The position numbers and the translations under genes were made by a program. Shown here piece after piece: positions 1-64,000 of a DNA stretch of 64,000 nt. This stretch comes from Solemya velum gill symbiont (lineage in GTDB: Bacteria > Pseudomonadota > Gammaproteobacteria > Chromatiales > Chromatiaceae), in NCBI RefSeq assembly GCF_000787395.1, contig NZ_JRAA01000001.1, forward strand, positions 558,001 through 622,000, in the 5' to 3' direction. Every line of letters begins with the position of its first letter. Positions within the stretch are counted from its first letter, which is position 1. A model generated the notes under the pieces. It worked only from the letters and a program-made list of their open reading frames with translations, had not been told where the DNA came from and made no database searches.

Positions 1-224
1 CTAGTGCGATTGCAGACAGGTACGCCCAGGATGACCTTCAGCGCGGTTTTGTCAATGCACTCAACGCCATGACAGGTGGTCAACTGATACCACTTCCGGG
101 CGGTGTACTGGTACGTAATTCAGATGGCCTGGTTATCGGCGCCGTCGGTGCTGCCGGCGGCCTCTCCAATGAGGATGAAGAGTGCGTATTTGCTGCTATC
201 GAGTCATTGGGCCTGCACAGATGA
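1..224 (+). CDS. GlcG/HbpS-family heme-binding-like protein, 3' part
   Basis: The reading frame is open from the window edge (first full codon at base 3) to TGA at 222-224, giving about 73 C-terminal residues. It carries the family's Gly-rich end: LPGGVLVR, then VIGAVGAAGG, then a closing helix with NEDEECVFAAIESLG. GlcG/HbpS (DUF336) proteins are small heme- or cobalamin-associated proteins often found with glycolate and glyoxylate genes. That fits the reductase gene that overlaps its stop codon. The N-terminus lies outside the window, so neither the start nor any signal peptide can be judged. Confidence 0.8.
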   Translation, partial: SAIADRYAQDDLQRGFVNALNAMTGGQLIPLPGGVLVRNSDGLVIGAVGAAGGLSNEDEECVFAAIESLGLHR

Positions 225-1117
225 AACAATCACTGGATGGCATGACAATCGGTTTCATCGGTCTTGGACTAATGGGCAAGCCCATGTGTGCCAACTTGCA
301 CAGTGCAGGTGCAAATCTCGTTGTTCACAACCGCACTCATGCGGTGGCTGAAGCAATGCAACAGGATGGCATCAAGGCGGTGACCACTCCGGTACAGGTT
401 GCAGAACTATGCGATCTGGTCATCATCATGACCCCGGACACAACCTCGGTCGAAAACGTACTTTTCGGTGAACAGGGACTGTCAAAGGTTCTTCATTCGC
501 GCTCCCTGGTCATCGACATGGGAACCACGGCAGTGACACCCACACGCGTATTCGCCTCCCGACTGGCAGAATGCGGCGCCGAATACATCGACGCGCCTGT
601 GTCAGGTGGTGAGATCGGTGCGATCGATGGTGACCTGGTCATCATGGCCGGTGGTTCAAAAGGCGCAATTCACAGGGCACAGCCCGTATTCGACGTACTG
701 GGTAAATCGACAGTTCATATTGGTGAAGTTGGAACCGGGCAAGTCACCAAGGCAGCCAACCAGGTGATTGTCGGTCTCAATATCGGTGCTGTCGCAGAAG
801 CATTCACCCTCGCCAGTGGCGCCGGAGCCGATCTTAACAAGGTACGTGAAGCACTCATGGGTGGATTTGCCTCCTCGAGAATTCTGGAGGTACACGGTCA
901 GCGAATGATCGATGAGAGTTTCGCTCCCGGGGGCAAGATCACTACACAGTACAAGGATCTGTCACAGGCGATTGACCTTGCAGCTGAGTTCTCTCAGCAG
1001 TTGCCGGCAACCGAATTGAACAAGTCGTTTTATGGAGAATTGATTGATGCAGGTAAAGGTGGACTTGATCACAGTGCACTGATCCTGGCGCTAGAAACAC
1101 ATCAAGTCGAAAAATAA
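221..1117 (+). CDS. NAD-binding 2-hydroxy-3-oxopropionate (tartronate semialdehyde) reductase / 3-hydroxyisobutyrate dehydrogenase family
   Basis: This is a 298-residue beta-hydroxyacid dehydrogenase. The N-terminal Rossmann motif is GFIGLGLMGKPM, the substrate-binding signature is DAPVSGGEIGA, and the catalytic lysine sits in GQVTKAANQ. The family reduces tartronate semialdehyde to glycerate or oxidises 3-hydroxyisobutyrate. The GlcG-like gene directly upstream favours the glyoxylate/glycerate role, but this is inference. I chose ATG 221 because it overlaps the preceding TGA, as in translational coupling. An in-frame ATG at 182 would overlap the upstream gene by 43 bases, and ATG 242 is also possible. 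The length is normal for the family. Confidence 0.85.
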   Translation: MKQSLDGMTIGFIGLGLMGKPMCANLHSAGANLVVHNRTHAVAEAMQQDGIKAVTTPVQVAELCDLVIIMTPDTTSVENVLFGEQGLSKVLHSRSLVIDMGTTAVTPTRVFASRLAECGAEYIDAPVSGGEIGAIDGDLVIMAGGSKGAIHRAQPVFDVLGKSTVHIGEVGTGQVTKAANQVIVGLNIGAVAEAFTLASGAGADLNKVREALMGGFASSRILEVHGQRMIDESFAPGGKITTQYKDLSQAIDLAAEFSQQLPATELNKSFYGELIDAGKGGLDHSALILALETHQVEK

Positions 1118-1149
1118 CCGGGATGGCGAATTCGTATTCGTCACCCCGG
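1118..1149. terminator. Hairpin between convergent genes
   Basis: A 14-bp stem (1118-1131 with 1136-1149) has one mismatch, one G-U pair and a TCGT loop. It starts directly after the reductase stop codon. There is no T-run on either side, so it may be a weak or Rho-assisted bidirectional terminator, or a 3'-end-protecting hairpin, between this gene and the minus-strand lipoprotein gene. Confidence 0.5.
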
Positions 1150-1189
1150 CATATATCCTGTTCTGAAACTCAAGGCCTATATGGCGCCC

Positions 1190-1657
1190 TTAGAACTTCT
1201 TGTATAAACATGGTGAGCAGAGTTTCTTTCCTGACTCGAACTTCTTGTAGGAGACAACCTTTTTATGTTGTCCATCTTTCTTCACTACAAACTTGTAATA
1301 CCTGCCACCAATTTTGGCAATAGCGCGACACTGCTCTTTGCCGCCTTCCATTTTAAGACAGATACGGCCACTACCATCTCTCTTTTTAGTGACTCTCCAA
1401 AAGCCTTTCCGCGTCTTGCCATTTCTTAGCTGCGTGACCTCCCCTTTGCTGGAATGGTAGTAGGTCTTGCTTTCAGTTCCGCTACTGTTGATTGAGGTCA
1501 CTGTTCTCTTGGTAAACAGCTGTTTCAACTGACTTGCAGTCAACCAATTATAATCACCTGACCCGGTGTCACTCTCCTTTACATCACTCACCTGAACACA
1601 CCCGCTCATGGTAAGTAACATGCTTACAATAAAGACGAATATTGCACTCTTTTTCAT
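1190..1657 (-). CDS. Small lipoprotein of unknown function
   Basis: The 155-residue protein has a lipoprotein signal peptide: MKKSAIFVF, a hydrophobic stretch, then lipobox MSGC with Cys20. The mature part is basic and Tyr/Lys-rich. It has the order LTASQLKQLF, then GFWRVTKKRDGSGRICLK, then EQCRAIAKIGG, then YYKFVVKKDG. This resembles the compact beta-rich domain of small exported proteins with W...G..C...C spacing, but I cannot name the family. The start ATG overlaps the hydrolase stop (TAATG) and has AAAGGA upstream. It is the last gene of a four-gene coupled operon, so its product probably works in the envelope alongside the ABC transporter and hydrolase. Confidence 0.75.
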   Translation of the reverse strand: MKKSAIFVFIVSMLLTMSGCVQVSDVKESDTGSGDYNWLTASQLKQLFTKRTVTSINSSGTESKTYYHSSKGEVTQLRNGKTRKGFWRVTKKRDGSGRICLKMEGGKEQCRAIAKIGGRYYKFVVKKDGQHKKVVSYKKFESGKKLCSPCLYKKF

Positions 1658-2556
1658 TACTCTGTTTCCTTTGGTTTTCTAAACAAAAACTCTTCAATTA
1701 AATGATCAACTGAATAGCGCCTGACATTATCAATAAAATTGTGTCCTGCATCCGCAATAACCTCGTGCTCAAGCAGGATCGGCTGATTGATTTCATCTGC
1801 AGACGCACGTATCTCCTTTTCCCAGTTATACGCACGTTCAAGTCGAGTCATGCCCTGTCGACGGTCAATTCTGGCAGTTTTGTTTAAACCGGCATCACGG
1901 TATATATCATCACCACCAGAAAGCAGAAGTGTCGGGATAGAAAGCGTTTCATTGAAACGAAACTTCAGGTTTGTATCAATCAACTTTTGCCCCAGCCCAT
2001 AAGGGTAACTGTACTTTTCGTCCGGCATAGTGAACCAGCCAGGCGCAGCGAGCACCAAACGCTCTACACGCTGAGGGTAGAAAAGTGCATAACGTTGCGA
2101 GAATTGTGCTCCACCAGAGAATCCGAACAGGTGGATTCTGGATGTATCTACGCCGTATTCATCCTGAACATTTTTCAGGATATCATTCAGTGCATTATCC
2201 GAGCGCTTTGCCACTGAAGTTTTTGCGAGACCCGGACGTTGATACCCATTGAATTTAACATCATCAAACAGGGGCGCAATCAATATTGCCTTGCCAGAGC
2301 TTGCCAATCCGGAAAAAATTGATGCGTATTCCCGAGCGTGACGTGAAATGCCGTGAACCACGACAACAACGGGAGTGTTCCTGTCTATGGTGTCTGGCAA
2401 CACCTCAAAGTAGCGGACTTCGGGACGATGATCGAGTTGACAAAACCTGGGAGCAACTGCCGCCACGCTTTTATTGTGTCCTTTAGCAATAACAGCACGG
2501 GATAATTGATTTGGTAATTCCCTGGCTGCCGGGTGAAGCACTTGATAAGTACGCAT
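1657..2556 (-). CDS. Alpha/beta hydrolase (esterase / depolymerase-like)
   Basis: The 299-residue protein has an alpha/beta-hydrolase fold. It shows the oxyanion strand VVVVHGISRHARE, the nucleophile elbow LFGFSGGAQF (Ser in GFSGG) and the catalytic His in DAGHNFIDN. An acid is likely in the LLLSGGDDIYRD region. No signal peptide is seen. The start is ATG 2556, with AGGAG seven bases upstream; that AGGAG lies inside the last codons of the ABC gene, only four bases away. Longer in-frame starts would overlap that gene. The substrate is unknown. The fold resembles PHB-depolymerase and dienelactone-hydrolase-like enzymes, and the operon suggests it processes whatever the transporter moves. Confidence 0.8.
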   Translation of the reverse strand: MRTYQVLHPAARELPNQLSRAVIAKGHNKSVAAVAPRFCQLDHRPEVRYFEVLPDTIDRNTPVVVVVHGISRHAREYASIFSGLASSGKAILIAPLFDDVKFNGYQRPGLAKTSVAKRSDNALNDILKNVQDEYGVDTSRIHLFGFSGGAQFSQRYALFYPQRVERLVLAAPGWFTMPDEKYSYPYGLGQKLIDTNLKFRFNETLSIPTLLLSGGDDIYRDAGLNKTARIDRRQGMTRLERAYNWEKEIRASADEINQPILLEHEVIADAGHNFIDNVRRYSVDHLIEEFLFRKPKETE

Positions 2557-2560
2557 ATTC

Positions 2561-4255
2561 CTACTCCTGTCCCACAGCATTTTCTTGCTTAAAAAACTGA
2601 TGCATATCATCAAACTCCTTCATAAAGGTTTCCGGATTTTCACTGATGATGATTTCACCATCTGCAATTAACCAGATCTCATCTGAATTGCATGCCATTG
2701 CTTCATTATGTGTTGCCTGGATAATTGTTCCTTTATAACTGGCCAGGAGAGCCTCCAGGTCACGTGTAAAAACCGGATCGAGATTAGATTCAATTTCATC
2801 CAGAAGGAGAAGCACAGGTGAACCCAGCAGAGCACGGGCAAGTGCCACTCTCCTCCTCTCTCCGAGAGAAAGATTCAGCCCTTCACGTGTAAGGCGTGTT
2901 TTCTTACCATCGGGCAGCGATTCAACAAGACTATCCAGACCGCATTGCGACAGGATCGCATCAACCTCTTCTGAACTTGCCCCAGGATGGCGATAGCGCA
3001 AATTTTTATCCAGGCTTCCTTGCATCAATGGCAACAGGTCACTAACGATACCTATCGACTGTCGGGCCGTTGATGCTTTGAGGCGCTGCACATTTGTGCC
3101 ATCCAGGCTAATAACGCCACCCGGTGACTGCCTGAGTCCGGCAATTGTCATCAGTAACGTCGACTTTCCTGCCCCATTCAGGCCAATCAATGCGATTCGC
3201 TTGCCCGGTTCTATTTCTGCATTGACAGGAACTGTCTCCCGAAAAAGAGAGAGATTTTTGAATGATACGTTTCCCTTCACAGATTCTATTTTTCTGTTTC
3301 GGGAATGCTTCTCTTTGCCAGCACCCTGGTTGAAACGCATAAGGTTGTTTCTGGAAACCAGCATATTCAACCAATACTCGTAAACACGCCCCAGGTCACG
3401 TAATGGTGTGGCGAGTAAACCAATCAGAGTCATCAAGGCAACAATTGTACCGGCGCTGACAGTTGTTCCTGATGTGTAGATGACGACCGCAAGTACAGCG
3501 GTACCTGCCCACATCGCTGTCAGTTCGGTTCCTGCACGCATCCCCCTCGCTAATACACTCTTCTGAAACAGTGCATTTTTCAGATCAAAGGATAATTTAC
3601 TGTGCCTGTCAGTCTCACGGCGAGCACGTCCGAAAAATGCGACCACAACCGGATGGGTTATTTTCTCGGTCAGATTGCTGATCATTTTCGAACGTCGTTG
3701 TCGAGCGTACTTGACTGCTTTCAACGTTGGTTTGCTCAACAAGATGTTAAACAGGATGCCGCAGACCATGACGAGCAACGCGGCTAATGCCGCCTCAACA
3801 GAATAGATTGACAGCGCTATAAGTGAGAACGTCAGTACGACAGAGCTGACAATTGCCCCGGAAAGCCCCAGGCTCACCCAACGTCTCAGCGCCGAGAGGT
3901 CACCAGTAAATGGCAGAAGCATCCTACCTGTAGAAGCCTGTTTTGAAATTCTGTTTTTTGATTTCAACAGGCTTTCAAAAAGCTCTACACGAACATCATG
4001 AACATAGCTCTGGCCAATATTCTCGGCTAGAAGTCGCCCGGCAAAACGCAGTCCGACCAGTGCTAGTGAACTTGCAAGGAGACCCGCAAACATGAGGGGA
4101 AGCTGATTGCCGGCAGAGGGTGCCCTGGCAATGTCGATAACTGACCTGACTAGCAACGCAGTACAAACCAGGGCAATAACCTGAAGCAGCCCGGAGAGAA
4201 TGAGCAATATCAGGTAGAACTTGCGCTTCTGGATATAAACTGCAGGAAGCGACAT
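2561..4255 (-). CDS. ABC transporter with fused permease and ATPase domains
   Basis: The 564-residue half-transporter has about six membrane segments in residues 1-310 and an ATPase domain in 325-545. Visible motifs are Walker A GLNGAGKS (358-365), signature LSLGE (462-466), Walker B LLLLLDE (481-487) and an H-loop His in QATHNEA. The Q-loop position reads IVSDLLPL, so the usual Gln is Asp, which is uncommon. Such half-transporters act as homodimeric exporters. The start overlaps the P-loop gene stop as TAATG, so translation is coupled. The substrate is not known; the operon partners are a P-loop ATPase-like protein, a hydrolase and a lipoprotein. Confidence 0.88.
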   Translation of the reverse strand: MSLPAVYIQKRKFYLILLILSGLLQVIALVCTALLVRSVIDIARAPSAGNQLPLMFAGLLASSLALVGLRFAGRLLAENIGQSYVHDVRVELFESLLKSKNRISKQASTGRMLLPFTGDLSALRRWVSLGLSGAIVSSVVLTFSLIALSIYSVEAALAALLVMVCGILFNILLSKPTLKAVKYARQRRSKMISNLTEKITHPVVVAFFGRARRETDRHSKLSFDLKNALFQKSVLARGMRAGTELTAMWAGTAVLAVVIYTSGTTVSAGTIVALMTLIGLLATPLRDLGRVYEYWLNMLVSRNNLMRFNQGAGKEKHSRNRKIESVKGNVSFKNLSLFRETVPVNAEIEPGKRIALIGLNGAGKSTLLMTIAGLRQSPGGVISLDGTNVQRLKASTARQSIGIVSDLLPLMQGSLDKNLRYRHPGASSEEVDAILSQCGLDSLVESLPDGKKTRLTREGLNLSLGERRRVALARALLGSPVLLLLDEIESNLDPVFTRDLEALLASYKGTIIQATHNEAMACNSDEIWLIADGEIIISENPETFMKEFDDMHQFFKQENAVGQE

Positions 4256-5379
4256 TAGTCAGGGAATGGAGCGTTAACGAAATTGCCTTCCTGGCAACGT
4301 TTCAGGTCGCGCATAAATATTGCAGAGTGCAAATCAGAAGTGCAGTAAACCGGAACAGTTGATTGTGACTGTATCTCGTCAATCAGCATAGATGAGATTG
4401 TAAACTGCCCTCCTATGCCTATCAGTGACAATCCACACTGATGCAGCCTGCGAATACCTGTCACAGCTCCTGAACTGTCGCCTGCCGCAAATAAAAAACC
4501 GTCCACTACTCCTCTCAGGACCGTACCCTTCATAAGAATTGATGCCTCATTCTGAAAAACGCCGTCGGCCAATTCGACAACAATAACATCTGGTTGACTC
4601 GCCTCTGCTGTAGCAACCAATCCTTGTATAATCGATTCCAGTTCATTCTCGTTACATAAATAGGTCGAGATGAATCCCGCATCAGTGAAGTCGTATACGG
4701 GCCAGGCACCGGCATCAAGCATTTTCCAGAGATCACCGCCAGATGCCGTGCCCGTGAGCTTTAACGCAGCAACTTTCAGTCCCGCTTTTTTTAAACCAAA
4801 AATAGCAGCAGCTGCCATGGAGGTTTTCCCTGCATTCATCGCTGATCCTACAACACCCAGGACCAGTGGTTTTACAGCTGCTTGTTCCTTGTTACCTGCT
4901 TTTTTGGTGATAATGTTCTGATTCAGATTAAGACGCTTTTTTGAAGCATCTGCCAGTATGCCAATTGGCGCTATGGCTGTCGCATTTTTGACTCTCTGGC
5001 TTTTCCTGATCATTAGTGAAGCAACACCGCCTGCTGCCACCATATGACAATCACAGAGGTTGTCTGGTACATGGCCTTCGAACTGATCAGGCGCATAACG
5101 ATTGCCGTAACACAAGATAACCTGATCTGAAGGAAAGAGATGTGCACGCCGACCATTTGCCAGCTCTATCCTGGCATGCTGTCCGATGCGTTTTATCGTT
5201 GCAAGAACCAGGTCGCCGGGTTGTGGTTGCACCTCCCCGGCTATAAGGTACTTTGCCCTGGAGAGATCTACATTGCGAGTTGAAAATGCCGCCTTTGCAC
5301 TCTCGATCTGCTCATTTGGCAAATCCAGAAATTGTACGCCAGCGGTATTTATATCCGGATTAATTGGGCCTGCATTCAT
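4255..5379 (-). CDS. P-loop NTPase-like protein with MobB/DUF1611-type nucleotide-binding domain, function unknown
   Basis: The 374-residue protein has an N-terminal region with NGRRAHLFPSDQ and CYGNRYAPDQFEGHVPD. A Cys-rich spot, NLCDCHMVAAGG, follows. The C-terminal P-loop domain has Walker A GSAMNAGKTS (about 178-187) and later ALKLTGTASGGDLW, FTDAGFISTY and VVELADGVFQNE. The P-loop form resembles dethiobiotin synthetase, MobB and DUF1611 proteins. The first reading-frame start is TTG at 5415, but that triplet is the -35 box of a promoter, so I take ATG 5379. Translation could then be almost leaderless. It is the first gene of the coupled operon and could be a ligase or kinase-type enzyme supplying the exporter. 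This is inference. Confidence 0.72.
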   Translation of the reverse strand: MNAGPINPDINTAGVQFLDLPNEQIESAKAAFSTRNVDLSRAKYLIAGEVQPQPGDLVLATIKRIGQHARIELANGRRAHLFPSDQVILCYGNRYAPDQFEGHVPDNLCDCHMVAAGGVASLMIRKSQRVKNATAIAPIGILADASKKRLNLNQNIITKKAGNKEQAAVKPLVLGVVGSAMNAGKTSMAAAAIFGLKKAGLKVAALKLTGTASGGDLWKMLDAGAWPVYDFTDAGFISTYLCNENELESIIQGLVATAEASQPDVIVVELADGVFQNEASILMKGTVLRGVVDGFLFAAGDSSGAVTGIRRLHQCGLSLIGIGGQFTISSMLIDEIQSQSTVPVYCTSDLHSAIFMRDLKRCQEGNFVNAPFPD

Positions 5380-5381
5380 GA

Positions 5382-5401
5382 TTGGGAATTTATTCCCAAT
5401 A
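5382..5401. promoter_or_regulatory. 20-bp palindrome overlapping the -10 box: candidate operator
   Basis: ATTGGGAA and TTCCCAAT form perfect 8-bp arms around four A/T bases. The palindrome covers the -10 element and ends two bases before ATG 5379. A repressor bound here would block RNA polymerase. The cognate regulator is not visible nearby. Confidence 0.5.
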
Positions 5402-5415
5402 TTATCGAATGTCAA
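5387..5415 (-). promoter_or_regulatory. Sigma-70-type promoter of the P-loop/ABC/hydrolase/lipoprotein operon
   Basis: On the minus strand TTGACA (5415-5410) is followed by a 17-base spacer and TAAATT (5392-5387). Transcription would start near 5380, almost at ATG 5379. The -10 box sits in the centre of the palindrome 5382-5401. Confidence 0.6.
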
Positions 5416-5469
5416 GCAAGATTCATGCTTATTCTTATTGATTATAGTGATTACCCTGTCGCAGGCACG

Positions 5470-6696
5470 TTATGAATCAGGTTTTGAGTCTTTCTTTACC
5501 AGTGACCCGACCGTAAGCCCTTGAACAAAATAGAAAACACCACGATCAGGTAGGTAACTGCGATCAGCATGTCACGCTCGGGCACATTTGGAATCGACAG
5601 TGCCAGTGCAACCGATATGCCACCACGAAGCCCGCCCCACGTCAATATTCTGATCGCATGCGGGGTGAACTTGCGAAATGGCTTCATCAGCGTCACCGGT
5701 ACACCGACTGCAACAAAACGTGCCAGCACAACGACCGGTATCAGGATCATGCCAGCCTGGATAAAGGAGATTTCGAAATGCACCAGCATCAGCTCGAGGC
5801 CGATCAACACGAACAGAACGGCATTAAGAATCTCGTCGATGAGTTCCCAGAAGTTGTCCAGGTGTTCGCGTGTACGCTCTGACATCGCCAGCCTGCGCCC
5901 GTGGTTACCGATCAGGAGACCGGCAACAACGATAGCAATTGGTGCCGACAGGTGCATAGCGATAGCAGCTGCATAGCCACCCAGTACAACGGCGAGGCTG
6001 ATCAATAGACGACAGCATACGATAGGCAACAAAGCCGATGACAAATCCAAACAGGGCTCCACCGACCGCCTCCTGCAGAAACAGCCGTGCGATCGCCATC
6101 GGTTCAGCGTCATGTCCGCCTGCCCCATCCGTGGCAATCGTGAGTATCGCAAGAAACACCACCACGGCGACTCCATCGTTAAAGAGGGATTCACCGGTAA
6201 TTTTTGTTTCAAGTGTCTTCGGCACCCCGACTTTCTTCAGAATACCGAGAACGGCAATCGGGTCAGTCGGTGAGATCAGCGCACCGAATAACAGACAATA
6301 GATCAGGGAAATCTCCACACCCAACATGCCGAAAACATAATAGCTTGCATAGCCAATCAGCAAGGTTGATGTGACGACACCCACGCTGGCCAGCAGTGCA
6401 ATAACCCACTTCTGTTCCAGCAGGTCATCGAGATTGACATGCAGCGCGCCAGCAAACAGCAATGCGCTGAGCATTCCTTCCAGCAACGCCTTGTCGAAAT
6501 CGATACTGGCGAGAATCGTTTCGGCATGCAGTTCAAAATCGAATCCCAAGCGCGTAGAAAGAATCAGCAGCAGTGAAAAAAGCAGCGCAATCACCATCAA
6601 GCCGATTGTTGTCGGCAACTTGATGAAGCGGTGATTGATATAACTGAAGAGTGCAGACAGCGTGATGAGTATCGCGCTTAACTCAAATATTCCCAT
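5470..6696 (-). pseudogene. CPA1-family Na+/H+ antiporter, disrupted by two frameshifts
   Basis: Three reading-frame pieces together give a nearly complete CPA1 (NhaP-type) antiporter. Piece one (6696 to about 6012) has the core motifs SPTDPIAVLG and GESLFNDGVAVVVF. Piece two (about 6010 to 5522) resumes at LISLAVVLGGY and includes LTWGGLRGGISVAL. Piece three (about 5520 to 5470) gives the expected C-terminus QGLTVGSLVKKDSKPDS. At the first break ATTGATC joins two frames and about six expected residues are missing, which suggests a deletion between short TTGAT repeats. The second break is at TTTTGTTC near 5521, where one base appears lost. Either the gene is dead or the assembly carries errors. 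Confidence 0.82.
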
Positions 6697-6720
6697 GTTT
6701 ACCCGGGCGCAGTTGCGCGG

Positions 6721-7206
6721 TCAGATTGAACGGCGAATTGCCTCAAGAAGGCCCCTGGAGGCAATCTCGACCATATCAAAAACCTGTTCAAATCCCTTTC
6801 CACCACCATAATAAGGATCTGGCACTTCCTGAATATTCAGTTCTGGCGCATACGAGAGAAACAGCTGCAGACGCTCTTCCTTTCCGACAGGACAGATCGC
6901 CTCAAGGTTGGTGTAATTCTCAACATCCATTGCCAATACATAATCGAAGCGATGAAAGTCATCGACTACCACCTTGCGAGCACGCAGGTCCTGCATGTCG
7001 ATACCCCTGCGCAATGCAGTCTGTTGTGCACGCAAATCAGGTTCTTCACCGACATGGTATGCATGGGTGCCGGCAGAATCGACCTCAATCAACTCGTTCA
7101 GCCCCTCATCAATAACCATCTGGCGAAATACGCCATGAGCCGTTGGCGACCGGCAGATATTCCCCATGCAAACAAATAGTACTTTTACCCTTGTATCTAA
7201 GGACAT
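6721..7206 (-). CDS. Low-molecular-weight protein-tyrosine-phosphatase
   Basis: The 161-residue cytoplasmic enzyme has the active-site loop CMGNICRSP (Cys13, Arg19; CX5R) and the general-acid loop PDPYYGGGKGFEQV near residue 128. These are the diagnostic motifs of the LMW-PTP/Wzb family, which dephosphorylates protein tyrosines, often on polysaccharide-export kinases. The start is ATG 7206, since the open frame further upstream has no family similarity and crosses the intergenic region. The ribosome site is weak (GGAAAA). It is flanked by a broken antiporter and a broken integrase, and no kinase partner lies nearby. Confidence 0.9.
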   Translation of the reverse strand: MSLDTRVKVLFVCMGNICRSPTAHGVFRQMVIDEGLNELIEVDSAGTHAYHVGEEPDLRAQQTALRRGIDMQDLRARKVVVDDFHRFDYVLAMDVENYTNLEAICPVGKEERLQLFLSYAPELNIQEVPDPYYGGGKGFEQVFDMVEIASRGLLEAIRRSI

Positions 7207-7305
7207 AATTATATGATTTTCCGTTGTTTTATCTATAAATATCTTTTCTGGACTAAGAGTATATACACATATTTGTACACACAACTTGTTACACAGGCAC
7301 ACAAT

Positions 7306-7869
7306 ATGAGCACTACCAACCGACTATCCGAAGCCTCTCTAAAAGCTCTCAAATGGGAAGGAAAAGACAGGCGCATTACCGATGGGCAAGGGCTATATCT
7401 TTTCGTTCTTCGCAGTTCCAAGACTTGGATTATACGCCGCCGCCACGGCTGGAAAAACCGTATTACCACAATTGGTAAGTGGCCTGTTCACATAGTCAAA
7501 GAAGTCAGGCCGAAAGCCGACCACATTGCAACCTCCGATGATCCATAAAATATTACGACTGAAGCGATGGCAGAAAAGTATTTTTCCAAAATAATCGAGA
7601 AGACTCACAAGCGCCCCGAACTCACACGAGGATATACAGGTTTACTGCTGTGACCCACGGAGTCCGTGGCAGCGTGGATCGAACGAGAATACGAATAACC
7701 AAGAAAGACCCTGGACTTTACAACACCAGCTGTACGATTTAACCAATGTGCTGCATTGATCAATTGAGGCGGCAACAAAAGAGCATTCGCTATGGACACC
7801 TTAGTAAGTGCAGAACGGTTAAATACGCAAAGGATAATATTTTGTTTCATGAATTGGACGGCGTACTAA
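7306..7869 (+). pseudogene. P4-type tyrosine integrase remnant (N-terminal DUF4102 region)
   Basis: The first 80 codons (7306-7548) match the start of P4-like integrases: LSEASLKALKW, then RRITDGQGLYLFVLR, then KTWIIRRRHGWKNR and TTIGKWP. The same frame continues after an in-frame TAA (7546-7548) with MAEKYFSKIIEKTHKRPELT, like the core-binding domain, and stops at TGA 7651. A shifted frame then gives LQHQLYDLTNVLH, and another gives NKRAFAMDTLVSAERL, as expected further along an integrase. No catalytic domain with R-H-R-Y is present. At least four lesions make it a relic of a departed genomic island. No tRNA attachment site was found beside it. Confidence 0.75.
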
Positions 7870-7895
7870 TGGCGAAATATACTATTTGATTACTC

Positions 7896-7916
7896 TTTGA
7901 TCTTTTACAGATCAAA
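7896..7916 (-). terminator. Weak hairpin after the SBP-PAS-GGDEF-EAL gene
   Basis: TTTGATC (7896-7902) pairs with GATCAAA (7910-7916) around a 7-base loop, just past the stop of the minus-strand gene. No clear U-run follows, so its terminator role is uncertain. Confidence 0.35.
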
Positions 7917-7924
7917 TCATAGTT

Positions 7925-10900
7925 TCAATTTTCCTTCTGAAAGATCTCTTCGATTTCTTGTGCGTTAAGCGGTCGGCTATAAAGATAACCCTGGACCTCA
8001 TCACACCCCTTTTCTGTAAGAAAATCGTGTTGCTCATCAGTTTCAATGCCTTCAGCAATTACGTTCAATTGCATACTCTTTCCCAGTGCGATAATAGCCT
8101 TGGTGATGGCCACTCCATCAGAATCATATGGAATATCCTTAATAAAGGAGCGATCGATTTTTAGCCTATCTATGGGCAAGCGTTTTAGGTAACTCAAGGA
8201 TGAATAACCTGTTCCAAAATCATCAATGGCAAGAGCAACACCAATTTTCCGCAATTCTTCCAATGTACTGATAGCCTTTTCTGCCTGTTGCATGATAAAG
8301 CTTTCTGTTATTTCAAGCTCCAGACAGGCAGGCTCAAGTTTGGTCTCTTTTAACACATCCTTGACTGTTTCCACTATATCACTGTTCTGAATCTGCTGAC
8401 CTGCAACATTAACGCCAATACGATCAATATCAAATCCTGCTTCCTGCCATGTCTTTACCTGACTACATGCTTGTTTCATTATCCAACGACCAATAGGAAT
8501 GATCAGGCCATTACTTTCGGCCATCGGTATAAACTCGTCTGGTGGCACCAACCCTAACTCCTTATGATTCCAGCGGATCAAAGCTTCCGCTCCAGTCAAC
8601 CGTCCGCTAGATAATTCATATTGTGGTTGATAGTAGACCTCAAACTCATCATTGTTCAACGCCTCCCTTAGGTCATTCTCAAGATTTAGCTTTTCCAGTG
8701 CTTCACTGTTAAGGTCATCCGTATAAAAACAGAATTGATTCTTTCCTTCTTCCTTGGCGTGATACATCGCAGTATCAGCATTTTTCAGTAGAGTTGCTAC
8801 ATTTTCACCGTCACTCGGGTAAAGGCTGATTCCAAGCGTGCTTGTGACATAGAGTCTATGATGGTCAATTTCCAGTGGAGCCTCAAATACACTCAATACC
8901 TTACTTGCCACCTGGGAAGCCCCCATGGAATCAGAGATATCACCAAATACCAGGGCAAACTCGTCGCCACCCATGCGTGCCACAGTGTCTTCATCCCGCA
9001 TTATTGCTGATAGCCGCCGGGCCACCTTCTGCAACACCTTGTCACCGACAGGGTGACCGAGACCATCATTGATCTGCTTGAAATTGTCGAGATCCAGAAA
9101 CATCACCGCCACTAGCTCATTTTGCCGGTGGGCATGCTGCAAGGCATGTTCGAGACGCGCACTGAAAAGAAGCCGGTTAGGTAATTTGGTAAGCGGATCA
9201 TGATGGGCCAGGAACTGAAGACGCTCTTCGGACTCCTTTATCGCACTGATATCTGAATAAACGCTGACAAATTGATCCAACTGCCCCTTTTCATCACGGA
9301 TAGTATCAATCGTCATCCATGCCGGGTAAACATCACCATTCTTACGGCGATTCCAGATTTCTCCTTGCCACCTCCCTGTTTCTCTAAGGGATGCCCAGAT
9401 AGTCTGATAAAATGATTCATCATGCTGTTCTGACTTCCACATCCTTGGATTCTCGCCAATAACCTCTTCCTCGCTATAACCACTGATCTCACAGAATGCT
9501 TTGTTTACGGCTATGATTTTAACGCTGGTGTCGGTAATCACGACACCCTCGGTGGTGTTTTCGAATACCCCTGCCGCACGCCTGAGTTCACTCTCATAAC
9601 GAAGTCGTTCCATTTCTGCTGATGCACGTACAGAAAAAACCTCCAATAACGAGGAAGCAAATTCGATGCTCTTCAGAGGTTTACTATCGAGCGCAACAAT
9701 TAAACCTATTGCTTCCTTCTCCGCACTATACAGCGGGATACCTATATAGCTTTCAAATCCCATTTCCTGAATTTCTTTGTCATCAGGAAACTGTTGTCTG
9801 ACACCGGATGGATAGGCGCATGGCCTTCCTTGAGTTACATTCTCACAGGGTGTACCCGCAAGTGTATATTCAAAATTGTCCACAATTTGTTGATCAAAAC
9901 ATACACTCAGTGTCTTGACGTGGTTGCCATCCGTAGTCAGTTCACCGACATGTACGTAGCGCATCTGCAGGGCATTGGCCAACTTGACTGAAAGATCGCG
10001 AAAGAAGGTTTCTCCAGCGCCAGTCGCAATGACCGAGGCGGTATCCCGAATAAAATTCACAAGCCTTTGTCTTTCAGTTATATCCCGGTCAATTCCCCTA
10101 TAGCCTTGAAACGTCCCATTATCATCAAAAATGGGTACCCCGGCAGTCTCAATGAAGACCAGATGCCCATCTTTATGACGATTTATATTCTCAAGACCAT
10201 GGAATGGTACTTGTGCCGTAAAAATAGATCCAAATTTCTCAGCCACTCTCTCTGCTTCACTTTCAGGCATGAGGTCGAGCGGTGATTTACCAAGCAACTC
10301 TTCAGGCTTATACCCGAGTAGTTCTTCCACCTTTGGGCTGACATAGCTATAGAGAGCATCCGGGCCAACCTCCCAAATCCAGTCACTGGTGGATTCTACA
10401 AGGTTGCGAAATCTTGCCTCACTTTTCCGGCGTTTGTTCAACTCAACCTGGTACTGGCTCGTTCGCTGCTGCACCTTTTTTCTCAGCGTGACGTTCCAAT
10501 AAATGATACTTAGTAGCACTACGATAAACACAACTAATATCTGCCAAACTAACTTACGGTCGATAGCCTGTTCAAACTGGATGGACATCCAGCGGGTAAA
10601 GATCAGATCGTGCTCACTTTGTGGGATAGCATCCAGGCCCTTTTGCAGAATTCCTGCCAGAATAGGCCAGTCGTCTCGCACTGCCATAGCCTGATCGTTG
10701 CTATATGGTGTTTCTCCAACGGCATGCACGTTGTCCAAACTGAGCTTGCCAAGATAGTAATTGGAGGTCACCGCATTCCCCACGAAAACATCCAAGCTGC
10801 CTTTTGATACCTGCTTCAAACCCTCAGGCGGTGATTCCACTGGAACCAGCTGAAGTTCCGGGTGCTCATTCTTCAACCAGTCGTGAATCGCATATCCATC

Positions 10901-11605
10901 CACAACAGCAACACGCTTGCCTGCCAGGTTTCTCAAATCACCAATGTAAGAGATATTATTGCGGGCGAATATGTTGATGGGCATGGAAACATACGGCCGG
11001 GTGAAGAGTGCATATTTTTCTCGTTGTGACGTTCTGGCCACTGAGGCAAACATATCTGCCCGCTTGTTTTGTACAGCAGCCACAGCCTCCTGCCAGGTGA
11101 CTGCTTTCACCACCTCAAAACGAATATTGAGTAGTTTTTCAAGATGTTCGAGATAGTCAAGGGACATCCCCCGATAATTTCCCTCTTTATCCTTGTACTC
11201 GACAGGCGCCCAATCAGGATCAAGAGCAACTCGAATTGTCTGTTGTTCAAACAACCATTGCTTCTCTTCAGCGGTCAGTAAGACCATTTCATCAACCGCC
11301 GCATTTCCTGCAACTGGTAAAAGCAGCACCAGCGCAAGAACGTATGTATTCACCTTATAGCGATACGTCCAATTTTCTTTACTCATTGCAAGCCAGAAAG
11401 GCAAAACCAAAGAAAGCATCAAAAATAAGGTAGTGGTAATCACATAATGCCACTTTTCGTGACCTCCCTTTGCCTCTTCGCCTAATAAATGTAAAAGATA
11501 GGGTTCGACCCAGTGCTCCCAAAGGATAGCAAGACAAAATGTAGACAGGACAACTAATGCAAATAAGAAGGAGTAGGTGAAACGATTAATATTCTGATTA
11601 TTCAT
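7925..11605 (-). CDS. Membrane c-di-GMP enzyme: SBP sensor-PAS-GAF-PAS-GGDEF-EAL
   Basis: The 1226-residue protein has membrane helices near 8-28, 54-74 and 86-103. A periplasmic amino-acid-binding-type (SBP_bac_3) domain covers about 120-345, with a helix at 352-371. Cytoplasmic PAS (about 396-510), GAF (about 520-665), PAS (about 670-790), GGDEF (about 800-965) and EAL (about 980-1220) domains follow. The cyclase site is MGGDEF and the phosphodiesterase site starts GAEALIRW, so both motifs are intact. It should make or degrade c-di-GMP in response to a periplasmic ligand, as in BvgS-like sensors. Odd point: residues 74-103 look like a normal signal peptide, so the first two helices appear to be an added module. 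The four helices still predict a consistent topology. Confidence 0.9.
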   Translation of the reverse strand: MNNQNINRFTYSFLFALVVLSTFCLAILWEHWVEPYLLHLLGEEAKGGHEKWHYVITTTLFLMLSLVLPFWLAMSKENWTYRYKVNTYVLALVLLLPVAGNAAVDEMVLLTAEEKQWLFEQQTIRVALDPDWAPVEYKDKEGNYRGMSLDYLEHLEKLLNIRFEVVKAVTWQEAVAAVQNKRADMFASVARTSQREKYALFTRPYVSMPINIFARNNISYIGDLRNLAGKRVAVVDGYAIHDWLKNEHPELQLVPVESPPEGLKQVSKGSLDVFVGNAVTSNYYLGKLSLDNVHAVGETPYSNDQAMAVRDDWPILAGILQKGLDAIPQSEHDLIFTRWMSIQFEQAIDRKLVWQILVVFIVVLLSIIYWNVTLRKKVQQRTSQYQVELNKRRKSEARFRNLVESTSDWIWEVGPDALYSYVSPKVEELLGYKPEELLGKSPLDLMPESEAERVAEKFGSIFTAQVPFHGLENINRHKDGHLVFIETAGVPIFDDNGTFQGYRGIDRDITERQRLVNFIRDTASVIATGAGETFFRDLSVKLANALQMRYVHVGELTTDGNHVKTLSVCFDQQIVDNFEYTLAGTPCENVTQGRPCAYPSGVRQQFPDDKEIQEMGFESYIGIPLYSAEKEAIGLIVALDSKPLKSIEFASSLLEVFSVRASAEMERLRYESELRRAAGVFENTTEGVVITDTSVKIIAVNKAFCEISGYSEEEVIGENPRMWKSEQHDESFYQTIWASLRETGRWQGEIWNRRKNGDVYPAWMTIDTIRDEKGQLDQFVSVYSDISAIKESEERLQFLAHHDPLTKLPNRLLFSARLEHALQHAHRQNELVAVMFLDLDNFKQINDGLGHPVGDKVLQKVARRLSAIMRDEDTVARMGGDEFALVFGDISDSMGASQVASKVLSVFEAPLEIDHHRLYVTSTLGISLYPSDGENVATLLKNADTAMYHAKEEGKNQFCFYTDDLNSEALEKLNLENDLREALNNDEFEVYYQPQYELSSGRLTGAEALIRWNHKELGLVPPDEFIPMAESNGLIIPIGRWIMKQACSQVKTWQEAGFDIDRIGVNVAGQQIQNSDIVETVKDVLKETKLEPACLELEITESFIMQQAEKAISTLEELRKIGVALAIDDFGTGYSSLSYLKRLPIDRLKIDRSFIKDIPYDSDGVAITKAIIALGKSMQLNVIAEGIETDEQHDFLTEKGCDEVQGYLYSRPLNAQEIEEIFQKEN

Positions 11606-11674
11606 ATGGAGTATTTCAATTGCACCAATCTAATCATCTTCAGCAATTCACGTACGGCCAAAAGTAGATACTCC

Positions 11675-13675
11675 TTATTCCACTTCAATGATGTCCCCAT
11701 GGCGATCAGATACTGACAGGCACTTTCCTTCCAGCAGTAATTTCTCAAATTCCTGATGTGTAGTCGGCTTGCTGAAATAAAAGCCCTGGATCGAATTACA
11801 TCCGTTGCGCTTGAGAAATTTTAGCTGCGTTAATTTTTCGACTCCTTCAGCAACAGTTTTCAGATTCAACGCATCTGCCAAGGCGATAATAGTCCTGCAA
11901 ATTGTGGCACTATCCGTATCATCCGGGAGTTCCTTAATGAATGCACGGTCTATTTTTAGCGTGTCGAACGGTAAACTTTTCAGGTTTGAAAGAGAAGAAT
12001 AACCCGTTCCAAAATCGTCAATAGAAATCTCTACTCCGAGCTCGTGCAGAGACTTCAAAAGATAGACAGCATTCTCCGGGTCGTCCATTACAAGACTCTC
12101 GGTAATCTCAAGTTCGATGCAATTCGGTGGTACGCCAGTTTCCCGTATCACATTTTGCACCGTTCCCAAGAATTCCCAGCTTTTGAATTGCTTGGGGGAT
12201 ACGTTAACACTAACTTTGAGATGATCGAAACCTAATCGACGCCAGGCTCTTAAATGTCTGCAGCTTTCACGCAAAACCCAATTGCCCACATCGGTGATAA
12301 GCCCCATTTCCTCCAGCACAGGTACAAATGTCGCTGGTGATACCAGGCCAAGTTTGGGGTGGTTCCATCTTAGCAGTGCTTCTGCACCAATAATGCGCCC
12401 ATTCAATAACTCAGCCTGGGGCTGGAAATGTAAAACAAACTCTTCCTTCTTAATAGCAGACCGCAAATCGAACTCTAGTTCTATACGGTGTTGCACTGAC
12501 GCCCCTAACTGCTGCGAGTAATACTGGAATTGGCTTCCACCCATTTCCTTTGCACGGTACATCGCCATATCAGCATCCTTCATCAAATCTTCAGGCAACT
12601 TGTCATCCATAGGATAGAGTGTGACTCCAATGCTGGCTCCAGGATGAATCTCACGGCCATTGAGTGTTGCTGACCTGGATAGGCTTTCTACTATTTTCTG
12701 GGCAACCTTGGTCACAATACTGATATGGTCTACATCCTCAAGTATCACGGCAAACTCATCCCCACTGAGTCGTGCAACTGTATCGCTCTTGCGAGTGTTA
12801 CTTTGCAGCCGTTCCGCCGTTAGTCGTAATAGCTGATCTCCAGCATCATGTCCCAGACTATCGTTTATTTGCTTAAAACGATCGAGATCGATATAGAAGA
12901 GTGCAATCAGGGTCTCATTTCGTTCAGAGCGGGCTATGGCATGTCTCAAACGTTCATGAAATAACGTGCGGTTAGGTAGACCAGTGAGTTGGTCATAGTT
13001 AGCGATGTTCAACAGGTCATCATGCGCCTGCTTTCGTTCGCTAATATCACGCACGATGCCGAGAAACAATCGTTCCGTACCAACAATAGCTTCACTGATG
13101 ACAAGGTCGATAGGAATGACGCTGCCATCCTTCTTCAGTGCTGAAACTTCCCTGGGGCCAACACCAATAATTCGACCTTTTCCAGTATCCAAATACCTCT
13201 TAACGTATCCGTCATGCTCTTCCTGGAAAGGTTGTGGCATCAGCATACTGATATTCTTGCCGAAGACTTCCTTTTCGGTATAACCGAACAGTTTCTCTGC
13301 GGCAGGACTAAACGACTTGATCAGGCTGGACTCATCAATCAGGATTGCACCATCGACCGCATATTTGAAAATTGCCTCATGCACGCCCTTTGACTCAACC
13401 AGGTCCGTAATATCAATCCAATATCCAACGATCTCTTTAGGCTCACCTGCATCGTCCCGGGTAAGGAATAGCGTATCGTACATCCAGCGGTACTTACCAT
13501 CGGCGTGAAGAAAACGGTATTTGTAGATATGCCGGCCCTTCTCGAAAAGGTCATCCAGGCTATTTAGAACCCTGTCACAGTCTTCCGGGTGAATATGGTT
13601 GTGCCAGAAGCCGCTGTCACTGGTAAATGTCTCTGGGCTATACCCTAATTGATTTTCAACATTATCAGAAATCGC
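11675..13675 (-). pseudogene. PAS-PAS-GGDEF-EAL protein, 3' part of a gene split by IS30
   Basis: The frame is open from the IS boundary to the stop at 11675. It holds the rest of a PAS domain (NQLGYSPETF, WHNHIHPEDC, YRWMYDTLF), a second PAS (GYTEKEVFGKNISMLMP), GGDEF with LSGDEF (SGDEF is usually still compatible with activity) and EAL with GAEALLRW. The first in-frame ATG inside this part is 13483, within the PAS domain. The missing start lies on the far side of the insertion at 14841. Because the transposase reads the same way, read-through could still yield a truncated PAS-GGDEF-EAL protein. It sits 69 bases upstream of, and parallel to, the larger c-di-GMP gene. Confidence 0.85.
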
Positions 13676-13697
13676 GGATTCAACTCACTAGTGCAAC
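13676..13697 (+). repeat. IS30 terminal inverted repeat, end next to the transposase stop
   Basis: The 22-bp end shares 17 positions with the inverted copy at 14718-14739, including the inner GTGCAAC. The transposase stop codon (13680-13682) lies within it. Confidence 0.75.
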
Positions 13698-14642
13698 GGA
13701 TGGGTTAATCCCGAAAAATACTTGATTGGGCGTTTTAATGCCAAGACATTTTCGGGGACGATTGTTCAGTTTATTCATCACCTGGTTGATTTCCGCCTGA
13801 GTGATGGTTGTAAAGTCCCGATGCTTTGGGAAGTATTGGCGAATGAGTCCATTGGTGTTCTCATTCAAGCCACGTTCCCAGGAGGCATAGGGATGGGCAA
13901 AGAAGAACCTGGCACTGAGGCCTTTAGCGATGGTCTCGTGACCGGCGAATTCCTTACCATTATCTGAGGTCAGCGTGTGAACGCGGCCGGCGATGGGTTT
14001 GAGCAGTTTGAGGATAGCGCTGGTGACGTTGCTGGCGGTTTTTCTCTCCACCTTATGGATGAGCGTCAATCGGGATTTACGCTCGGTGATTGAAACGATG
14101 GCCTGTTTGTGGCCTTTTCCGATAATGGTATCAAGTTCCCAATCACCGAAGCGTGAACGCTCATCAACCACGGCAGGACGTTCATCGATGCTGACTCGGT
14201 TAATCAGTTGCCCTCGGCGGCTATAGCTGCCATAGCGCTTTCGACGCTGCTTCTGGCAACGCAGGTGGCGGTATAGGTTACCGCCCATGGATTTGTTCTG
14301 GAGAACGTACTGGTAAATCCACTCATGAGAGATTTGAATGTCAGCCTCATTGCACAGCCACAGGCTGATTTGTTCCGGACTCCAGTCCTCGCGCAACAGA
14401 TGCTCGACTCGCTCCCAGTGGGTAGTGGCAATACGGGGCTGGCTCTTGCTCTGACGGCGCTCTACAGACAGCCGATGGGCCTGTTTGGGGCGATAGCCGC
14501 GCAAGCCACGGTTACGCCTCAGTTCGCGGCTGACAGTGGATTTGTGGCGCCCAAGTATCTTGGCTATCTCTGTTTGATTGTGACCTGCTTTCATCAGTGC
14601 CTGAATCTGGTATCGTTCTTCCTGGGTAAGCTGCGTGTACAT
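13680..14642 (-). CDS. IS30-family transposase
   Basis: The 320-residue DDE transposase begins with the IS30 helix-turn-helix: LTQEERYQIQALMKAG, then TEIAKILGRHKSTVSRELRR. The catalytic acids are visible as DWELDTI, TLTSDNGKEF and the Glu of LNENTNGLIRQYFPK. The length is typical and no break is seen, so it is probably active. ATG 14642 has GAGGAG upstream. Confidence 0.95.
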   Translation of the reverse strand: MYTQLTQEERYQIQALMKAGHNQTEIAKILGRHKSTVSRELRRNRGLRGYRPKQAHRLSVERRQSKSQPRIATTHWERVEHLLREDWSPEQISLWLCNEADIQISHEWIYQYVLQNKSMGGNLYRHLRCQKQRRKRYGSYSRRGQLINRVSIDERPAVVDERSRFGDWELDTIIGKGHKQAIVSITERKSRLTLIHKVERKTASNVTSAILKLLKPIAGRVHTLTSDNGKEFAGHETIAKGLSARFFFAHPYASWERGLNENTNGLIRQYFPKHRDFTTITQAEINQVMNKLNNRPRKCLGIKTPNQVFFGINPSVALVS

Positions 14643-14717
14643 GGTGCTCCTCTAACTTTGGTCGGTGAGAGAAGCTACCTATGCTACCGCAGCTTGCCCT
14701 CTAACCAACTCTGTTGA

Positions 14718-14739
14718 GTTGCACTTGGAAATTGAATTC
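14718..14739 (-). repeat. IS30 terminal inverted repeat, end upstream of the transposase
   Basis: This is the partner of 13676-13697. Reading inward on the minus strand it starts GAATTCAA and reaches AAGTGCAAC. Confidence 0.75.
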
Positions 14740-14841
14740 ACGAATATAAGTTGCACCGAAATCGCCATTAGCTTTGCAGACATAGGACACCGCAGGGATG
14801 TTCTCGATAACCTTATTTTGTGCTTTATCTTCCGAGGTCAT
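14740..14841 (-). pseudogene. 5' part of the IS30-split PAS-GGDEF-EAL gene
   Basis: From ATG 14841, with AAAGG upstream, the frame reads MTSEDKAQNKVIENIPAVSY, then VCKANGDFGATYI. It then runs into the insertion sequence and ends there. That is the first strand of a PAS domain, and the text after the insertion (ISDNVENQLGYSPETF) continues it. The fit shows that both parts were one gene of about 700 residues. Confidence 0.82.
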
Positions 14842-14910
14842 ATATGCCTTTCTAGATGCCAGCTTTCAAAAACTAAAAGTTACTTATTGTGGATTGGCGC
14901 GTTTGGAGTA

Positions 14911-14926
14911 ATTGATAATACTCAAT
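14911..14926. promoter_or_regulatory. Palindromic 16-mer, copy 1 (candidate operator)
   Basis: ATTGATAATACTCAAT matches copy 2 at 15165-15180 in 15 of 16 positions. It also lies inside GAGTA-N8-TACTC arms (14906-14923). Confidence 0.5.
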
Positions 14927-15069
14927 GTTACTTTACAAATAGTTATCAACTCAATATCAGACTTCTTCTACCCTCATCTCAATCTTATTAGTGGATATTT
15001 CTATTATTACTTGGTGCTTTATCTTTGATACTCCAAGCCACTATCATTGAATAAATTTATAGATGCTAT

Positions 15070-15096
15070 AAAAAAGTACCGGGCGGTTAAGCCCGG
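15070..15096 (-). terminator. Rho-independent terminator facing minus, without an obvious upstream gene
   Basis: CCGGGC (15079-15084) pairs with GCCCGG (15091-15096) around a six-base loop. On the minus strand TACTTTTTT follows. No minus-strand gene lies just upstream, so it may shield the c-di-GMP gene from antisense transcripts or be a relic. Confidence 0.65.
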
Positions 15097-15164
15097 CCAT
15101 CAATGAAATGAAGTCTTTTACTAATAAGCCAACCAGTTTTTCTTGAGGAGCAACTGATAGGATT

Positions 15165-15180
15165 ATTGATAATAATCAAT
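15165..15180. promoter_or_regulatory. Palindromic 16-mer, copy 2 (candidate operator)
   Basis: ATTGATAATAATCAAT has ATTGAT/ATCAAT arms. It overlaps a longer palindrome with perfect 7-bp arms, GATTATT and AATAATC (15161-15177). It lies about 100 bases upstream of the PAS/LuxR-type gene. Confidence 0.55.
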
Positions 15181-15282
15181 CAAAAACATCAGGTCATCCC
15201 CCATAAGGGTGATACAAGAACTGCCAAAAACTTGTTTTACTTGAACTGAGAGAAGCTATGTAACTATGGGTAGATGTAAACA

Positions 15283-15879
15283 ATGGAAGATTCTGCAAGC
15301 CAATTTCAAGAAATACTGAACCGAATACCAAATGGAGTCGTTGTTCTTACTCAGGAAGGACGGGTAATATACTTCAACGAACAAGCGCGTGAGATTTTTG
15401 AGGTGCAATCAAGTATTTCTTTATTGAATGATAGCCTTGTTTTTACGGATAAGACGACACAAGAGCAATTCAATACCGAACTGAAAGCTGTCTTTCAGCA
15501 ACATTCCAATACGACAATAGAATCTACTCCAGTATGCATACAAAATCTCTCATATGACCTTCCGCTTTCACTAACGGTTTCAGTGTTGTCATCTAGTGAC
15601 AATAGTAAACTTGCGTTAATTATCCTTGCACCTCCTTCACTCCCTATAAAACTTACCGAGACATGTTTACGTGAAAGCTTTCAGCTTACAAACGCTGAAT
15701 CAGCATTGGTAATGGAGATTATAAGGTCGCGAGATCTTCAAGAAGCAGCTGGCAAACTGAACATCACTCGCAACACTGCAAAATCGCAGTTGAAATCAAT
15801 TTTTCTGAAAACTGGTGTTTGCAAACAAACAGAATTACTTAAACTGTTGCTTTCTGACTCTGACATCCTGGTTTCTTAA
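15283..15879 (+). CDS. PAS-domain LuxR/GerE-type transcriptional regulator
   Basis: The 198-residue protein has an N-terminal PAS-like domain (ILNRIPNGVVVL, GRVIYFNEQAREIF). Its C-terminal helix-turn-helix has the LuxR layout: FQLTNAESALVMEII, then DLQEAAGKLNITRNTAKSQL, then KTGVCKQTELLKLLL. It lacks a receiver domain, so it probably senses a small ligand or redox state directly. It is divergent from the split c-di-GMP gene and may bind the repeated 16-mers between them (inference). A similar arrangement, MtrR/ComK-like, cannot be ruled out for the PAS part, but the HTH call is firm. Confidence 0.82.
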   Translation: MEDSASQFQEILNRIPNGVVVLTQEGRVIYFNEQAREIFEVQSSISLLNDSLVFTDKTTQEQFNTELKAVFQQHSNTTIESTPVCIQNLSYDLPLSLTVSVLSSSDNSKLALIILAPPSLPIKLTETCLRESFQLTNAESALVMEIIRSRDLQEAAGKLNITRNTAKSQLKSIFLKTGVCKQTELLKLLLSDSDILVS

Positions 15880-15951
15880 GATTAATTGCCGTATCAACAA
15901 TGTTTGAATAGCTAAAGCAATGACCGCTTTCTTTCATACCCACCACAGCTT

Positions 15952-16353
15952 CTACATAACTTGGGCAAGAAATGAACCCAGTCTCATATCATCAACAAGA
16001 ATATGTTCTGTTAACCAATTTTCCAGGAATTCGATATTCTCATTGGAGATCTGATGACCTTCCTGCTTGAGTGTCTGTTGTAGCTCCCTGGCGCTTTCAA
16101 TCAGCTTGCTGTGCTCGGAATAATGCTCCTCATAGTCCTTGTATCCATACTTCACCATTAATCGCTCTTCATGCCTGAAGTGCCAGGCAGTGCATGTGAT
16201 TAACTCTTCCAACACAGCTTCTATATATTTCGGATCATCACCATCCTCTACAGAGTGATTGAGCATATTAAACAGGCCTACAAGTTTACGGTGATCATCA
16301 TCGATCTCATCAACCTCGACGCTTAAGGTATTACTCCAAGATAGTTCTTTCAT
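15952..16353 (-). CDS. Bacteriohemerythrin (non-heme diiron O2-binding protein)
   Basis: The 133-residue hemerythrin has its iron ligands in order: DDDHRKLV, then WHFRHEERLM, then HYSEHSKL, then EHILVDDMRLG. Single-domain bacteriohemerythrins bind O2 for storage, delivery or sensing in microaerobic bacteria. ATG 16353 has AGGAG eight bases upstream; an earlier GTG at 16377 would bury that site. It is the last gene behind the membrane protein gene 16380-17084, 26 bases away, so the two may share a transcript. Confidence 0.93.
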   Translation of the reverse strand: MKELSWSNTLSVEVDEIDDDHRKLVGLFNMLNHSVEDGDDPKYIEAVLEELITCTAWHFRHEERLMVKYGYKDYEEHYSEHSKLIESARELQQTLKQEGHQISNENIEFLENWLTEHILVDDMRLGSFLAQVM

Positions 16354-16379
16354 ATTCTGTACTCCTGATGACGACACTA

Positions 16380-17084
16380 CTATTGTTTCAGCTTGACCTT
16401 GAGATAACCTTCTTCAACCTGAATATTTTCCACTCCATCGGCAAAGCTCTTCCAAAATCCGTTGGCGTCTCCAAACTCACTGATCAAATCAATATTTTTC
16501 AGCCCGCCCAGCCAGGCGTTTGGTATAGGCACACCCATAATGCTGACGCCCTTGAGGATGACAACAGGTTTTGCATCTCGAAATGCCATTTCAACACCTG
16601 CAGAAACTCGCAGCGTTTTACCACCCAGGATCGGGAAGTCCTGATCAAGCGGCACTAATAGCCTGGCACTGACAAGATCATCTCCCATATCAATGGCTAG
16701 TTTTTTTGCGAGGTCACGATTGTTAGCCAGCATGGCATTAAGTTCACGTTCACTAAAGCTTACTTCGCGTTTGCCGCTTTCTTCGCTGTAACGTTCTGCT
16801 CTTAACCATTGCTCATCAGTTTCCTGTGCCGCCTGACCTGAATTTCCACTTGTCGACGGGGCAGGATTATATCCCAGGCTCTTCAGTTTGATGTTGAGTG
16901 TCTGATGTTCCTTTTCGCTAAGTTCAACCGGTGTGAAATCCTTTGCATAAATGTAGGTCCGAACAACCCAGAAAGTGACTGCCACTGTCACCAGTATGGT
17001 GGCAAGAACGATCCACATTATGTGGATTCCGCGCAAACCTTTACTCTTTTCCTGTACCTCGTTATCTTCTATCACTTCGGTCAT
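16380..17084 (-). CDS. Single-pass membrane-anchored protein of unknown function
   Basis: The 234-residue protein has one membrane helix (about 22-42), an extracytoplasmic linker rich in Ser/Gly/Gln (about 70-90), and a globular C-terminal domain. The motif VSFSERELNAMLA and the pattern VELAFRD-like / VILKGVSIMGVPIP resemble YpmS/DUF2140-type lipid-binding-like domains, but I do not claim the family. It probably faces the periplasm. No catalytic residues stand out. It lies between the DUF3754-like gene and the bacteriohemerythrin gene. Confidence 0.7.
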   Translation of the reverse strand: MTEVIEDNEVQEKSKGLRGIHIMWIVLATILVTVAVTFWVVRTYIYAKDFTPVELSEKEHQTLNIKLKSLGYNPAPSTSGNSGQAAQETDEQWLRAERYSEESGKREVSFSERELNAMLANNRDLAKKLAIDMGDDLVSARLLVPLDQDFPILGGKTLRVSAGVEMAFRDAKPVVILKGVSIMGVPIPNAWLGGLKNIDLISEFGDANGFWKSFADGVENIQVEEGYLKVKLKQ

Positions 17085-17179
17085 TCTTGTATCTACCTAT
17101 ATCTAATCTACTTCAGGTAATACCATCTTACATTAGTCACAGATATCAAGGGTATCCATCGATATCTATTTGAGGGTGG

Positions 17180-18526
17180 TTATACCTCTTCGTTCTCATG
17201 TCCGGGTATCCAGCCATTCATATCTGCAAGCTGTCTACGCCATTTCTTTTCCAGTAACAGGCATGCCTCACTCGGCGATAGAGTCTGAAACTGTTCTTGC
17301 TCATCAAGGGTGACAATTTCATCCCTGACCAGGCGCTCCAGAGCATCTTCTATTTCAAAATCAACCCTCACGTTGAATTTGTTGCTCAAAAACGTCTCGA
17401 TCTCCTCGTCAAGCAAGTGGAGTTCATTGCGTGGCAAGGGCTTACGAAAAAGGAAATAGTAGAGCAGAAACTCCTCTTTGACGTCCTCTTCCTCACCACG
17501 ATCCGATAGCAACGTCAGTGCACCGCGATTATCCGCCAAAGAGTGAAAATAAAGCCGCTTCGAGAGGGTTAGCATGTAGCGGTTCCTGGTATTGAAAAAG
17601 TTCATTACCTGCCTGGTAATAACGGCAATGACACCGATAAATGCACCTGCAAGAGTGATTGGATTTGAGGCAGCGGCTGCCGACATCGCCTTGGTGGCAG
17701 CACCCGCAACACTGGCGACTGTACCACCACCTGCGGTCATGCCAAGTTTGACCTTGTCAAACATGCTGAAACGTACCTGGTTGTTGGGAAACATCATCTC
17801 CAGATCTTCCTGGGGGATATTCTTGAACAGCTTGAGGTAGATATGTTCACCACTGTTAACCTTCGGCAGGTGCTTACGCAGTTTCCTGACGATTTTTGTG
17901 GCCTTTTTCTTGCTGACATTCTTTTCCTTCATCACTTCAGAGATTCGAACATCTTCGGATTTTAGCTTGAGAAGAAGAAAAAGGCGCTTGAAAGTCGGTA
18001 CGATCACCGTCTCTTTTTTGAACTTCTTTCGCCAGTTACGTTGCTGTAACTCCTCGTGTCCGGCGCCACGATAATAGACCAGAGTCTCTTCAAATTCCGA
18101 ACGATCGACCTTGAGTTCCAGCCCATGGGCAGAGTGTGTCGATAACAGTTTATCCAGTGTGTCATCATCGAGATGCGTATAATTGGCTCGCGTTAACAGC
18201 CTCGTGACTGCTTCAATCAACTCTCTCTTGAAGTCATTTAGCTTATCTTCACTATATTCCAGTATCTTGACCGTATCCCTGTCAGGGCTGAATGGCAGGT
18301 AGTGCTCCTTGAGCTCAAGCAGTCGCTGCTGGTATTCGAGATGGCGCCACTGGCCGAGAAAACGAAAAAATGAGGTGATCTCTTTGCGATCACCATGACT
18401 CTCGGCCTCATTGGCGAGAGTATCGATGATGGCAAAACGGGTGACCGGAATAAACGTCTCAAGAGCAACAGAGCCACTACTGTCGCCTGCTCTCTCCTTT
18501 GTCTCTGCCAAGTGCCCTTCATTCAT
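17180..18526 (-). CDS. DUF3754-family (TMEM143-like) membrane protein
   Basis: The 448-residue protein carries the DUF3754 order: FRFLGQWRHLEYQQRL, then HYLPFSPDRDT, then the central YLKLFKNIPQEDLEMMFP and DKVKLGMTAGGG. A hydrophobic Ala/Gly-rich segment follows, with VASVAGAATKAMSA and ITLAGAFIGVIAVITRQVM (about residues 265-315). The C-terminal part resembles a winged domain. The family occurs in bacteria, plants and animal mitochondria without an assigned biochemical activity. ATG 18526 has AGGG upstream and is preferred to GTG 18550. Confidence 0.78.
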   Translation of the reverse strand: MNEGHLAETKERAGDSSGSVALETFIPVTRFAIIDTLANEAESHGDRKEITSFFRFLGQWRHLEYQQRLLELKEHYLPFSPDRDTVKILEYSEDKLNDFKRELIEAVTRLLTRANYTHLDDDTLDKLLSTHSAHGLELKVDRSEFEETLVYYRGAGHEELQQRNWRKKFKKETVIVPTFKRLFLLLKLKSEDVRISEVMKEKNVSKKKATKIVRKLRKHLPKVNSGEHIYLKLFKNIPQEDLEMMFPNNQVRFSMFDKVKLGMTAGGGTVASVAGAATKAMSAAAASNPITLAGAFIGVIAVITRQVMNFFNTRNRYMLTLSKRLYFHSLADNRGALTLLSDRGEEEDVKEEFLLYYFLFRKPLPRNELHLLDEEIETFLSNKFNVRVDFEIEDALERLVRDEIVTLDEQEQFQTLSPSEACLLLEKKWRRQLADMNGWIPGHENEEV

Positions 18527-18589
18527 TGTTATTGCCCTGTCCGGATTCACTACAGATTTACGTCTTACTATCCCTGATTATTATGCAAT

Positions 18590-19525
18590 TTACGCATTTT
18601 GTATGCCCTCTCTATTTAAATATAGATCCCAGGCAGGAATGCCTTCAAAGCGTTTGACGAGAAAATCCACGAATGTCCTGACACGTTTGGAAAGGTGCCG
18701 CGTCTGGGGGTAAATAGCATAGGCGTCAAACTGTTTACTTTCATAGTCACTCAGTATGGGCACCAGCCTTCCCTCCTCGATCTCCTTGTGCGCTATAAAT
18801 GATGGGACGAGAATGATACCCAGACCGGCAAGTGCCGCATCCTTGAGATACTCTCCGGCACTGGCTTTCATGTAGGGAGACACCCTGATCCTGACCAGTT
18901 TCCCATCAGGTCCAGTTAACTGCAAATAGTCATAATCGGGAACCAGCGTATAAACAAGGCACTGGTGTCCGCTCAGTTCTTGCGGTGATTGAGGTGTGCC
19001 CTCCTGTTTGAGGTACTCAGGGCTGGCACAAAGTAAGGTTCGGATAGGTGTCAGTCGACGTGCAATCAGGCTTGAATCAGGTAGATTGGCAATACGGATA
19101 GCAAGGTCGAAACCCTCCTGTATCAGATCGACTTCACGGTCGTTAAAATCGAGATCGAATTCAATATCAGGGTGCGTGCGTGCAAAATCGTTGATTGCCG
19201 GCCCCATGTGCAACAGGCCAAAACTTGTTGGCAAAGCGATTTTCAGCTTTCCCTTGAGAGTGCCATGCGCATCTGAAGTAGCTATCTCAGCTTCGAGCAC
19301 ATCATCCAGTATGCGTACGCACTGGTGATAGTAAGCCCTGCCTGTGTCAGTCAGATTCATCTTACGCGTCGTTCGATGAAATAGTTGCGCATTCAGATGT
19401 GCCTCCAGTTCCTTGAGTCGACGGCTGACTGCAGATTTAGCAATTCCCATCCTCTCTGCAGCACCGCTGATCGTACCGGCTTCAACGACACGTACAAATG
19501 TATCCATATTGTCAAAGCGATCCAT
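18590..19525 (-). CDS. LysR-family transcriptional regulator
   Basis: The 311-residue regulator has an N-terminal helix-turn-helix (MDTFVRVVEAGTISGAAERM, AVSRRLKELEAHL) and a C-terminal effector domain (LKIALPTSFG through the PSFIAHKEIEEGRLVPIL region). It is divergent from doxX-pirin, and a perfect T-N11-A site lies ten bases before its start codon. It therefore probably represses itself and controls that pair; many regulators in this arrangement respond to electrophiles or quinones (inference). Confidence 0.93.
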   Translation of the reverse strand: MDRFDNMDTFVRVVEAGTISGAAERMGIAKSAVSRRLKELEAHLNAQLFHRTTRKMNLTDTGRAYYHQCVRILDDVLEAEIATSDAHGTLKGKLKIALPTSFGLLHMGPAINDFARTHPDIEFDLDFNDREVDLIQEGFDLAIRIANLPDSSLIARRLTPIRTLLCASPEYLKQEGTPQSPQELSGHQCLVYTLVPDYDYLQLTGPDGKLVRIRVSPYMKASAGEYLKDAALAGLGIILVPSFIAHKEIEEGRLVPILSDYESKQFDAYAIYPQTRHLSKRVRTFVDFLVKRFEGIPAWDLYLNREGIQNA

Positions 19526-19534
19526 AAAGACCCT

Positions 19535-19557
19535 ATTGTTGCTAATTAGAGAACAAT
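19535..19557. promoter_or_regulatory. LysR-type T-N11-A operator
   Basis: ATTGTT and AACAAT form perfect 6-bp arms around exactly 11 bases, with CTAATTAG inside. It starts ten bases upstream of the LysR gene and about 100 bases upstream of doxX. Confidence 0.7.
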
Positions 19558-19658
19558 TATTTGCATTATTACACCTTTATTCATTAATCATCAGCAACCA
19601 TACTTTCCGTATCGAGTTTACGAATCAACTTTCAAAAGAGATTAACTGGAGAATAGTT

Positions 19659-20036
19659 ATGGAAAAAATCACTCAACTTGTTGCACGCATTTTTATCGGG
19701 CATATCTTTTTGCTTGCCGGTCTCAATAAGATCGGTGCGTACGAGGGAACACAAGGCTACATGGATGCGATGGGCGTGCCAGGCTCACTGCTGCCCGCAG
19801 TCATCTTGCTCGAAATCCTGGGCGGCCTTGCTATCATTACAGGATGGAAAGCCAGGCTGACATCCTATGCGTTAGCAGGTTTTACGCTTGTCGCAGGCAT
19901 CATTTTTCATAGTAACTTAGCAGACCAGACACAGATGATCATGTTCATGAAAAATATCGCTATTACTGGCGGATTGTTATTGATCGCAGTTCACGGCAGT
20001 GGTGCCTACAGCCTGGATAACCGCAATCATGCTTAA
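19659..20036 (+). CDS. DoxX-family membrane protein
   Basis: The 125-residue protein has about four membrane helices and the DoxX start LVARIFIGHIFLLAGLNKI. The helices include LLPAVILLEILGGLAIITGW. DoxX relatives are linked to redox and thiosulfate:quinone chemistry and to oxidative-stress tolerance. ATG 19659 follows GGAG by seven bases; the longer open frame upstream reads back across the intergenic region. It overlaps the pirin gene by eight bases, so the pair is co-translated. Confidence 0.85.
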   Translation: MEKITQLVARIFIGHIFLLAGLNKIGAYEGTQGYMDAMGVPGSLLPAVILLEILGGLAIITGWKARLTSYALAGFTLVAGIIFHSNLADQTQMIMFMKNIAITGGLLLIAVHGSGAYSLDNRNHA

Positions 20037-20886
20037 ACAAACCAGAATTGTTCCAGCCATGGAAATCACGGAGGGTGCCGGTGTGAGTGTCAATCGCACC
20101 ATCGGTACCCCTGCCCTGCGCAATTTTGATCCTTTCCTCATGCTGGATCATTTCGGTAGTGATGATCCAGACGAGTACATTGCCGGTTTCCCTTCACATC
20201 CACATCGTGGCTTCTGCACATTTACCTATATGCTGGATGGCTACGTCGAACATAAGGACAGCATGGGTAATACCGGCAAACTGGAACCGGGTGGTGCCCA
20301 ACTGATGAAGGCTGGCAGTGGAGTCATCCATTCAGAAATGCCAATGCAGGAGAACGGCCTGATGCGCGGCTTCCAGCTCTGGATCAATCTGCCGGCTGCA
20401 AACAAGATGGACAAGCCCGGGTACCAGGAGTTTGACTCCGGTGCATTTCCAGTGGTCGAGACACAGGACCATATTGTTCGAATCCTGATAGGGAATTTTG
20501 CAGATCATGCTGCGCCCATTATTGATGACATTACCGGTGTCAGCTATCTTGATGTGCAGGTTAAAGCGGGACGATCTTTTCAAACAAGCCTGCCCGAAAG
20601 TAACAACAGCTTTGCTTACCTGTTTGAAGGCAGCGGGCAATTGAATTCACACCAGCTACCGATTAACAGCCTGATCAGGCTTGGGTCGGAGGATACCAGC
20701 TTCAATTTCACCGCTGGTGATGAAGCGGCACGTTTTATTCTTGTCAGCGGCAAGCCTATCGGCGAAGCAATTGTTCAATATGGACCATTTGTCATGAATA
20801 CCAGGGAAGAGATTGACCAGGCGATGAGTGACTATCAATCGAATAACTTTGTGCGAGACCGCGCATGGATCAAGAATAAGTCATAA
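20029..20886 (+). CDS. Pirin-family cupin protein
   Basis: The 285-residue bicupin has the pirin signature: NFDPFLMLDHFG, then PHPHRGFCTFTYMLDG, then KAGSGVIHSEMP. The metal-binding His (HPHRG), His (VIHSE) and Glu residues are present. Pirins act as metal-dependent redox regulators or as quercetinase-like dioxygenases. The gene overlaps doxX and is under the same control region as the divergent LysR gene. ATG 20029 is preferred because it starts the conserved region. Confidence 0.92.
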   Translation: MLKQTRIVPAMEITEGAGVSVNRTIGTPALRNFDPFLMLDHFGSDDPDEYIAGFPSHPHRGFCTFTYMLDGYVEHKDSMGNTGKLEPGGAQLMKAGSGVIHSEMPMQENGLMRGFQLWINLPAANKMDKPGYQEFDSGAFPVVETQDHIVRILIGNFADHAAPIIDDITGVSYLDVQVKAGRSFQTSLPESNNSFAYLFEGSGQLNSHQLPINSLIRLGSEDTSFNFTAGDEAARFILVSGKPIGEAIVQYGPFVMNTREEIDQAMSDYQSNNFVRDRAWIKNKS

Positions 20887-20914
20887 CAGGCTTTGCGGCC
20901 ACCATGGTAACCGG

Positions 20915-21526
20915 TTAGCTGGCTTGCTGGTGACCACGGTGTGTGCGAATAATCTCTTCCTGGTCGAACTCTTCCAACTGCGCTGTCATGTTGACAAGCA
21001 GCTGTTCGATCTCTGGAATAACAACATTCTCCAGTGCGCGCGCGCGACGTTCCGTCTTCTGGTACTCATCCATCAGGCGATGGAGATTTCCGCTGATTCC
21101 TGCAAGCACTGCAGCGAGAAACAACAGTTCCCGGAATTCATTACCGGTGTCAACCGCTTCAGGTGAGGGGTTCGCCACCAGAAGATTATCTGGCGCATCT
21201 TCAGCATCAAGCTCAGACTTGGCAAGAGTGACACCCATGAAGGGGCGCTGTTCGCGGGACAAGTGTGCCTCGATCTCTGCAGGCGGATAGAGTTGGACTC
21301 CATGCAGGCCGTGACGGGAAACTGCTGATCCCATGGCACTACGGCACAGATGACGTTGCTGTTTCAGCCTGTCACTCAGCTTTTCAAAATCCTCGAGCTG
21401 TTTGAGTAACTCGGCAGCCAGTAACAGGCGTTTTTCATCAAGAAAATCATACGCCTCCAGAACAATGCTCTTCTCGTCACGAAGCTCAAGTACTGCGGAT
21501 TGGCTCGGTGTGAATTCAACTGCCAC
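20915..21526 (-). CDS. atpD: V/A-type ATPase subunit D (central stalk)
   Basis: The 203-residue product is coiled-coil rich, with the subunit D pattern [15 protein letters not shown] at the start and [20 protein letters not shown] near the end. It forms the rotor shaft in the A3B3 head. The start I prefer is GTG 21526, preceded by GGGAGAGG and overlapping the subunit B stop by 11 bases; another GTG lies at 21577. It is the last gene of the nine-gene operon. Confidence 0.88.
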
Positions 21527-22922
21527 GGCGTTGTTGCCTCTCCCTGTCGCTGATATGCGTGTCGATCTGCATGTCACTGAGACGATTTAATTCAGAGATC
21601 GGCAGTTTCATCAACAGCTCCCAACCTGCTGTCATACTCTCTTCAAGAGAGCGCCTCTGCCCCTGCTGAACAAACTCCCTTTCAAACTCTTCACCAAATT
21701 GCAGAAACAGGCGATCTGTCTCTGACAATCCCTCGGTTCCCATAACACTCGCCAGCACGCGTACATGAATTGCTCGTGAATAGGCCGCATAAAGCTGGTT
21801 GGATAACGCGGGGTGATCCACGTCCGTAAAGCCTTCGCCTGTTCCATCTTTCATCAGGCGCGACAGGCTCGGCAATACCTTCACTGGCGGATAGATATCA
21901 TGGCGATGCAACTCCCTGTCGAGCACGATCTGACCCTCGGTAATGTAACCGGTGAGATCAGGTATCGGATGTGTAATATCATCTGATGGCATCGTCAGAA
22001 TCGGCACTTGGGTCAGGGTTCCACCGCACCCCTTGATACAACCGGCGCGTTCAAAAATGGTCGCGAGATCCGAGTACATGTAACCTGGATAACCCTTACG
22101 CCCGGGAATTTCACCATGACTTGCCGACACCTCGCGCAAGGCTTCACAGTAGTTAGTCATATCTGTCATGACGACCAATACATGCCTGTTTTCTTCAAAA
22201 GCAAGATACTCTGCAGCGGTCAGTGCGTAACGCGGAGTGAGCAGGCGCTGGGTACTGGAATCCGAAGCGAGATTAAGGAACATAACCGTATGGTTAAGCG
22301 CCCCGCTCTCTTCCATGGTGTTACGAAAATAGTCAGCTGTATCGTAGGAAACACCGATGGCAACAAATATCACGACAAAATCGTTTGCCTCGCCGCCGAG
22401 CAATTTTGCACTGCGAGCAATCTCGGCAGCAATACGATCATGCGGCAAACCGCCGCCGGAAAAGATCGGTAATTTCTGTCCGCGAACCAGGCTGTTCATC
22501 AGGTCAATTGTTGAAAACCCCGTTTCGATAAAATCCCTGGGAGTTTCTCTTGCCACCGGGTTGATAGACATGCCGTCGATACGCAGCCGCTTTTTCGAGG
22601 AGATTGGCGGGCCGTGATCGATCGGACGACCGACGCCATCCAGTACACGGCCGAGAATATCGGGACCAATGCCAAAATGCAGCGCTTCACCATGAAAGCG
22701 CACCCTGGTATTCGACAGTGAAAGGCCACTGGTGGTCTCAAGCACCTCGACGATCATGCTCTCGTCATCCAGTGCCGTGATACGTCCGGGCCTGTTGCGC
22801 TGTTGCTCATCAATGACGACAACAGAGTCGTTCAGGCCCACGTTAACATTCCGTTTGAGGAACAGCAGTGGTCCCTCGATGCGGGTAATTGATCCACTGC
22901 TTGAGAGGTCAGCCTGCAGCAT
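21516..22922 (-). CDS. atpB: V/A-type ATPase subunit B (regulatory nucleotide-binding)
   Basis: The 468-residue subunit B starts with the beta-barrel ([12 protein letters not shown]). The interface segment is [19 protein letters not shown], followed by [19 protein letters not shown]. That last stretch is the degenerate P-loop typical of the non-catalytic subunit. [20 protein letters not shown] and [14 protein letters not shown] are also typical. It alternates with subunit A in the catalytic ring. Its start overlaps the subunit A stop by 14 bases. Confidence 0.95.
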
Positions 22923-24666
22923 CGGTCTCTCCTTCTTTCAATTTTGAAAAGGCCTCGTCAAGGCTGTGGCTCAGCTGTGTGAAAGCCTTGATGTTATCCT
23001 CGCCGATCTCTTCACCCATACGCTGCAAACGGCGTAACAGCGGCATACTGCTGATATCCTCAATTGCGACTCCCCTCTCCAGCGCCTCTTCCGACTTAAC
23101 GATGAAGTGGTGAATCAGGCGCATCATTGCAGCTTGTCGCTGAGGTGAGCAGTAACGGTCGATATCGGAAAATGCAGACTGGCTCAGGAATGCCTCGTTG
23201 ATCAGTTCGGCACACATCAGGGTATGCTGCTGGCGTGGCGGCAAGGCATCTTTACCGATGATACGTGCCATACGTTCCAGGCGCTGTTGATCTTCCATCA
23301 TGCTGAGAAATCTGCGTCGCTGTTTGAGCCAGTCAGGGTGATGATTCTGTTTCCAGAAATCGACGAGGCTCTGTATATCTTCACTATAGGAGAGCAGCGG
23401 ATGTACGGCAGGATAGAATCTCGCCTGTGCGCGTGTACTGTCCAGAGTCCAGTAGACTTTTGTATAGCGCTTGGTATGCGTTGTTACCGGTTCTGAAAAA
23501 TCACCACCGGGCGGACTGATCGCCCCGATAAGAGTGACGGAGCCTGTCTTGCCGCAAAGCGTATGTACTGCCGCAGCCCGTTCATAAAAATCTGCCAGGC
23601 GGCTACTCAGGTACGCAGGATAGCCGGACTCACCCGGCAGTTCACCAAGCCGGCCGGAGACTTCGCGCAAAGCTTCTGCCCAGCGACTGGTTGAGTCTGC
23701 CATCAATGCTACTCGCAAGCCCTGGTCTCTCAGGTACTCTGCTACTGTTACCGCGGTATAGATGCTCGCCTCTCTTGCCGCAACCGGCATATTGGAAGTG
23801 TTGGCGATAATCAAGGTCCTCTCCATCAACTGACGCCCACTGTGTGGATCTTCAAGTTGCGGGAATTCGTCAAGTACACCGGCCATCTCATTACCACGCT
23901 CACCGCAGCCCACATAGACGATGACGTCAGCGTCACACCATTTGGCGAGTGTCTCCTGAAGAACTGTTTTGCCGGTACCAAATCCACCCGGCATGGCGGC
24001 TCGGCCACCACATGCGAGTGGAAAGAGTGAATCCAGTATCCTCTGCCCGGTCAGTAGCGGGCCCTGAATCTTCATGCGCTTCTTGATCGGACGCGGTTCA
24101 CGCACCGGCCAGTCGTGACACATACTGAGCTGGTGTTCCTTGCCATCGCTCTCCTTGATGATACAAATGGTCTTGTCATCCGGGTATTCACCGGCTTCAT
24201 CAATCCATGTCACTTCACCATTCACCCATGGTGGAACCAGTGCATACTGCGGTCTGCCTTTAGCAGAGTTCAGCGTGCCGAAAATCGCCCCCCCCTCAAC
24301 TTGGTCGCCAGGCTTGAGTCGGGGAGTAAATCCGAATTTCTCTTCAACCCGGGCCTGAATTCCAGGCTTGACGAAATTTCCCTGCTCGAGCGTCAAGGGT
24401 CTCAACAGACCATCAAACAGGTTCCCGAGCAATCCCGGCCCCAGTCGTACTGACAGGGGACTTCCGCTGCCAAAAACCGCCTCTCCGGGACGCAGGCCAC
24501 TGGTATCTTCGTAAACCTGGGCAACGATTTCGTCACCATTGATACGAATCACTTCACCCAGCAACCCGACTTCCCCTACCCGGATAGACTCATGTATATG
24601 AAACTGCTGTTCACTCGTTGCGCGCAGTACGGGGCCGCTAATCCAGTTGATTCTTGCTTCACTCAT
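22909..24666 (-). CDS. atpA: V/A-type ATPase subunit A (catalytic)
   Basis: The 585-residue catalytic subunit has Walker A GGFGTGKT (about 227-234), the catalytic segment [15 protein letters not shown], and the non-homologous insertion typical of V/A A subunits before residue 200. [20 protein letters not shown] and [15 protein letters not shown] are further diagnostic blocks. It hydrolyses or makes ATP coupled to ion movement through the I/K membrane part. Its start shares a base with the subunit E stop (TAATG). Confidence 0.96.
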
Positions 24667-25307
24667 TAGCTGTCATCCTGGTTGTTCTCATCTTGTTCCA
24701 GAGCAGCGATAATCTCGCTCTCGAGACGATAGCGACTACTGAGAAGTCCTTTCAGGGTGCAATCAAGCTTTGCGCCATCAGCCTCTATCAATAGACCAGC
24801 TTCGATATCATCAGAAACAACGAAGACCGGAGCGATACCGGTATATTCATGTACCTTCTGTTCAAACCCTGCAACTTCATCACTTGACCAATCCTGAGGA
24901 TGACTGATTGTCCAGCAGGCCTTGATCAGCCTCTGGTGAGCCAGCTGCCATATGGTTTCAACCCAGCCCGATCGCTGCTCGTCATTCTTCCAGCGTGTAG
25001 TCAGTTCATCCTTCAAGCCTTCAATCACCTTTTTAACAAGCATGACCTCGTGCCGCTGCAACTCTTCACGTTTATGTCTTTCCTGGGCCGCTTCAAGCGC
25101 TGCAAGACGCTGCCTGCTGGCAGTACGGTCAGACTCGAAGTGGCTGCGTAAACGCACACGTGCGTCATGGTGAGCGGTTTCAAGAAGCTCTTGCACCTTG
25201 CTGTCGCACTCTGCCGATATCTCGGCACAGCGTTTTTCAGCCCATGAACTGGTCAGGCCCAGCAACTCTTCAGCTTGCTGTGAAACTCTTGATTCATCCT
25301 GCTTCAT
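24666..25307 (-). CDS. atpE: V/A-type ATPase subunit E (peripheral stalk)
   Basis: The 213-residue protein has a long charged N-terminal helix (Glu/Arg/Gln-rich, about 1-110) and a folded C-terminal part ending LLSSRYRLESEIIAALEQ, as in subunit E. With the G/H-like protein it forms the stator stalk that holds the A3B3 head. ATG 25307 overlaps the subunit F stop as ATGA. Confidence 0.85.
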   Translation of the reverse strand: MKQDESRVSQQAEELLGLTSSWAEKRCAEISAECDSKVQELLETAHHDARVRLRSHFESDRTASRQRLAALEAAQERHKREELQRHEVMLVKKVIEGLKDELTTRWKNDEQRSGWVETIWQLAHQRLIKACWTISHPQDWSSDEVAGFEQKVHEYTGIAPVFVVSDDIEAGLLIEADGAKLDCTLKGLLSSRYRLESEIIAALEQDENNQDDS

Positions 25308-25603
25308 TCAAGTATCCCCAGTGTACGGCGAACCTGAACTGCCAGGTCTGTCACCGGAACACCGTTATTTATATCTGCAATGACCACGATCATTGGAGAA
25401 ACTTTCATCATGTACTCCTGTTGCAGTTGACTATCGAGTGACTCTATAAATTCTGCCGTGACAAGTATCAGCGAGGCATGCTCACACACTTGTGCCAATA
25501 CCTCGTTCAATTTCTCTTTCTCGGGCGTCATCACAGTCACACCAGCAAGTCTGAAACCTGCCGCTGTCACTTCATCACCGATAAACAGAACCTCAGACTG
25601 CAT
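25304..25603 (-). CDS. atpF: V/A-type ATPase subunit F
   Basis: The 99-residue subunit F has the Rossmann-like start LFIGDEVTAAGFRLAGVTV, then ASLILVTAEFIESL and a C-terminal helix. It binds the D shaft and regulates rotation. The ATG follows the subunit K stop with no gap, and the 3' end overlaps subunit E by four bases. Confidence 0.88.
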   Translation of the reverse strand: MQSEVLFIGDEVTAAGFRLAGVTVMTPEKEKLNEVLAQVCEHASLILVTAEFIESLDSQLQQEYMMKVSPMIVVIADINNGVPVTDLAVQVRRTLGILE

Positions 25604-25960
25604 TTACAATACCTTGTTTAGAATCAGTATTGAGATGATAAGGCCATAGATGGCAATACCTTCTGCCAGGCCGATGATAATCAGTGAGCGGCCCAGCAGT
25701 TCAGGTTTCTCGGCAAGTGCACCGATTGCAGCACTACCAACAGATGCAACTGCAATACCAGCACCAAGTGCAGACAAACCAGTTGCCAATGCAGCAGCAA
25801 GGAAACCCCACTGCACAACCCCGGGCGGCAACGCTTCAACAACCGCAGGAACTGACTCTTCAGCATTCACATTACCGAACACCAGCAACAGGGTTGCAAC
25901 TATGGCGACGACTGCGCTGAATCCGGACAGGGTCAGCAGAGATATATTGTGTCTTTTCAC
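25604..25960 (-). CDS. atpK: V/A-type ATPase subunit K (rotor ring proteolipid)
   Basis: The 118-residue proteolipid has an N-terminal hydrophobic segment (about 8-28, possibly cleaved), then one hairpin: helix about 50-76 with GAGIAVASVGSAAIGALAEK and helix about 92-115. The ion-binding Glu100 lies in IIGLAEGIAIYG. Gly follows that Glu where many Na+-type rings have Ser or Thr, so proton use is more likely; this is only an inference. The gene overlaps subunit I by four bases. Confidence 0.9.
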   Translation of the reverse strand: MKRHNISLLTLSGFSAVVAIVATLLLVFGNVNAEESVPAVVEALPPGVVQWGFLAAALATGLSALGAGIAVASVGSAAIGALAEKPELLGRSLIIIGLAEGIAIYGLIISILILNKVL

Positions 25961-27795
25961 TCTTTTCTCCTTTTAAGAAATTCATGATCTGGAGCCTTGA
26001 GAGGACGTAGTGTGCGCCCCTCAGCTCTCAGAAAACGGATGAAAAATTCAAACAACACCAGGCGAGTGGTCTGAATCGATACCACAAGCCCTTCTAAAAG
26101 AATAACGATTGCATTACCCAAAATCAGGACAAACACCTTGAAGAAGACGCTATCGATACTGTCTGCCATGGTGACGAATGCAAGAGAAAGCCCTGCATGA
26201 GCCAATGCAAAGGCACCCACCCTGATAAATGAGACCGTGTTAACCACCAGCTGGAACATCACTTCAAGTAATGCTCCGAGCGATAACAGCATGTTCTTCA
26301 AGCGCTCCTCTTGCGAAACAAAGAAGTTTCCCAACAGGTACCAGCCCAAGGCAAGTACTAGGACCAGCAGGGCTGAACTGTTAAAGAACAGCGCGATAAT
26401 GGAAAGGTACATCAACACTATCGGTGCCTCGCACAGCAACCAGTTTCTAAATTGTCCTGCCCACCAGGCTTCGATGCTATTCATCAGCATACCCAGCAAT
26501 AACAACACGGCTCCGCCTGCCAAAGGCACCATGAGAACTGGCAGGGGTTGTTCAACAGGGTTAGTCCACAATGGAGTCAGCAAGTGCTCATTACCGAACA
26601 CACTGCCAAACACGAAACCGAAAATCATCGCGGAGATGCCGCATGCAAAAAGCACCCCGAGTGCCGGCCAGCGCTTGTGAAAATACCAGCCCGCAGCGGC
26701 CAGCAACAGGCCATGTCCGACATCACCGAACATGTAACCGAAAATCAATGGCACGATTAGGGCCAGCAGTTTGGCCGGATCAGCCTCGTTTGCACCTGGT
26801 GTACCGAGCAGTGATGCAAATACTTCAAAGGGTTTCGCCCAGACAGGATTGTCCATTACCAGCGGACGCTCCCTCTCCACAGGAGGAGGTGGATAGCTGA
26901 CGAGCCCTTTAATTCCGGCCGACTGCATGGCGTCTTCCAACTTGCGACCATCAATATCGGATGTCCAGCCACTCAGCCAGGCAAAATTCTGGCTGACTGC
27001 CTGGTCGCCGACATTGCCGATAAACCACTGCAACTGCATCAGGTCACCGAGTGCCTCGCACATGTTCCAGCTATCGCACAGTGCGTGCAGGGAAGCCGTA
27101 TGCTTCTCAAGCTCCGTGGTGATTTTGTCACTTCGGTTGCGAACTGCTGACAAGGTATCGTTTGAATTTCCCTGCATCCAGGTGGGCAGTGAAACCGTTT
27201 TGCTCTTGAAGGGCTGCAGGTTACTCTTCAACTGGTCGAGTTGCCGTTGAGGGCCTAATGCGTACAGGTAGAGCTTGTCCCCATGCATAACCTCTTTGAC
27301 CAACAGGCTGTGGGGATAGTGTGTCATTGGTATCTTTTCAGGTACCATGAACAGTCGTTCAGCGATAATTCCCCGCTGCTTGCCAACCAGGGAAAAATCG
27401 ATTTGTGACTGTTGCAGCTCCTGCAGCCACTCGGTAATCAGTTCGAGTTCCTTGAACTCACTCTGGAGGCTTTCGATACGAGTAATCAGTGGATCGGCAT
27501 CAAACCGCCAGGAGTTGATGCGCTGGATCGCTTGGCCCAGCCGCGCATCAGCTGTGCCAGCAGTGCCCGAAACATGCAGATCATGTTGTGGCCAGTAGTG
27601 GCTGTACCTTTGTGACAGGCGTGTGAACTCCTGCAGCTTCTCCTGCAGTTCCGGTGCGCCAACTTGTTCCTTGCTATCTTGCCTGGCAACGATCTCTACT
27701 AAGCCCGTATGTGCAAGCGCCTCTGCTGCATTTGAAATCTCGTTTCGATCAACGAGAACCTCAAACCAACGTGCCGGTTTTGGACGAAGGCTCAT
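25957..27795 (-). CDS. atpI: V/A-type ATPase subunit I (a-subunit stator)
   Basis: The 612-residue protein has a soluble, coiled-coil N-terminal half (to about 330) and about seven to eight membrane helices after it. The conserved block is LLALIVPLIFGYMFGDVGHG. The C-terminal helix set includes NTVSFIRVGAFALAHAGLS with the essential Arg. It forms the half-channels facing the K ring. It overlaps subunit C by four bases and K by four. Confidence 0.94.
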   Translation of the reverse strand: MSLRPKPARWFEVLVDRNEISNAAEALAHTGLVEIVARQDSKEQVGAPELQEKLQEFTRLSQRYSHYWPQHDLHVSGTAGTADARLGQAIQRINSWRFDADPLITRIESLQSEFKELELITEWLQELQQSQIDFSLVGKQRGIIAERLFMVPEKIPMTHYPHSLLVKEVMHGDKLYLYALGPQRQLDQLKSNLQPFKSKTVSLPTWMQGNSNDTLSAVRNRSDKITTELEKHTASLHALCDSWNMCEALGDLMQLQWFIGNVGDQAVSQNFAWLSGWTSDIDGRKLEDAMQSAGIKGLVSYPPPPVERERPLVMDNPVWAKPFEVFASLLGTPGANEADPAKLLALIVPLIFGYMFGDVGHGLLLAAAGWYFHKRWPALGVLFACGISAMIFGFVFGSVFGNEHLLTPLWTNPVEQPLPVLMVPLAGGAVLLLLGMLMNSIEAWWAGQFRNWLLCEAPIVLMYLSIIALFFNSSALLVLVLALGWYLLGNFFVSQEERLKNMLLSLGALLEVMFQLVVNTVSFIRVGAFALAHAGLSLAFVTMADSIDSVFFKVFVLILGNAIVILLEGLVVSIQTTRLVLFEFFIRFLRAEGRTLRPLKAPDHEFLKRRKE

Positions 27796-28565
27796 TGCTT
27801 AGCCGCCACTGAGTTGAGCAGAAGTGCGCGTGAGGAAACGTTGCCACGTAAGCGCTCCACATCAAGCGCTACCAGGCCGAGATGAGCGAATACTGCTGCT
27901 GGCTGTTGGCTTAGACGCCTGAACTGAAGCCCCAGCTGTTTTGATAACTCTGACCGTGCCGCAGCTGTTGCATGGGTTTTCAATTCCATGAAAGAGCCAC
28001 GATGGCGCAATATCAGCGCCTCGACACTCTCAACACCTGCGAGAGCCTTTGCAGATGTATCGGGCCAGCACTCCTTCCAATGCGTCCTCCAGCTTTCCAG
28101 CATGCTTGTGGTTGAATGCCATGTTGCAGTTAACGGAGCATAGCGAGTCAGGGCAAGCCTCTGTACAAGGGCATCGTCGGAAACTTCAAGCAAAGGGCCG
28201 AGTTCCTCGTCATCTGAAAGCCATTGCGGGACCTCTCCCCTGTTCCGTATGTTCTCAAGCAGTGGAAGGTCGGGCAGCGCTGAAATCCACAGCGTTGCCT
28301 TGCGCCATTGCGCAGGCTGCCAGTGGGAAACCTGTTCTACATAGTCTCTGAAATGTTTGGAAAAGGATTTTTCAAGAATATGAATCGAGTCATCGGCATG
28401 CAATCCGGCAAGCCAATCGCTCATACCTGATTCAGATGCGACGTGAAGGAAATTGGCCAGTCCCTGTTGTGATTCCAGGTGCCGCCACTGCTGTTCATTC
28501 AGCCTGAGGCCGTGGCGTACTTGCAGTCGTGCCTGCGTGTAGGCGAACCTGGATGAAGTCAACAT
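27792..28565 (-). CDS. atpC: V/A-type ATPase subunit C (AC39/d-like), short form
   Basis: The 257-residue product has the subunit C character: a mostly helical, Trp-rich protein that begins RFAYTQARLQVRHGLRL and ends VALDVERLRGNVSSRALLLN. It should connect the D/F shaft to the K ring. Bacterial C subunits usually have about 320 residues, so this form is short and divergent. The assignment leans on its position in the operon. Confidence 0.72.
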   Translation of the reverse strand: MLTSSRFAYTQARLQVRHGLRLNEQQWRHLESQQGLANFLHVASESGMSDWLAGLHADDSIHILEKSFSKHFRDYVEQVSHWQPAQWRKATLWISALPDLPLLENIRNRGEVPQWLSDDEELGPLLEVSDDALVQRLALTRYAPLTATWHSTTSMLESWRTHWKECWPDTSAKALAGVESVEALILRHRGSFMELKTHATAAARSELSKQLGLQFRRLSQQPAAVFAHLGLVALDVERLRGNVSSRALLLNSVAAKQ

Positions 28566-28580
28566 GACAAGGTACTCCCG

Positions 28581-28937
28581 CTACTCATCCTGTTGTTCCA
28601 GGTGAGTCAACTGGTCAGCCAGCCCTGTGACAACCCTGCTGACAACTTCATCCTGCATTGCCTGTTGCATGTGAAACTCAGCCGGATATTTATCCGCTGT
28701 CTTTAACCATCTTTCCAAGTCTTTGGTTACAGTTTGAAAACGCAGGTGTATTCTTGTGATTCGCTTGTCTGTACGACGTGCAATCCGTTGTGCAGCCTGG
28801 TGTGCCTTGACAATCCTTACCTCTGCTTCCATTTCGCATTCAGCAACTCTCTGCTGTGCCTTGGTCTCGGATTCCAGCACTTCGTTGATCGCCAGTTCCA
28901 CTCCCTGGTTGACGCCGCTTTCATCGTTACTTGTCAT
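28581..28937 (-). CDS. V/A-type ATPase subunit G/H-like peripheral stalk protein
   Basis: The 118-residue protein is a single charged helix (EVLESETKAQQRVAECEMEA, RIVKAHQAAQRIARRTDKRI) followed by a short helical end. Length, composition and position as first gene match the G/H stalk subunits that pair with subunit E. Sequence identity between such subunits is low, so context matters. Its start codon has only a weak ribosome site. Confidence 0.7.
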   Translation of the reverse strand: MTSNDESGVNQGVELAINEVLESETKAQQRVAECEMEAEVRIVKAHQAAQRIARRTDKRITRIHLRFQTVTKDLERWLKTADKYPAEFHMQQAMQDEVVSRVVTGLADQLTHLEQQDE

Positions 28938-29245
28938 CGATATTCAACTGTCAATAAACGAAATCCGACAGACAGAATCGTCATTATTACAGCACTGATT
29001 TCGTTTGATTATGATTTCCCGGAGCATATATTTCACCGGCACTTAATCTAACTGATACAGACTTGTCATTACCTATGTATAAGCTTATCTCATTCAGGCT
29101 CAATCTTCATTGATATATAACCGATAACTAATGAAAAGATCGGCGTAACATGCTGACTTCTATTTATTATTGTTCCGACTGGATTGCATCTCCGAAGAAG
29201 GTGAATCAGTGATGTACTGCTGAACAGAGGTCGCATCTACAAGCT
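28938..29245. other. Intergenic region upstream of the V/A-type ATPase operon
   Basis: These 308 bases lie between the end of the TauE-like gene and the first ATPase gene. They must contain the operon promoter, but no -35/-10 pair stood out clearly. I saw no convincing gene, repeat or strong terminator. Confidence 0.5.
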
Positions 29246-29989
29246 TTACAGCAACATGGCCAGACTGCTCTGCCCTATCAGCATAATCGCAACGACCCAC
29301 AGCACAATACGCAGCAGCTTTTTATAGGCATCCATGTCGAGACGTTTGCGCAACCGGATTCCGATCCACAGGCTGATGATGATCAGCGGAAGCATCCACA
29401 AGGAGAAAAACAGGGCTGGTCCGTGGAATGCACCCTGTGAAACAAATCCTGCGATTTGTCCTGATTTACTGGTCAGAAAACTGATGTTGAATGTCGTCAC
29501 CATCAGTTCCGGTTTCATCTTTGTCTCAAGGGCAAAAATGATAATCAGCGGTGCGAAGACATTGACGACGCCGGCTGAGACTCCAATGATGAAACCAAAC
29601 AGGGCCAGTCCCCAGAGTGGAACAATACGTTCTTTTTCAACACCCCTGATGTGATCACTCAACAGGTAACCAATGACCATCAATGCCAGCAAAATCCTGG
29701 AGAGGTCGGGATCAAAAGCAAACAATATCTGGGTGCCGCAATAACTGCCGATAATGGTGAATAGTGGAATCAGCCAGAATTGCCTGATCGCCTCCTTCCA
29801 CTCTTTTTCCGAGAGTACGCTGACAGTATTGATCACTACCGTTGGTACCAGCGTCATCAGGATGGCAGTGCGGATATCGATTCCCAGGTTGAGCAGAGGT
29901 GTACTGAAGAGTGGAAAACCGAAACCGAAGGCACCATGTGCAAATGCAGTGAGCATCAGCAGAGGTATTGCGATCAGGAAATCACTCAT
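29246..29989 (-). CDS. TauE/SafE-family sulfite/anion exporter-like permease
   Basis: The 247-residue membrane protein has about seven to eight helices and the family start LIAIPLLMLTAFAHGAFGFG. The second repeat has LALFGFIIGVSAGVVNVFAP. TauE/SafE proteins move sulfite, sulfoacetate or other small organic acids, which would suit a sulfur oxidiser, but the substrate cannot be read from sequence. It overlaps the small membrane gene upstream by four bases, so the two form a pair. Confidence 0.88.
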   Translation of the reverse strand: MSDFLIAIPLLMLTAFAHGAFGFGFPLFSTPLLNLGIDIRTAILMTLVPTVVINTVSVLSEKEWKEAIRQFWLIPLFTIIGSYCGTQILFAFDPDLSRILLALMVIGYLLSDHIRGVEKERIVPLWGLALFGFIIGVSAGVVNVFAPLIIIFALETKMKPELMVTTFNISFLTSKSGQIAGFVSQGAFHGPALFFSLWMLPLIIISLWIGIRLRKRLDMDAYKKLLRIVLWVVAIMLIGQSSLAMLL

Positions 29990-30249
29990 GTCGATTTTTT
30001 TCCGGCGCTTTTTCGGTAAATCATCACCAGGCTATAGATGGCAACAGCTGTCCAAAGCAGGTTAACCAGGGTTGCAGGGTAAGAGTGATTCGCGAAGGTA
30101 TTGATACCGAGACCAATGCCGCCAATCAGGTTGAGCAAGTGATAACGGCGCATGGCGGCAGTCAATTTGCCGATCGACAGGAACAGGTAGGCAGAGAGGA
30201 GACCGGCAGCGCCTATCCAGCCGATCAGATCGGTCAATTCCAGGTTCAT
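29986..30249 (-). CDS. CBU_0592-like small membrane protein
   Basis: The 87-residue protein has three helices: DLIGWIGAAGLLSAYLFLS, then YHLLNLIGGIGLGINTF, then LVNLLWTAVAIYSLVMIY. This is the layout of the CBU_0592-like/semiSWEET-sized membrane domain. The start is ATG 30249, since AGGAGG is five bases upstream; GTG 30252 is too close to it. Function is unknown. It is translationally coupled to the TauE-like exporter. Confidence 0.75.
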   Translation of the reverse strand: MNLELTDLIGWIGAAGLLSAYLFLSIGKLTAAMRRYHLLNLIGGIGLGINTFANHSYPATLVNLLWTAVAIYSLVMIYRKSAGKKST

Positions 30250-30278
30250 CACTGCCTCCTGTGTGGGACTGTTTTTAA

Positions 30279-33926
<3,648 letters not shown>

Positions 33927-33940
33927 AAAGTCGAAACCTT

Positions 33941-34101
33941 AGGAACCTCTGATTAAGTCTGTACGCAGAGATTGCCGATCAGAATGCGTCAGTTCAAGGC
34001 GTGAATCGCACTTAATAGCAGCGCTCTTACGAAGGTTCGCAACGCAGAAATGTCGCATTATGGCGGCAAGGTCAAAATTCATGACTTGATCAGAGGTTCC
34101 T
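33941..34101. repeat. 161-bp MITE-like element with 19-bp terminal inverted repeats
   Basis: The ends 33941-33959 and 34083-34101 are inverted copies matching at 18 of 19 bases (AGGAACCTCTGATTAAGTC type). Nothing inside looks like a transposase. It begins 14 bases upstream of the zipA start and ends one base after the smc stop. No clear target duplication is seen. Confidence 0.7.
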
Positions 34102-37100
34102 TTACATGGCAGCCATTTGTGCTGCCTCTTCAATATCAACAGATACCAGCCGAGAGACACCTGGTTCATGCATGGTGACACCCTGCAGCTGATTACTCAA
34201 CTCCATTGTAATCTTATTATGCGTAATAAAGATGAACTGCACCTGGTCAGACATCTCTTTCACCATCTGGCAGAAACGTCCGACGTTGGCATCATCAAGT
34301 GGAGCATCAACCTCATCAAGCATACAGAAAGGCGCCGGATTTAGCCTGAATATTGAAAATACCAGGGCCACGGCTGTCAATGCCTTTTCTCCACCGGAGA
34401 GCAGGTGGATACTACTGTTACGTTTGCCTGGCGGCCTTGCCATGACAGTCACGCCGGTATCGAGCAGGTCTTCACCTGTCATCTCAAGATAGGCGTGGCC
34501 ACCACCAAATAGCTTGGGAAACAGCTCCTTGATACCGGTGTTGACCTTCTCGAAGGTCTCTTTGAATCGCGTACGTGTTTCACGGTCGATTTTACGAATC
34601 GCCTCTTCGAGTGTATCGAGCGACTTGTTAACGTCTGCACGCTGGGTATCCAGATACTCCATACGCTCGGACTGTTCCTTGAATTCATCGATTGCAGCAA
34701 GATTGATCGGGCCAAGTCTCTGGATACGATTGCTGACCAGTTCGTGCTTCTGCTGCCACTCTTGCAGGTCGGTCTCTTCGTCCAGGCCATCAAGCAGCGC
34801 CTTCTGGTCATATTTACCTTCGCGCAACTGATCCTCAAGTGTGCTGGTACGAACCATTGTCTCCTGGCGGCTCATACGTGCCTTCTCAAGCTTCTCACGC
34901 TGATTCTGTACACTCTCTTCAGCCTTGTGACGATCCTGCTCTTTCTGACGCAAACCGGCCTCAAGCGTTTCGAGCAGTTTGCGTGCCTCGCCCAACTGCT
35001 CCTCGACTTTAAGGCGTGACTGCAACTGTTCTTCAAGTTTCTGCTTCTGCTCTTCAATCGGTGAATCATCACCGCTGAGCGACTCGGCCAGTGCCTCACG
35101 GCGCCCGCTCATCTGTTCTATCTGGTTGCTACTGCGCTGACTGCTCTCTTCGAGGCTGCTGTGTTGTGAACGCATTGTGGAGAGTTCAACCGAAAGCTTG
35201 TGAACCTCTGCTCTTTTCACTGTCACCTGCTGACGCGCTTGCTCCAGCTCTTCCCTGATTCGATCACGCTGCTGAACCAGTGCATCGCGCTTCGAACTCA
35301 TGGTTTCAATCACTTCCAGCGCTTCGTAGAGACGCTCTTTTGAAGTCTCGATAGTCTCATGCCCTTCAGCAATCATGGCATTGAGTTCCTGGTGTTCCTG
35401 CTCAACCGTCTCAAGGCGTTGCCTGAGGTGATCTGCACGCGCCTTTTTGGCACTCAGCTGTGAACGGATGTCGGCGAGCTCACGGTTGACCTGGTTGTAC
35501 TCTTGCTGCTGCTGTTCACGTTGCGCTTCAGCGGATGTAATCTCCTCGCCATGCTGTTCAAGCTCTTTGGCCAGGCTCTCGACCCGTTTTTCAAGTTCAG
35601 ACTGGGTCTGCTGCAGCTCACGAATCTGCTGCTCGCGCTCGAGAATACCTTTCTGCGCACCGGCTTCGCGGCCGAATCGCATCCAGTTCTTGCCAATCTG
35701 TATTCCGTCTGCGGTGATGAAGGATTCGCTGCCGTTTAACTGGTTACGACGTGACAGCGCATCGTGCAGACTATCAGCCATGCGCACACTGCCAAGCAGT
35801 CCTGACAGATCCAGTTTTGAATTGACCTTTTTCAACAGGGAATCATCAGCAACCTGCTGTGTACCACCTGCGCTCTCTATCAGTTCAACAAGTCCTTCTT
35901 CGAGATCGACAACGGCGCTGCTGTAACGACTGAAATCATCTACACAGATCGCCTGCAAATGCTGAGCAAGCACGGTCTCAACCGCCTTGCGCCAATCACT
36001 GCTGACATCAATCGACTGTGCCAAGCGCTTACCCTCGGCAAGATCCTGTTGCTTCAGCCAATTGGCACCTTCACTACCCTCTGTTGCCGCCGCCTGTTGC
36101 AGGGCTTCCAGTGATGCAAGACGTCCTTTACTGCTCTGCAGTTCAGCACGTGCATCATTCAACTTGCTGTTAACCGACTCCTGCTGCTGGCGCATGTTAC
36201 CAATACGCCCGATGGCCGAATCAAGAGCAGACTGCTTCTCTTCAAGCCTGGCCTGCGCCTCGCGTTGCCTGTTTTCCAGTGTGTCGATCTCATTGACAAG
36301 ATCAGGCGCCTGCAGACGCTCACGCTCTTCACTATTACGTTGAAGTCGCTGCTGCAGTTTTTGCGCTTCTGATTCGATGTGGTTGATTTTTGTTCTTTCA
36401 ACCTGCGCAAGCTGTGCCGGCTCGTTTGCCTGCTGGTTAAAACTGTCCCATTCGCTCTGCCAGTGTTGCATGGCTGTTTCCGAGGCCGCCATCTGCTCAG
36501 ATGCTGTACGCTCCTCTGTCTCGGCTGTATCCAGTAACGGTTGCTGCGCCAGCAGTGTCGCGGCGATTGATGCGAGGCGCTCCTTGTCCTGCTGGCGTTC
36601 ACGGTTGAGCTCTTGCAGGGATGACTCCAGCTGGCTCAGGTCAGCCTGCTGTCTTGCTCGAGATTCGAGCGCATACTGAATCGTCTGCTCAAGTCTTGCG
36701 ATTTCGGCACCAAGCGCATAAAACTCGCCCTGCACCTGGTTAAAGTTGTCATTGGCATCCGTATGATCACTGCGCATCTGTTCAATCTCAGACTCGATCT
36801 GGCGTTGAGTAGAAATCTCCGCTTCAAGCTTGTTCTCCTGGGCAGCGATCTCACGCTCATGAATGCCGAGTTCATCGTGCATCGATTTCCAGCGCAGGGC
36901 GAGACATTCACCGCGTAACTGGCGCTCTTCAGCCTTGAAGGTCTTGTACTTTTCTGCAGTTGCTGCCTGGCGCTCTAGATGCTTGAGCTGTTTTCCAACT
37001 TCCTCGATCAGGTCATCGAGGCGTTCGAGGTTTTCCCTCGTGTGGCGAATGCGGTTTTCGGTCTCACGGCGGCGTTCCTTGTACTTGGAAATGCCGGCCG

Positions 37101-37599
37101 CCTCTTCGAGATAGACGCGCAGCTCTTCAGGGCGTGCCTCGATAACGCGCGAGATCATACCCTGCTCGATAATTGAATAGCTGCGCGGACCAAGACCTGT
37201 GCCGAGAAAGAGGTCCGTAATATCACGGCGACGACAACGGGTATTATTCAGATAATAGTTTGACTGGCCATCACGTGAGACCTGGCGTTTAACCGAGATT
37301 TGTGAATAGCTGGCGTATTGACCACCGGCACCGCCGTCACTGTTATCGAATATCAGTTCTATTGACGCTGTACCTACCGGTTTACGTGAACTCGAACCGT
37401 TAAAGATGACGTCAGCCATTGATTCGCCACGCAACATTTTGGCCGAACTTTCGCCCATGACCCAGCGTACGGCATCGATAATATTCGATTTACCGCAGCC
37501 ATTGGGACCGACAACACCAACCAGGTTTGTGGGGAAATCAGCAGTGGTTGGGTCAACGAAAGACTTGAACCCGGCAAGTTTTATTTTTTCCAAACGCAT
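34102..37599 (-). CDS. smc: Chromosome segregation protein SMC
   Basis: The 1165-residue SMC has Walker A GPNGCGKSN (31-39), two long coiled coils with a hinge between about 500 and 670, signature LSGGEKALTAVALVFSI, and Walker B PFCMLDEVDAPLDDAN. ATP-driven SMC loops and condenses the chromosome. I take ATG 37599 (MRLEKIKLAGFKSF) because the open frame upstream has no family similarity. The gene is divergent from queF. Confidence 0.97.
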   Translation of the reverse strand: MRLEKIKLAGFKSFVDPTTADFPTNLVGVVGPNGCGKSNIIDAVRWVMGESSAKMLRGESMADVIFNGSSSRKPVGTASIELIFDNSDGGAGGQYASYSQISVKRQVSRDGQSNYYLNNTRCRRRDITDLFLGTGLGPRSYSIIEQGMISRVIEARPEELRVYLEEAAGISKYKERRRETENRIRHTRENLERLDDLIEEVGKQLKHLERQAATAEKYKTFKAEERQLRGECLALRWKSMHDELGIHEREIAAQENKLEAEISTQRQIESEIEQMRSDHTDANDNFNQVQGEFYALGAEIARLEQTIQYALESRARQQADLSQLESSLQELNRERQQDKERLASIAATLLAQQPLLDTAETEERTASEQMAASETAMQHWQSEWDSFNQQANEPAQLAQVERTKINHIESEAQKLQQRLQRNSEERERLQAPDLVNEIDTLENRQREAQARLEEKQSALDSAIGRIGNMRQQQESVNSKLNDARAELQSSKGRLASLEALQQAAATEGSEGANWLKQQDLAEGKRLAQSIDVSSDWRKAVETVLAQHLQAICVDDFSRYSSAVVDLEEGLVELIESAGGTQQVADDSLLKKVNSKLDLSGLLGSVRMADSLHDALSRRNQLNGSESFITADGIQIGKNWMRFGREAGAQKGILEREQQIRELQQTQSELEKRVESLAKELEQHGEEITSAEAQREQQQQEYNQVNRELADIRSQLSAKKARADHLRQRLETVEQEHQELNAMIAEGHETIETSKERLYEALEVIETMSSKRDALVQQRDRIREELEQARQQVTVKRAEVHKLSVELSTMRSQHSSLEESSQRSSNQIEQMSGRREALAESLSGDDSPIEEQKQKLEEQLQSRLKVEEQLGEARKLLETLEAGLRQKEQDRHKAEESVQNQREKLEKARMSRQETMVRTSTLEDQLREGKYDQKALLDGLDEETDLQEWQQKHELVSNRIQRLGPINLAAIDEFKEQSERMEYLDTQRADVNKSLDTLEEAIRKIDRETRTRFKETFEKVNTGIKELFPKLFGGGHAYLEMTGEDLLDTGVTVMARPPGKRNSSIHLLSGGEKALTAVALVFSIFRLNPAPFCMLDEVDAPLDDANVGRFCQMVKEMSDQVQFIFITHNKITMELSNQLQGVTMHEPGVSRLVSVDIEEAAQMAAM

Positions 37600-37686
37600 G
37601 GAGCGGTAGCATACTGAAAGTGGCGCCTGTCGTCTATATCTGTATAATATTAAAAAAGCACCATAAGCTATTGATTGAAAATGATA

Positions 37687-37716
37687 TTCGATAAGTTCTT
37701 TGAATATAGATATAAT
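37687..37716 (+). promoter_or_regulatory. Candidate queF promoter
   Basis: TATAAT at 37711-37716 is an exact -10 box, 32 bases upstream of ATG 37749. The -35 match 18 bases before it (TTCGAT) is poor. Confidence 0.4.
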
Positions 37717-37748
37717 AGAGGGCAATTTTTTTGACAGGGAACAAACCG

Positions 37749-38138
37749 ATGTCCACCAAGCCAAGCAAAGAGCTTGAAACTTTTGACAATCCAAATCCGG
37801 AACGTGACTATACAATCCGCATCCGCATGCCGGAATTTACCTGCCTGTGCCCAAAGACAGGCCAGCCCGATTTTGCCGAACTGCTGCTTGAATATGTACC
37901 AGATCAACTCTGCGTCGAACTCAAGTCACTCAAGCTCTATATCTGGGCATTCCGTGAACAGGGTGCTTTTCACGAAGCAGTCACCAACGAAATGCTGGCG
38001 GATCTTGTTGCTGCCACCAATCCACGTTTTATGCGCCTGACGGCTGATTTCAAGGTGCGTGGTGGTATCTATACGGTGGTCACCGCTGAACACAGGGATG
38101 AAAACTGGGTAGCACCACAAAAGGTGGAGCTACCCTGA
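37749..38138 (+). CDS. queF: NADPH-dependent 7-cyano-7-deazaguanine reductase, unimodular QueF
   Basis: The 129-residue enzyme reduces preQ0 to preQ1 in queuosine synthesis. The catalytic Cys34 and Asp41 are in [14 protein letters not shown], and the NADPH motif appears as [20 protein letters not shown]. The length is that of the small, unimodular form rather than the long E. coli type. ATG 37749 follows AGGGA by about eight bases. The NUDIX gene starts three bases after the stop. Confidence 0.95.
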
Positions 38139-38141
38139 GCC

Positions 38142-38744
38142 ATGTTTGACAGGGATGATCTTCCGCAACGGTTATCGCATCGGCTGACCCAGGCCGATGT
38201 GACACCCTTGCAGGAGAACTTTCCTGCCGATTTTTTCAATTCACCACCAAAAGCTGCCGCAGTATTAATGCCACTGGTCCGCAAGGATGATGGCTGGCAC
38301 TTTCTCTTTATCCGTCGCAGCCTGCATGACAAAGACAAGCACAGTGGCCAGGTTGCCTTTCCGGGTGGCCAGGTTGATCCCGGCGACAGGGATTCACACG
38401 CAACGGCACTGCGTGAAGCGCATGAAGAGATTGGTCTGCAATCGAATGCAGTCGATGTCCTCGGCTCACTCAACAGTTATCGAACCATCAGCAACTTTGA
38501 GGTGACCGGAGTCGTCGCTCAGGTTACATCTGCTTTCACGGCTTCCCCGGATCCAAGAGAAGTTGACCGCGTCTTCACCATCCCGCTAGAGTGGCTGGCC
38601 AATCCAGACAACCTTGAAAGACGCCCTCGCCTGCTTCATGGTATGCAGCAACAGACAGATGTTCTTTACTACCGCCGTTACGATAATGAACTGCTGTGGG
38701 GTGTGACTGCCCGTCTGGTCGACAGTGTGATCAGGGTGTTGTAA
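38142..38744 (+). CDS. NUDIX hydrolase, CoA pyrophosphatase-like
   Basis: The 200-residue protein has a NUDIX box, GGQVDPGDRDSHATALREAH then EEIGL, where the first Glu of GX5E is Asp. The upstream motif VLMPLVRKDDGWHFLFIRRS matches the CoA/NudL branch. Such enzymes split CoA or related nucleotides into phosphopantetheine and a 3',5'-ADP product. It is co-transcribed with queF. Confidence 0.85.
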   Translation: MFDRDDLPQRLSHRLTQADVTPLQENFPADFFNSPPKAAAVLMPLVRKDDGWHFLFIRRSLHDKDKHSGQVAFPGGQVDPGDRDSHATALREAHEEIGLQSNAVDVLGSLNSYRTISNFEVTGVVAQVTSAFTASPDPREVDRVFTIPLEWLANPDNLERRPRLLHGMQQQTDVLYYRRYDNELLWGVTARLVDSVIRVL

Positions 38745-38752
38745 CTGATTTA

Positions 38753-39517
38753 TCAGTCAGAAATTTTAATCAGCCTGACCTCAAAAACCAGCGGCCAGTT
38801 TTTCCCGGTAACAAAGAGTCTTTCTGAATCAGCATCCCAGGCAAAGCCGTTGATCACATTGACCTTCTCTCTCTTGTCCAGCACTCTGCGAAGTGGTGAC
38901 AAATCGATTGTTGCAGTCACCTCGCCGGATTGCGGGTCGATGATAACGGCACGATCCGTTAACCAGATGTTGGCGAAAATCTTACCTTCAATCCACTCAA
39001 GTTCATTCAGGCGGTTAACCGGTGTTCCTTCCTGGGTGACGACAATACGGCGCTCAGGAATCAAGCCGGATGGATCAAAAAAGCGGATTCTGTTGCTACC
39101 GTTACTCATCAACAACTGACGACCGTCGCTTGCCAGCCCCCACCCTTCGCCGCTATAGGCGATGCGCCCCGTTTCCTGCAGAGTCTCGGGATCAAGTTGC
39201 AACATGACACGCGACTTCCAGGTCAACAGGTAATAGGAAGCACCATGTTTTGCCATGCCTTCGGCAAAATAGTCAGCACTGACAGCCTCGCGCTGTTGAG
39301 GAGCAAATGCACCGGGTTGATAGCGTTGCAGGTAACTTTCTCCGTAACCACCTGAACTTTCAACCAGCCCCTCATCGAAGAAAAATCCCTGGGTGAATGG
39401 TGTGTCCGGATGAGGATATTGTTTGATGATTTCGATGCTCAGCTGATCTACCGAGAAGGCTTCTGCTCCCGTTAGAGGGAGCAAAAGTAAAAGCATGACC
39501 CGTATCGCAGCTCGCAT
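38753..39517 (-). CDS. Glutaminyl-peptide cyclotransferase (plant/bacterial type)
   Basis: The 254-residue exported protein has a signal peptide (RVMLLLLLPLTGAEA) and a five-bladed propeller. The diagnostic blocks are PHPDTPFTQGFFFDEG, ESSGGYGESYLQRY, SYYLLTWKSRVMLQLD, LNELEWIEGKIFANIW and ERLFVTGKNWPLVFEV. It converts N-terminal Gln to pyroglutamate in the periplasm. I take ATG 39517 rather than TTG 39523. It is convergent with the NUDIX gene, with eight bases between stops. Confidence 0.87.
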   Translation of the reverse strand: MRAAIRVMLLLLLPLTGAEAFSVDQLSIEIIKQYPHPDTPFTQGFFFDEGLVESSGGYGESYLQRYQPGAFAPQQREAVSADYFAEGMAKHGASYYLLTWKSRVMLQLDPETLQETGRIAYSGEGWGLASDGRQLLMSNGSNRIRFFDPSGLIPERRIVVTQEGTPVNRLNELEWIEGKIFANIWLTDRAVIIDPQSGEVTATIDLSPLRRVLDKREKVNVINGFAWDADSERLFVTGKNWPLVFEVRLIKISD

Positions 39518-39530
39518 GTTCAACTATTGT

Positions 39531-40307
39531 CTATGAACGCAGTCCGACACCCTTGTTCAGCAATCGCATGCTAAATGAGGCAAGCACAGTGATAAAAAAC
39601 AGGATGATGACAAAGGCCCACATGATATTGATATCCGATATACCAATCAGTCCGTAGCGGAAAGCATTGACCATGTAGAGAATCGGGTTTGCCAGTGATG
39701 CCGTCTGCCAGAAATCGGGTAGCAACTGGATCGAGTAGAAAATACCGCCAAGGTAGGTCAGTGGTGTCAATACAAAGGTCGGCACGATAGCGATATCGTC
39801 AAAATTCTTCGCGTAGACGGCATTAATGAAACCACCAAGCGAAAAGAGTACCGAGGTCAGAAAAAAGACCAGCAGTGTGACCAAGTAGTTATGCACCTGC
39901 AGATCGGTAAAGAACATCGCGACAATGGTCACAAGTACGCCGACCACCATTCCACGCGCTACTCCTCCACCGACGTAGCCGGCAAGTATGACCCAGTTCG
40001 GCACAGGTGAGACGAGTATCTCTTCTATATAGCGTCCGAACTTGGCCTGGTAAAAACTTGAAACCACGTTGGCATAGGAGTTGGTAATGACCGCCATCAA
40101 GATCAGACCGGGAACGATAAAATCGATGTAGGCATAGCCGTCCATCTCACCGATGCGCTCACCAATCAGTTTGCCGAAAATTGCAAAGTAGAGCGCCATC
40201 ATAATACCGGGCGGAAGGACAGTCTGAACCCAGATACGGATAAAACGGTTGAACTCCTTGATAACGAGGGTTGTGAACGGTGTCCAGACATTACTTCTGT
40301 AGTTCAT
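39531..40307 (-). CDS. ABC-2 type transporter permease (YadH-like)
   Basis: The 258-residue permease has six helices and the ABC-2 pattern: LVIKEFNRFIRIWVQTVLPP, then DFIVPGLILMAVITNSYANV, then FVLTPLTYLGGIFYSIQLLP. It pairs with the ATPase gene, whose stop it overlaps by four bases. The complex probably exports a lipid, polysaccharide or drug-like molecule; the substrate cannot be read from the sequence. Confidence 0.9.
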   Translation of the reverse strand: MNYRSNVWTPFTTLVIKEFNRFIRIWVQTVLPPGIMMALYFAIFGKLIGERIGEMDGYAYIDFIVPGLILMAVITNSYANVVSSFYQAKFGRYIEEILVSPVPNWVILAGYVGGGVARGMVVGVLVTIVAMFFTDLQVHNYLVTLLVFFLTSVLFSLGGFINAVYAKNFDDIAIVPTFVLTPLTYLGGIFYSIQLLPDFWQTASLANPILYMVNAFRYGLIGISDINIMWAFVIILFFITVLASFSMRLLNKGVGLRS

Positions 40308-41242
40308 TCTGCGGACTCCTCTACCGGGCTTCGGCTCTCCCTGGTCATCTCGAAGAACAGCTGTTCAAGACGATTCTGCTTGTTACGCAGGCTGAGCACC
40401 TCGATATTTTGCTCGGCAAGAGCGCAAAAAAGGCGTGTCAGGCCGCTCGCCTTGTCGACAGTAACCTGCAGGGATTGCGCATTGCGTAATGTGACACTGT
40501 AACCCTCTATCGCTGGTGCCTCGCTGACGGCCGTATCAATATCGAGAACAAAAATTTCCTGCTGAAGACGTTCAAGCAGTACATTGATCGAACTATTCTC
40601 GATAATCATACCGTTATCGATAATAGCGATATTGCGGCACAGGTTTTCCGCCTCTTCGAGATAGTGAGTCGTAAGGATAATTGTTGTCCCTTCTTCATTA
40701 ATTTTGCGCAGGAACTCCCACATAGACATACGAATCTCGATATCAACCCCCGCTGTCGGTTCGTCGAGGATCAGTAGCCTGGGATCGTGAACCAGTGCGC
40801 GTGCAATCATCAGTCGGCGTTTCATTCCGCCGGAGAGGTTGCGCGCTATGGTATTGCGTTTTTCCCACAGGTTGAGCTGCTTGAGGCGTTTTTCAGCCCG
40901 TTGAGCAGCATCGCTTCGCTCAATGCCATAGTAGCCCGCCTGGTTGATCAGAATTTCGATCACGGGTTCAAACTGGTTGAAATTGAACTCCTGCGGAACC
41001 AGGCCGATGTGTCGCTTAACACCCAGCAGATCATTGTCGAGATCATTACCGAAGACCTCGACCTTGCCGTCACTCTTGTTAACCAGTGAACAGATGATCC
41101 CGATCGCGGTTGATTTCCCGGCGCCATTGGGACCAAGCAGCGCAAAAAAGTCTCCGCTCTCAACGGTCAGGTCAATACCCTTCAGGGCTTGCGGACCGTT
41201 CCGGTAGGTTTTACTGAGATTTGTGATTTGTAGCGCGGGCAT
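40304..41242 (-). CDS. ABC transporter ATP-binding protein (YadG-like)
   Basis: The 312-residue ATPase has Walker A GPNGAGKST, a Q-loop in GLVPQEFNFN, signature LSGGMKRRL, Walker B LLILDEPTAGVD and H-loop LTTHYLEEAE. The start MPALQITNLSKTYRNGPQAL is like YadG. ATG 41242 lies behind GGAAG; a longer frame begins at TTG 41266. It forms the exporter with the adjoining permease. Confidence 0.93.
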   Translation of the reverse strand: MPALQITNLSKTYRNGPQALKGIDLTVESGDFFALLGPNGAGKSTAIGIICSLVNKSDGKVEVFGNDLDNDLLGVKRHIGLVPQEFNFNQFEPVIEILINQAGYYGIERSDAAQRAEKRLKQLNLWEKRNTIARNLSGGMKRRLMIARALVHDPRLLILDEPTAGVDIEIRMSMWEFLRKINEEGTTIILTTHYLEEAENLCRNIAIIDNGMIIENSSINVLLERLQQEIFVLDIDTAVSEAPAIEGYSVTLRNAQSLQVTVDKASGLTRLFCALAEQNIEVLSLRNKQNRLEQLFFEMTRESRSPVEESAE

Positions 41243-41283
41243 GTATCGATGCTTCCTTTCGTGCAATCGGCAATGATAACCGA

Positions 41284-41694
41284 TCAGGACTCTTTTTTGT
41301 CATCGGAATCTAGTGCCAGCGAGGCTGAATTGATACAGTAGCGCAGCCCGGTTGGTTGCGGACCATCCGGGAACAGGTGGCCGAGATGTGAATCGCACTT
41401 TGCACAATGAACCTCTGTGCGCACCATGCCATGACTGGTATCCCGATCCTCCTCAACAGCATCATCATTCAACGCTTTGAAAAAACTTGGCCAACCGGAA
41501 CCGGAATCATACTTGGAAACAGAATCGAACAAGGCTTCACCACAACAGGCACAACGATAGATACCATCGGTTTTGGTTGCGTAGTATTCACCCGTGAATG
41601 GCGCCTCGGTCCCCTTCTGGCGACAGATTTTGAACTGTTCGCTACTGAGCTGCTCACGCCACTCGTCGTCCGGCTTCTCTATTTTCTGTTTCAT
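41284..41694 (-). CDS. msrB: Peptide-methionine (R)-S-oxide reductase
   Basis: The 136-residue enzyme repairs methionine R-sulfoxide. The zinc ligands C48/C51 (CACC) and C97/C100 (CAKC) and the catalytic C120 in RYCINSASL are all present, and [15 protein letters not shown] is the conserved block. It has no second resolving Cys near residue 63, so it may use thioredoxin through a different cysteine or directly. Confidence 0.96.
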
Positions 41695-41737
41695 TCCAGG
41701 GGCTCCTGATCATTTTTGTAATCAAGCGTTTTAATCA

Positions 41738-41746
41738 TGCTATAAT
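41738..41746 (+). promoter_or_regulatory. Extended -10 promoter of infA
   Basis: TGC followed by TATAAT (41741-41746) is a consensus extended -10. Transcription would start near 41753, about 35 bases before ATG 41788. Confidence 0.6.
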
Positions 41747-41787
41747 CTCGGGCTGACAAACTGTTGTTAACTTTACAGATACAAGGC

Positions 41788-42006
41788 ATGGCAAAAGAAG
41801 ATTTTATCGAAATGGAAGGCACGGTCACCGACACCCTTCCCAACACCACTTTCCGCGTTGAGCTGGAGAATGGTCACGTTGTTACCGCACACATCTCTGG
41901 CAAGATGCGCAAAAACTACATTCGCATTCTCACCGGCGACAAGGTCACAGTACAGCTGACCCCATACGACCTGACCAAGGGCCGTATTACTTATCGCGCC
42001 CGCTGA
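41788..42006 (+). CDS. infA: Translation initiation factor IF-1
   Basis: The 72-residue OB-fold protein reads [19 protein letters not shown], then [16 protein letters not shown] and [16 protein letters not shown], all typical of IF-1. It binds the 30S A site during initiation. Its 3' end overlaps the convergent clpA 3' end by 20 bases. Confidence 0.98.
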
Positions 42007-44248
42007 TATCTATCTTCAGCTCGCCATCCCGGCGGCTGATTTTTACATCTCCTCCAGACGCAAGCTTGCCAAATAGCAGCTCTTCAGCGAGCGGCTTCTT
42101 GATCTGATCCTGAATCAGGCGGGCCATTGGGCGCGCACCCATTTTCGGATCATAGCCTTCTTCTGCGAGCCACTCGCGTACTGGTTGCTCGATAAGCAGT
42201 TCGACACCCTTCTCGGATAACTGTTGCTCAACCTCGAAAAGAAACTTGTCGACAACGCGCGCGACAGCATCCCCGTTTAGAGGATTAAACTGCACGATAG
42301 CATCGAGACGGTTACGGAATTCCGGGGTGAACTGCTTCTTAATCGCCTCCATGCCGTCACTACTGTGATCCTGCTTGGTAAATCCGATTGAAGCACGACT
42401 CATGTCACTGGCACCGGCATTGGATGTCATGACCAGCACAACGTTCCTGAAATCAGCCTTGCGGCCATTATTATCAGTCAGGGTGCCGTGATCCATCACC
42501 TGCAACAGCAGGTTGAAAACATCAGGGTGCGCCTTCTCAATCTCATCGAGTAGCAATACACAGTGCGGATGCTTGTTGATCTCCTCGGTCAACAGACCGC
42601 CCTGATCGTAACCAACATAGCCGGGTGGTGCGCCGATAAGACGCGACACCGTGTGTGCTTCCATGTACTCGGACATGTCAAAACGAATCAACTCGATACC
42701 CATGATGCGAGCCAGTTGTCGCGTCACCTCGGTCTTACCAACACCTGTGGGGCCAGTAAACAGGAATGAACCGACCGGCTTCTCTTCAGCGCTGAGTCCG
42801 GAACGGTTCATGATAATTGCTGATGAAAGCCCCTCGATGGCACTATCCTGTCCATAAATCACTGCACCAAGGCTCTTTCTGAGGTTCTTCAGGGTGTCAT
42901 GGTCACTGGCAGAAACCTTGCGTGCCGGTATACGAGCCATTTTCGCTACCAGTGCCTCGATATCATGCACACCGATACGCTTCTTGCGCTTGCCTTCAGG
43001 TTTCAGACGGGTAAATGAACCTGCTTCGTCGATGACATCAATCGCCTTGTCAGGCAGGTGACGGTCATTAATGTAACGGTCAGAGAGTTCTGCTGCTGCA
43101 GTCAATGCCTTGCTGGTATAAGTTACACCGTGATGCTCCTCGTAGCGACTTTTCAGCCCCTTGAGAATATCAATGGTTTCACTCACACTCGGTTCATTGA
43201 CATCGATCTTCTGGAAACGACGCGCCAGCGCCCTGTCCTTCTCGAAAATGCCACGATACTCCTGGTAAGTAGTGGAACCGATACAACGCAGTGCGCCCGA
43301 GGCAAGTGCCGGCTTGATCAGGTTGGATGCGTCCATGGCACCACCGGATGCAGAACCTGCACCTATGATAGTGTGAATCTCGTCGATAAAGAGAATCACA
43401 TGCTGTTGCTGTTTCAGCTCTGACAGAACTGCTTTGAGGCGCTTCTCGAAATCACCACGGTACTTGGTTCCTGCAACCAGGGCGCCGAGATCGAGAGAAT
43501 AAATCAGGGCATCCGAGAGTATTTCAGGAACCTCACCGTCAACGATCATTTTCGCCATACCCTCGGCAATCGCTGTTTTACCAACACCAGCTTCACCAAC
43601 CAGCAGGGGATTGTTCTTGCTGCGGCGACACAGAATCTGAACCGAGCGTTCAACCTCGGCGGCACGTCCGATGAGCGGATCAATGCGTCCCTGAATCGCT
43701 TCTTCGTTCAGATTTACGGCATATTTTTCCAGTGCCGAACTCTTTTTCTCTTCGAACTGATCCTCGTCAAGAGGCTCGTCGGAAAAATCGTCGTGCTGCT
43801 CCTCTTCCGGTTCACCTATGCGCGATATTCCGTGAGAAATATAGTTGACCACGTCGAGACGCGTGATTCCCTGCGAGGCGAGAATATAGATTGCCTGTGA
43901 CTCCTGCTCTGCGAACAGGGCAACCAGGACGTTGATGCCTGAAACCTCTTTCTGTTCAGATGACTGCACCTGGTAAACAGCACGCTGTAGTACTCGCTGA
44001 AAGCCCAGCGTCGGTTGCGTCTCGCGCTCTTCGTCTTCCGGAATCAACGGAATGGTTTCGTTGATAAAGGTCCTCACCTGGTCTCGCAGACCGTCAAGTT
44101 GAGCACCACAGGCACGCAAGACACCGGCTGCAGATGGATTGTCGGCAAGCGCCAACAGCAAGTGTTCAACCGTCATATACTCGTGGCGCTGTTCAGCAGC
44201 CCATTTGAACGACTGGTTGAGTGTAAATTCAAGTTCTGCGTTTAACAT
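41987..44248 (-). CDS. clpA: ATP-dependent Clp protease ATP-binding subunit ClpA
   Basis: The 753-residue unfoldase has an N-domain ([20 protein letters not shown]), AAA1 with [13 protein letters not shown], and AAA2 with [14 protein letters not shown]. The ClpP-binding loop reads IGF, as in the IGL/IGF tripeptide, followed by [19 protein letters not shown] 44248 is preferred to GTG 44254 because it matches ClpA starts and has AGGTGG upstream. The clpS stop is seven bases away. No clpP lies here. Confidence 0.97.
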
Positions 44249-44254
44249 AGCCAC

Positions 44255-44575
44255 CTAATTTTCCGTCTCCATGGTGCACAACAGCGGGTGCTGGTGCTCT
44301 CTTGAATAGTCGTTGACCTGGTAGACCTTGGTTTCGGCGATTTCACGTGTAAAAACACCGCAAACCCCCTGCCCCCGGGTATGAACATGCAACATCACCC
44401 GGGTAGCCTGCTCCTGGTCCATATGAAAGAAACGTGACAGTACATCAACGACAAACTCCATAGGAGTATAGTCATCATTCAGCAATAGAACCTTGTACAT
44501 TGGCGGACGTTTGAGCTTTGGCACAGCCTCGGCCGTCGCCAGTCCATGGTCATCTTCATATTCTTTGTCAGGCAT
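44255..44575 (-). CDS. clpS: ATP-dependent Clp protease adaptor ClpS
   Basis: The 106-residue adaptor has [20 protein letters not shown], then [20 protein letters not shown] and [13 protein letters not shown]. It binds N-degron substrates and hands them to ClpA. It lies directly upstream of clpA in the usual pair. Confidence 0.97.
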
Positions 44576-44644
44576 ACAACTTCAGATAGTAGTTAATCAT
44601 ATAAAAATCAAGTCGATTCGCATTTTGTGCAGTGCAATTTTGCA

Positions 44645-44672
44645 TTGAACTTTTTGCCGTCATCGCTATACT
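44645..44672 (+). promoter_or_regulatory. Promoter of the cold-shock-like gene
   Basis: TTGAAC (44645-44650), 16 bases, then TATACT (44667-44672). This predicts a leader of about 180 bases to ATG 44859, as is usual for cspA-type genes whose leader RNA refolds in the cold. Confidence 0.6.
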
Positions 44673-44858
44673 CAGAGTCTAACCCACTCTTCTGCCGGTA
44701 AGCACCGGTAAATCTGAGGGTTAAACCAGAATAACAATAATACGACCTGGACGCTCTGGATAATCAAAATAAACAAGGCGCCGGTCAACCTGGTAATCGC
44801 TCTACTTTTTGAGTGAACAGGACGACATAAGAAAAGTAGCAACTAAGGAGGTATTTTC
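44673..44858 (+). promoter_or_regulatory. Long 5' leader of the cold-shock-like gene
   Basis: About 180 noncoding bases precede the gene and end in a strong ribosome site, TAAGGAGGT (44844-44852), six bases before the ATG. I saw no clear cold-box consensus, so thermoregulation is inferred from leader length and family. Confidence 0.45.
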
Positions 44859-45065
44859 ATGTCGACGGGTATCGTCAAATGGTTCAATAACACCAAGGGA
44901 TACGGCTTTGTTACACCTGATGATGGGGATGCGGATATTTTTGTCCACTTCTCATCAATTCAGATGGAGGGCTTCAAAACCCTCAAAGAGGGGCAAAAAG
45001 TCGAATACGAAGTAACCGAGGGCCCCAAAGGCTTGCATGCAACATCAATCCAGATGGCAGGCTAA
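44859..45065 (+). CDS. Cold-shock-domain protein
   Basis: The 68-residue protein binds single-stranded RNA or DNA through RNP1 KGYGFVTP and RNP2 DIFVHFSSI. It starts [17 protein letters not shown] and ends HATSIQMAG. It is an RNA chaperone; whether it is cold-induced cannot be told, though the long leader suggests it. A short hairpin (45074-45088) and a strong terminator follow. Confidence 0.97.
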
Positions 45066-45100
45066 TCACAAAGGTTCCTGACAGGAACTCTGTAATAGAA

Positions 45101-45125
45101 AAGGCCCGCAAATGCGGGCCTTTTT
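45101..45125. terminator. Bidirectional Rho-independent terminator between csp and icd
   Basis: AAGGCCCGCA (45101-45110) pairs with TGCGGGCCTT (45113-45122), then T's follow on plus and TTTTCTA on minus. Confidence 0.9.
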
Positions 45126-45145
45126 GATTACTGCCTGTACTGCGA

Positions 45146-46405
45146 TCAGTCCATGTTCGCAATGACGGCATCACCGAACTCGCTACAACTCAGTTCAGTT
45201 GCATCATCAATCAGGCGCGCGAGGTCGTAGGTTACGGTGTTAGCTGCTATTGAACCCTCAACACCCTTCATCACAAGATCTGCCGCCTCGGTCCAACCCA
45301 TGTGTCTCAGCATCATCTCTGCAGAGAGAATCAGTGAGCTCGGATTGACCTTATCAAGACCTGCATATTTTGGTGCTGTACCGTGGGTTGCCTCGAACAT
45401 ACCGACAGCATCGGCAAGGTTGGCACCTGGTGCAAGACCGATTCCACCAACCTGTGCTGCAAGCGCATCAGAAACATAGTCACCGTTCAGGTTCAGGGTT
45501 GCGATCACGTCATACTCTTCCGGACGCAGCAGAATCTGCTGCAGGAAGTTATCTGCAATCACGTCCTTGATAGTGATTTCTGTCCCGGTCTTCGGGTTTT
45601 TCAGGGTGCACCATGGGCCGCCGTCGAGTTCGGTCGCGCCGAATTCACGCTTGGTGAGTTCGTAGCCCCACTCTTTGAAGCTACCCTCGGTAAACTTCAT
45701 GATGTTGCCCTTGTGAACCAGTGTCAGGCTCTTACGGTCGTTATCGATCGCATACTGCATTGCCTTGCGTACCAGGCGTTCTGTACCTTCTTTAGATACC
45801 GGCTTAACGCCAATACCCGAGGTCTCGGGGAAACGGATCTTGGTGACACCCATCTCCTTAATAAGGAAATCGATGACTTTCTTCGCTTCCGGTGTGCCCG
45901 ACTGCCACTCGACACCTGCATAGATATCCTCGGAGTTCTCGCGAAAAATGACCATATCGGTCTTTTCAGGCTCACGAACAGGACTTGGAGAACCGGGGAA
46001 ATAGCGCACAGGACGCAGGCAGACGTAGAGATCAAGTTCCTGGCGCAGGGCGACGTTGAGTGAACGAATACCACCACCGACAGGTGTTGTCAGCGGACCC
46101 TTGATGGAAACGACAAACTCCTGAACCGCCTCAAGCGTCTCTTCAGGCAACCACACATCGTCACCGTAGACCTTGGTTGATTTCTCACCGGCATAGACTT
46201 CCATCCATTGAATCTGACGCGTGCCACCATAGGCCTTCTCGACAGCCGTGTTAACAACTTTCATCATCGGCGGAGTCACATCCACACCGATACCGTCACC
46301 CTCGATATAGGGAACAATCGGCTTGTCAGGAACATTGAGTGAATGATCACTGTTGACTGTAATTTTTTCTCCGTCGGCAGGCACCTGGATTTTGTCGTAT
46401 GCCAT
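45146..46405 (-). CDS. icd: Isocitrate dehydrogenase (NADP+)
   Basis: The 419-residue TCA enzyme has [20 protein letters not shown] (with the regulatory Ser), RPVRYFPG, and [20 protein letters not shown]. The length and motifs match the bacterial homodimeric NADP+ form. It catalyses oxidative decarboxylation of isocitrate to 2-oxoglutarate. The ATG has AGAGGAG upstream. The gene is divergent from rluE, 100 bases away. Confidence 0.97.
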
Positions 46406-46505
46406 TTTGACTCCTCTTTATTTGATAAGAATTCTCAGGCGAAAAATCTTATCATAGGCTCAGCCCGAGTGTTGCAACTGTTAATCAAATAGTGATGGAA
46501 TTTGC

Positions 46506-47057
46506 ATGGTAAAACTGGTTCTCTTCAACAAACCCTATGGTGTTCTGTGCCAATTCAGGTATTCTGATGGACGTCCGACACTGGCTGATTTTATAGATAT
46601 TCCAGGGGTTTACGCCGCAGGCCGTCTCGATCGCGACAGTGAGGGACTTCTGCTTCTGACTGACGATGGCAAACTGCAAAACAGGATTACGGCTCCCGGA
46701 AAGAAAACCTGGAAACGCTACCTGGTGCAGGTCGATGGTGAAATTTCGGATGATGCAGTGGCCCGGTTGCGTTCAGGTGTCACTCTTAAAGACGGGAAAA
46801 CCAGGCCCGCAAAGGTCGAAAAAGTTGCTGAACCAGAATCACTCTGGCCACGAGACCCTCCAATCAGGGTGCGAAAAAACATCCCCACCAGCTGGGTAGA
46901 AATTTCCATTCGTGAAGGCAAAAACCGCCAGATCAGGCGCATGACAGCGGCTGTTGGCTTCCCTACCCTGCGACTGATTCGAGTACAAATTGGCGAGTGG
47001 AAACTGGGCGACTTGCAGCCAGGCAAGTTCAGCGTTGATTCACGAAAAAAGAGCTAG
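46506..47057 (+). CDS. rluE: 23S rRNA pseudouridine synthase, RluE-like
   Basis: The 183-residue enzyme lacks an S4 domain. It starts [13 protein letters not shown], has the catalytic Asp in [14 protein letters not shown], then [15 protein letters not shown] and [20 protein letters not shown]. RluE modifies U2457 in 23S rRNA; the short form with this start fits it best. RluB/RluF-type enzymes are longer. Confidence 0.9.
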
Positions 47058-47123
47058 GGAGTTCAGACTTTCGCCAACTTTGATACACTGCGACCTATAT
47101 CTAACCAGCGATAAACCAAGAGT

Positions 47124-47750
47124 ATGAACTACCAAAAACTTCTGTTTGGCATACTGCTGTTTTCTGTACTGGTGTCGAATGCGGCAGCAGTTAATCTGCT
47201 CAATCCGGAGAGCAGCGGCAAACCACAAATCGACGACCCGGATCCTTCACGGTTTTCGGTCTGTTACGGTAATACCTGCCATACAGTCGAGCATATCTCT
47301 CTCAGCCCGCAACAATGGGAAGCTGTCAGGGAGTTTTTCCTACCTCTTGCAGAAACACCTGAGCAGGAGCGCAGCCAGATAGCAAACGCCATAGCCTACC
47401 TGGAAGTGGAAGTCGGCAAGCAGATTAACTCCCTGGGCGACCGTGGCGGCAATCTCAAGGGATTTGGCTCCAGCAGTAACCAACTCGACTGTGTAGATGA
47501 ATCGACCAACAGCACCTCTTATATGCGCATGATGGAGAAAGATGGATTATTCCAATTTCACCGGGTAGACAAGAAGAGGCAACGCGGCTTCCTGATCATT
47601 GGGGGTTGGCCACATTCAACCGCAGCAATTCAGGAAACAGGAAGTGGAAAAAGATGGGCAGTCGACTCATGGTTCCACGATAACGGCACCAAACCTGACA
47701 TCGTCACAATGAAAAAGTGGAAAGCAGGTTGGCGTCCAGAGAACAACTGA
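47124..47750 (+). CDS. Exported protein, paralogue 1 of a Cys-His-Asp pair, function unknown
   Basis: The 208-residue protein has a signal peptide (LLFGILLFSVLVSNAAA) and a conserved core shared with the next gene: ERSQIANAIAYLEVEVGKQI, then NQLDCVDESTNSTSYMRMM, then GWPHSTAAI and RWAVDSWFHDNGTKP. The Cys (LDC), His (PHSTA) and Asp (AVDSW) fall in the order of papain-like or transglutaminase-like enzymes. Two further Cys lie near the N-terminus in VCYGNTC. I cannot name a family. It probably acts in the periplasm. Confidence 0.78.
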   Translation: MNYQKLLFGILLFSVLVSNAAAVNLLNPESSGKPQIDDPDPSRFSVCYGNTCHTVEHISLSPQQWEAVREFFLPLAETPEQERSQIANAIAYLEVEVGKQINSLGDRGGNLKGFGSSSNQLDCVDESTNSTSYMRMMEKDGLFQFHRVDKKRQRGFLIIGGWPHSTAAIQETGSGKRWAVDSWFHDNGTKPDIVTMKKWKAGWRPENN

Positions 47751-47763
47751 TCAGTACGCAGTC

Positions 47764-48324
47764 ATGAGAAATATTCAAATTCTGCTTCTTGCCACTCTCT
47801 TACTAGGCTGTACGACTACGGGAGCCACGGGCCTGTTGACCCTGAATACCTGCATCAACTTTGGCTGCAGTGACAAGAAAAAAGTCTACATGCCCCAAAA
47901 TGAAATCGAATCCCTGAAGTCACTTTTTGCCGGTACGGTCAATGCGGAAACTGAACGCGAGAAAATTGCACAGGCAATTGGCTGGTTCGAGTACCGGGTC
48001 GGTAACCAGAACGGAACCTGGCGTGACAAGGGACGAAATCCGGGAAGAGTCGATCCCGAGGGTCAGCTCGACTGCATTGCGGAATCACTCAATACCACAA
48101 CCTATCTGAAGCAGATAGAGCGTCTCGGCCTACTCAAGTGGCACAGCGTCGATGATCGGGTTGTCAGGCATCGCATGATATTCGGCACACACTGGACAGC
48201 GGTCATCAAGGAGAAAGAAAACAGTGATCTCTACGCTGTTGACAGCTGGTATGAAGACAATGGCACGTCAGCACGAGTGATTCCGCTGGAAACCTGGTTC
48301 AACGGAGCGGAAAGAATTTTGTGA
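47764..48324 (+). CDS. Lipoprotein, paralogue 2 of the Cys-His-Asp pair, function unknown
   Basis: The 186-residue lipoprotein has the lipobox LLGC with Cys16 ([14 protein letters not shown]). The core matches paralogue 1: [49 protein letters not shown], and [15 protein letters not shown]. Cys, His and Asp sit at equal places in both. One copy is a soluble exported protein and the other is membrane-anchored, 13 bases apart in one transcript. The stop overlaps the GTG before mnmA. A peptidase or amidase role is possible but unproven. Confidence 0.78.
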
Positions 48325-48326
48325 CC

Positions 48327-49412
48327 ATGGAAAAGGTGATTGTCGGTCTCTCCGGTGGCGTTGACTCGTCGATTGCCGCCCTGCGCCTGCTGGAGGCAGG
48401 CTACGAGGTCGAAGCACTCTTCATGAAAAACTGGGAGGAGGATGACACCCAGGAGTACTGCAGTGCCACTGTCGACCTTGCCGATGCAGAAGCTGTTGCC
48501 GACAAGCTTGGTATCAAACTGCATACGGTCAACTTTTCCGATACCTACTGGGATAGTGTTTTCGCCCATTTTCTTGAAGAATACAAAGCAGGTCGCACTC
48601 CCAATCCGGACGTACTGTGCAACCGGGAGATCAAGTTCAAGGCGTTTCTCGACCATGCGTTGACACTTGGTGCAAATCGCATTGCAACCGGCCACTATGC
48701 TGATTCGCATCAGCTTGAGGATGGCAGCTGGCAGTTGCTACAGGCACGCGACAGCAACAAGGATCAAACCTATTTCCTCCATCTGCTCAACCAGCACCAG
48801 CTGTCACACGCACTCTTTCCTCTTGGCGATATCGACAAGAGCGAAGTACGCGAGATAGCCAAACGGCATAACCTGCAAACACATGACAAGAAGGACAGTA
48901 CCGGCATCTGCTTTATTGGTGAACGCCGATTCCGGGACTTCCTGTCTAATTACCTGCCGGCAAAGCCGGGGGATATTATCAACGAAGATGGTGAAGTCAT
49001 CGGACAGCACCAGGGTGTTTTCTACTACACCATCGGACAACGACAGGGACTTGGCATCGGTGGCGTCAGGGGCAGCGATGAATCACCCTGGTTCGTTGCC
49101 GAAAAGCGCCTCGAGAGCAATCAGCTTGTCGCTGTACAGGGACATGATCATCCACTTCTGATGTCACGTTCATTGATCGCACAGGATGCTCACTGGATCA
49201 GTGGCACCCTGCCCGACTACCCGCTGACATGCATGGCAAGATGCCGACACCGCCAACCCCTGCAAGTCTGTCGTGTCGTAAATAATGAAGATGGTTTGCA
49301 GGTCAGTTTTGATCAACCACAGCGTGCTGTCACGCCGGGACAATCAATCGTTTTTTATCATGAGCGCGTCTGCCTTGGCGGCGCCATTATCACAAAGGCC
49401 AGTCAGACTTAA
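48327..49412 (+). CDS. mnmA: tRNA-specific 2-thiouridylase
   Basis: The 361-residue enzyme thiolates U34 of tRNAs for Lys, Glu and Gln. Its PP-loop is GLSGGVDSS, its catalytic cysteines lie in [12 protein letters not shown] and [12 protein letters not shown], and the block ATGHYAD is present. ATG 48327 is three bases after the previous stop; a GTG at 48321 is possible. hflD begins right after its stop. Confidence 0.96.
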
Positions 49413-50015
49413 ATGAATTCTCAACTGATCATTCCGCTTGCCGCCATGTTCCAGTCAGCACGACTGGTTGCCGAGATCGCACACAATGGCCGTTTCGACA
49501 TGGAGACAGCAACTCCTCTGCTCTCCTCCCTGTTTCAGTTTGAGGCAGAATCGACTGAAGCTGTCTATGGCGGACTTGATCCGCTCAGCCCGGGTTTCAA
49601 AGAGCTGGAACAACAACTATCACATGCCGACAAAGAGCAAATCGAAATACCTCACATGGTGATGGCGATGATGCAGTTGGCAAAAAAACTCGGCAAGGCA
49701 GAAACCCGACTGCAACAAATGCGTGATGAACTCGTACGCATCGAAGAGAAGCTTGAGATGTACGAACTGACACACGTCAACACGATTTCAGCAATTGCCG
49801 AGATCTACAAGCAGAAGGTCAGTGATCTCTCTCCAAGAATCATGGTCAAGGGCGATCCGCTACACCTGGAGAATCCTGACAACCAGAGCCGTGTCAGGGC
49901 GATGTTGCTCGCCGGGATTCGCAGTGCGATTTTATGGGATCAACTGGGCGGAAGCCGTTTTCAGCTGTTGTTCAGGCGCAAGGCGCTTCTGGAACTGCTT
50001 CGAAATCAAATGTAG
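49413..50015 (+). CDS. hflD: High frequency lysogenization protein HflD
   Basis: The 200-residue membrane-associated protein has the family pattern AAMFQSARLVAEIAHNGRFD, LTHVNTISAIAEIYKQKVS and IMVKGDPLHLENPDNQ. It interacts with lambda CII in E. coli; its general role is unclear. It directly follows mnmA, as in many gammaproteobacteria. The mnmA stop and hflD ATG are adjacent. Confidence 0.93.
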   Translation: MNSQLIIPLAAMFQSARLVAEIAHNGRFDMETATPLLSSLFQFEAESTEAVYGGLDPLSPGFKELEQQLSHADKEQIEIPHMVMAMMQLAKKLGKAETRLQQMRDELVRIEEKLEMYELTHVNTISAIAEIYKQKVSDLSPRIMVKGDPLHLENPDNQSRVRAMLLAGIRSAILWDQLGGSRFQLLFRRKALLELLRNQM

Positions 50016-50078
50016 AAGATATAGTTCTGGCATTACGCTCCATGGCCAAGCTCGCCGTTAACGAAGCCAGCGTAAAAT

Positions 50079-50138
50079 CAGTGGGCAAGCGAAAGGCTGT
50101 CTGAGCGAACGCAGTAAGCGAGTTCCTTTCGCGCACTG
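50079..50138. repeat. Long palindrome between hflD and argG
   Basis: CAGTG...GCGAAAGG (50079-50096) and CCTTTCGC...CACTG (50125-50138) are inverted arms around a 28-base centre that itself has GAGCG/GCGAG bits. It lies between two convergent genes. Confidence 0.55.
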
Positions 50139-50166
50139 GTTTGGAGTGATCAGGCGAAGATGTGGC

Positions 50167-50203
50167 GAGCCTGGTTATGGGGCGTAGCCCCGGAACCAGG
50201 CTC
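50167..50203. terminator. Strong hairpin between convergent hflD and argG
   Basis: GAGCCTGGTT and AACCAGGCTC form a 10-bp outer stem; GGGGC and GCCCC form a 5-bp inner stem with a GTA loop. No T-run follows. It probably ends or protects both transcripts, or belongs to a dispersed repeat family with the palindrome at 50079. Confidence 0.6.
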
Positions 50204-50234
50204 CTACAACACCTCGATGGGGCCACGAAATATG

Positions 50235-51452
50235 TTACTTCCTGCGCTTGGCAGCCACTCGCAGACGCAATGCATTCAACTTGATGAAGCCTGCCGCATC
50301 TTTCTGGTCATAAGCACCTGCATCATCTTCAAAGGTCGCAATACTTTCATCAAAGAGACTGTCTGATTCCGACTTGCGCCCGGCAACAATGACATTGCCC
50401 TTGTAGAGCTTGACGCGTACAACACCATTCACCACTTGCTGAGTCTGGTCGATTGCAGCCTGCAGCATCTCCCTCTCGGGACTCCACCAGTAGCCGTTGT
50501 AAACCATCTTGGCATAGCGAGGCATCATCTCGTCTTTCAGATGCGCTGCTTCACGATCGAGTGTCAAAGACTCCATCGCACGGTGTGCCTTGAGCATGAT
50601 GGTGCCTGCAGGTGTTTCATAACAACCACGTGACTTCATGCCGACATAGCGGTTCTCGACGATGTCATCACGACCGACACCATTCTCACCGCCAATCCTG
50701 TTGAGGGTCTCCATGACAGTTGCAGCTGACATCGCTTCGCCGTTTATAGCAACAATGTCGCCCTTCTCATACGTCAGTTCGAGGTAAGTTGGCTCATCCG
50801 GTGCAGCTTCAGGTGAGACACTCCAACGCCACATCTCCTCTTCAGGCTCATTCCATGGATCTTCGAGAAGATCGCCCTCGTAGGAGATATGCAGCAGGTT
50901 AGCATCCATCGAGTAAGGTGATTTACCACTCTGCTTGGCAAAATCGACTTCGATGCCGTGCTCGGCAGCGTAGTTCATCAGCTTCTCGCGTGACAGCAGG
51001 TCCCACTCGCGCCATGGTGCAATCACTTTCACATCAGGCATCAGTGCATAGGCACCGAGTTCGAAACGCACCTGGTCGTTACCCTTGCCGGTTGCACCAT
51101 GAGAAATGGCATCTGCACCTGTCTCTCTTGCGATCTCGATCAGGCGCTTGGCAATCAACGGGCGTGCAATCGATGTACCCAGCAGGTACTCGCCTTCATA
51201 GATGGCATTGGCACGGAACATCGGGAAGACATAATCGCGTGCAAACTCTTCACGCAGATCCTCGATGTAGATCTCCTTGATCCCCATCGCCTCTGCCTTG
51301 GCACGCGCCGGCTCAACTTCTTCACCTTGCCCGATATCTGCAGTGAAAGTAACAACCTCACAGTTGTAGGTATCTTCCAGCCACTTGAGAATGACAGAAG
51401 TATCTAGACCACCTGAATAGGCGAGAACGACTTTGTTGATGCCGTCGGACAT
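50235..51452 (-). CDS. argG: Argininosuccinate synthase
   Basis: The 405-residue enzyme joins citrulline and aspartate for arginine synthesis. It has the N-type ATP motif AYSGGLDTS, then [20 protein letters not shown], then [20 protein letters not shown]. The length and start match the family. It stands alone, transcribed towards hflD. Confidence 0.97.
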
Positions 51453-51510
51453 GGCGTTTGCACCCTGAGTTAATTAATAAAATGAAGCGTTGAATTATAA
51501 CGAACTTTGA

Positions 51511-52287
51511 CTAGTGTGACTTCAGAAATCTCGACAGGGAGTCAATAAAAGCCTGCGGCTGGTCTGCATAGACCCAGTGACCGGCATTGTCGATACCCTT
51601 GACCTCGGCATTGGGGAAAAAGTGACTGATTGCCGCCCTGCCCTCCGTATCGACATAATCCGAGTTATTTCCATGAATAAACAGCGACGGACCATTGAAA
51701 CGCCTGCTCTCCTTGACAGGAAAACCGGTAATTTGTGCAATGCCATTAGCGAGCGCTTCGAGATTAATACGCCACTTCCAGGCATCACTTGTACGCACAA
51801 GATTCTGCAACAGGTAAGCACGCACACCTGATTCATCGATGAAATTGGCCAGGTAGTTATCGGCCTCATTGCGGTTTTCCAGACTCTCGAGCTCAATCTT
51901 TCTTAACGCCGTAAGAATAGCTGCAAAACTGTGTTGATAGCGTCTCGGTGCCATGTCGACGACCACCAGTCGGTCGACCATTTCTGGTAGGTGCAAGGCA
52001 ACCATCATCGCAACTTTACCGCCCATGCTGTGTCCTACCAGGGTCGCTTTTTCAATCTCAAGCTCTTCCAGCAGATCAATAACGTCACCACTTTGCGCAC
52101 CATATCCAACGCCATCATCATGGAATGAACGACCGTGATTGCGCAGATCGGGAACGATACAGTAATGTGTCTCGGCGAAAGCCTTGACGATGCCGCCCCA
52201 GTTGGCCGATGAACCAAACAGGCCGTGTAGAAAAACAAGCGGGGAGCCAGAAGATGGCTCCCCGTATTCCCTGTAAAAAAGAGTCAC
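51511..52287 (-). CDS. Alpha/beta hydrolase, YbfF-like esterase
   Basis: The 258-residue enzyme has VFLHGLFGSSANW (oxyanion), ATLVGHSMGGKVAM (Ser nucleophile) and DNAGHWVYADQP (His). YbfF-type esterases hydrolyse short acyl esters such as acyl-CoA; the natural substrate is uncertain. It begins seven bases after the lpd stop and so ends the pyruvate dehydrogenase operon. Confidence 0.9.
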   Translation of the reverse strand: MTLFYREYGEPSSGSPLVFLHGLFGSSANWGGIVKAFAETHYCIVPDLRNHGRSFHDDGVGYGAQSGDVIDLLEELEIEKATLVGHSMGGKVAMMVALHLPEMVDRLVVVDMAPRRYQHSFAAILTALRKIELESLENRNEADNYLANFIDESGVRAYLLQNLVRTSDAWKWRINLEALANGIAQITGFPVKESRRFNGPSLFIHGNNSDYVDTEGRAAISHFFPNAEVKGIDNAGHWVYADQPQAFIDSLSRFLKSH

Positions 52288-52294
52288 CGTCCGG

Positions 52295-53710
52295 TTATTT
52301 GCGCTTCTTCGGCGGTATCAGGTCAGTGATGGTACCTTCAGCCATTTCAGCTGCCATACCGACGGTTTCGATCAGGGTTGGGTGCGGATGAATGGTCAGG
52401 CCGATATCAGCCATGTCTGCACCCATCTCGAGAGCCAGCACGGTTTCACCAATCAGCTCACCTGCATTGACACCGACAATACCAGCGCCAAGGATACGAT
52501 CTGTTTCAGGGTCGAAGATAAGCTTGGTCAAGCCCTCGTCGCGTCCGATACCGAGTGCACGGCCACTGGCAGCCCATGGGAAAACACCTTTTTCGATCTT
52601 GATGCCCTGTTCCTTTGCCTCGGTCTCGGTGAGACCCATCCATGCAACTTCAGGATCAGTGTAGGCAACCGAGGGAATTGTCAGTGGATCAAATTCGCTC
52701 TTCTCGCCACAGATCACTTCTGCTGCCACCTTGGCCTCGTGCGTCGCCTTGTGTGCGAGCATCGGGTTGCCGACAACGTCACCAATCGCATAGATGTTTG
52801 GCACGTTTGTACGCATTTGTGAATCAACAGCGATGAAACCGCGCTCATCCACATTGATGCCTGCAGCCTCGGCATTGATCTTTGCACCGTTCGGACTACG
52901 TCCAACGGCAACCAAAACACGATCGTATATCTGCGCTTTTTCAGGCGCTTTCTTGCCTTCGAAGCTGACTTTCAGGCCATTTTTCTGCGCCTTGATCTCG
53001 GTTACCTTGGTTTCGAGCATGATGCTGTTGACACTGCCTGAAAGACGTTTCTGAAGCGGTCTTACGAGGTCTTTATCAGCACCCGGCATCAACTGATTCT
53101 GCAGTTCAACAATATCAATTGATGAACCCAGCGTGCTGTATACCGTTGCCATCTCGAGACCAATGATGCCGCCGCCAATAACGAGCATTTTGCCGGGGAC
53201 ATCTTCCAGCTCAAGTGCATCGGTGGAATCCATCATGCGTGGATCATCATTCGGGAAAACCGGGATTTGTACAGCCTGTGAACCGACAGCGATGATACAG
53301 GCATCAAATGTGATCTCCTGCGTACCCTCATCACCTTCGACAGAAACAGCATTTGGACCCGTAAATTTGCCAAGTCCCTGCACCGTGGTGACCTTGCGCT
53401 GCTTGGCCATACCGGCAAGCCCGCCAGTCAGGCGGCCGACAACTTTATCCTTTCCAGCACGCAGTTTGTCGAGATCCACTTTTGGTGTGCCGCCGAAATC
53501 AACACCCATCTCGGTGAGTTCTGCTGCTTCATTAATAATCGCTGCGGTATGCAGCAGGGCCTTGGATGGAATACATCCAACATTCAGGCAGACGCCGCCA
53601 AGCGAGGCATAACGTTCAACCAGGACGGTTTTCTTTCCAAGGTCTGCGGCGCGAAAGGCGGCTGTGTAGCCTCCGGGTCCTGCGCCAAGGACAAGAACTT
53701 CTGCGTGCAT
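52295..53710 (-). CDS. lpdA: Dihydrolipoyl dehydrogenase (E3)
   Basis: The 471-residue flavoenzyme has FAD motif LGAGPGGYTAAFRAAD, redox disulfide GGVCLNVGCIPSKALLH, NAD motif VIGGGIIGLEMATVY and catalytic His-Glu region IHPHPTLIETVGMAAE. It reoxidises dihydrolipoamide of the complex. AGAGGAG lies six bases before ATG 53710, so that start is better than ATG 53716. A 119-base gap separates it from aceF, so a second promoter is possible. Confidence 0.97.
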   Translation of the reverse strand: MHAEVLVLGAGPGGYTAAFRAADLGKKTVLVERYASLGGVCLNVGCIPSKALLHTAAIINEAAELTEMGVDFGGTPKVDLDKLRAGKDKVVGRLTGGLAGMAKQRKVTTVQGLGKFTGPNAVSVEGDEGTQEITFDACIIAVGSQAVQIPVFPNDDPRMMDSTDALELEDVPGKMLVIGGGIIGLEMATVYSTLGSSIDIVELQNQLMPGADKDLVRPLQKRLSGSVNSIMLETKVTEIKAQKNGLKVSFEGKKAPEKAQIYDRVLVAVGRSPNGAKINAEAAGINVDERGFIAVDSQMRTNVPNIYAIGDVVGNPMLAHKATHEAKVAAEVICGEKSEFDPLTIPSVAYTDPEVAWMGLTETEAKEQGIKIEKGVFPWAASGRALGIGRDEGLTKLIFDPETDRILGAGIVGVNAGELIGETVLALEMGADMADIGLTIHPHPTLIETVGMAAEMAEGTITDLIPPKKRK

Positions 53711-53829
53711 CTGCATCTCCTCTAGATGGCGGGATCTCCCTAAAGGAAAACCCCATCCAGTTTTTTATGTCTACTATAATCTTTTCTTATTATGCTGTGC
53801 TGCAGCATTTTGCAGAAAAGCAGGCATGA

Positions 53830-55452
53830 TTACAAGAGCAAATGACGAATATCATCCAGCAAATCGCCAAGATAGGTTGTAAATCGCACACCCTGGGCAC
53901 CGTCAATCACACGGTGATCATAGGAGAGTGAGAAAGGCATGATCAGCCTGGGCTGGAATTCACTGCCATCCCAAACCGGCTTCATCTCTGCTTTTGAGAC
54001 GCCAAGAATGGCCACTTCGGGTGAATTGACGATTGGTGCAAACTGGGTTCCACCAATGCCTCCGAGGCTTGAAATGGAGAAACAGCCGCCCTGCATGTCA
54101 CTCGGCTTGAGCTTGCCTTCACGTGCGTTGGCAGAGATCTCCATCAGCTCAGCACCAATTTCAAAGATACCCTTTTTATCGACATTCTTGACGACGGGTA
54201 CAACCAGACCATTTGGCGTATCCACCGCAATGCCGATATTGACGTATTTTTTCAGAATCAGACGTTCGCCATCGGGTGTCAACGATGCATTGAACTCAGG
54301 CATTGTCTTGAGAGCCGTGGCACACGCCTTGAGCAGAAATGGCATAAAAGTCAGCTTGATACCCGCCTGCTCTGCACGCGCCTTCGACTCTTTGCGGAAC
54401 GCCTCCAGCTCGGTGATATCTGCATCATCAAACTGGGTGACATGCGGAATCGTCAGCCATGCACGATGCAAGTGCGCACCAGAGAGCTTCTTGATACGGC
54501 CGAGTTCGACCTCCTCGATTTCACCCCACTTGGAAAAATCGATATCGGGCGCTTCAGGCAGGCCAAATCCACCCTTGGCCTTGTCGCTGTCATGTTCAGC
54601 AATCACACGCTTGATGTGATTCTGAACATCCTCTTTAGTGATGCGTCCCTTGAGTCCGGTACCGACTACCTTGCTGACATCAACACCGAGTTCACGCGCA
54701 AACTGCCTTATCGCAGGACTGGCATGTGCCTTACCACCGGTTATGCGTTCAGGTGGTGCCGGCTCAACCGGTGAAGGCTTCATCTGTGTGTCACCAGGTG
54801 CCAATGGCTCGCTGGCAGCAGCCTGTGGAGCAGGTACGCTGGCAGGCTTTGAAGCAGCCGGAGCAGCAGCGCCGGTGGCAGTCATCATGGCGAACACATC
54901 ACCTTCACTGACACGATCACCAACCGACACTGCAACAGATTCAATTGTTCCTGCGTGAGTCGATGGTATCTCCATCGATGCCTTGTCGCTTTCAAGCGTG
55001 ATCAGCGACTGCTCTTTCTCTACCGTATCACCAGTCGAGACCAGCACCTCGATCACTTCAACATCATTGAAATCTCCGATATCAGGTACGTTCAGTTCAA
55101 CTGCCTGCGGTGATTCGGTAACTGCCGGGGCGTTTTCTACTGCATCAGCAACGGCAAATGCCTCATCAGACTCCCTTGCTTCGACTATCTCCTCTTCGAC
55201 GCTGGCAGATGTGTCACCACTCTCCTCCAGCGTAACCAGAAGGCTGCCCTCGCTTACCCTGTCTCCAACAGAGACGGCAACCGATACAATCTCGCCTGCG
55301 CTTGGCGTGGGAATCTCCATCGATGCCTTGTCACTTTCAACCGTAATAAGTGAATCTTCGGCATCGACCGTATCACCCGGTGAAACCAGCACCTCGATAA
55401 TCTCGACATCCGCGAAGTCACCAATGTCGGGTACTAATATTTCTGTCGTCAT
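53830..55452 (-). CDS. aceF: Pyruvate dehydrogenase dihydrolipoyl acetyltransferase (E2)
   Basis: The 540-residue E2 has two lipoyl domains (each with ESDKASMEIP, about residues 40 and 160), Ala/Pro-rich linkers, a subunit-binding domain (HASPAIRQFARELG), and the acetyltransferase core ending SYDHRVIDGAQGVRF with the active His. E. coli E2 has three lipoyl domains; this has two. Its start lies 17 bases after the aceE stop. Confidence 0.97.
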   Translation of the reverse strand: MTTEILVPDIGDFADVEIIEVLVSPGDTVDAEDSLITVESDKASMEIPTPSAGEIVSVAVSVGDRVSEGSLLVTLEESGDTSASVEEEIVEARESDEAFAVADAVENAPAVTESPQAVELNVPDIGDFNDVEVIEVLVSTGDTVEKEQSLITLESDKASMEIPSTHAGTIESVAVSVGDRVSEGDVFAMMTATGAAAPAASKPASVPAPQAAASEPLAPGDTQMKPSPVEPAPPERITGGKAHASPAIRQFARELGVDVSKVVGTGLKGRITKEDVQNHIKRVIAEHDSDKAKGGFGLPEAPDIDFSKWGEIEEVELGRIKKLSGAHLHRAWLTIPHVTQFDDADITELEAFRKESKARAEQAGIKLTFMPFLLKACATALKTMPEFNASLTPDGERLILKKYVNIGIAVDTPNGLVVPVVKNVDKKGIFEIGAELMEISANAREGKLKPSDMQGGCFSISSLGGIGGTQFAPIVNSPEVAILGVSKAEMKPVWDGSEFQPRLIMPFSLSYDHRVIDGAQGVRFTTYLGDLLDDIRHLLL

Positions 55453-55469
55453 TGTCAGTTTCTCCGCAA

Positions 55470-58127
55470 TCAGACCGTTACCGGATTAGGTTTTTCCGGA
55501 TTGATGTCATATTTCTCAATCGCCTTTTTCACTGCACTGGCTGCAATTTCACCATCATCGGCAAGCGCCTTGAGGGCAGCAACAACAATGTAGTAACGAT
55601 TGACTTCGAAGAAACGACGCAACGCTTCACGCATATCCGAGCGGCCGAAACCATCGGTGCCCAGTGTGAAGTAACTGCGATCGATATAAGGACGGATTTG
55701 ATCTGCATAGGTGCGGATGTAATCCGTTGCTGCAATGACAGGCCCTTCTGTTCCCGACAGCTGTTCTTCAACATAGCTGCGCTTGGGGGCCTCATCAGGG
55801 TGTAGCATGTTCCAGCGTTCCGTATCGATACCGTCACGACGCAGTTCGTTGAAACTGGTGACACTCCACACATCTGCAGCAATGCCAAAGTCATTCTGTA
55901 ACAGTTCTGCTGCAGCAATCACTTCGCGCAGGATGGTGCCCGAACCGAGTAACTGCACACGCTGCTTGGCCTTACCGCCCTCACTGAAACGGTACATGCC
56001 CTTGAGAATACCCTCTTCACTGCCTTCCGGCATTGCGGGCTGGGCATAATTCTCGTTCATCACCGCGACATAGTAGAACACCCTGTCCTTGTCGACGTAC
56101 ATGCGACGCATGCCGTCGTGAAGGATAGTGACCAGTTCGTATGCAAAACAGGGATCATAGGAGACACAGTTCGGAATTGTGCTTGCAACCAGGTGTCCAT
56201 GACCATCCTGGTGCTGCAATCCCTCACCTGCCAGCGTGGTTCGACCGGCAGTACCGCCGATCAGGAAGCCGCGTGCCTGCATGTCGCCAGCAGCCCATGC
56301 TAGGTCGCCGATACGCTGAAAACCGAACATCGAGTAATAGATGTAGAACGGAATCATCGACACGCCGTGGTTGCTGTAGGCGGTTGCCGCAGCAGTCCAC
56401 TCTGACATGGCGCCGGCCTCGTTGATACCTTCCTGCAGAATCTGTCCCTTGGAGTCCTCGCGGTACCACATCAGCTGATCTGAATCCTCGGGCTCATAGA
56501 GCTGACCTGAAGAGGAGTAGATACCGAGTTGACGGAACATGCCTTCCATACCGAAGGTACGTGCCTCGTCAGGAACAATCGGCACAACGCGCTTACCAAC
56601 CTGCTTGTCACGAATCAGGGTTGTCAGGAAACGCACGAATACCATGGTGGTCGAGAGTTCTCGATCACCACTGCTTTCGAGCAGTGACTTGAATGTCTCC
56701 AGAGGTGGGATCTCAAGCGTCTCGACATCATCCAGACGTGAAGGGAATGAACCACCAAGTGCCTCACGGCGCTCTTTCAGGTAGATGGCCTCGGTGCTGT
56801 CTTCAGCCGGCTTGTAAAAAGGCGTCGAACTGAGTTCATCATCCGGGATCGGAATATTGAAGCGGTCGCGGAATGCACGCAGTGACTTGTCACCCATCTT
56901 TTTCTGGGAGTGCGTGGTGTTCTGACCTTCACCCGCTTCACCCATGCCGTAACCCTTGACGGTCTTGGCGAGAATGACAGTCGGCTGTCCCTTGTGGTTC
57001 ATTGCGGCTGAATAGGCAGAGAAAACTTTCGCCGGATCGTGTCCGCCACGATTAAGACGGAAAATATCTTCATCGCTCATGTTGGCGACGAGTTCCTTCA
57101 ATTCAGGATACTCACCAAAGAAATGCTCACGCGTATACTTACCACCGCGTGCCTTGTAGGCCTGGTAGTCGCCGTCGACACACTCTTCCATGCGCTTGCG
57201 CAGCAGTCCGCTTTTATCACGCGCCAGCAGTGGATCCCAGAAGCTACCCCATACAACCTTGATAACATTCCAGCCGGCACCACGGAATATCGCTTCGAGC
57301 TCCTGGATGATCTTGCCGTTACCACGCACAGGCCCGTCGAGACGCTGCAGGTTACAGTTGACCACGAACACCAGGTTGTCGAGTTTTTCACGTCCGGCAA
57401 GTGTGATAGCACCGAGAGATTCCGGCTCGTCTGTTTCGCCATCACCAAGGAAAGCCCAGACTTTACGCTTACCAGCATCGATCATTTCACGGTCATGCAG
57501 GTAATTCATGAAGCGCGCCTGGTAAATCGCCATGATCGGACCAAGTCCCATGGAGACGGTCGGGAACTGCCAGAAATCTGGCATCAGCCACGGGTGCGGA
57601 TAGGATGAAAGACCCTCTCCGTCAACCTCCTGGCGAAAATTGTGCATCTGGTCTTTGCTCAGGCGTCCTTCAAGATAAGCACGCGAATAGATTCCGGGAG
57701 CTGAGTGTCCCTGGAAAAAAACCAGGTCACCGCCATGATTCTCATCACGGGCATGGAAAAAATGGTTCATGCCGACATCATAGAGTGTGGCACTGGAAGC
57801 AAAACTGGCGATATGGCCGCCGAGCTCTGTAGAAATTCTGTTCGCCTGCACCACCATCGCCATTGCATTCCAGCGTGTCAGCGAGCGAATGCGGCGTTCA
57901 ACTGCCCGGTCACCCGGATAGCGTTCCTGCAGATGTTCAGGAATGGTGTTGAGGTAGGCAGTATTTGCCGAATAAGGTAAGTAGGCACCGCGGCGACGCG
58001 CCTTGTCGATCAGTTTCTCGAGAAGGTAATGCGCACGATCTGTTCCTTCGTGCTCGATGACGGCGTCAAGCGCCTCAATCCACTCCTGCGTTTCCTGTGG
58101 GTCTACATCTTTCGTATTGTCTGTCAT
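55470..58127 (-). CDS. aceE: Pyruvate dehydrogenase E1, homodimeric type
   Basis: The 885-residue E1 decarboxylates pyruvate with ThDP. The ThDP motif is FLGDGETDEPESLGAI with the closing VNCN, and the two conserved loops are HSQKKMGDKSLRAFRDRFNI and HHFFHARDEN-like text near residue 130. It is the first gene of aceE-aceF-lpd-ybfF. The length is typical. Confidence 0.97.
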   Translation of the reverse strand: MTDNTKDVDPQETQEWIEALDAVIEHEGTDRAHYLLEKLIDKARRRGAYLPYSANTAYLNTIPEHLQERYPGDRAVERRIRSLTRWNAMAMVVQANRISTELGGHIASFASSATLYDVGMNHFFHARDENHGGDLVFFQGHSAPGIYSRAYLEGRLSKDQMHNFRQEVDGEGLSSYPHPWLMPDFWQFPTVSMGLGPIMAIYQARFMNYLHDREMIDAGKRKVWAFLGDGETDEPESLGAITLAGREKLDNLVFVVNCNLQRLDGPVRGNGKIIQELEAIFRGAGWNVIKVVWGSFWDPLLARDKSGLLRKRMEECVDGDYQAYKARGGKYTREHFFGEYPELKELVANMSDEDIFRLNRGGHDPAKVFSAYSAAMNHKGQPTVILAKTVKGYGMGEAGEGQNTTHSQKKMGDKSLRAFRDRFNIPIPDDELSSTPFYKPAEDSTEAIYLKERREALGGSFPSRLDDVETLEIPPLETFKSLLESSGDRELSTTMVFVRFLTTLIRDKQVGKRVVPIVPDEARTFGMEGMFRQLGIYSSSGQLYEPEDSDQLMWYREDSKGQILQEGINEAGAMSEWTAAATAYSNHGVSMIPFYIYYSMFGFQRIGDLAWAAGDMQARGFLIGGTAGRTTLAGEGLQHQDGHGHLVASTIPNCVSYDPCFAYELVTILHDGMRRMYVDKDRVFYYVAVMNENYAQPAMPEGSEEGILKGMYRFSEGGKAKQRVQLLGSGTILREVIAAAELLQNDFGIAADVWSVTSFNELRRDGIDTERWNMLHPDEAPKRSYVEEQLSGTEGPVIAATDYIRTYADQIRPYIDRSYFTLGTDGFGRSDMREALRRFFEVNRYYIVVAALKALADDGEIAASAVKKAIEKYDINPEKPNPVTV

Positions 58128-58477
58128 GTGGGTTCATCCTTCGACAGTGTTTAGCCAATGCATACGTGAAGTTTCCACGCTGCGCTTAAATAACGATCTG
58201 GAGACGGGGTCACCGTCCTGCAAACCGGCAACAGTCTCCGGTAATACCGGAATCTGTGCAAACAGGTTATTGCATCGGTTGATCACAGACTGTTATATAC
58301 AGGGGGGAAATTTAAACAAAACGCACTGCACAAATGCAATCAGGAAGTTGCAGTTAATCCATGTTTTTGCATGGGTATCGATGAATAAACTGTTGATACT
58401 GCGTAATTAGCCGATAGTGGTGTAAAATGCGTGAGAATATCTCCCATATTAGTCACCTGGCTGGAAACTGTACGCAT
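58128..58477. other. Upstream region of the pyruvate dehydrogenase operon
   Basis: These 350 bases hold the likely aceE promoter (58292-58319) and no gene. I saw no clear PdhR-type operator (AATTGGTNNNACCAATT). Confidence 0.5.
58292..58319 (-). promoter_or_regulatory. Candidate aceE promoter
   Basis: On the minus strand TTGTTT (58319-58314), 16 bases, then TATAAC (58297-58292). It predicts a leader of about 158 bases before ATG 58127. Confidence 0.4.
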
Positions 58478-58503
58478 AAAAAAAGCCCCTTACGGGGCTT
58501 TTT
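58478..58503. terminator. Terminator after the Lys/Arg/Glu-rich exported-protein gene
   Basis: GCCCC (58485-58489) pairs with GGGGC (58494-58498), flanked by A's and T's on both sides. It fits termination of the minus-strand gene at 58541 and works both ways. Confidence 0.85.
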
Positions 58504-58790
58504 CCAGAATCGCTTAAAGCGAATCGATCAGCTGTTGTTATTACTTACCGGTAACAGCTTCTGCGCGCAGTGATTCGAAATGCTTATCCATTTCGGCACG
58601 GCGGGCGTCGATTTCCTTGCGGATCTCTTCACGATGCTGGTCCATTTCCGCCTTGTGGGCTGCACGGCGTGCTTCCATCTCGGCTTCAATCTCTGCACGT
58701 TCAGCATCCATCTGCTTGCGAATCTCTTCGATTGAGACCATTTCTACAGGAGCAGGCATACCTGCTTCTGCACGGCGCTTTGCAATCTCG

Positions 58791-58849
58791 GCATCACGAG
58801 TTGCACGGCGCTTGTCGGCTTCTGCTTTTGCTGCTGCACGCTTGGCGTC
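58791..58849 (+). repeat. 59-bp direct repeat within the coiled-coil gene, copy 1
   Basis: It is identical to 59010-59068, 219 bases (73 codons) away, so the repeat is in frame and the protein unit is 73 residues long. The identity at third codon positions points to recent duplication or gene conversion. Confidence 0.8.
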
Positions 58850-59009
58850 CATCTCGGCTTTCATTGCTTCACGTTCGGCATCCATCTCTTTGCGAATCTC
58901 GTCGAAAGACTTCTCTTCTGCTGGCTGTTCAGCAGTTGCAAGCTTGTCAGCCTCTGCACGATGCTGTGCTATTTCAGCTTCACGTGCTGCACGACGCTCT
59001 GCAATTTCT

Positions 59010-59068
59010 GCATCACGAGTTGCACGGCGCTTGTCGGCTTCTGCTTTTGCTGCTGCACGCTTGGCGTC
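59010..59068 (+). repeat. 59-bp direct repeat within the coiled-coil gene, copy 2
   Basis: Identical to 58791-58849. The conserved part encodes DAKRAAAKAEADKRRATRDA. Confidence 0.8.
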
Positions 59069-59762
59069 GATCTCTGCGCGAACTTCTTCGTATGTTGGCA
59101 GTTCAACAGGCGCCTGGATACCAGCTTCTGCACTACGCTTGTCCATCTCTGCTATATGGGCTGCACGACGTGTTTCCATCTCTGCTTTCATCGCTTCGTG
59201 CCTGGCATCCATCTCTTTACCAATCTCTTCGAAAGATTTCTGCTCTGCTGGCTGCTCGGCAGTTGCAAGCTTGTCTGCTTCTGCACGACGGACGCTGTGC
59301 AATTTCTGCATCACGTGCTGCACGGCGCTTGTCAGATTCTGCCTGGCGAGCTGCACGCTTGGCGTCCATCTCGGCTCTCATCGCTTCACGTTCAGCATCC
59401 ATCTGCTTGCGAAACTCTTCAATTGAAGAATCAACTGCTACAACGGTTTCATGCTCGGCGGTGAGCTTGTCCATCTCGGCCTTGTGCGCAGCAACGCGAG
59501 ATTCCATTTCAGCCTTCAGAGCTGCACGGCGAGCTTCTGACTGCTTGCGAATTGCTTCGAAATCAGGCATTTCAACAACAGGCTTGGCAGCCACATCAGC
59601 CGCTGTGGCTTCTACAGTCTGGTCAGCAGAAGCTGTGCCAGCCATTGATGCCAACAGGATTGCAGCGGTGAGTTTTTTTACTGAAAACATAACTATTCTC
59701 CTAAAATGACTGTCTGCTGCAACTGTTGATACAAACAGACGGATATCTTCGTATTTTCTGAT

Positions 59763-59789
59763 AAAAAGCCATCACCCGAAGGTGACGGC
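59763..59789 (-). terminator. Terminator after the first sulfur-globule-like gene
   Basis: On the minus strand a 9-bp stem GCCGTCACC/GGTGATGGC (59789-59781 with 59776-59768) has a TTCG tetraloop, and TTTTT follows. One G-T mismatch is wobble-compatible. Confidence 0.9.
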
Positions 59790-59805
59790 ATAATGAATTG
59801 TTTGA

Positions 59806-60231
59806 TTACTCGGCAGCTGCTGCAGTTGCAACAGGTGCGGCCTGGGGAGCTGGAGCTGCTACTGGGGCGTAATAGCCGTAAGGAGCGCCGTAGTAGCCAT
59901 TGTTTGCGTAGTAACGGTTATCCCAGTTGTTATAACCATTACCGTAGTAGTAGCTGTCTGTATCGCCATCGAAATCGGCATCAACGTCAAAGTCGAAATC
60001 CATGCTGAAGTTGAAGCTGCCACGTCCGCGTCCACGACCATTGCCGTCGCCACGTCCATAACCGTAGCCATCGTTGTACCAACGGTTATCGTTGTAGTAA
60101 TCATCATCGTCACTGAAGAAAGGAATATCCCAATCATCGTTATCGCTGAAGAAAGGGATGTCCCAGTCAGCAATGGCAGCAGAAGAACTCATGATTGCGG
60201 CAATAGCAGCTGCAGTAATGATCTTTTTCAT
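59806..60231 (-). CDS. Small exported Gly/Tyr/Asp-rich protein, sulfur-globule-protein-like (copy 1)
   Basis: The 141-residue protein has a signal peptide (KKIITAAAIAAIMSSSAAIA). It then has an acidic aromatic repeat (DWDIPFFSDND and DWDIPFFSDDDD), a Gly/Arg stretch (YGYGRGDGNGRGRGRG), FNFSMDFDFDVDADFDGD, and Tyr/Asn/Gly-rich and Pro/Ala-rich ends. Low complexity and composition resemble sulfur globule envelope proteins, but the match is by style only. GGAG lies six bases before ATG 60231. It is a paralogue of the next gene, with nearly the same leader and signal peptide. Confidence 0.65.
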   Translation of the reverse strand: MKKIITAAAIAAIMSSSAAIADWDIPFFSDNDDWDIPFFSDDDDYYNDNRWYNDGYGYGRGDGNGRGRGRGSFNFSMDFDFDVDADFDGDTDSYYYGNGYNNWDNRYYANNGYYGAPYGYYAPVAAPAPQAAPVATAAAAE

Positions 60232-60421
60232 TTCAATCTCCGTAGAAGACTCAATCTGTTAAAAACTGTTTAAACGGCTGTGCCGCTTTCGTTACTGATA
60301 AGTATATTAGTATTTTCTTATTTTGCAATATTTATTTTAATTATTTTTTCTTATGTAAACGATTTGATTGATTGAATATGCCTTAATCACCTGGAAATAA
60401 TGCCGTAAATCGATTGCATAA

Positions 60422-60457
60422 AAAAACACCGGACAGGTTACCCCGCCCGGTGTTTTT
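60422..60457 (-). terminator. Terminator after the second sulfur-globule-like gene
   Basis: AAAAACACCGG (60422-60432) pairs with CCGGTGTTTTT (60447-60457); on the minus strand a T-run follows. Confidence 0.85.
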
Positions 60458-60479
60458 ATCAGCTAACTGCCAGTATGAC

Positions 60480-60914
60480 TTACTGTGGGCAGTTACCAGT
60501 AGCTGCAGGTGCCTGAGGGGCAGCTGGAGCAACAGGAGCTGGTCCGTAAGGAGCTGGACCGTAGCCGTAAGGAGCGCCGTAGCGACCGTTGTAGCTGTTG
60601 TAACGGTTGTCCCAACGGTTGTCCATGTTGTTGTAACCACGACCGTAGTAAGAGTTATCAGTCTCACCGTCGAATTCGGTATCAGCGTCAGCATCCATGT
60701 TGAAGTTGAAGCTACCACGACCCTTGCCACGTCCACGGCCGTCACCACGTCCACGACCGTCACCACGTCCGTAACCGTAACCATCGTTGTTCCAGTTGTT
60801 GTCGTTGTAGTAGTTGTCGTCGTTATCAAAGAAAGGCATGTCCCACTCAGCAACTGCAGCTGAAGAGGCGCCCATGATCGCTGCGATTGCAGCTGCTGTA
60901 ATAATCTTTTTCAT
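60480..60914 (-). CDS. Small exported Gly/Tyr/Asp-rich protein, sulfur-globule-protein-like (copy 2)
   Basis: The 144-residue protein shares its first 13 residues (MKKIITAAAIAAI) and GYGYGRGDG with copy 1. It has WDMPFFDNDD, then a Gly/Arg run (GRGRGDGRGRGKGRG), SFNFNMDADAD and a Tyr/Gly/Pro tail with APYGYGPAPYGPAP. The C-terminus has a single Cys (ATGNCPQ). Its start is ATG 60914 with GGAG upstream; ATG 60938 is an upstream alternative. The shared layout suggests one duplicated locus encoding structural proteins. A sulfur globule function is likely but unproven. Confidence 0.65.
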   Translation of the reverse strand: MKKIITAAAIAAIMGASSAAVAEWDMPFFDNDDNYYNDNNWNNDGYGYGRGDGRGRGDGRGRGKGRGSFNFNMDADADTEFDGETDNSYYGRGYNNMDNRWDNRYNSYNGRYGAPYGYGPAPYGPAPVAPAAPQAPAATGNCPQ

Positions 60915-61061
60915 TTCAGTCTCCAAAAGAGTTTTCATGTTTCAATCGTTTCGTGATCCGGAAGTACCGCGCGCCGTCTCAGTGACAATAAGAATATAAG
61001 TAATTGCTTAAATTGTCTAATTTGAGATGCTTATATTGCTAATTAGTTATTCTTATTAAGG

Positions 61062-61082
61062 GGCCGAGGTGACTCCTCGGCC
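61062..61082 (-). terminator. Hairpin after lspA
   Basis: GGCCGAGG (61062-61069) pairs with CCTCGGCC (61075-61082) around TGACT, five bases after the lspA stop. The following bases, CCTTAATAAG, lack a strong T-run. Confidence 0.6.
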
Positions 61083-61086
61083 TGTC

Positions 61087-61563
61087 TCAGGAGTGTGTCT
61101 CTGGTTGCTTCCCGAAAAACGCATCGTACAGCAGGAATACGACACCCAGGAAGATAGCACTATCAGCCACATTGAAAGCGGGCCAGCTCCAGCGGTCATA
61201 ATAGAAGAGCAGAAAATCGATAACCTGGCCATAGAGCACACGATCAATCAGGTTACCGATGGCGCCTCCAAGCACAAGGCTGACACCAACAGCAACAACT
61301 CGCTCATGTGGTTGCAGGCGCTTGAGCCATACGAGCAGCCCAATCGATATCACGATCGAAAGCACGATGAAAAACCAGCGCTGCCAGCCCCCCGCATCAG
61401 CGAGGAAACTGAATGCAGCACCCTTGTTATACACAAGTGTCAGGTTAAAAAAGCCCTCGATCACGGGCAACTGTTCCCTGAATTCGAAACTTGCCTCTAC
61501 CCACAGCTTTGTCGCCAGGTCGAAGACAACAACAATCAGAGATAGCAACAGCCAGCGCAGCAT
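61087..61563 (-). CDS. lspA: Lipoprotein signal peptidase (signal peptidase II)
   Basis: The 158-residue membrane peptidase has four helices and the catalytic Asp pair in GNLIDRV and FNVADSAIFLG, with NLTLVYNKGAAFSFL. It cleaves lipoprotein signal peptides after lipid attachment. Its ATG overlaps the ileS stop as ATGA. The order ileS-lspA is common in gammaproteobacteria. Confidence 0.97.
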   Translation of the reverse strand: MLRWLLLSLIVVVFDLATKLWVEASFEFREQLPVIEGFFNLTLVYNKGAAFSFLADAGGWQRWFFIVLSIVISIGLLVWLKRLQPHERVVAVGVSLVLGGAIGNLIDRVLYGQVIDFLLFYYDRWSWPAFNVADSAIFLGVVFLLYDAFFGKQPETHS

Positions 61564-64000
61564 CAGGCAAATACTCTCTCTTCACCCTCGCCGCTAACAT
61601 TGGTCACACATCTGCCGCAAAGCTCCGGATGATCTGAATCAGCACCAACATCCTCGCTGTGATGCCAGCAACGATCACACTTGGTGGCCGCGGACGGTGT
61701 CACAGTGACATGCAATCCACTCAACTCGGTTTCAGTACCCGCATCACCAGTAACAACTGATGCTTTCGAAGTGATGAGCACAAAGTGCAGCTCATCACCG
61801 AGTGCAGCCAGCGCATCATGCAACTCGCCTTCACAACTGAGAACCACCTCGGCATCCAGCGATGAACCGATGGCTCCATCCTTGCGTGCCTGTTCCAGCA
61901 GTTTGCCGGTGGCAGAACGTGCACGAATGATCTGCTGCCACTGTTCTGTGCTAACCACATCAGCGTCAGTCAGGTTGAACAGCTCCTCATACCAGGTCTC
62001 CAGAAAGACTGAGTCGCTACGCTCACCAGGCATGTGCTGCCAGATCTCTTCAGCGGTAAAGCTAAGGATTGGTGAAAGCCAGCGAACCAATGCTTCGGCA
62101 ATGTGATACATGGCAGTTTGTGCTGAACGCCTTGCAAGGCTGTCTGCCTGGCATGTGTACTGCCGGTCCTTGGTGACATCCAGGTAGAAGCCTCCCATGT
62201 CAGTGACACAGAAGTTATGAATCTTCTGGAAAATCAGGTGAAAGCTGTAGTCACGATAAGCTTCGATGATCTCATCCTGCAACTGCGCAGCTCGTGCAAC
62301 AGCCCAGCGATCGAGTGACACCATCTTGTCGGCAGACACCATGTTGACAGACGGATCGAAACCGTCGAGGTTCGACAACAGGTAGCGTGCCGTGTTGCGA
62401 ATACGTCGATAAGCATCGGCAGTACGCTTGAGAATCTCTTCAGAGACGTTCATCTCGCCGCGATAATCAGTTGCGGCCACCCACAAACGGATGATATCCG
62501 CGCCCAGGTTCTTGATCACCTTCTGCGGCTGCAGTACGTTACCCTCTGACTTGGACATCTTGCGACCGTTGGCATCGACGGTAAATCCGTGGGTGAGAAC
62601 GCTCTTATAAGGCGCGTGACCATACATGGCGGTCGACGTCATCAGGGATGACTGGAACCAGCCACGGTGCTGATCGGAACCCTCAAGGTAGAGATCTGCA
62701 GGTGCATGCAGGCCATCACGATGATTCAGTACAGCGGCATGAGTAACGCCCGAATCGAACCATACATCCAGCGTATCCGTTACCTTTTCGTAGTCAGATG
62801 CTTCATCACCAAGGAATGCCTCAACATCGAGAGAGAACCACGCCTCGATTCCCTGCTGCTCGACCTCTGCCGCAACACGCTCGATGAGTTCAGTTGTATT
62901 CGGGTGCAATTCGCCAGTCTGCCGGTGAATAAAGAGTGTAATCGGGACACCCCATGTGCGCTGGCGCGAGATACACCAGTCCGGGCGTCCCTCGACCATA
63001 CCCTCGATACGCGCCTGGCCCCATTCAGGCATCCAGTGTACTTTTTTGATTTCTTCAAGTGCTGCCTTGCGCAAGCCATTCTGTTCCATGCTGATAAACC
63101 ACTGTGGTGTAGCACGGAAAATGATCGGTGTCTTGTGACGCCAGCAGTGCGGATAGCTGTGCACCAGCGCCTCTTCACGCAGCAGTGCGCCACGCTCCCG
63201 CAGCACATCGATAACGTGAGCATTGGCTTTCATCACATGTTCGCCAGCAAACAGCTCTGTGCCTTCAACAAATACACCATGACTATTGACCGGATTGTCG
63301 ACCGGCAGGTCGTAATACTGTCCGGCAACAAAATCCTCGACACCATGCCCCGGTGCTGTGTGGACAGCGCCAGTACCGGTCTCGAGCGTGACATGCTCAC
63401 CGAGAATAATCGGTACCTGTCGATCATAGAATGGATGCTGCAGCATGAGGTTTTCGAACTCACCGCCCTTTCCATAGGCGAGCACATGACAACGCTCGAT
63501 ATTCCAGCGATCCATGGTCTCCTTGAGCATGCCCTCGGCAACCATCAGGCGCTCTTTACCCGCATCATTTTCCACCTGAACAATGGCGTACTCGAGTGCG
63601 GGATTGAAGGCCACAGCCTGGTTCGCCGGTAGAGTCCACGGCGTGGTAGTCCAGATGACAACCGACATCGGGCCCTCACCGTGGTGATCAGGCACCGAAT
63701 GACAGCGTGCGAAAAATGCTTCCTCGTCAATGACGCCAAAACGCACATCGATTGCATGTGACTGCTTGTCCTTGTATTCGACTTCGGCCTCGGCAAGCGC
63801 AGATCCACAATCAGTACACCAGTGCACCGGCTTGGCTCCCTCGTGCAGATGGCCGTTGTCTACGATTTGCCCCAGGGAGCGGATGATCTCTGCCTCGACC
63901 TGGTATTGCATCGTCAGGTAGGGATTCGCCCAGTCACCAAAAACACCAAGACGCTTGAAATCCTCGCGCTGGCCATCGACCTGTTTGGTCGCATACGTAC
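61563..64000 (-). CDS. ileS: Isoleucyl-tRNA synthetase, C-terminal part
   Basis: The frame is open from the window edge to the stop at 61563, giving about 813 C-terminal residues of the roughly 930 expected. Visible motifs are the CP1 editing block ([23 protein letters not shown]), KMSKSEGN, and the C-terminal zinc finger ([10 protein letters not shown] with CGRC). It charges tRNA-Ile. The HIGH motif lies outside the window. The first ATG in the window (63911) is internal and is not the start. Confidence 0.97.

Follow-up and report, generated by a model that had tools for sequence, protein, structure and literature searches.

Four genes in the analysed stretch of 64,000 nt from the Solemya velum gill symbiont (GCF_000787395.1, NZ_JRAA01000001.1, positions 558,001-622,000, forward strand; hereafter the window), encoding a P-loop protein, an ABC exporter, a hydrolase and a lipoprotein, form one tight operon, and we consider it reasonably probable that this operon as a whole represents a conserved module for modification and export that is controlled by a member of the DUF6502 family. 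Pfam lists DUF6502 as a family of unknown function and a literature search yielded no paper on it; the reading proposed here would provide the family with a testable role, namely that of an autoregulated transcription factor, together with an operator and a target operon. At the same time, the combination of enzyme, exporter and hydrolase is defined as a conserved module, for which a small compound is the candidate product.

All four genes are encoded on the reverse strand. The P-loop protein P0001 (374 aa; 4255-5379, with the ATG at 5379 and the stop at 4255) is followed by the ABC half-exporter P0002 (564 aa; 2561-4255; ABC_membrane and ABC_tran in Pfam), by P0003 (299 aa; 1657-2556), an alpha/beta hydrolase according to Pfam and its closest solved structures, and by the small lipoprotein P0004 (155 aa; 1190-1657), which has homologues in loci L018, L026 and L086. 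As described in the first-pass annotation, the genes are joined by TAATG (one base being common to genes 1 and 2, with the ATG of gene 2 at 4255), a 4-base gap (between the end of gene 2 at 2561 and the start of gene 3 at 2556) and again TAATG (gene 3 ends and gene 4 starts at 1657). Its reading of a single coupled operon is borne out by the exact same four-gene order in one other locus, L086, and a search for the gene set in other genomes found that it does recur there. Thirty further loci that encode a close P-loop relative were compared: the ABC gene immediately follows the P-loop gene in 26 of them, and the cluster contains a hydrolase homologue in 19 and a porin (Porin_O_P) in 10. What had been missed is that the lipoprotein is found as fourth gene only occasionally (2/30 loci and one split contig) and that Porin_O_P is the commoner one. 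The spread of the module is patchy and includes alphaproteobacterial plasmids.

At the level of sequence families, P0001 reaches none of the Pfam and NCBIfam cut-offs, it has no match to DUF1611 (PF07755) at E-values up to 1 and none to the DgcN model (NF041892) either, and an identity as MobB (molybdopterin) was rejected on scores below the cut-offs (PF03205, 20.7 vs 26.6 bits; TIGR00176, 23.4 vs 76.2 bits). A scan of the genome contigs with P0001 led to one locus only. Among its relatives, 22 of 28 match DUF1611_C weakly at E-values up to 0.1 (best 6.1e-7), and the DgcN model matches 1 of 28 family members. Structurally, the protein consists of a beta-rich N-terminal part and a C-terminal P-loop domain with the BioD/CTP-synthase/DUF1611 fold. 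Dethiobiotin synthetases and CTP synthases come out as its top structural matches, the alignment with BioD (Z 17.0, rmsd 3.0, 182 residues) suffices to assign the fold, and the DUF1611 protein TM0796 aligns over 166 residues (Z 16.5). The earlier characterization of the first protein as MobB/DUF1611-like agrees with both the weak family matches and these structural alignments. The likeness to BioD concerns the C-terminal fold and the P-loop; P0001 differs in its extra N-terminal part, the identity over the aligned part is 14-18%, and a common fold gives no proof of function. No biotin genes were seen among the neighbours of the P-loop genes that were examined.

P0001 is probably an N-acylating enzyme (i.e. 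an N-acyltransferase) or an ATP-dependent ligase. It shares its P-loop domain with DgcN and DUF1611, and the genes next to its distant relatives point to N-acylation of amino acids, whereas P0001 itself is encoded together with an exporter and a hydrolase. One alternative, to which we assign a chance somewhat below even, retains the remainder of the model and takes P0001 to be of the BioD/CTP-synthase type, as an ATP-dependent ligase or carboxylase, and not an acyl-CoA-dependent N-acyltransferase; it draws on the identity of the best structural matches and on the P-loop, Lys, Asp and Glu positions that are invariant in the family, but it has to be set against the fact that DgcN, a DUF1611-type enzyme, is listed as an N-acetyltransferase (NF041892; for DgcN, excerpts of PMC12363236). 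The genomic position of distant relatives also argues for N-acylation. The genes of these proteins (21-25% identity to P0001) belong to arginine operons in genomes with neither ArgA nor ArgJ, where the proteins may represent the missing N-acylglutamate synthase, although an ATP-dependent N-acylation could fit that position as well. The P-loop family is thereby linked to what may be an alternative first reaction in arginine synthesis. Because the identity is only 21-25%, the chemistry of these relatives may not extend to P0001, and for the P-loop gene in the window a role in arginine synthesis was rejected, as the symbiont genome has full ArgA and ArgJ.

P0002 is a fusion of a membrane domain (76.6 vs a Pfam cut-off of 28 bits) and an ATPase (93.3 vs 25 bits) that contains the Walker A, signature, Walker B and H-loop motifs. 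The Gln of its Q-loop is replaced by Asp, as had been noted before, but the loss turns out to be family-wide: Gln is absent from all 22 relatives that are readable at this position, most of which have Pro, and the change is therefore not peculiar to P0002. The ABC signature itself is degenerate in three relatives from loci without the hydrolase (L063, L064 and L066). Identification of P0002 as CydDC, MsbA or a type I secretion protein was rejected (every score far under the family cut-offs), as was a role in anti-phage defence (for the ABC protein PADLOC yielded nothing but ATPase matches, which were judged generic). P0003 exceeds the cut-off of the Pfam alpha/beta hydrolase family (38.8 vs 25.8 bits) and carries the motifs of a Ser-Asp-His triad (GFSGGAQ, GGDD and GHN), which align in its relatives. 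Its closest solved relatives are LpqC and the poly(aspartic acid) hydrolase PahZ1 (E 5e-19 to 1e-14), from which it differs in that no signal peptide is evident by eye. P0004 does have, by the same kind of inspection, a signal peptide with a Cys-containing lipobox. These parts are compatible with the earlier proposal of a set that could make, process and export a small molecule or peptide, the compound itself being a putative one.

The same parts could in principle serve detoxification or self-resistance, i.e. modify and hydrolyse a toxic compound and pump it out rather than make a product for export, which we regard as unlikely but deserving of attention. A modifying enzyme, a hydrolase and an exporter are indeed grouped, the spread is patchy and involves plasmids, and histidine kinases or receivers stand beside the operon in L011, L014, L021, L059, L061, L065 and L087, with ECF sigma factors near it in other loci. 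Nevertheless, a function related to the envelope or to release accounts at least as well for the porins in 10/30 loci and for an operator that is common to DUF5666 lipoprotein genes (see below), and none of the four proteins fits a known resistance family at cut-off.

The operon is preceded by a promoter with a -35 box TTGACA (5410-5415, reverse strand) and, after a spacer of 17 bp, a -10 box TAAATT (5387-5392, reverse strand), which at 10/12 consensus matches is the top match of a promoter scan of positions 1050-5600. The -10 box lies within the palindrome ATTGGGAATAAATTCCCAAT (5381-5400, written 5400-5381), the core of which, TGGGAATAAATTCCCA (5383-5398), ends 3 nt before the ATG of P0001. 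This arrangement had been described correctly as a 20-bp palindrome; it has perfect arms of 9 bp around a 2-bp centre and is symmetrical at 18/20 positions, i.e. it is no perfect 20-mer. The transcript start predicted from the -10 box (~5380) adjoins the ATG at 5379. An alternative start of gene 1 at TTG 5415 is formally possible, but the start codon would then fall in the -35 box.

Sequence comparison identifies the palindrome as a conserved operator. TGGGAANNNNTTCCCA has four exact occurrences in the genome (2.7 Mb), the operon promoter included, where ~0.16 are expected; the identical 20 bp are found at the promoter of the P-loop operon in L019, from another family, and the same operator core at the P-loop operons of L055, L056 and L053. 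The distance from the site to the downstream ATG of the P-loop gene is 185-192 bp in L019, L055 and L056 and 474 bp in L053; leaderlessness is thus no general property of this gene. With up to 2 mismatches, sites were present at the P-loop operons of 7 of 11 genomes with DUF6502 and of 0 of 7 genomes without it; the other four DUF6502-bearing genomes have none at a distance of up to 600 bp from the P-loop gene.

The same site precedes the DUF6502 genes themselves, which were located by tblastn. For 19/31 DUF6502 genes the best match upstream deviates at no more than 2 positions, compared to 11/939 windows elsewhere in the same loci, and such a site was found before 27/40 held-out genes (reversed pattern, 0/40; shuffles, 0.75%). 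Of the resulting 46/71 site-bearing genes, 25 have their start codon 1-6 nt after the site, which often lies on the -10 box right before the ATG, as at the operon in the window; the near-leaderless start and the operator over the -10 box that had been proposed for the first gene thus have counterparts at DUF6502 genes, and the operator also at other P-loop operons. What the earlier reading had overlooked is that this operator is shared with DUF6502 genes and with DUF5666 lipoprotein genes. In one genome only, sites also precede genes for a flavocytochrome fragment, a multihaem PKD cytochrome and a GGDEF-EAL protein, on which we do not rely.

DUF6502 contains a conserved HTH-like stretch where its model aligns with DNA-binding domains. 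It is present in 99/369 sampled genomes of the class and is commoner in those with a close P-loop relative (11/18 vs 88/351, p = 0.0018); because 7/18 such genomes lack it, other regulators must exist, among them the histidine kinases or receivers and the ECF sigma factors found by the operon in several loci. The gene adjoins the P-loop operon in L019 and L055, and the symbiont genome encodes one member (G000:C1:1204348-1205130; PF20112, 230 vs 27 bits) that is far from the window and unlinked to the operon. Since the operon promoter and the DUF6502 promoters bear the same control site, DUF6502 is the likely regulator of the operon, and we infer that it is an autoregulated transcription factor that would govern the operon and the DUF5666 lipoprotein genes. 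Alternatively, the palindrome could be bound by another, unlinked regulator, with the DUF6502 and DUF5666 genes as further members of its regulon. This would accommodate the lack of linkage in the symbiont and the sites before the cytochrome and GGDEF-EAL genes; we hold it to be improbable, as most DUF6502 genes, from many families, have the site in the manner of autoregulation, the 7 genomes without DUF6502 have no site at their P-loop operons, and DUF6502 has the HTH-like stretch. That we are dealing with an ordinary ABC transporter operon and a chance palindrome can practically be dismissed: the palindrome by itself is not rare, as 7 inverted repeats of its class, at 4 distinct places, are listed in the window and ten simulated sequences have 1-4, but where it lies and the fact that it recurs at homologous promoters are beyond chance, and the recurrence of operator and gene order across families refutes this explanation.

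In the model of a DUF6502-controlled module, the DUF6502 factor would bind the palindrome TTGGGAATAAATTCCCAA over the -10 box, besides controlling its own gene and the DUF5666 lipoprotein genes. With the -10 box covered and the start codon only 3 nt from the end of the site, the simplest effect of bound regulator would be repression of the operon, and upon release of the regulator the near-leaderless mRNA would be made. The P-loop enzyme might then modify an amino-acid-like or amine substrate by N-acylation or ATP-dependent ligation, the hydrolase would trim or recycle the product and the ABC exporter would carry it to the periplasm, from which a porin or HlyD-type adaptor might offer a way out in other species.

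The top Foldseek match of the DUF6502 model is HetR (most of the chain, E 4.5e-4, rmsd 13). In a VIA comparison, which like the Foldseek match bears on a possible HetR-type arrangement of DNA-binding, flap and hood domains, the two align with Z 8.4 and rmsd 10.8 (model pTM 0.63), and in view of this rmsd the likeness is only loose; an A3 profile of DUF6502 recovered no HetR chain from the PDB at E-values up to 10. According to excerpts of PMC4192349, HetR binds GGG-N5-CCC palindromes and has its own gene among its targets, which is reminiscent of the GGG-N8-CCC sites at DUF6502 genes, although their spacing is not that of the HetR sites. HetR is moreover cyanobacterial, whereas DUF6502 is from another phylum. 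A joint reading by analogy, in which DUF6502 proteins would be HetR-like factors outside the cyanobacteria and their regulon would produce a small signal, export it and sense it, is very doubtful. Were it true, DUF6502, the DUF5666 lipoproteins, the P-loop enzyme, the hydrolase, the ABC exporter and the porin would constitute a self-contained signal system, working like the HetR/PatS/HetC arrangement without being part of it. The C-terminal tail of DUF6502 contains a conserved G[ST]GR motif (20/26 sequences), which recalls the RGSGR peptide that releases HetR from DNA.

DUF6502 (PF20112), a Pfam family without assigned function for which we here propose a regulatory role, likely controls the window operon through a conserved predicted operator; this regulatory part of our reading is well supported computationally and we regard it as quite probable. 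The operon (in G000:C1:558001-622000 of the 2.7-Mb genome, gammaproteobacterial to judge by its genes) runs on the minus strand from 5379 to 1190 and encodes a P-loop protein (P0001, 4255-5379), an ABC half-exporter (P0002, 2561-4255), an alpha/beta hydrolase (P0003, 1657-2556) and a small lipoprotein (P0004, 1190-1657), coupled, as the first-pass annotation had it, by TAATG, a 4-base gap and TAATG. The promoter that it assigned also held in our scan, where TTGACA (5415-5410) and TAAATT (5392-5387) score highest in the region as a sigma-70-like promoter. The palindrome proposed to cover the -10 box does enclose TAAATT (ATTGGGAATAAATTCCCAAT, 5400-5381), its symmetry being one of 9-bp arms around a 2-bp centre. 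The palindrome class alone is not rare, since seven inverted repeats of this class are listed in the window (at four distinct places) versus one to four in ten simulations. Upstream, a Na+/H+ antiporter-like gene (5470-6696, minus strand), as read by eye, apparently carries two frame breaks: one ORF overlaps another, and the C-terminal end lies in a different frame; it seems to be a pseudogene or to reflect assembly errors.

The core of the site, TGGGAANNNNTTCCCA, has four exact copies in the genome where 0.16 would be expected (2.7 Mb / 4^12). One copy belongs to the window promoter, and the remaining three are found ahead of a flavocytochrome fragment (itself behind a DUF5666 gene), a multihaem PKD cytochrome and a GGDEF-EAL gene. 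A one-mismatch site covers the -10 box of the genome's own DUF6502 gene (G000:C1:1204348-1205130; 230 bits). Two DUF5666-like genes (one of the two was scanned) come after this DUF6502 gene, whose promoter, TTGACT-17-TATTTT-CCCACTT-ATG, has the same layout as that of the window, TTGACA-17-TAAATT-CCCAATC-ATG. A P-loop operon from another family (L019) carries all 20 bp unchanged, TTGACA being again at 17 bp, and has one gene each of DUF6502 and DUF5666 immediately upstream.

The association extends to DUF6502 genes in general. Among 31 loci (30 returned by a DUF6502 search of the class genomes plus the own gene, and including those where the motif was first noticed), the best upstream match had at most one mismatch in 14 and at most two in 19; the corresponding counts for 939 windows taken from other parts of these loci were 6 and 11. 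A held-out set of 40 further DUF6502 genes, taken mostly by score order while passing over some fragments and genes with broken frames, gave 20 and 27, respectively, versus 0.15% and 0.75% in shuffles; the reversed pattern was found at none of the 40 at up to two mismatches. Altogether, 46 of the 71 genes have a site with at most two mismatches; in 25 of these a start codon follows the site by 1-6 nt (24 ATG, one TTG), with TTGA 16-17 bp before the site in 19 of the 25. Exact sites number 21, in 13 of 24 genomes picked partly for carrying a P-loop or DUF6502 gene, and the control pattern has none. By position and ORFs, 11 of the 21 precede P-loop, DUF6502 or DUF5666 genes, and the remainder, leaving aside G331:C7:1273170 and the second site of G123, fall within coding regions or close to genes of other kinds. 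From these sequence patterns DUF6502 (L097:8301-9140 and 70 further genes) has the appearance of a transcription factor that controls its own gene through the predicted operator TGGGAN6TCCCA, the promoters often being nearly leaderless.

DUF6502 and the P-loop operon also co-occur: a close P-loop relative (E below 1e-40) is present in 18 class genomes, 11 of which carry DUF6502, versus 88 of the 351 other class genomes (p = 0.0018). When the 600 bp next to the P-loop gene are scanned (465 bp in L061, as far as it could be read), seven of these 11 genomes have a site with at most two mismatches and none of the seven lacking DUF6502 does (probability about 0.01, by hand). Over the 28 P-loop loci scanned, five sites are exact, one has one mismatch and one has two. 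The predicted, nearly leaderless form of the first gene of the window operon, whose promoter layout recurs at DUF6502, is not general for P-loop genes, as the site lies 185-192 bp from the ATG in three and 474 bp in one of the seven site loci.

Regarding the nature of DUF6502, its consensus (alignment A3) contains a near-invariant stretch, S-R-I-x-x-L-T-G-L-x-R-K-E-V, which in our own reading would be of the helix-turn-helix type. HetR is the top Foldseek match (E 4.5e-4) of the DUF6502 model (pLDDT 82, pTM 0.63), with Z 8.4 but rmsd 10.8 in VIA; a DUF6502 profile search against the PDB gave no sequence-level relation. Passages of PMC4192349 describe HetR as requiring GGG-N5-CCC and having its own gene as a target, whereas the DUF6502 site reads GGG-N8-CCC; in passages of PMC4649674 HetR is freed from DNA by a PatS-derived peptide, RGSGR being the PatS pentapeptide. 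A conserved G[ST]GR motif in the poorly predicted C-terminal tail, present in 20 of 26 DUF6502 sequences, resembles this pentapeptide. We treat the likeness to HetR as a lead only.

Relatives of P0001 occur in nine of the 92 relatives searched, 28 of 369 class genomes and eight of 398 phylum genomes, the own genome being counted each time. The same gene set was sought elsewhere, and at L086 all four genes are present in exactly the order seen in the window. In 30 loci with a close relative (L056 and L065 share one genome; the distant relatives L016, L024, L025, L070-L078, L088 and L089 and the broken L017 are left out), the ABC gene lies directly downstream of the P-loop gene in 26, the exceptions being L012 (divergent), L020 (contig end), L065 (separated) and L069 (none). 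The hydrolase is within the cluster in 19 and Porin_O_P in ten; a lipoprotein gene is found in L018 and L086, and also in L026, a different contig of the genome of L020. Alphaproteobacterial plasmids have the order hydrolase, P-loop, ABC. Adjoining regulators differ by locus and include histidine kinases, receivers and ECF sigma factors. Single ORFs join a response-regulator receiver domain (L021:7572-9107) or the hydrolase (L011:8961-10991) in frame with the P-loop protein, and are possible fusions. In L063, L064 and L066, where the P-loop and ABC genes are paired without the hydrolase, the ABC protein has a degenerate signature and H-loop and so may have lost its ATPase activity. In two loci of one genus the hydrolase (L019:14450-15343, L055:6058-6942) starts, by eye, with an apparent signal peptide, unlike P0003.

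The biochemical part of our reading, reached by inference, is tentative, at just short of even confidence. P0001 has no Pfam match over the cut-off, its sole match being MobB (20.7 of 26.6 bits); weak matches to DUF1611_C are seen in 22, and to MobB in 21, of the 28 family members in the alignment. In its confident AlphaFold2 model (pLDDT 91, pTM 0.89), residues 168-366 align structurally with dethiobiotin synthetase (Z 17.0, rmsd 3.0, 182 residues), TM0796 of DUF1611 (Z 16.5, 166 residues) and CTP synthase. The Asp noted in place of the Q-loop Gln of P0002 is confirmed, Gln being present there in none of 22 readable relatives. P0003 keeps the triad motifs and is closest to PahZ1 and LpqC; P0004 matched no family in Pfam and NCBIfam model searches.

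Distant relatives of P0001 (21-25% identity) are encoded within arginine operons, in most cases between argG and argC (L024 and L070-L076, in genomes G073, G342, G096, G329, G174, G421, G289 and G222). ArgJ is absent and no ArgA reaches its cut-off in all eight genomes, and both are present in all six comparison genomes, the own genome among these. These relatives are candidates for a new type of N-acylglutamate synthase, and the pattern speaks for amino-acid N-acylation as the chemistry of the family. A short GNAT synthase is a possible alternative in these genomes, because the acetyltransferase end of ArgA finds weak matches in four of the eight; for the family as a whole, ATP-dependent ligation is possible as well. 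A Priestia megaterium plasmid (L016, 4.7-13.4 kb) has a relative of P0001 in the midst of genes for PEP mutase, two ATP-grasp proteins, an OTC-like protein and an M20 peptidase, which is a phosphonate-like biosynthetic cluster. On a Microvirga plasmid (L012:7950-9713) the relative is annotated as 'transposase', because its reading frame continues into a Mutator-type transposase remnant.

Follow-up and report, generated by a model that had tools for sequence, protein, structure and literature searches.

Two sulfur globule proteins and a broken exported coiled coil beside aceE in the Solemya velum gill symbiont, with fusions of the two kinds of domain at the same locus in its relatives

Three neighbouring minus-strand genes of the Solemya velum gill symbiont, two for sulfur globule proteins (SGPs; genes 1 and 2) and one for an exported coiled coil (gene 3), probably contribute to a protein envelope that encloses elemental sulfur in the periplasm, in which the SGPs would make the coat and the coil a scaffold; judging from sequence, we put the probability of this reading at about 70%. 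It rests on the assignment of genes 1 and 2 to the SGP family, on the export signals and on a terminator for each gene, on a conserved locus, on a fusion of the two kinds of domain in relatives, and on homology between the fused coils and SgpD of Allochromatium vinosum. What is new here is the fusion itself: a coat domain and a rod domain are joined in one chain at a conserved rnt-mlaA...aceE-aceF locus. No description of an SGP–coil fusion was found in the literature searched, where only the SgpD paper (PMC10386293) ties a coiled coil to globule proteins.

The window, i.e., the whole stretch of DNA analysed, comprises 64 kb (positions 558001-622000 of contig C1) of an assembly of 2,702,377 bases in 10 contigs, and the published genome is likewise 2.7 Mb with 10 scaffolds retained (PMC4287430). 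The sister genome used for comparisons belongs to the nearest relative, the gill symbiont of S. elarraichensis. The reading frames in the window bear out the three minus-strand genes with signal-peptide-like starts described in the earlier note, and the order gene 1-gene 2-gene 3-aceE-aceF is kept in one orientation (Table 1). Rfam and tRNA scans of the 64-kb window gave no matches, and in a promoter scan of the window promoter-like sites were no commoner than in shuffled sequences.

Table 1. Features of the cluster and its neighbours (positions are those of the window)
Feature	Position	Strand	Basis or remark
lspA, left-hand neighbour in the window	61087..61563	-	relatives have mlaA-rnt on that side
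Gene 1, SGP, 144 aa	60480..60914	-	PF17228, 39.0 bits
Single Cys of gene 1, third from the C-terminus (GNCPQ)	60489-60491	-	Cys survey
Gene 1 terminator hairpin	60420..60466	-	fold -26.8 kcal/mol, z -6.2
Gene 2, SGP, 141 aa	59806..60231	-	PF17228, 28.5 bits
33-nt tandem duplication in gene 2, encoding DWDIPFFSD(N/D)DD	60099..60169	-	Tandem Repeats Finder
Gene 2 terminator hairpin	59764..59793	-	fold -17.0 kcal/mol, z -5.4
Gene 3, frameshifted gene for an exported coiled coil with 11-residue repeats, putatively a divergent SgpD-type	58541..59690	-	frames, repeat analysis, AlphaFold, coil profile
CGTCCGTC, 4-bp duplication breaking gene 3	59287..59294	-	single CGTC in the sister species
Gene 3 terminator hairpin	58474..58512	-	fold -18.8 kcal/mol, z -5.2
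aceE, pyruvate dehydrogenase E1	55470..58127	-	tblastn of relatives' loci, 74-78% identity; right-hand neighbour kept in relatives
aceF, pyruvate dehydrogenase E2	53830..55452	-	next kept neighbour after aceE

The products of genes 1 and 2 both score above the Pfam gathering cut-off of the SGP model PF17228 (26.7 bits), in agreement with the sulfur-globule identity proposed for them earlier; an NCBIfam search returned no family for genes 1, 2 or 3. They are indeed Gly/Tyr/Asp-rich paralogues with near-identical starts: both contain MKKIITAAAIAAIM, and by inspection their signal peptides read MKKIITAAAIAAIM(G)(A)SSAA(V/I)A in front of (E/D)WD. In gene 1 the signal peptide takes up about 22 residues, after which the mature protein begins with EWDMPFF. 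Translation of this gene most likely starts at 60914, where ATGAAAAAG follows GGAGACTGAA, and not at 60938, the position given in the earlier note.

With SgpA and SgpB of A. vinosum, genes 1 and 2 have in common the Pfam model, a Sec signal peptide, a Gly/Tyr/Asn-rich body and a Pro/Ala-rich tail, as well as separate transcription units and an organism that combines Sox lacking SoxCD with rDsr. The differences lie in the acidic starts DWDIPFF/EWDMPFF, which stand where SgpA and SgpB have WWGGPW, in the single Cys near the end of gene 1, in the copy number of about eight and in charge. SgpA-C have been described as proteins of extreme hydrophobicity; genes 1 and 2 are aromatic and Gly-rich, but their net charges of -7 and -17 make them acidic. 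Most other SGPs collected are less acidic, and the value for the mature gene 2 protein is the lowest among 105 SGP-like proteins. The acidic motif, considered atypical at first, does replace the classic start, but it is better described as a lineage variant, which L017, L063, L076 and L079, from further symbionts and MAGs, share. The acidic-aromatic unit noticed as a repeat corresponds to a 33-nt tandem duplication, which is also present in the sister species. Gene 2 is under strong purifying selection, with a dN/dS of 0.07 against its orthologue from the S. elarraichensis symbiont.

The window genome has about eight related SGP loci, of which two run off a contig end. Two loci of contig C3 (L059 and L060, near 77.7 kb and 337.7 kb) lie 260 kb apart and are 98.4% identical over 570 bp, whereas their sister-species matches reach only about 93-95%, so that gene conversion has probably made them evolve in concert. 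As to cysteine, it occurs in 14 of the 105 distinct SGP-like mature proteins, gene 1 and several fusions among them, and each of the 14 has exactly one, placed 2 to 12 residues from the C-terminus and never elsewhere; several of these proteins are closely related, which reduces the number of independent events to about six. Other single-Cys loci are L079, L104, L111, L113, L115, L119, L126, L005, L044 and L068. It might be guessed that the near-C-terminal Cys serves as a redox or sulfur-chain anchor.

The distribution of the family tracks dsrA. PF17228 is found over its cut-off in 42 of 274 genomes spread over Gammaproteobacteria, and dsrA (counted when whole or present as a large fragment at a contig end) accompanies it in 38 of the 42 carriers versus 56 of the 232 non-carriers; the odds ratio is 30, and the Fisher p of 2e-16 is optimistic because of the relatedness of the genomes, although the direction is clear. 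The family is therefore not spread evenly in non-sulfur bacteria, the pattern that the earlier note had named as counting against its reading, and none of 14 named control genomes has a match over the cut-off. The window genome has dsrA. Four genomes (G089, G156, G207, G244) carry an SGP over the cut-off with no dsrA match; these organisms might form globules by way of a different sulfur pathway, or their genomes may be incomplete.

The S. velum symbiont possesses SoxYZAXB and rDsr but no SoxCD, and this set of genes is associated with the deposition of sulfur (PMC4287430). What counts against a sulfur envelope is that sulfur of microscopic size has not been observed in the gills of S. velum or in its symbionts (PMC4287430). 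The authors of the genome paper, in whose text the term 'sgp' is absent, have suggested that sulfur is stored in a not easily seen form or consumed very fast (PMC4287430). Deposits in S. velum may thus be small, short-lived or absent. That the proteins are made while sulfur is kept in a form invisible by light microscopy, as nanoscale or polysulfane deposits, is a serious possibility, if somewhat short of even odds; the suggestion in the genome paper and the strong purifying selection on gene 2 both favour it. This reading is compatible with a protein envelope and differs from it in the physical form of the sulfur.

Each of the three genes has its own strong terminator, as claimed earlier: a hairpin with a T tract lies 3′ of all of them, with z scores computed against shuffled sequences (Table 1), and the alignment shows that the gene 2 terminator is kept in the sister species. 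With a separate terminator per gene, coat and scaffold can be produced in different amounts.

A link between coat and scaffold comes from relatives. Sixteen genomes of 11 genera share the order rnt-mlaA-sgp-(SGP domain fused to coil)-aceE-aceF, with all genes pointing the same way and with rnt beyond the stretch examined or unmatched in L109 and L111; as these loci were chosen for a coil near an SGP gene, the number is not a frequency, and the shared flanks are what counts. The fusions, which were found with a coil profile and inspection after a strict composition filter for neighbouring coils had missed them, are single chains of about 190-317 aa (e.g., L092, L096, L099, L108). Their N-terminal part exceeded the PF17228 cut-off in all three fusions tested with Pfam, which has no family for the coil part of the fusions or for gene 3; nor does NCBIfam have one for SgpD, the fusion tails or the coil of L076. 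The block of genes 1, 2 and 3 stands beside the same aceE-aceF pair, with the coil between the SGP genes and aceE, and gene 3 agrees with the fusions in locus, order, orientation, export and its place directly upstream of aceE. The difference is that the coil is a separate protein with SGP genes as neighbours in the Solemya symbionts and in genus g2, and part of a fused chain in the relatives with fusions. L076, from another genus than the window, has an SGP followed by an uninterrupted stand-alone coil of 359 aa. Across 116 family genomes there are 63 loci with an SgpD-type coil; an SGP gene lies no more than 600 bp away from at least 33 of these, against a chance expectation of about 0.5% per locus. 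Since many relatives make the SGP domain and the coil as one protein at this locus, the joint role as envelope or scaffold suggested in the earlier note gains support, although gene 3 itself is broken here.

Two further loci may be mentioned. A coil protein beside an SGP gene and aceE (L118 453-1301) bears a short SGP-like remnant, WYWGAPPVYPYGVYG, and looks like an intermediate between the fusions and SgpD. In a gammaproteobacterial MAG (L017 7986-11988), the gene after three SGP genes is predicted to encode a membrane protein that contains a long coiled coil, a further case of SGP genes next to a coil.

SgpD (Alvin_2515) is the fourth globule protein of A. vinosum and has been reported to be nearly restricted to Chromatiaceae. 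The published sgpD terminator (PMC10386293) has one occurrence in 210 family genomes; the gene 3′ of the located sgpD is 216 nt away and is part of an exporter, as published (PMC10386293), and the protein has a 22-residue signal peptide followed by Trp, as described. Against a profile made from the fusion tails SgpD scores 69 bits (the best of 600 shuffles reaches 9.7), with an E of 6.7e-18 in a whole-genome search, and the coil half of the fusions is therefore homologous to SgpD, the tails being clear SgpD homologues. SgpD-mCherry localises to the globules of A. vinosum, and A. vinosum without SgpD still makes globules (PMC10386293), which suggests that the rod would be a helper and not the wall itself.

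Gene 3 may be a more distant relative of this group. It escaped the first coil profile (A1) at E<=1e-4, but with a richer profile (A2) it is the sole SgpD-type match in its own genome (E 9.9e-4, a weak match), as its orthologue is in the sister genome (E 1.3e-4), whereas only one of seven comparison genomes yields anything at E<=10, a match at 3.8. Both pieces of gene 3 reach about 22 bits, again a weak match that nevertheless exceeds all 600 shuffles made for each piece, half of which keep the 11-residue columns; it spans positions 60-126 of the 149 in the model, i.e., the second half only. Like SgpD, gene 3 is exported, has long predicted helices rich in K/R/E/Q/A/M and is followed by its own terminator. 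Unlike SgpD, it has no Pro-rich centre, it has strong 11-residue repeats that the same test does not find in SgpD, it adjoins SGP genes and aceE where SgpD adjoins an RND exporter, and it is frameshifted. Inspection also found the first-helix motif EAQRKFAEQ to be absent from gene 3, and gene 3 was accordingly rejected as an SgpD orthologue. It is the likely counterpart of the SgpD-type coil, given where it lies, its export and its coiled-coil nature.

The gene 3 frame opens at ATG 59690 with the signal peptide MFSVKKLTAAILLASMAGTASA, ending before D, continues into a K/R/E/A-rich body and breaks at CGTCCGTC; beyond the break, down to 58541, only another frame is open, from an internal GTG. 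An unbroken gene 3 in the S. velum assembly is ruled out by this frameshift. The coiled coil recognised in the earlier note stands, while the single open frame and the 73-residue unit ascribed to it do not: the dominant repeat is 11 residues long (lag-11 z = 6.2 and 7.2; typically AxKAEMDxRRA), longer units measure about 46-62 residues, and the 73-residue period, rejected as the main unit, is weaker (z = 4.1) and confined to the C-terminal part. For the open C-terminal part, AlphaFold predicts helices at residues 20-55, 67-119, 129-175 and 187-247 (36-61 residues each) connected by short linkers, with a mean pLDDT of 84. A PDB sequence search with the coil gave no match.

In the sister species, which has a single CGTC, the original frame continues past that site to 58541, but the orthologue carries an in-frame TAG after residue 182 (L063 7961-7963), with the frame conserved behind it. 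It is conceivable, and we hold it as a tentative possibility, that genes 1 and 2 serve sulfur storage while gene 3 is dying in Solemya symbionts, having lost its SGP domain and first helix and leaving only the SGP coat. The independent disruptions in the two symbionts, the lack of an SGP domain on gene 3 and the lack of visible globules in S. velum agree with such a loss. However, the segments ahead of, between and behind the breaks all have a dN/dS of about 0.2, indicating constraint until recently, so that the breaks are either recent or draft-assembly errors in repetitive DNA; moreover, the coil next to an SGP gene in another genus (L076) is uninterrupted. The gene 3 product may be missing here, truncated or wrongly sequenced.

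The left flank of the cluster also departs from that of the relatives, as lspA-ileS is found in place of mlaA-rnt. The window genome has mlaA-rnt, along with SGPs, where contig C3 ends. The sister assembly keeps mlaA, two SGPs and the coil side by side (mlaA-SGP-SGP-coil), and one of its contigs ends in lspA-SGP. The joins of both Solemya symbiont assemblies coincide with SGP repeats, and the lspA-ileS flank may reflect either a true recombination or rearrangement or a misassembly join inside an SGP repeat. Contig ends of both assemblies carry SGP copies (L058 at the start of contig C3, L061 at the end of C5, L063-L066), and the sister gene adjoining mlaA resembles a mosaic of two S. velum copies. 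The linkage of the locus may have been scrambled by SGP repeats.

Two other readings seem improbable. The three products could be exported low-complexity proteins of a general kind, belonging to a surface, an adhesive or an outer-membrane scaffold, whose resemblance to the SGP model is one of composition alone, as might be argued from the low-complexity nature of PF17228, the modest scores and an acidity that departs from classic SGPs, but this model also picks out two loci of A. vinosum (E 5e-28 and 8e-20) and tracks dsrA with no control genome over the cut-off, and the order of the locus is conserved over eleven genera. Gene 3 could also be a Skp/OmpH-like periplasmic chaperone or a peptidoglycan-linked coil lying beside SGP genes by chance, given its weak Pfam OmpH match (E 0.11) and the similar composition of many periplasmic coiled coils, but this is hard to square with the conserved sgp-coil-aceE order, the fusion of the coil to the SGP domain in relatives and the uniqueness of the profile match in its genome.

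If the three genes do encode an envelope, genes 1 and 2 would supply Sec-exported, largely unstructured Gly/Tyr/Asn/Pro-rich chains that would bind and coat the sulfur formed by the truncated Sox system and by sulfide oxidation. Gene 3, as the positional counterpart of the SgpD-type coil that relatives fuse to an SGP domain, would provide a rod that contacts the coat, links its proteins and gives the shell stiffness or a set size, and separate transcription of coat and rod genes would set their ratio; the binding of sulfur, the contact between coil and coat and the part played by gene 3 in this symbiont are steps that we infer. The broken frames of gene 3 in both symbionts, its weak and partial profile match, the acidity of genes 1 and 2 and the globules made by A. 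vinosum without SgpD count against this model. A broader scheme, which is rather doubtful when taken as a whole, may also be imagined. Envelopes of the family would be built from a two-part module, with an SGP domain as coat and an SgpD-type coiled coil as rod, which in the ancestor formed a single fused protein encoded between mlaA and aceE; SgpD and gene 3 would be derived split forms. The acidic split version of Solemya symbionts would coat deposits below the limit of visibility, and some SGPs would tether or cap polysulfane chains with their single C-terminal Cys.

The protein wrapping of stored sulfur is poorly understood, and the few proteins studied all come from one purple sulfur bacterium. 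The fusion of coat and rod at the same chromosomal spot in relatives suggests how a sulfur-storage coat is built and offers a direct hypothesis for the architecture of the envelope. It also ties SgpD, for which neither Pfam nor NCBIfam has a family, to a wider domain, and cultured relatives offer a test. For the Solemya symbiont, the finding raises the question of why many sulfur-coat genes should be kept under purifying selection in a bacterium without visible globules.
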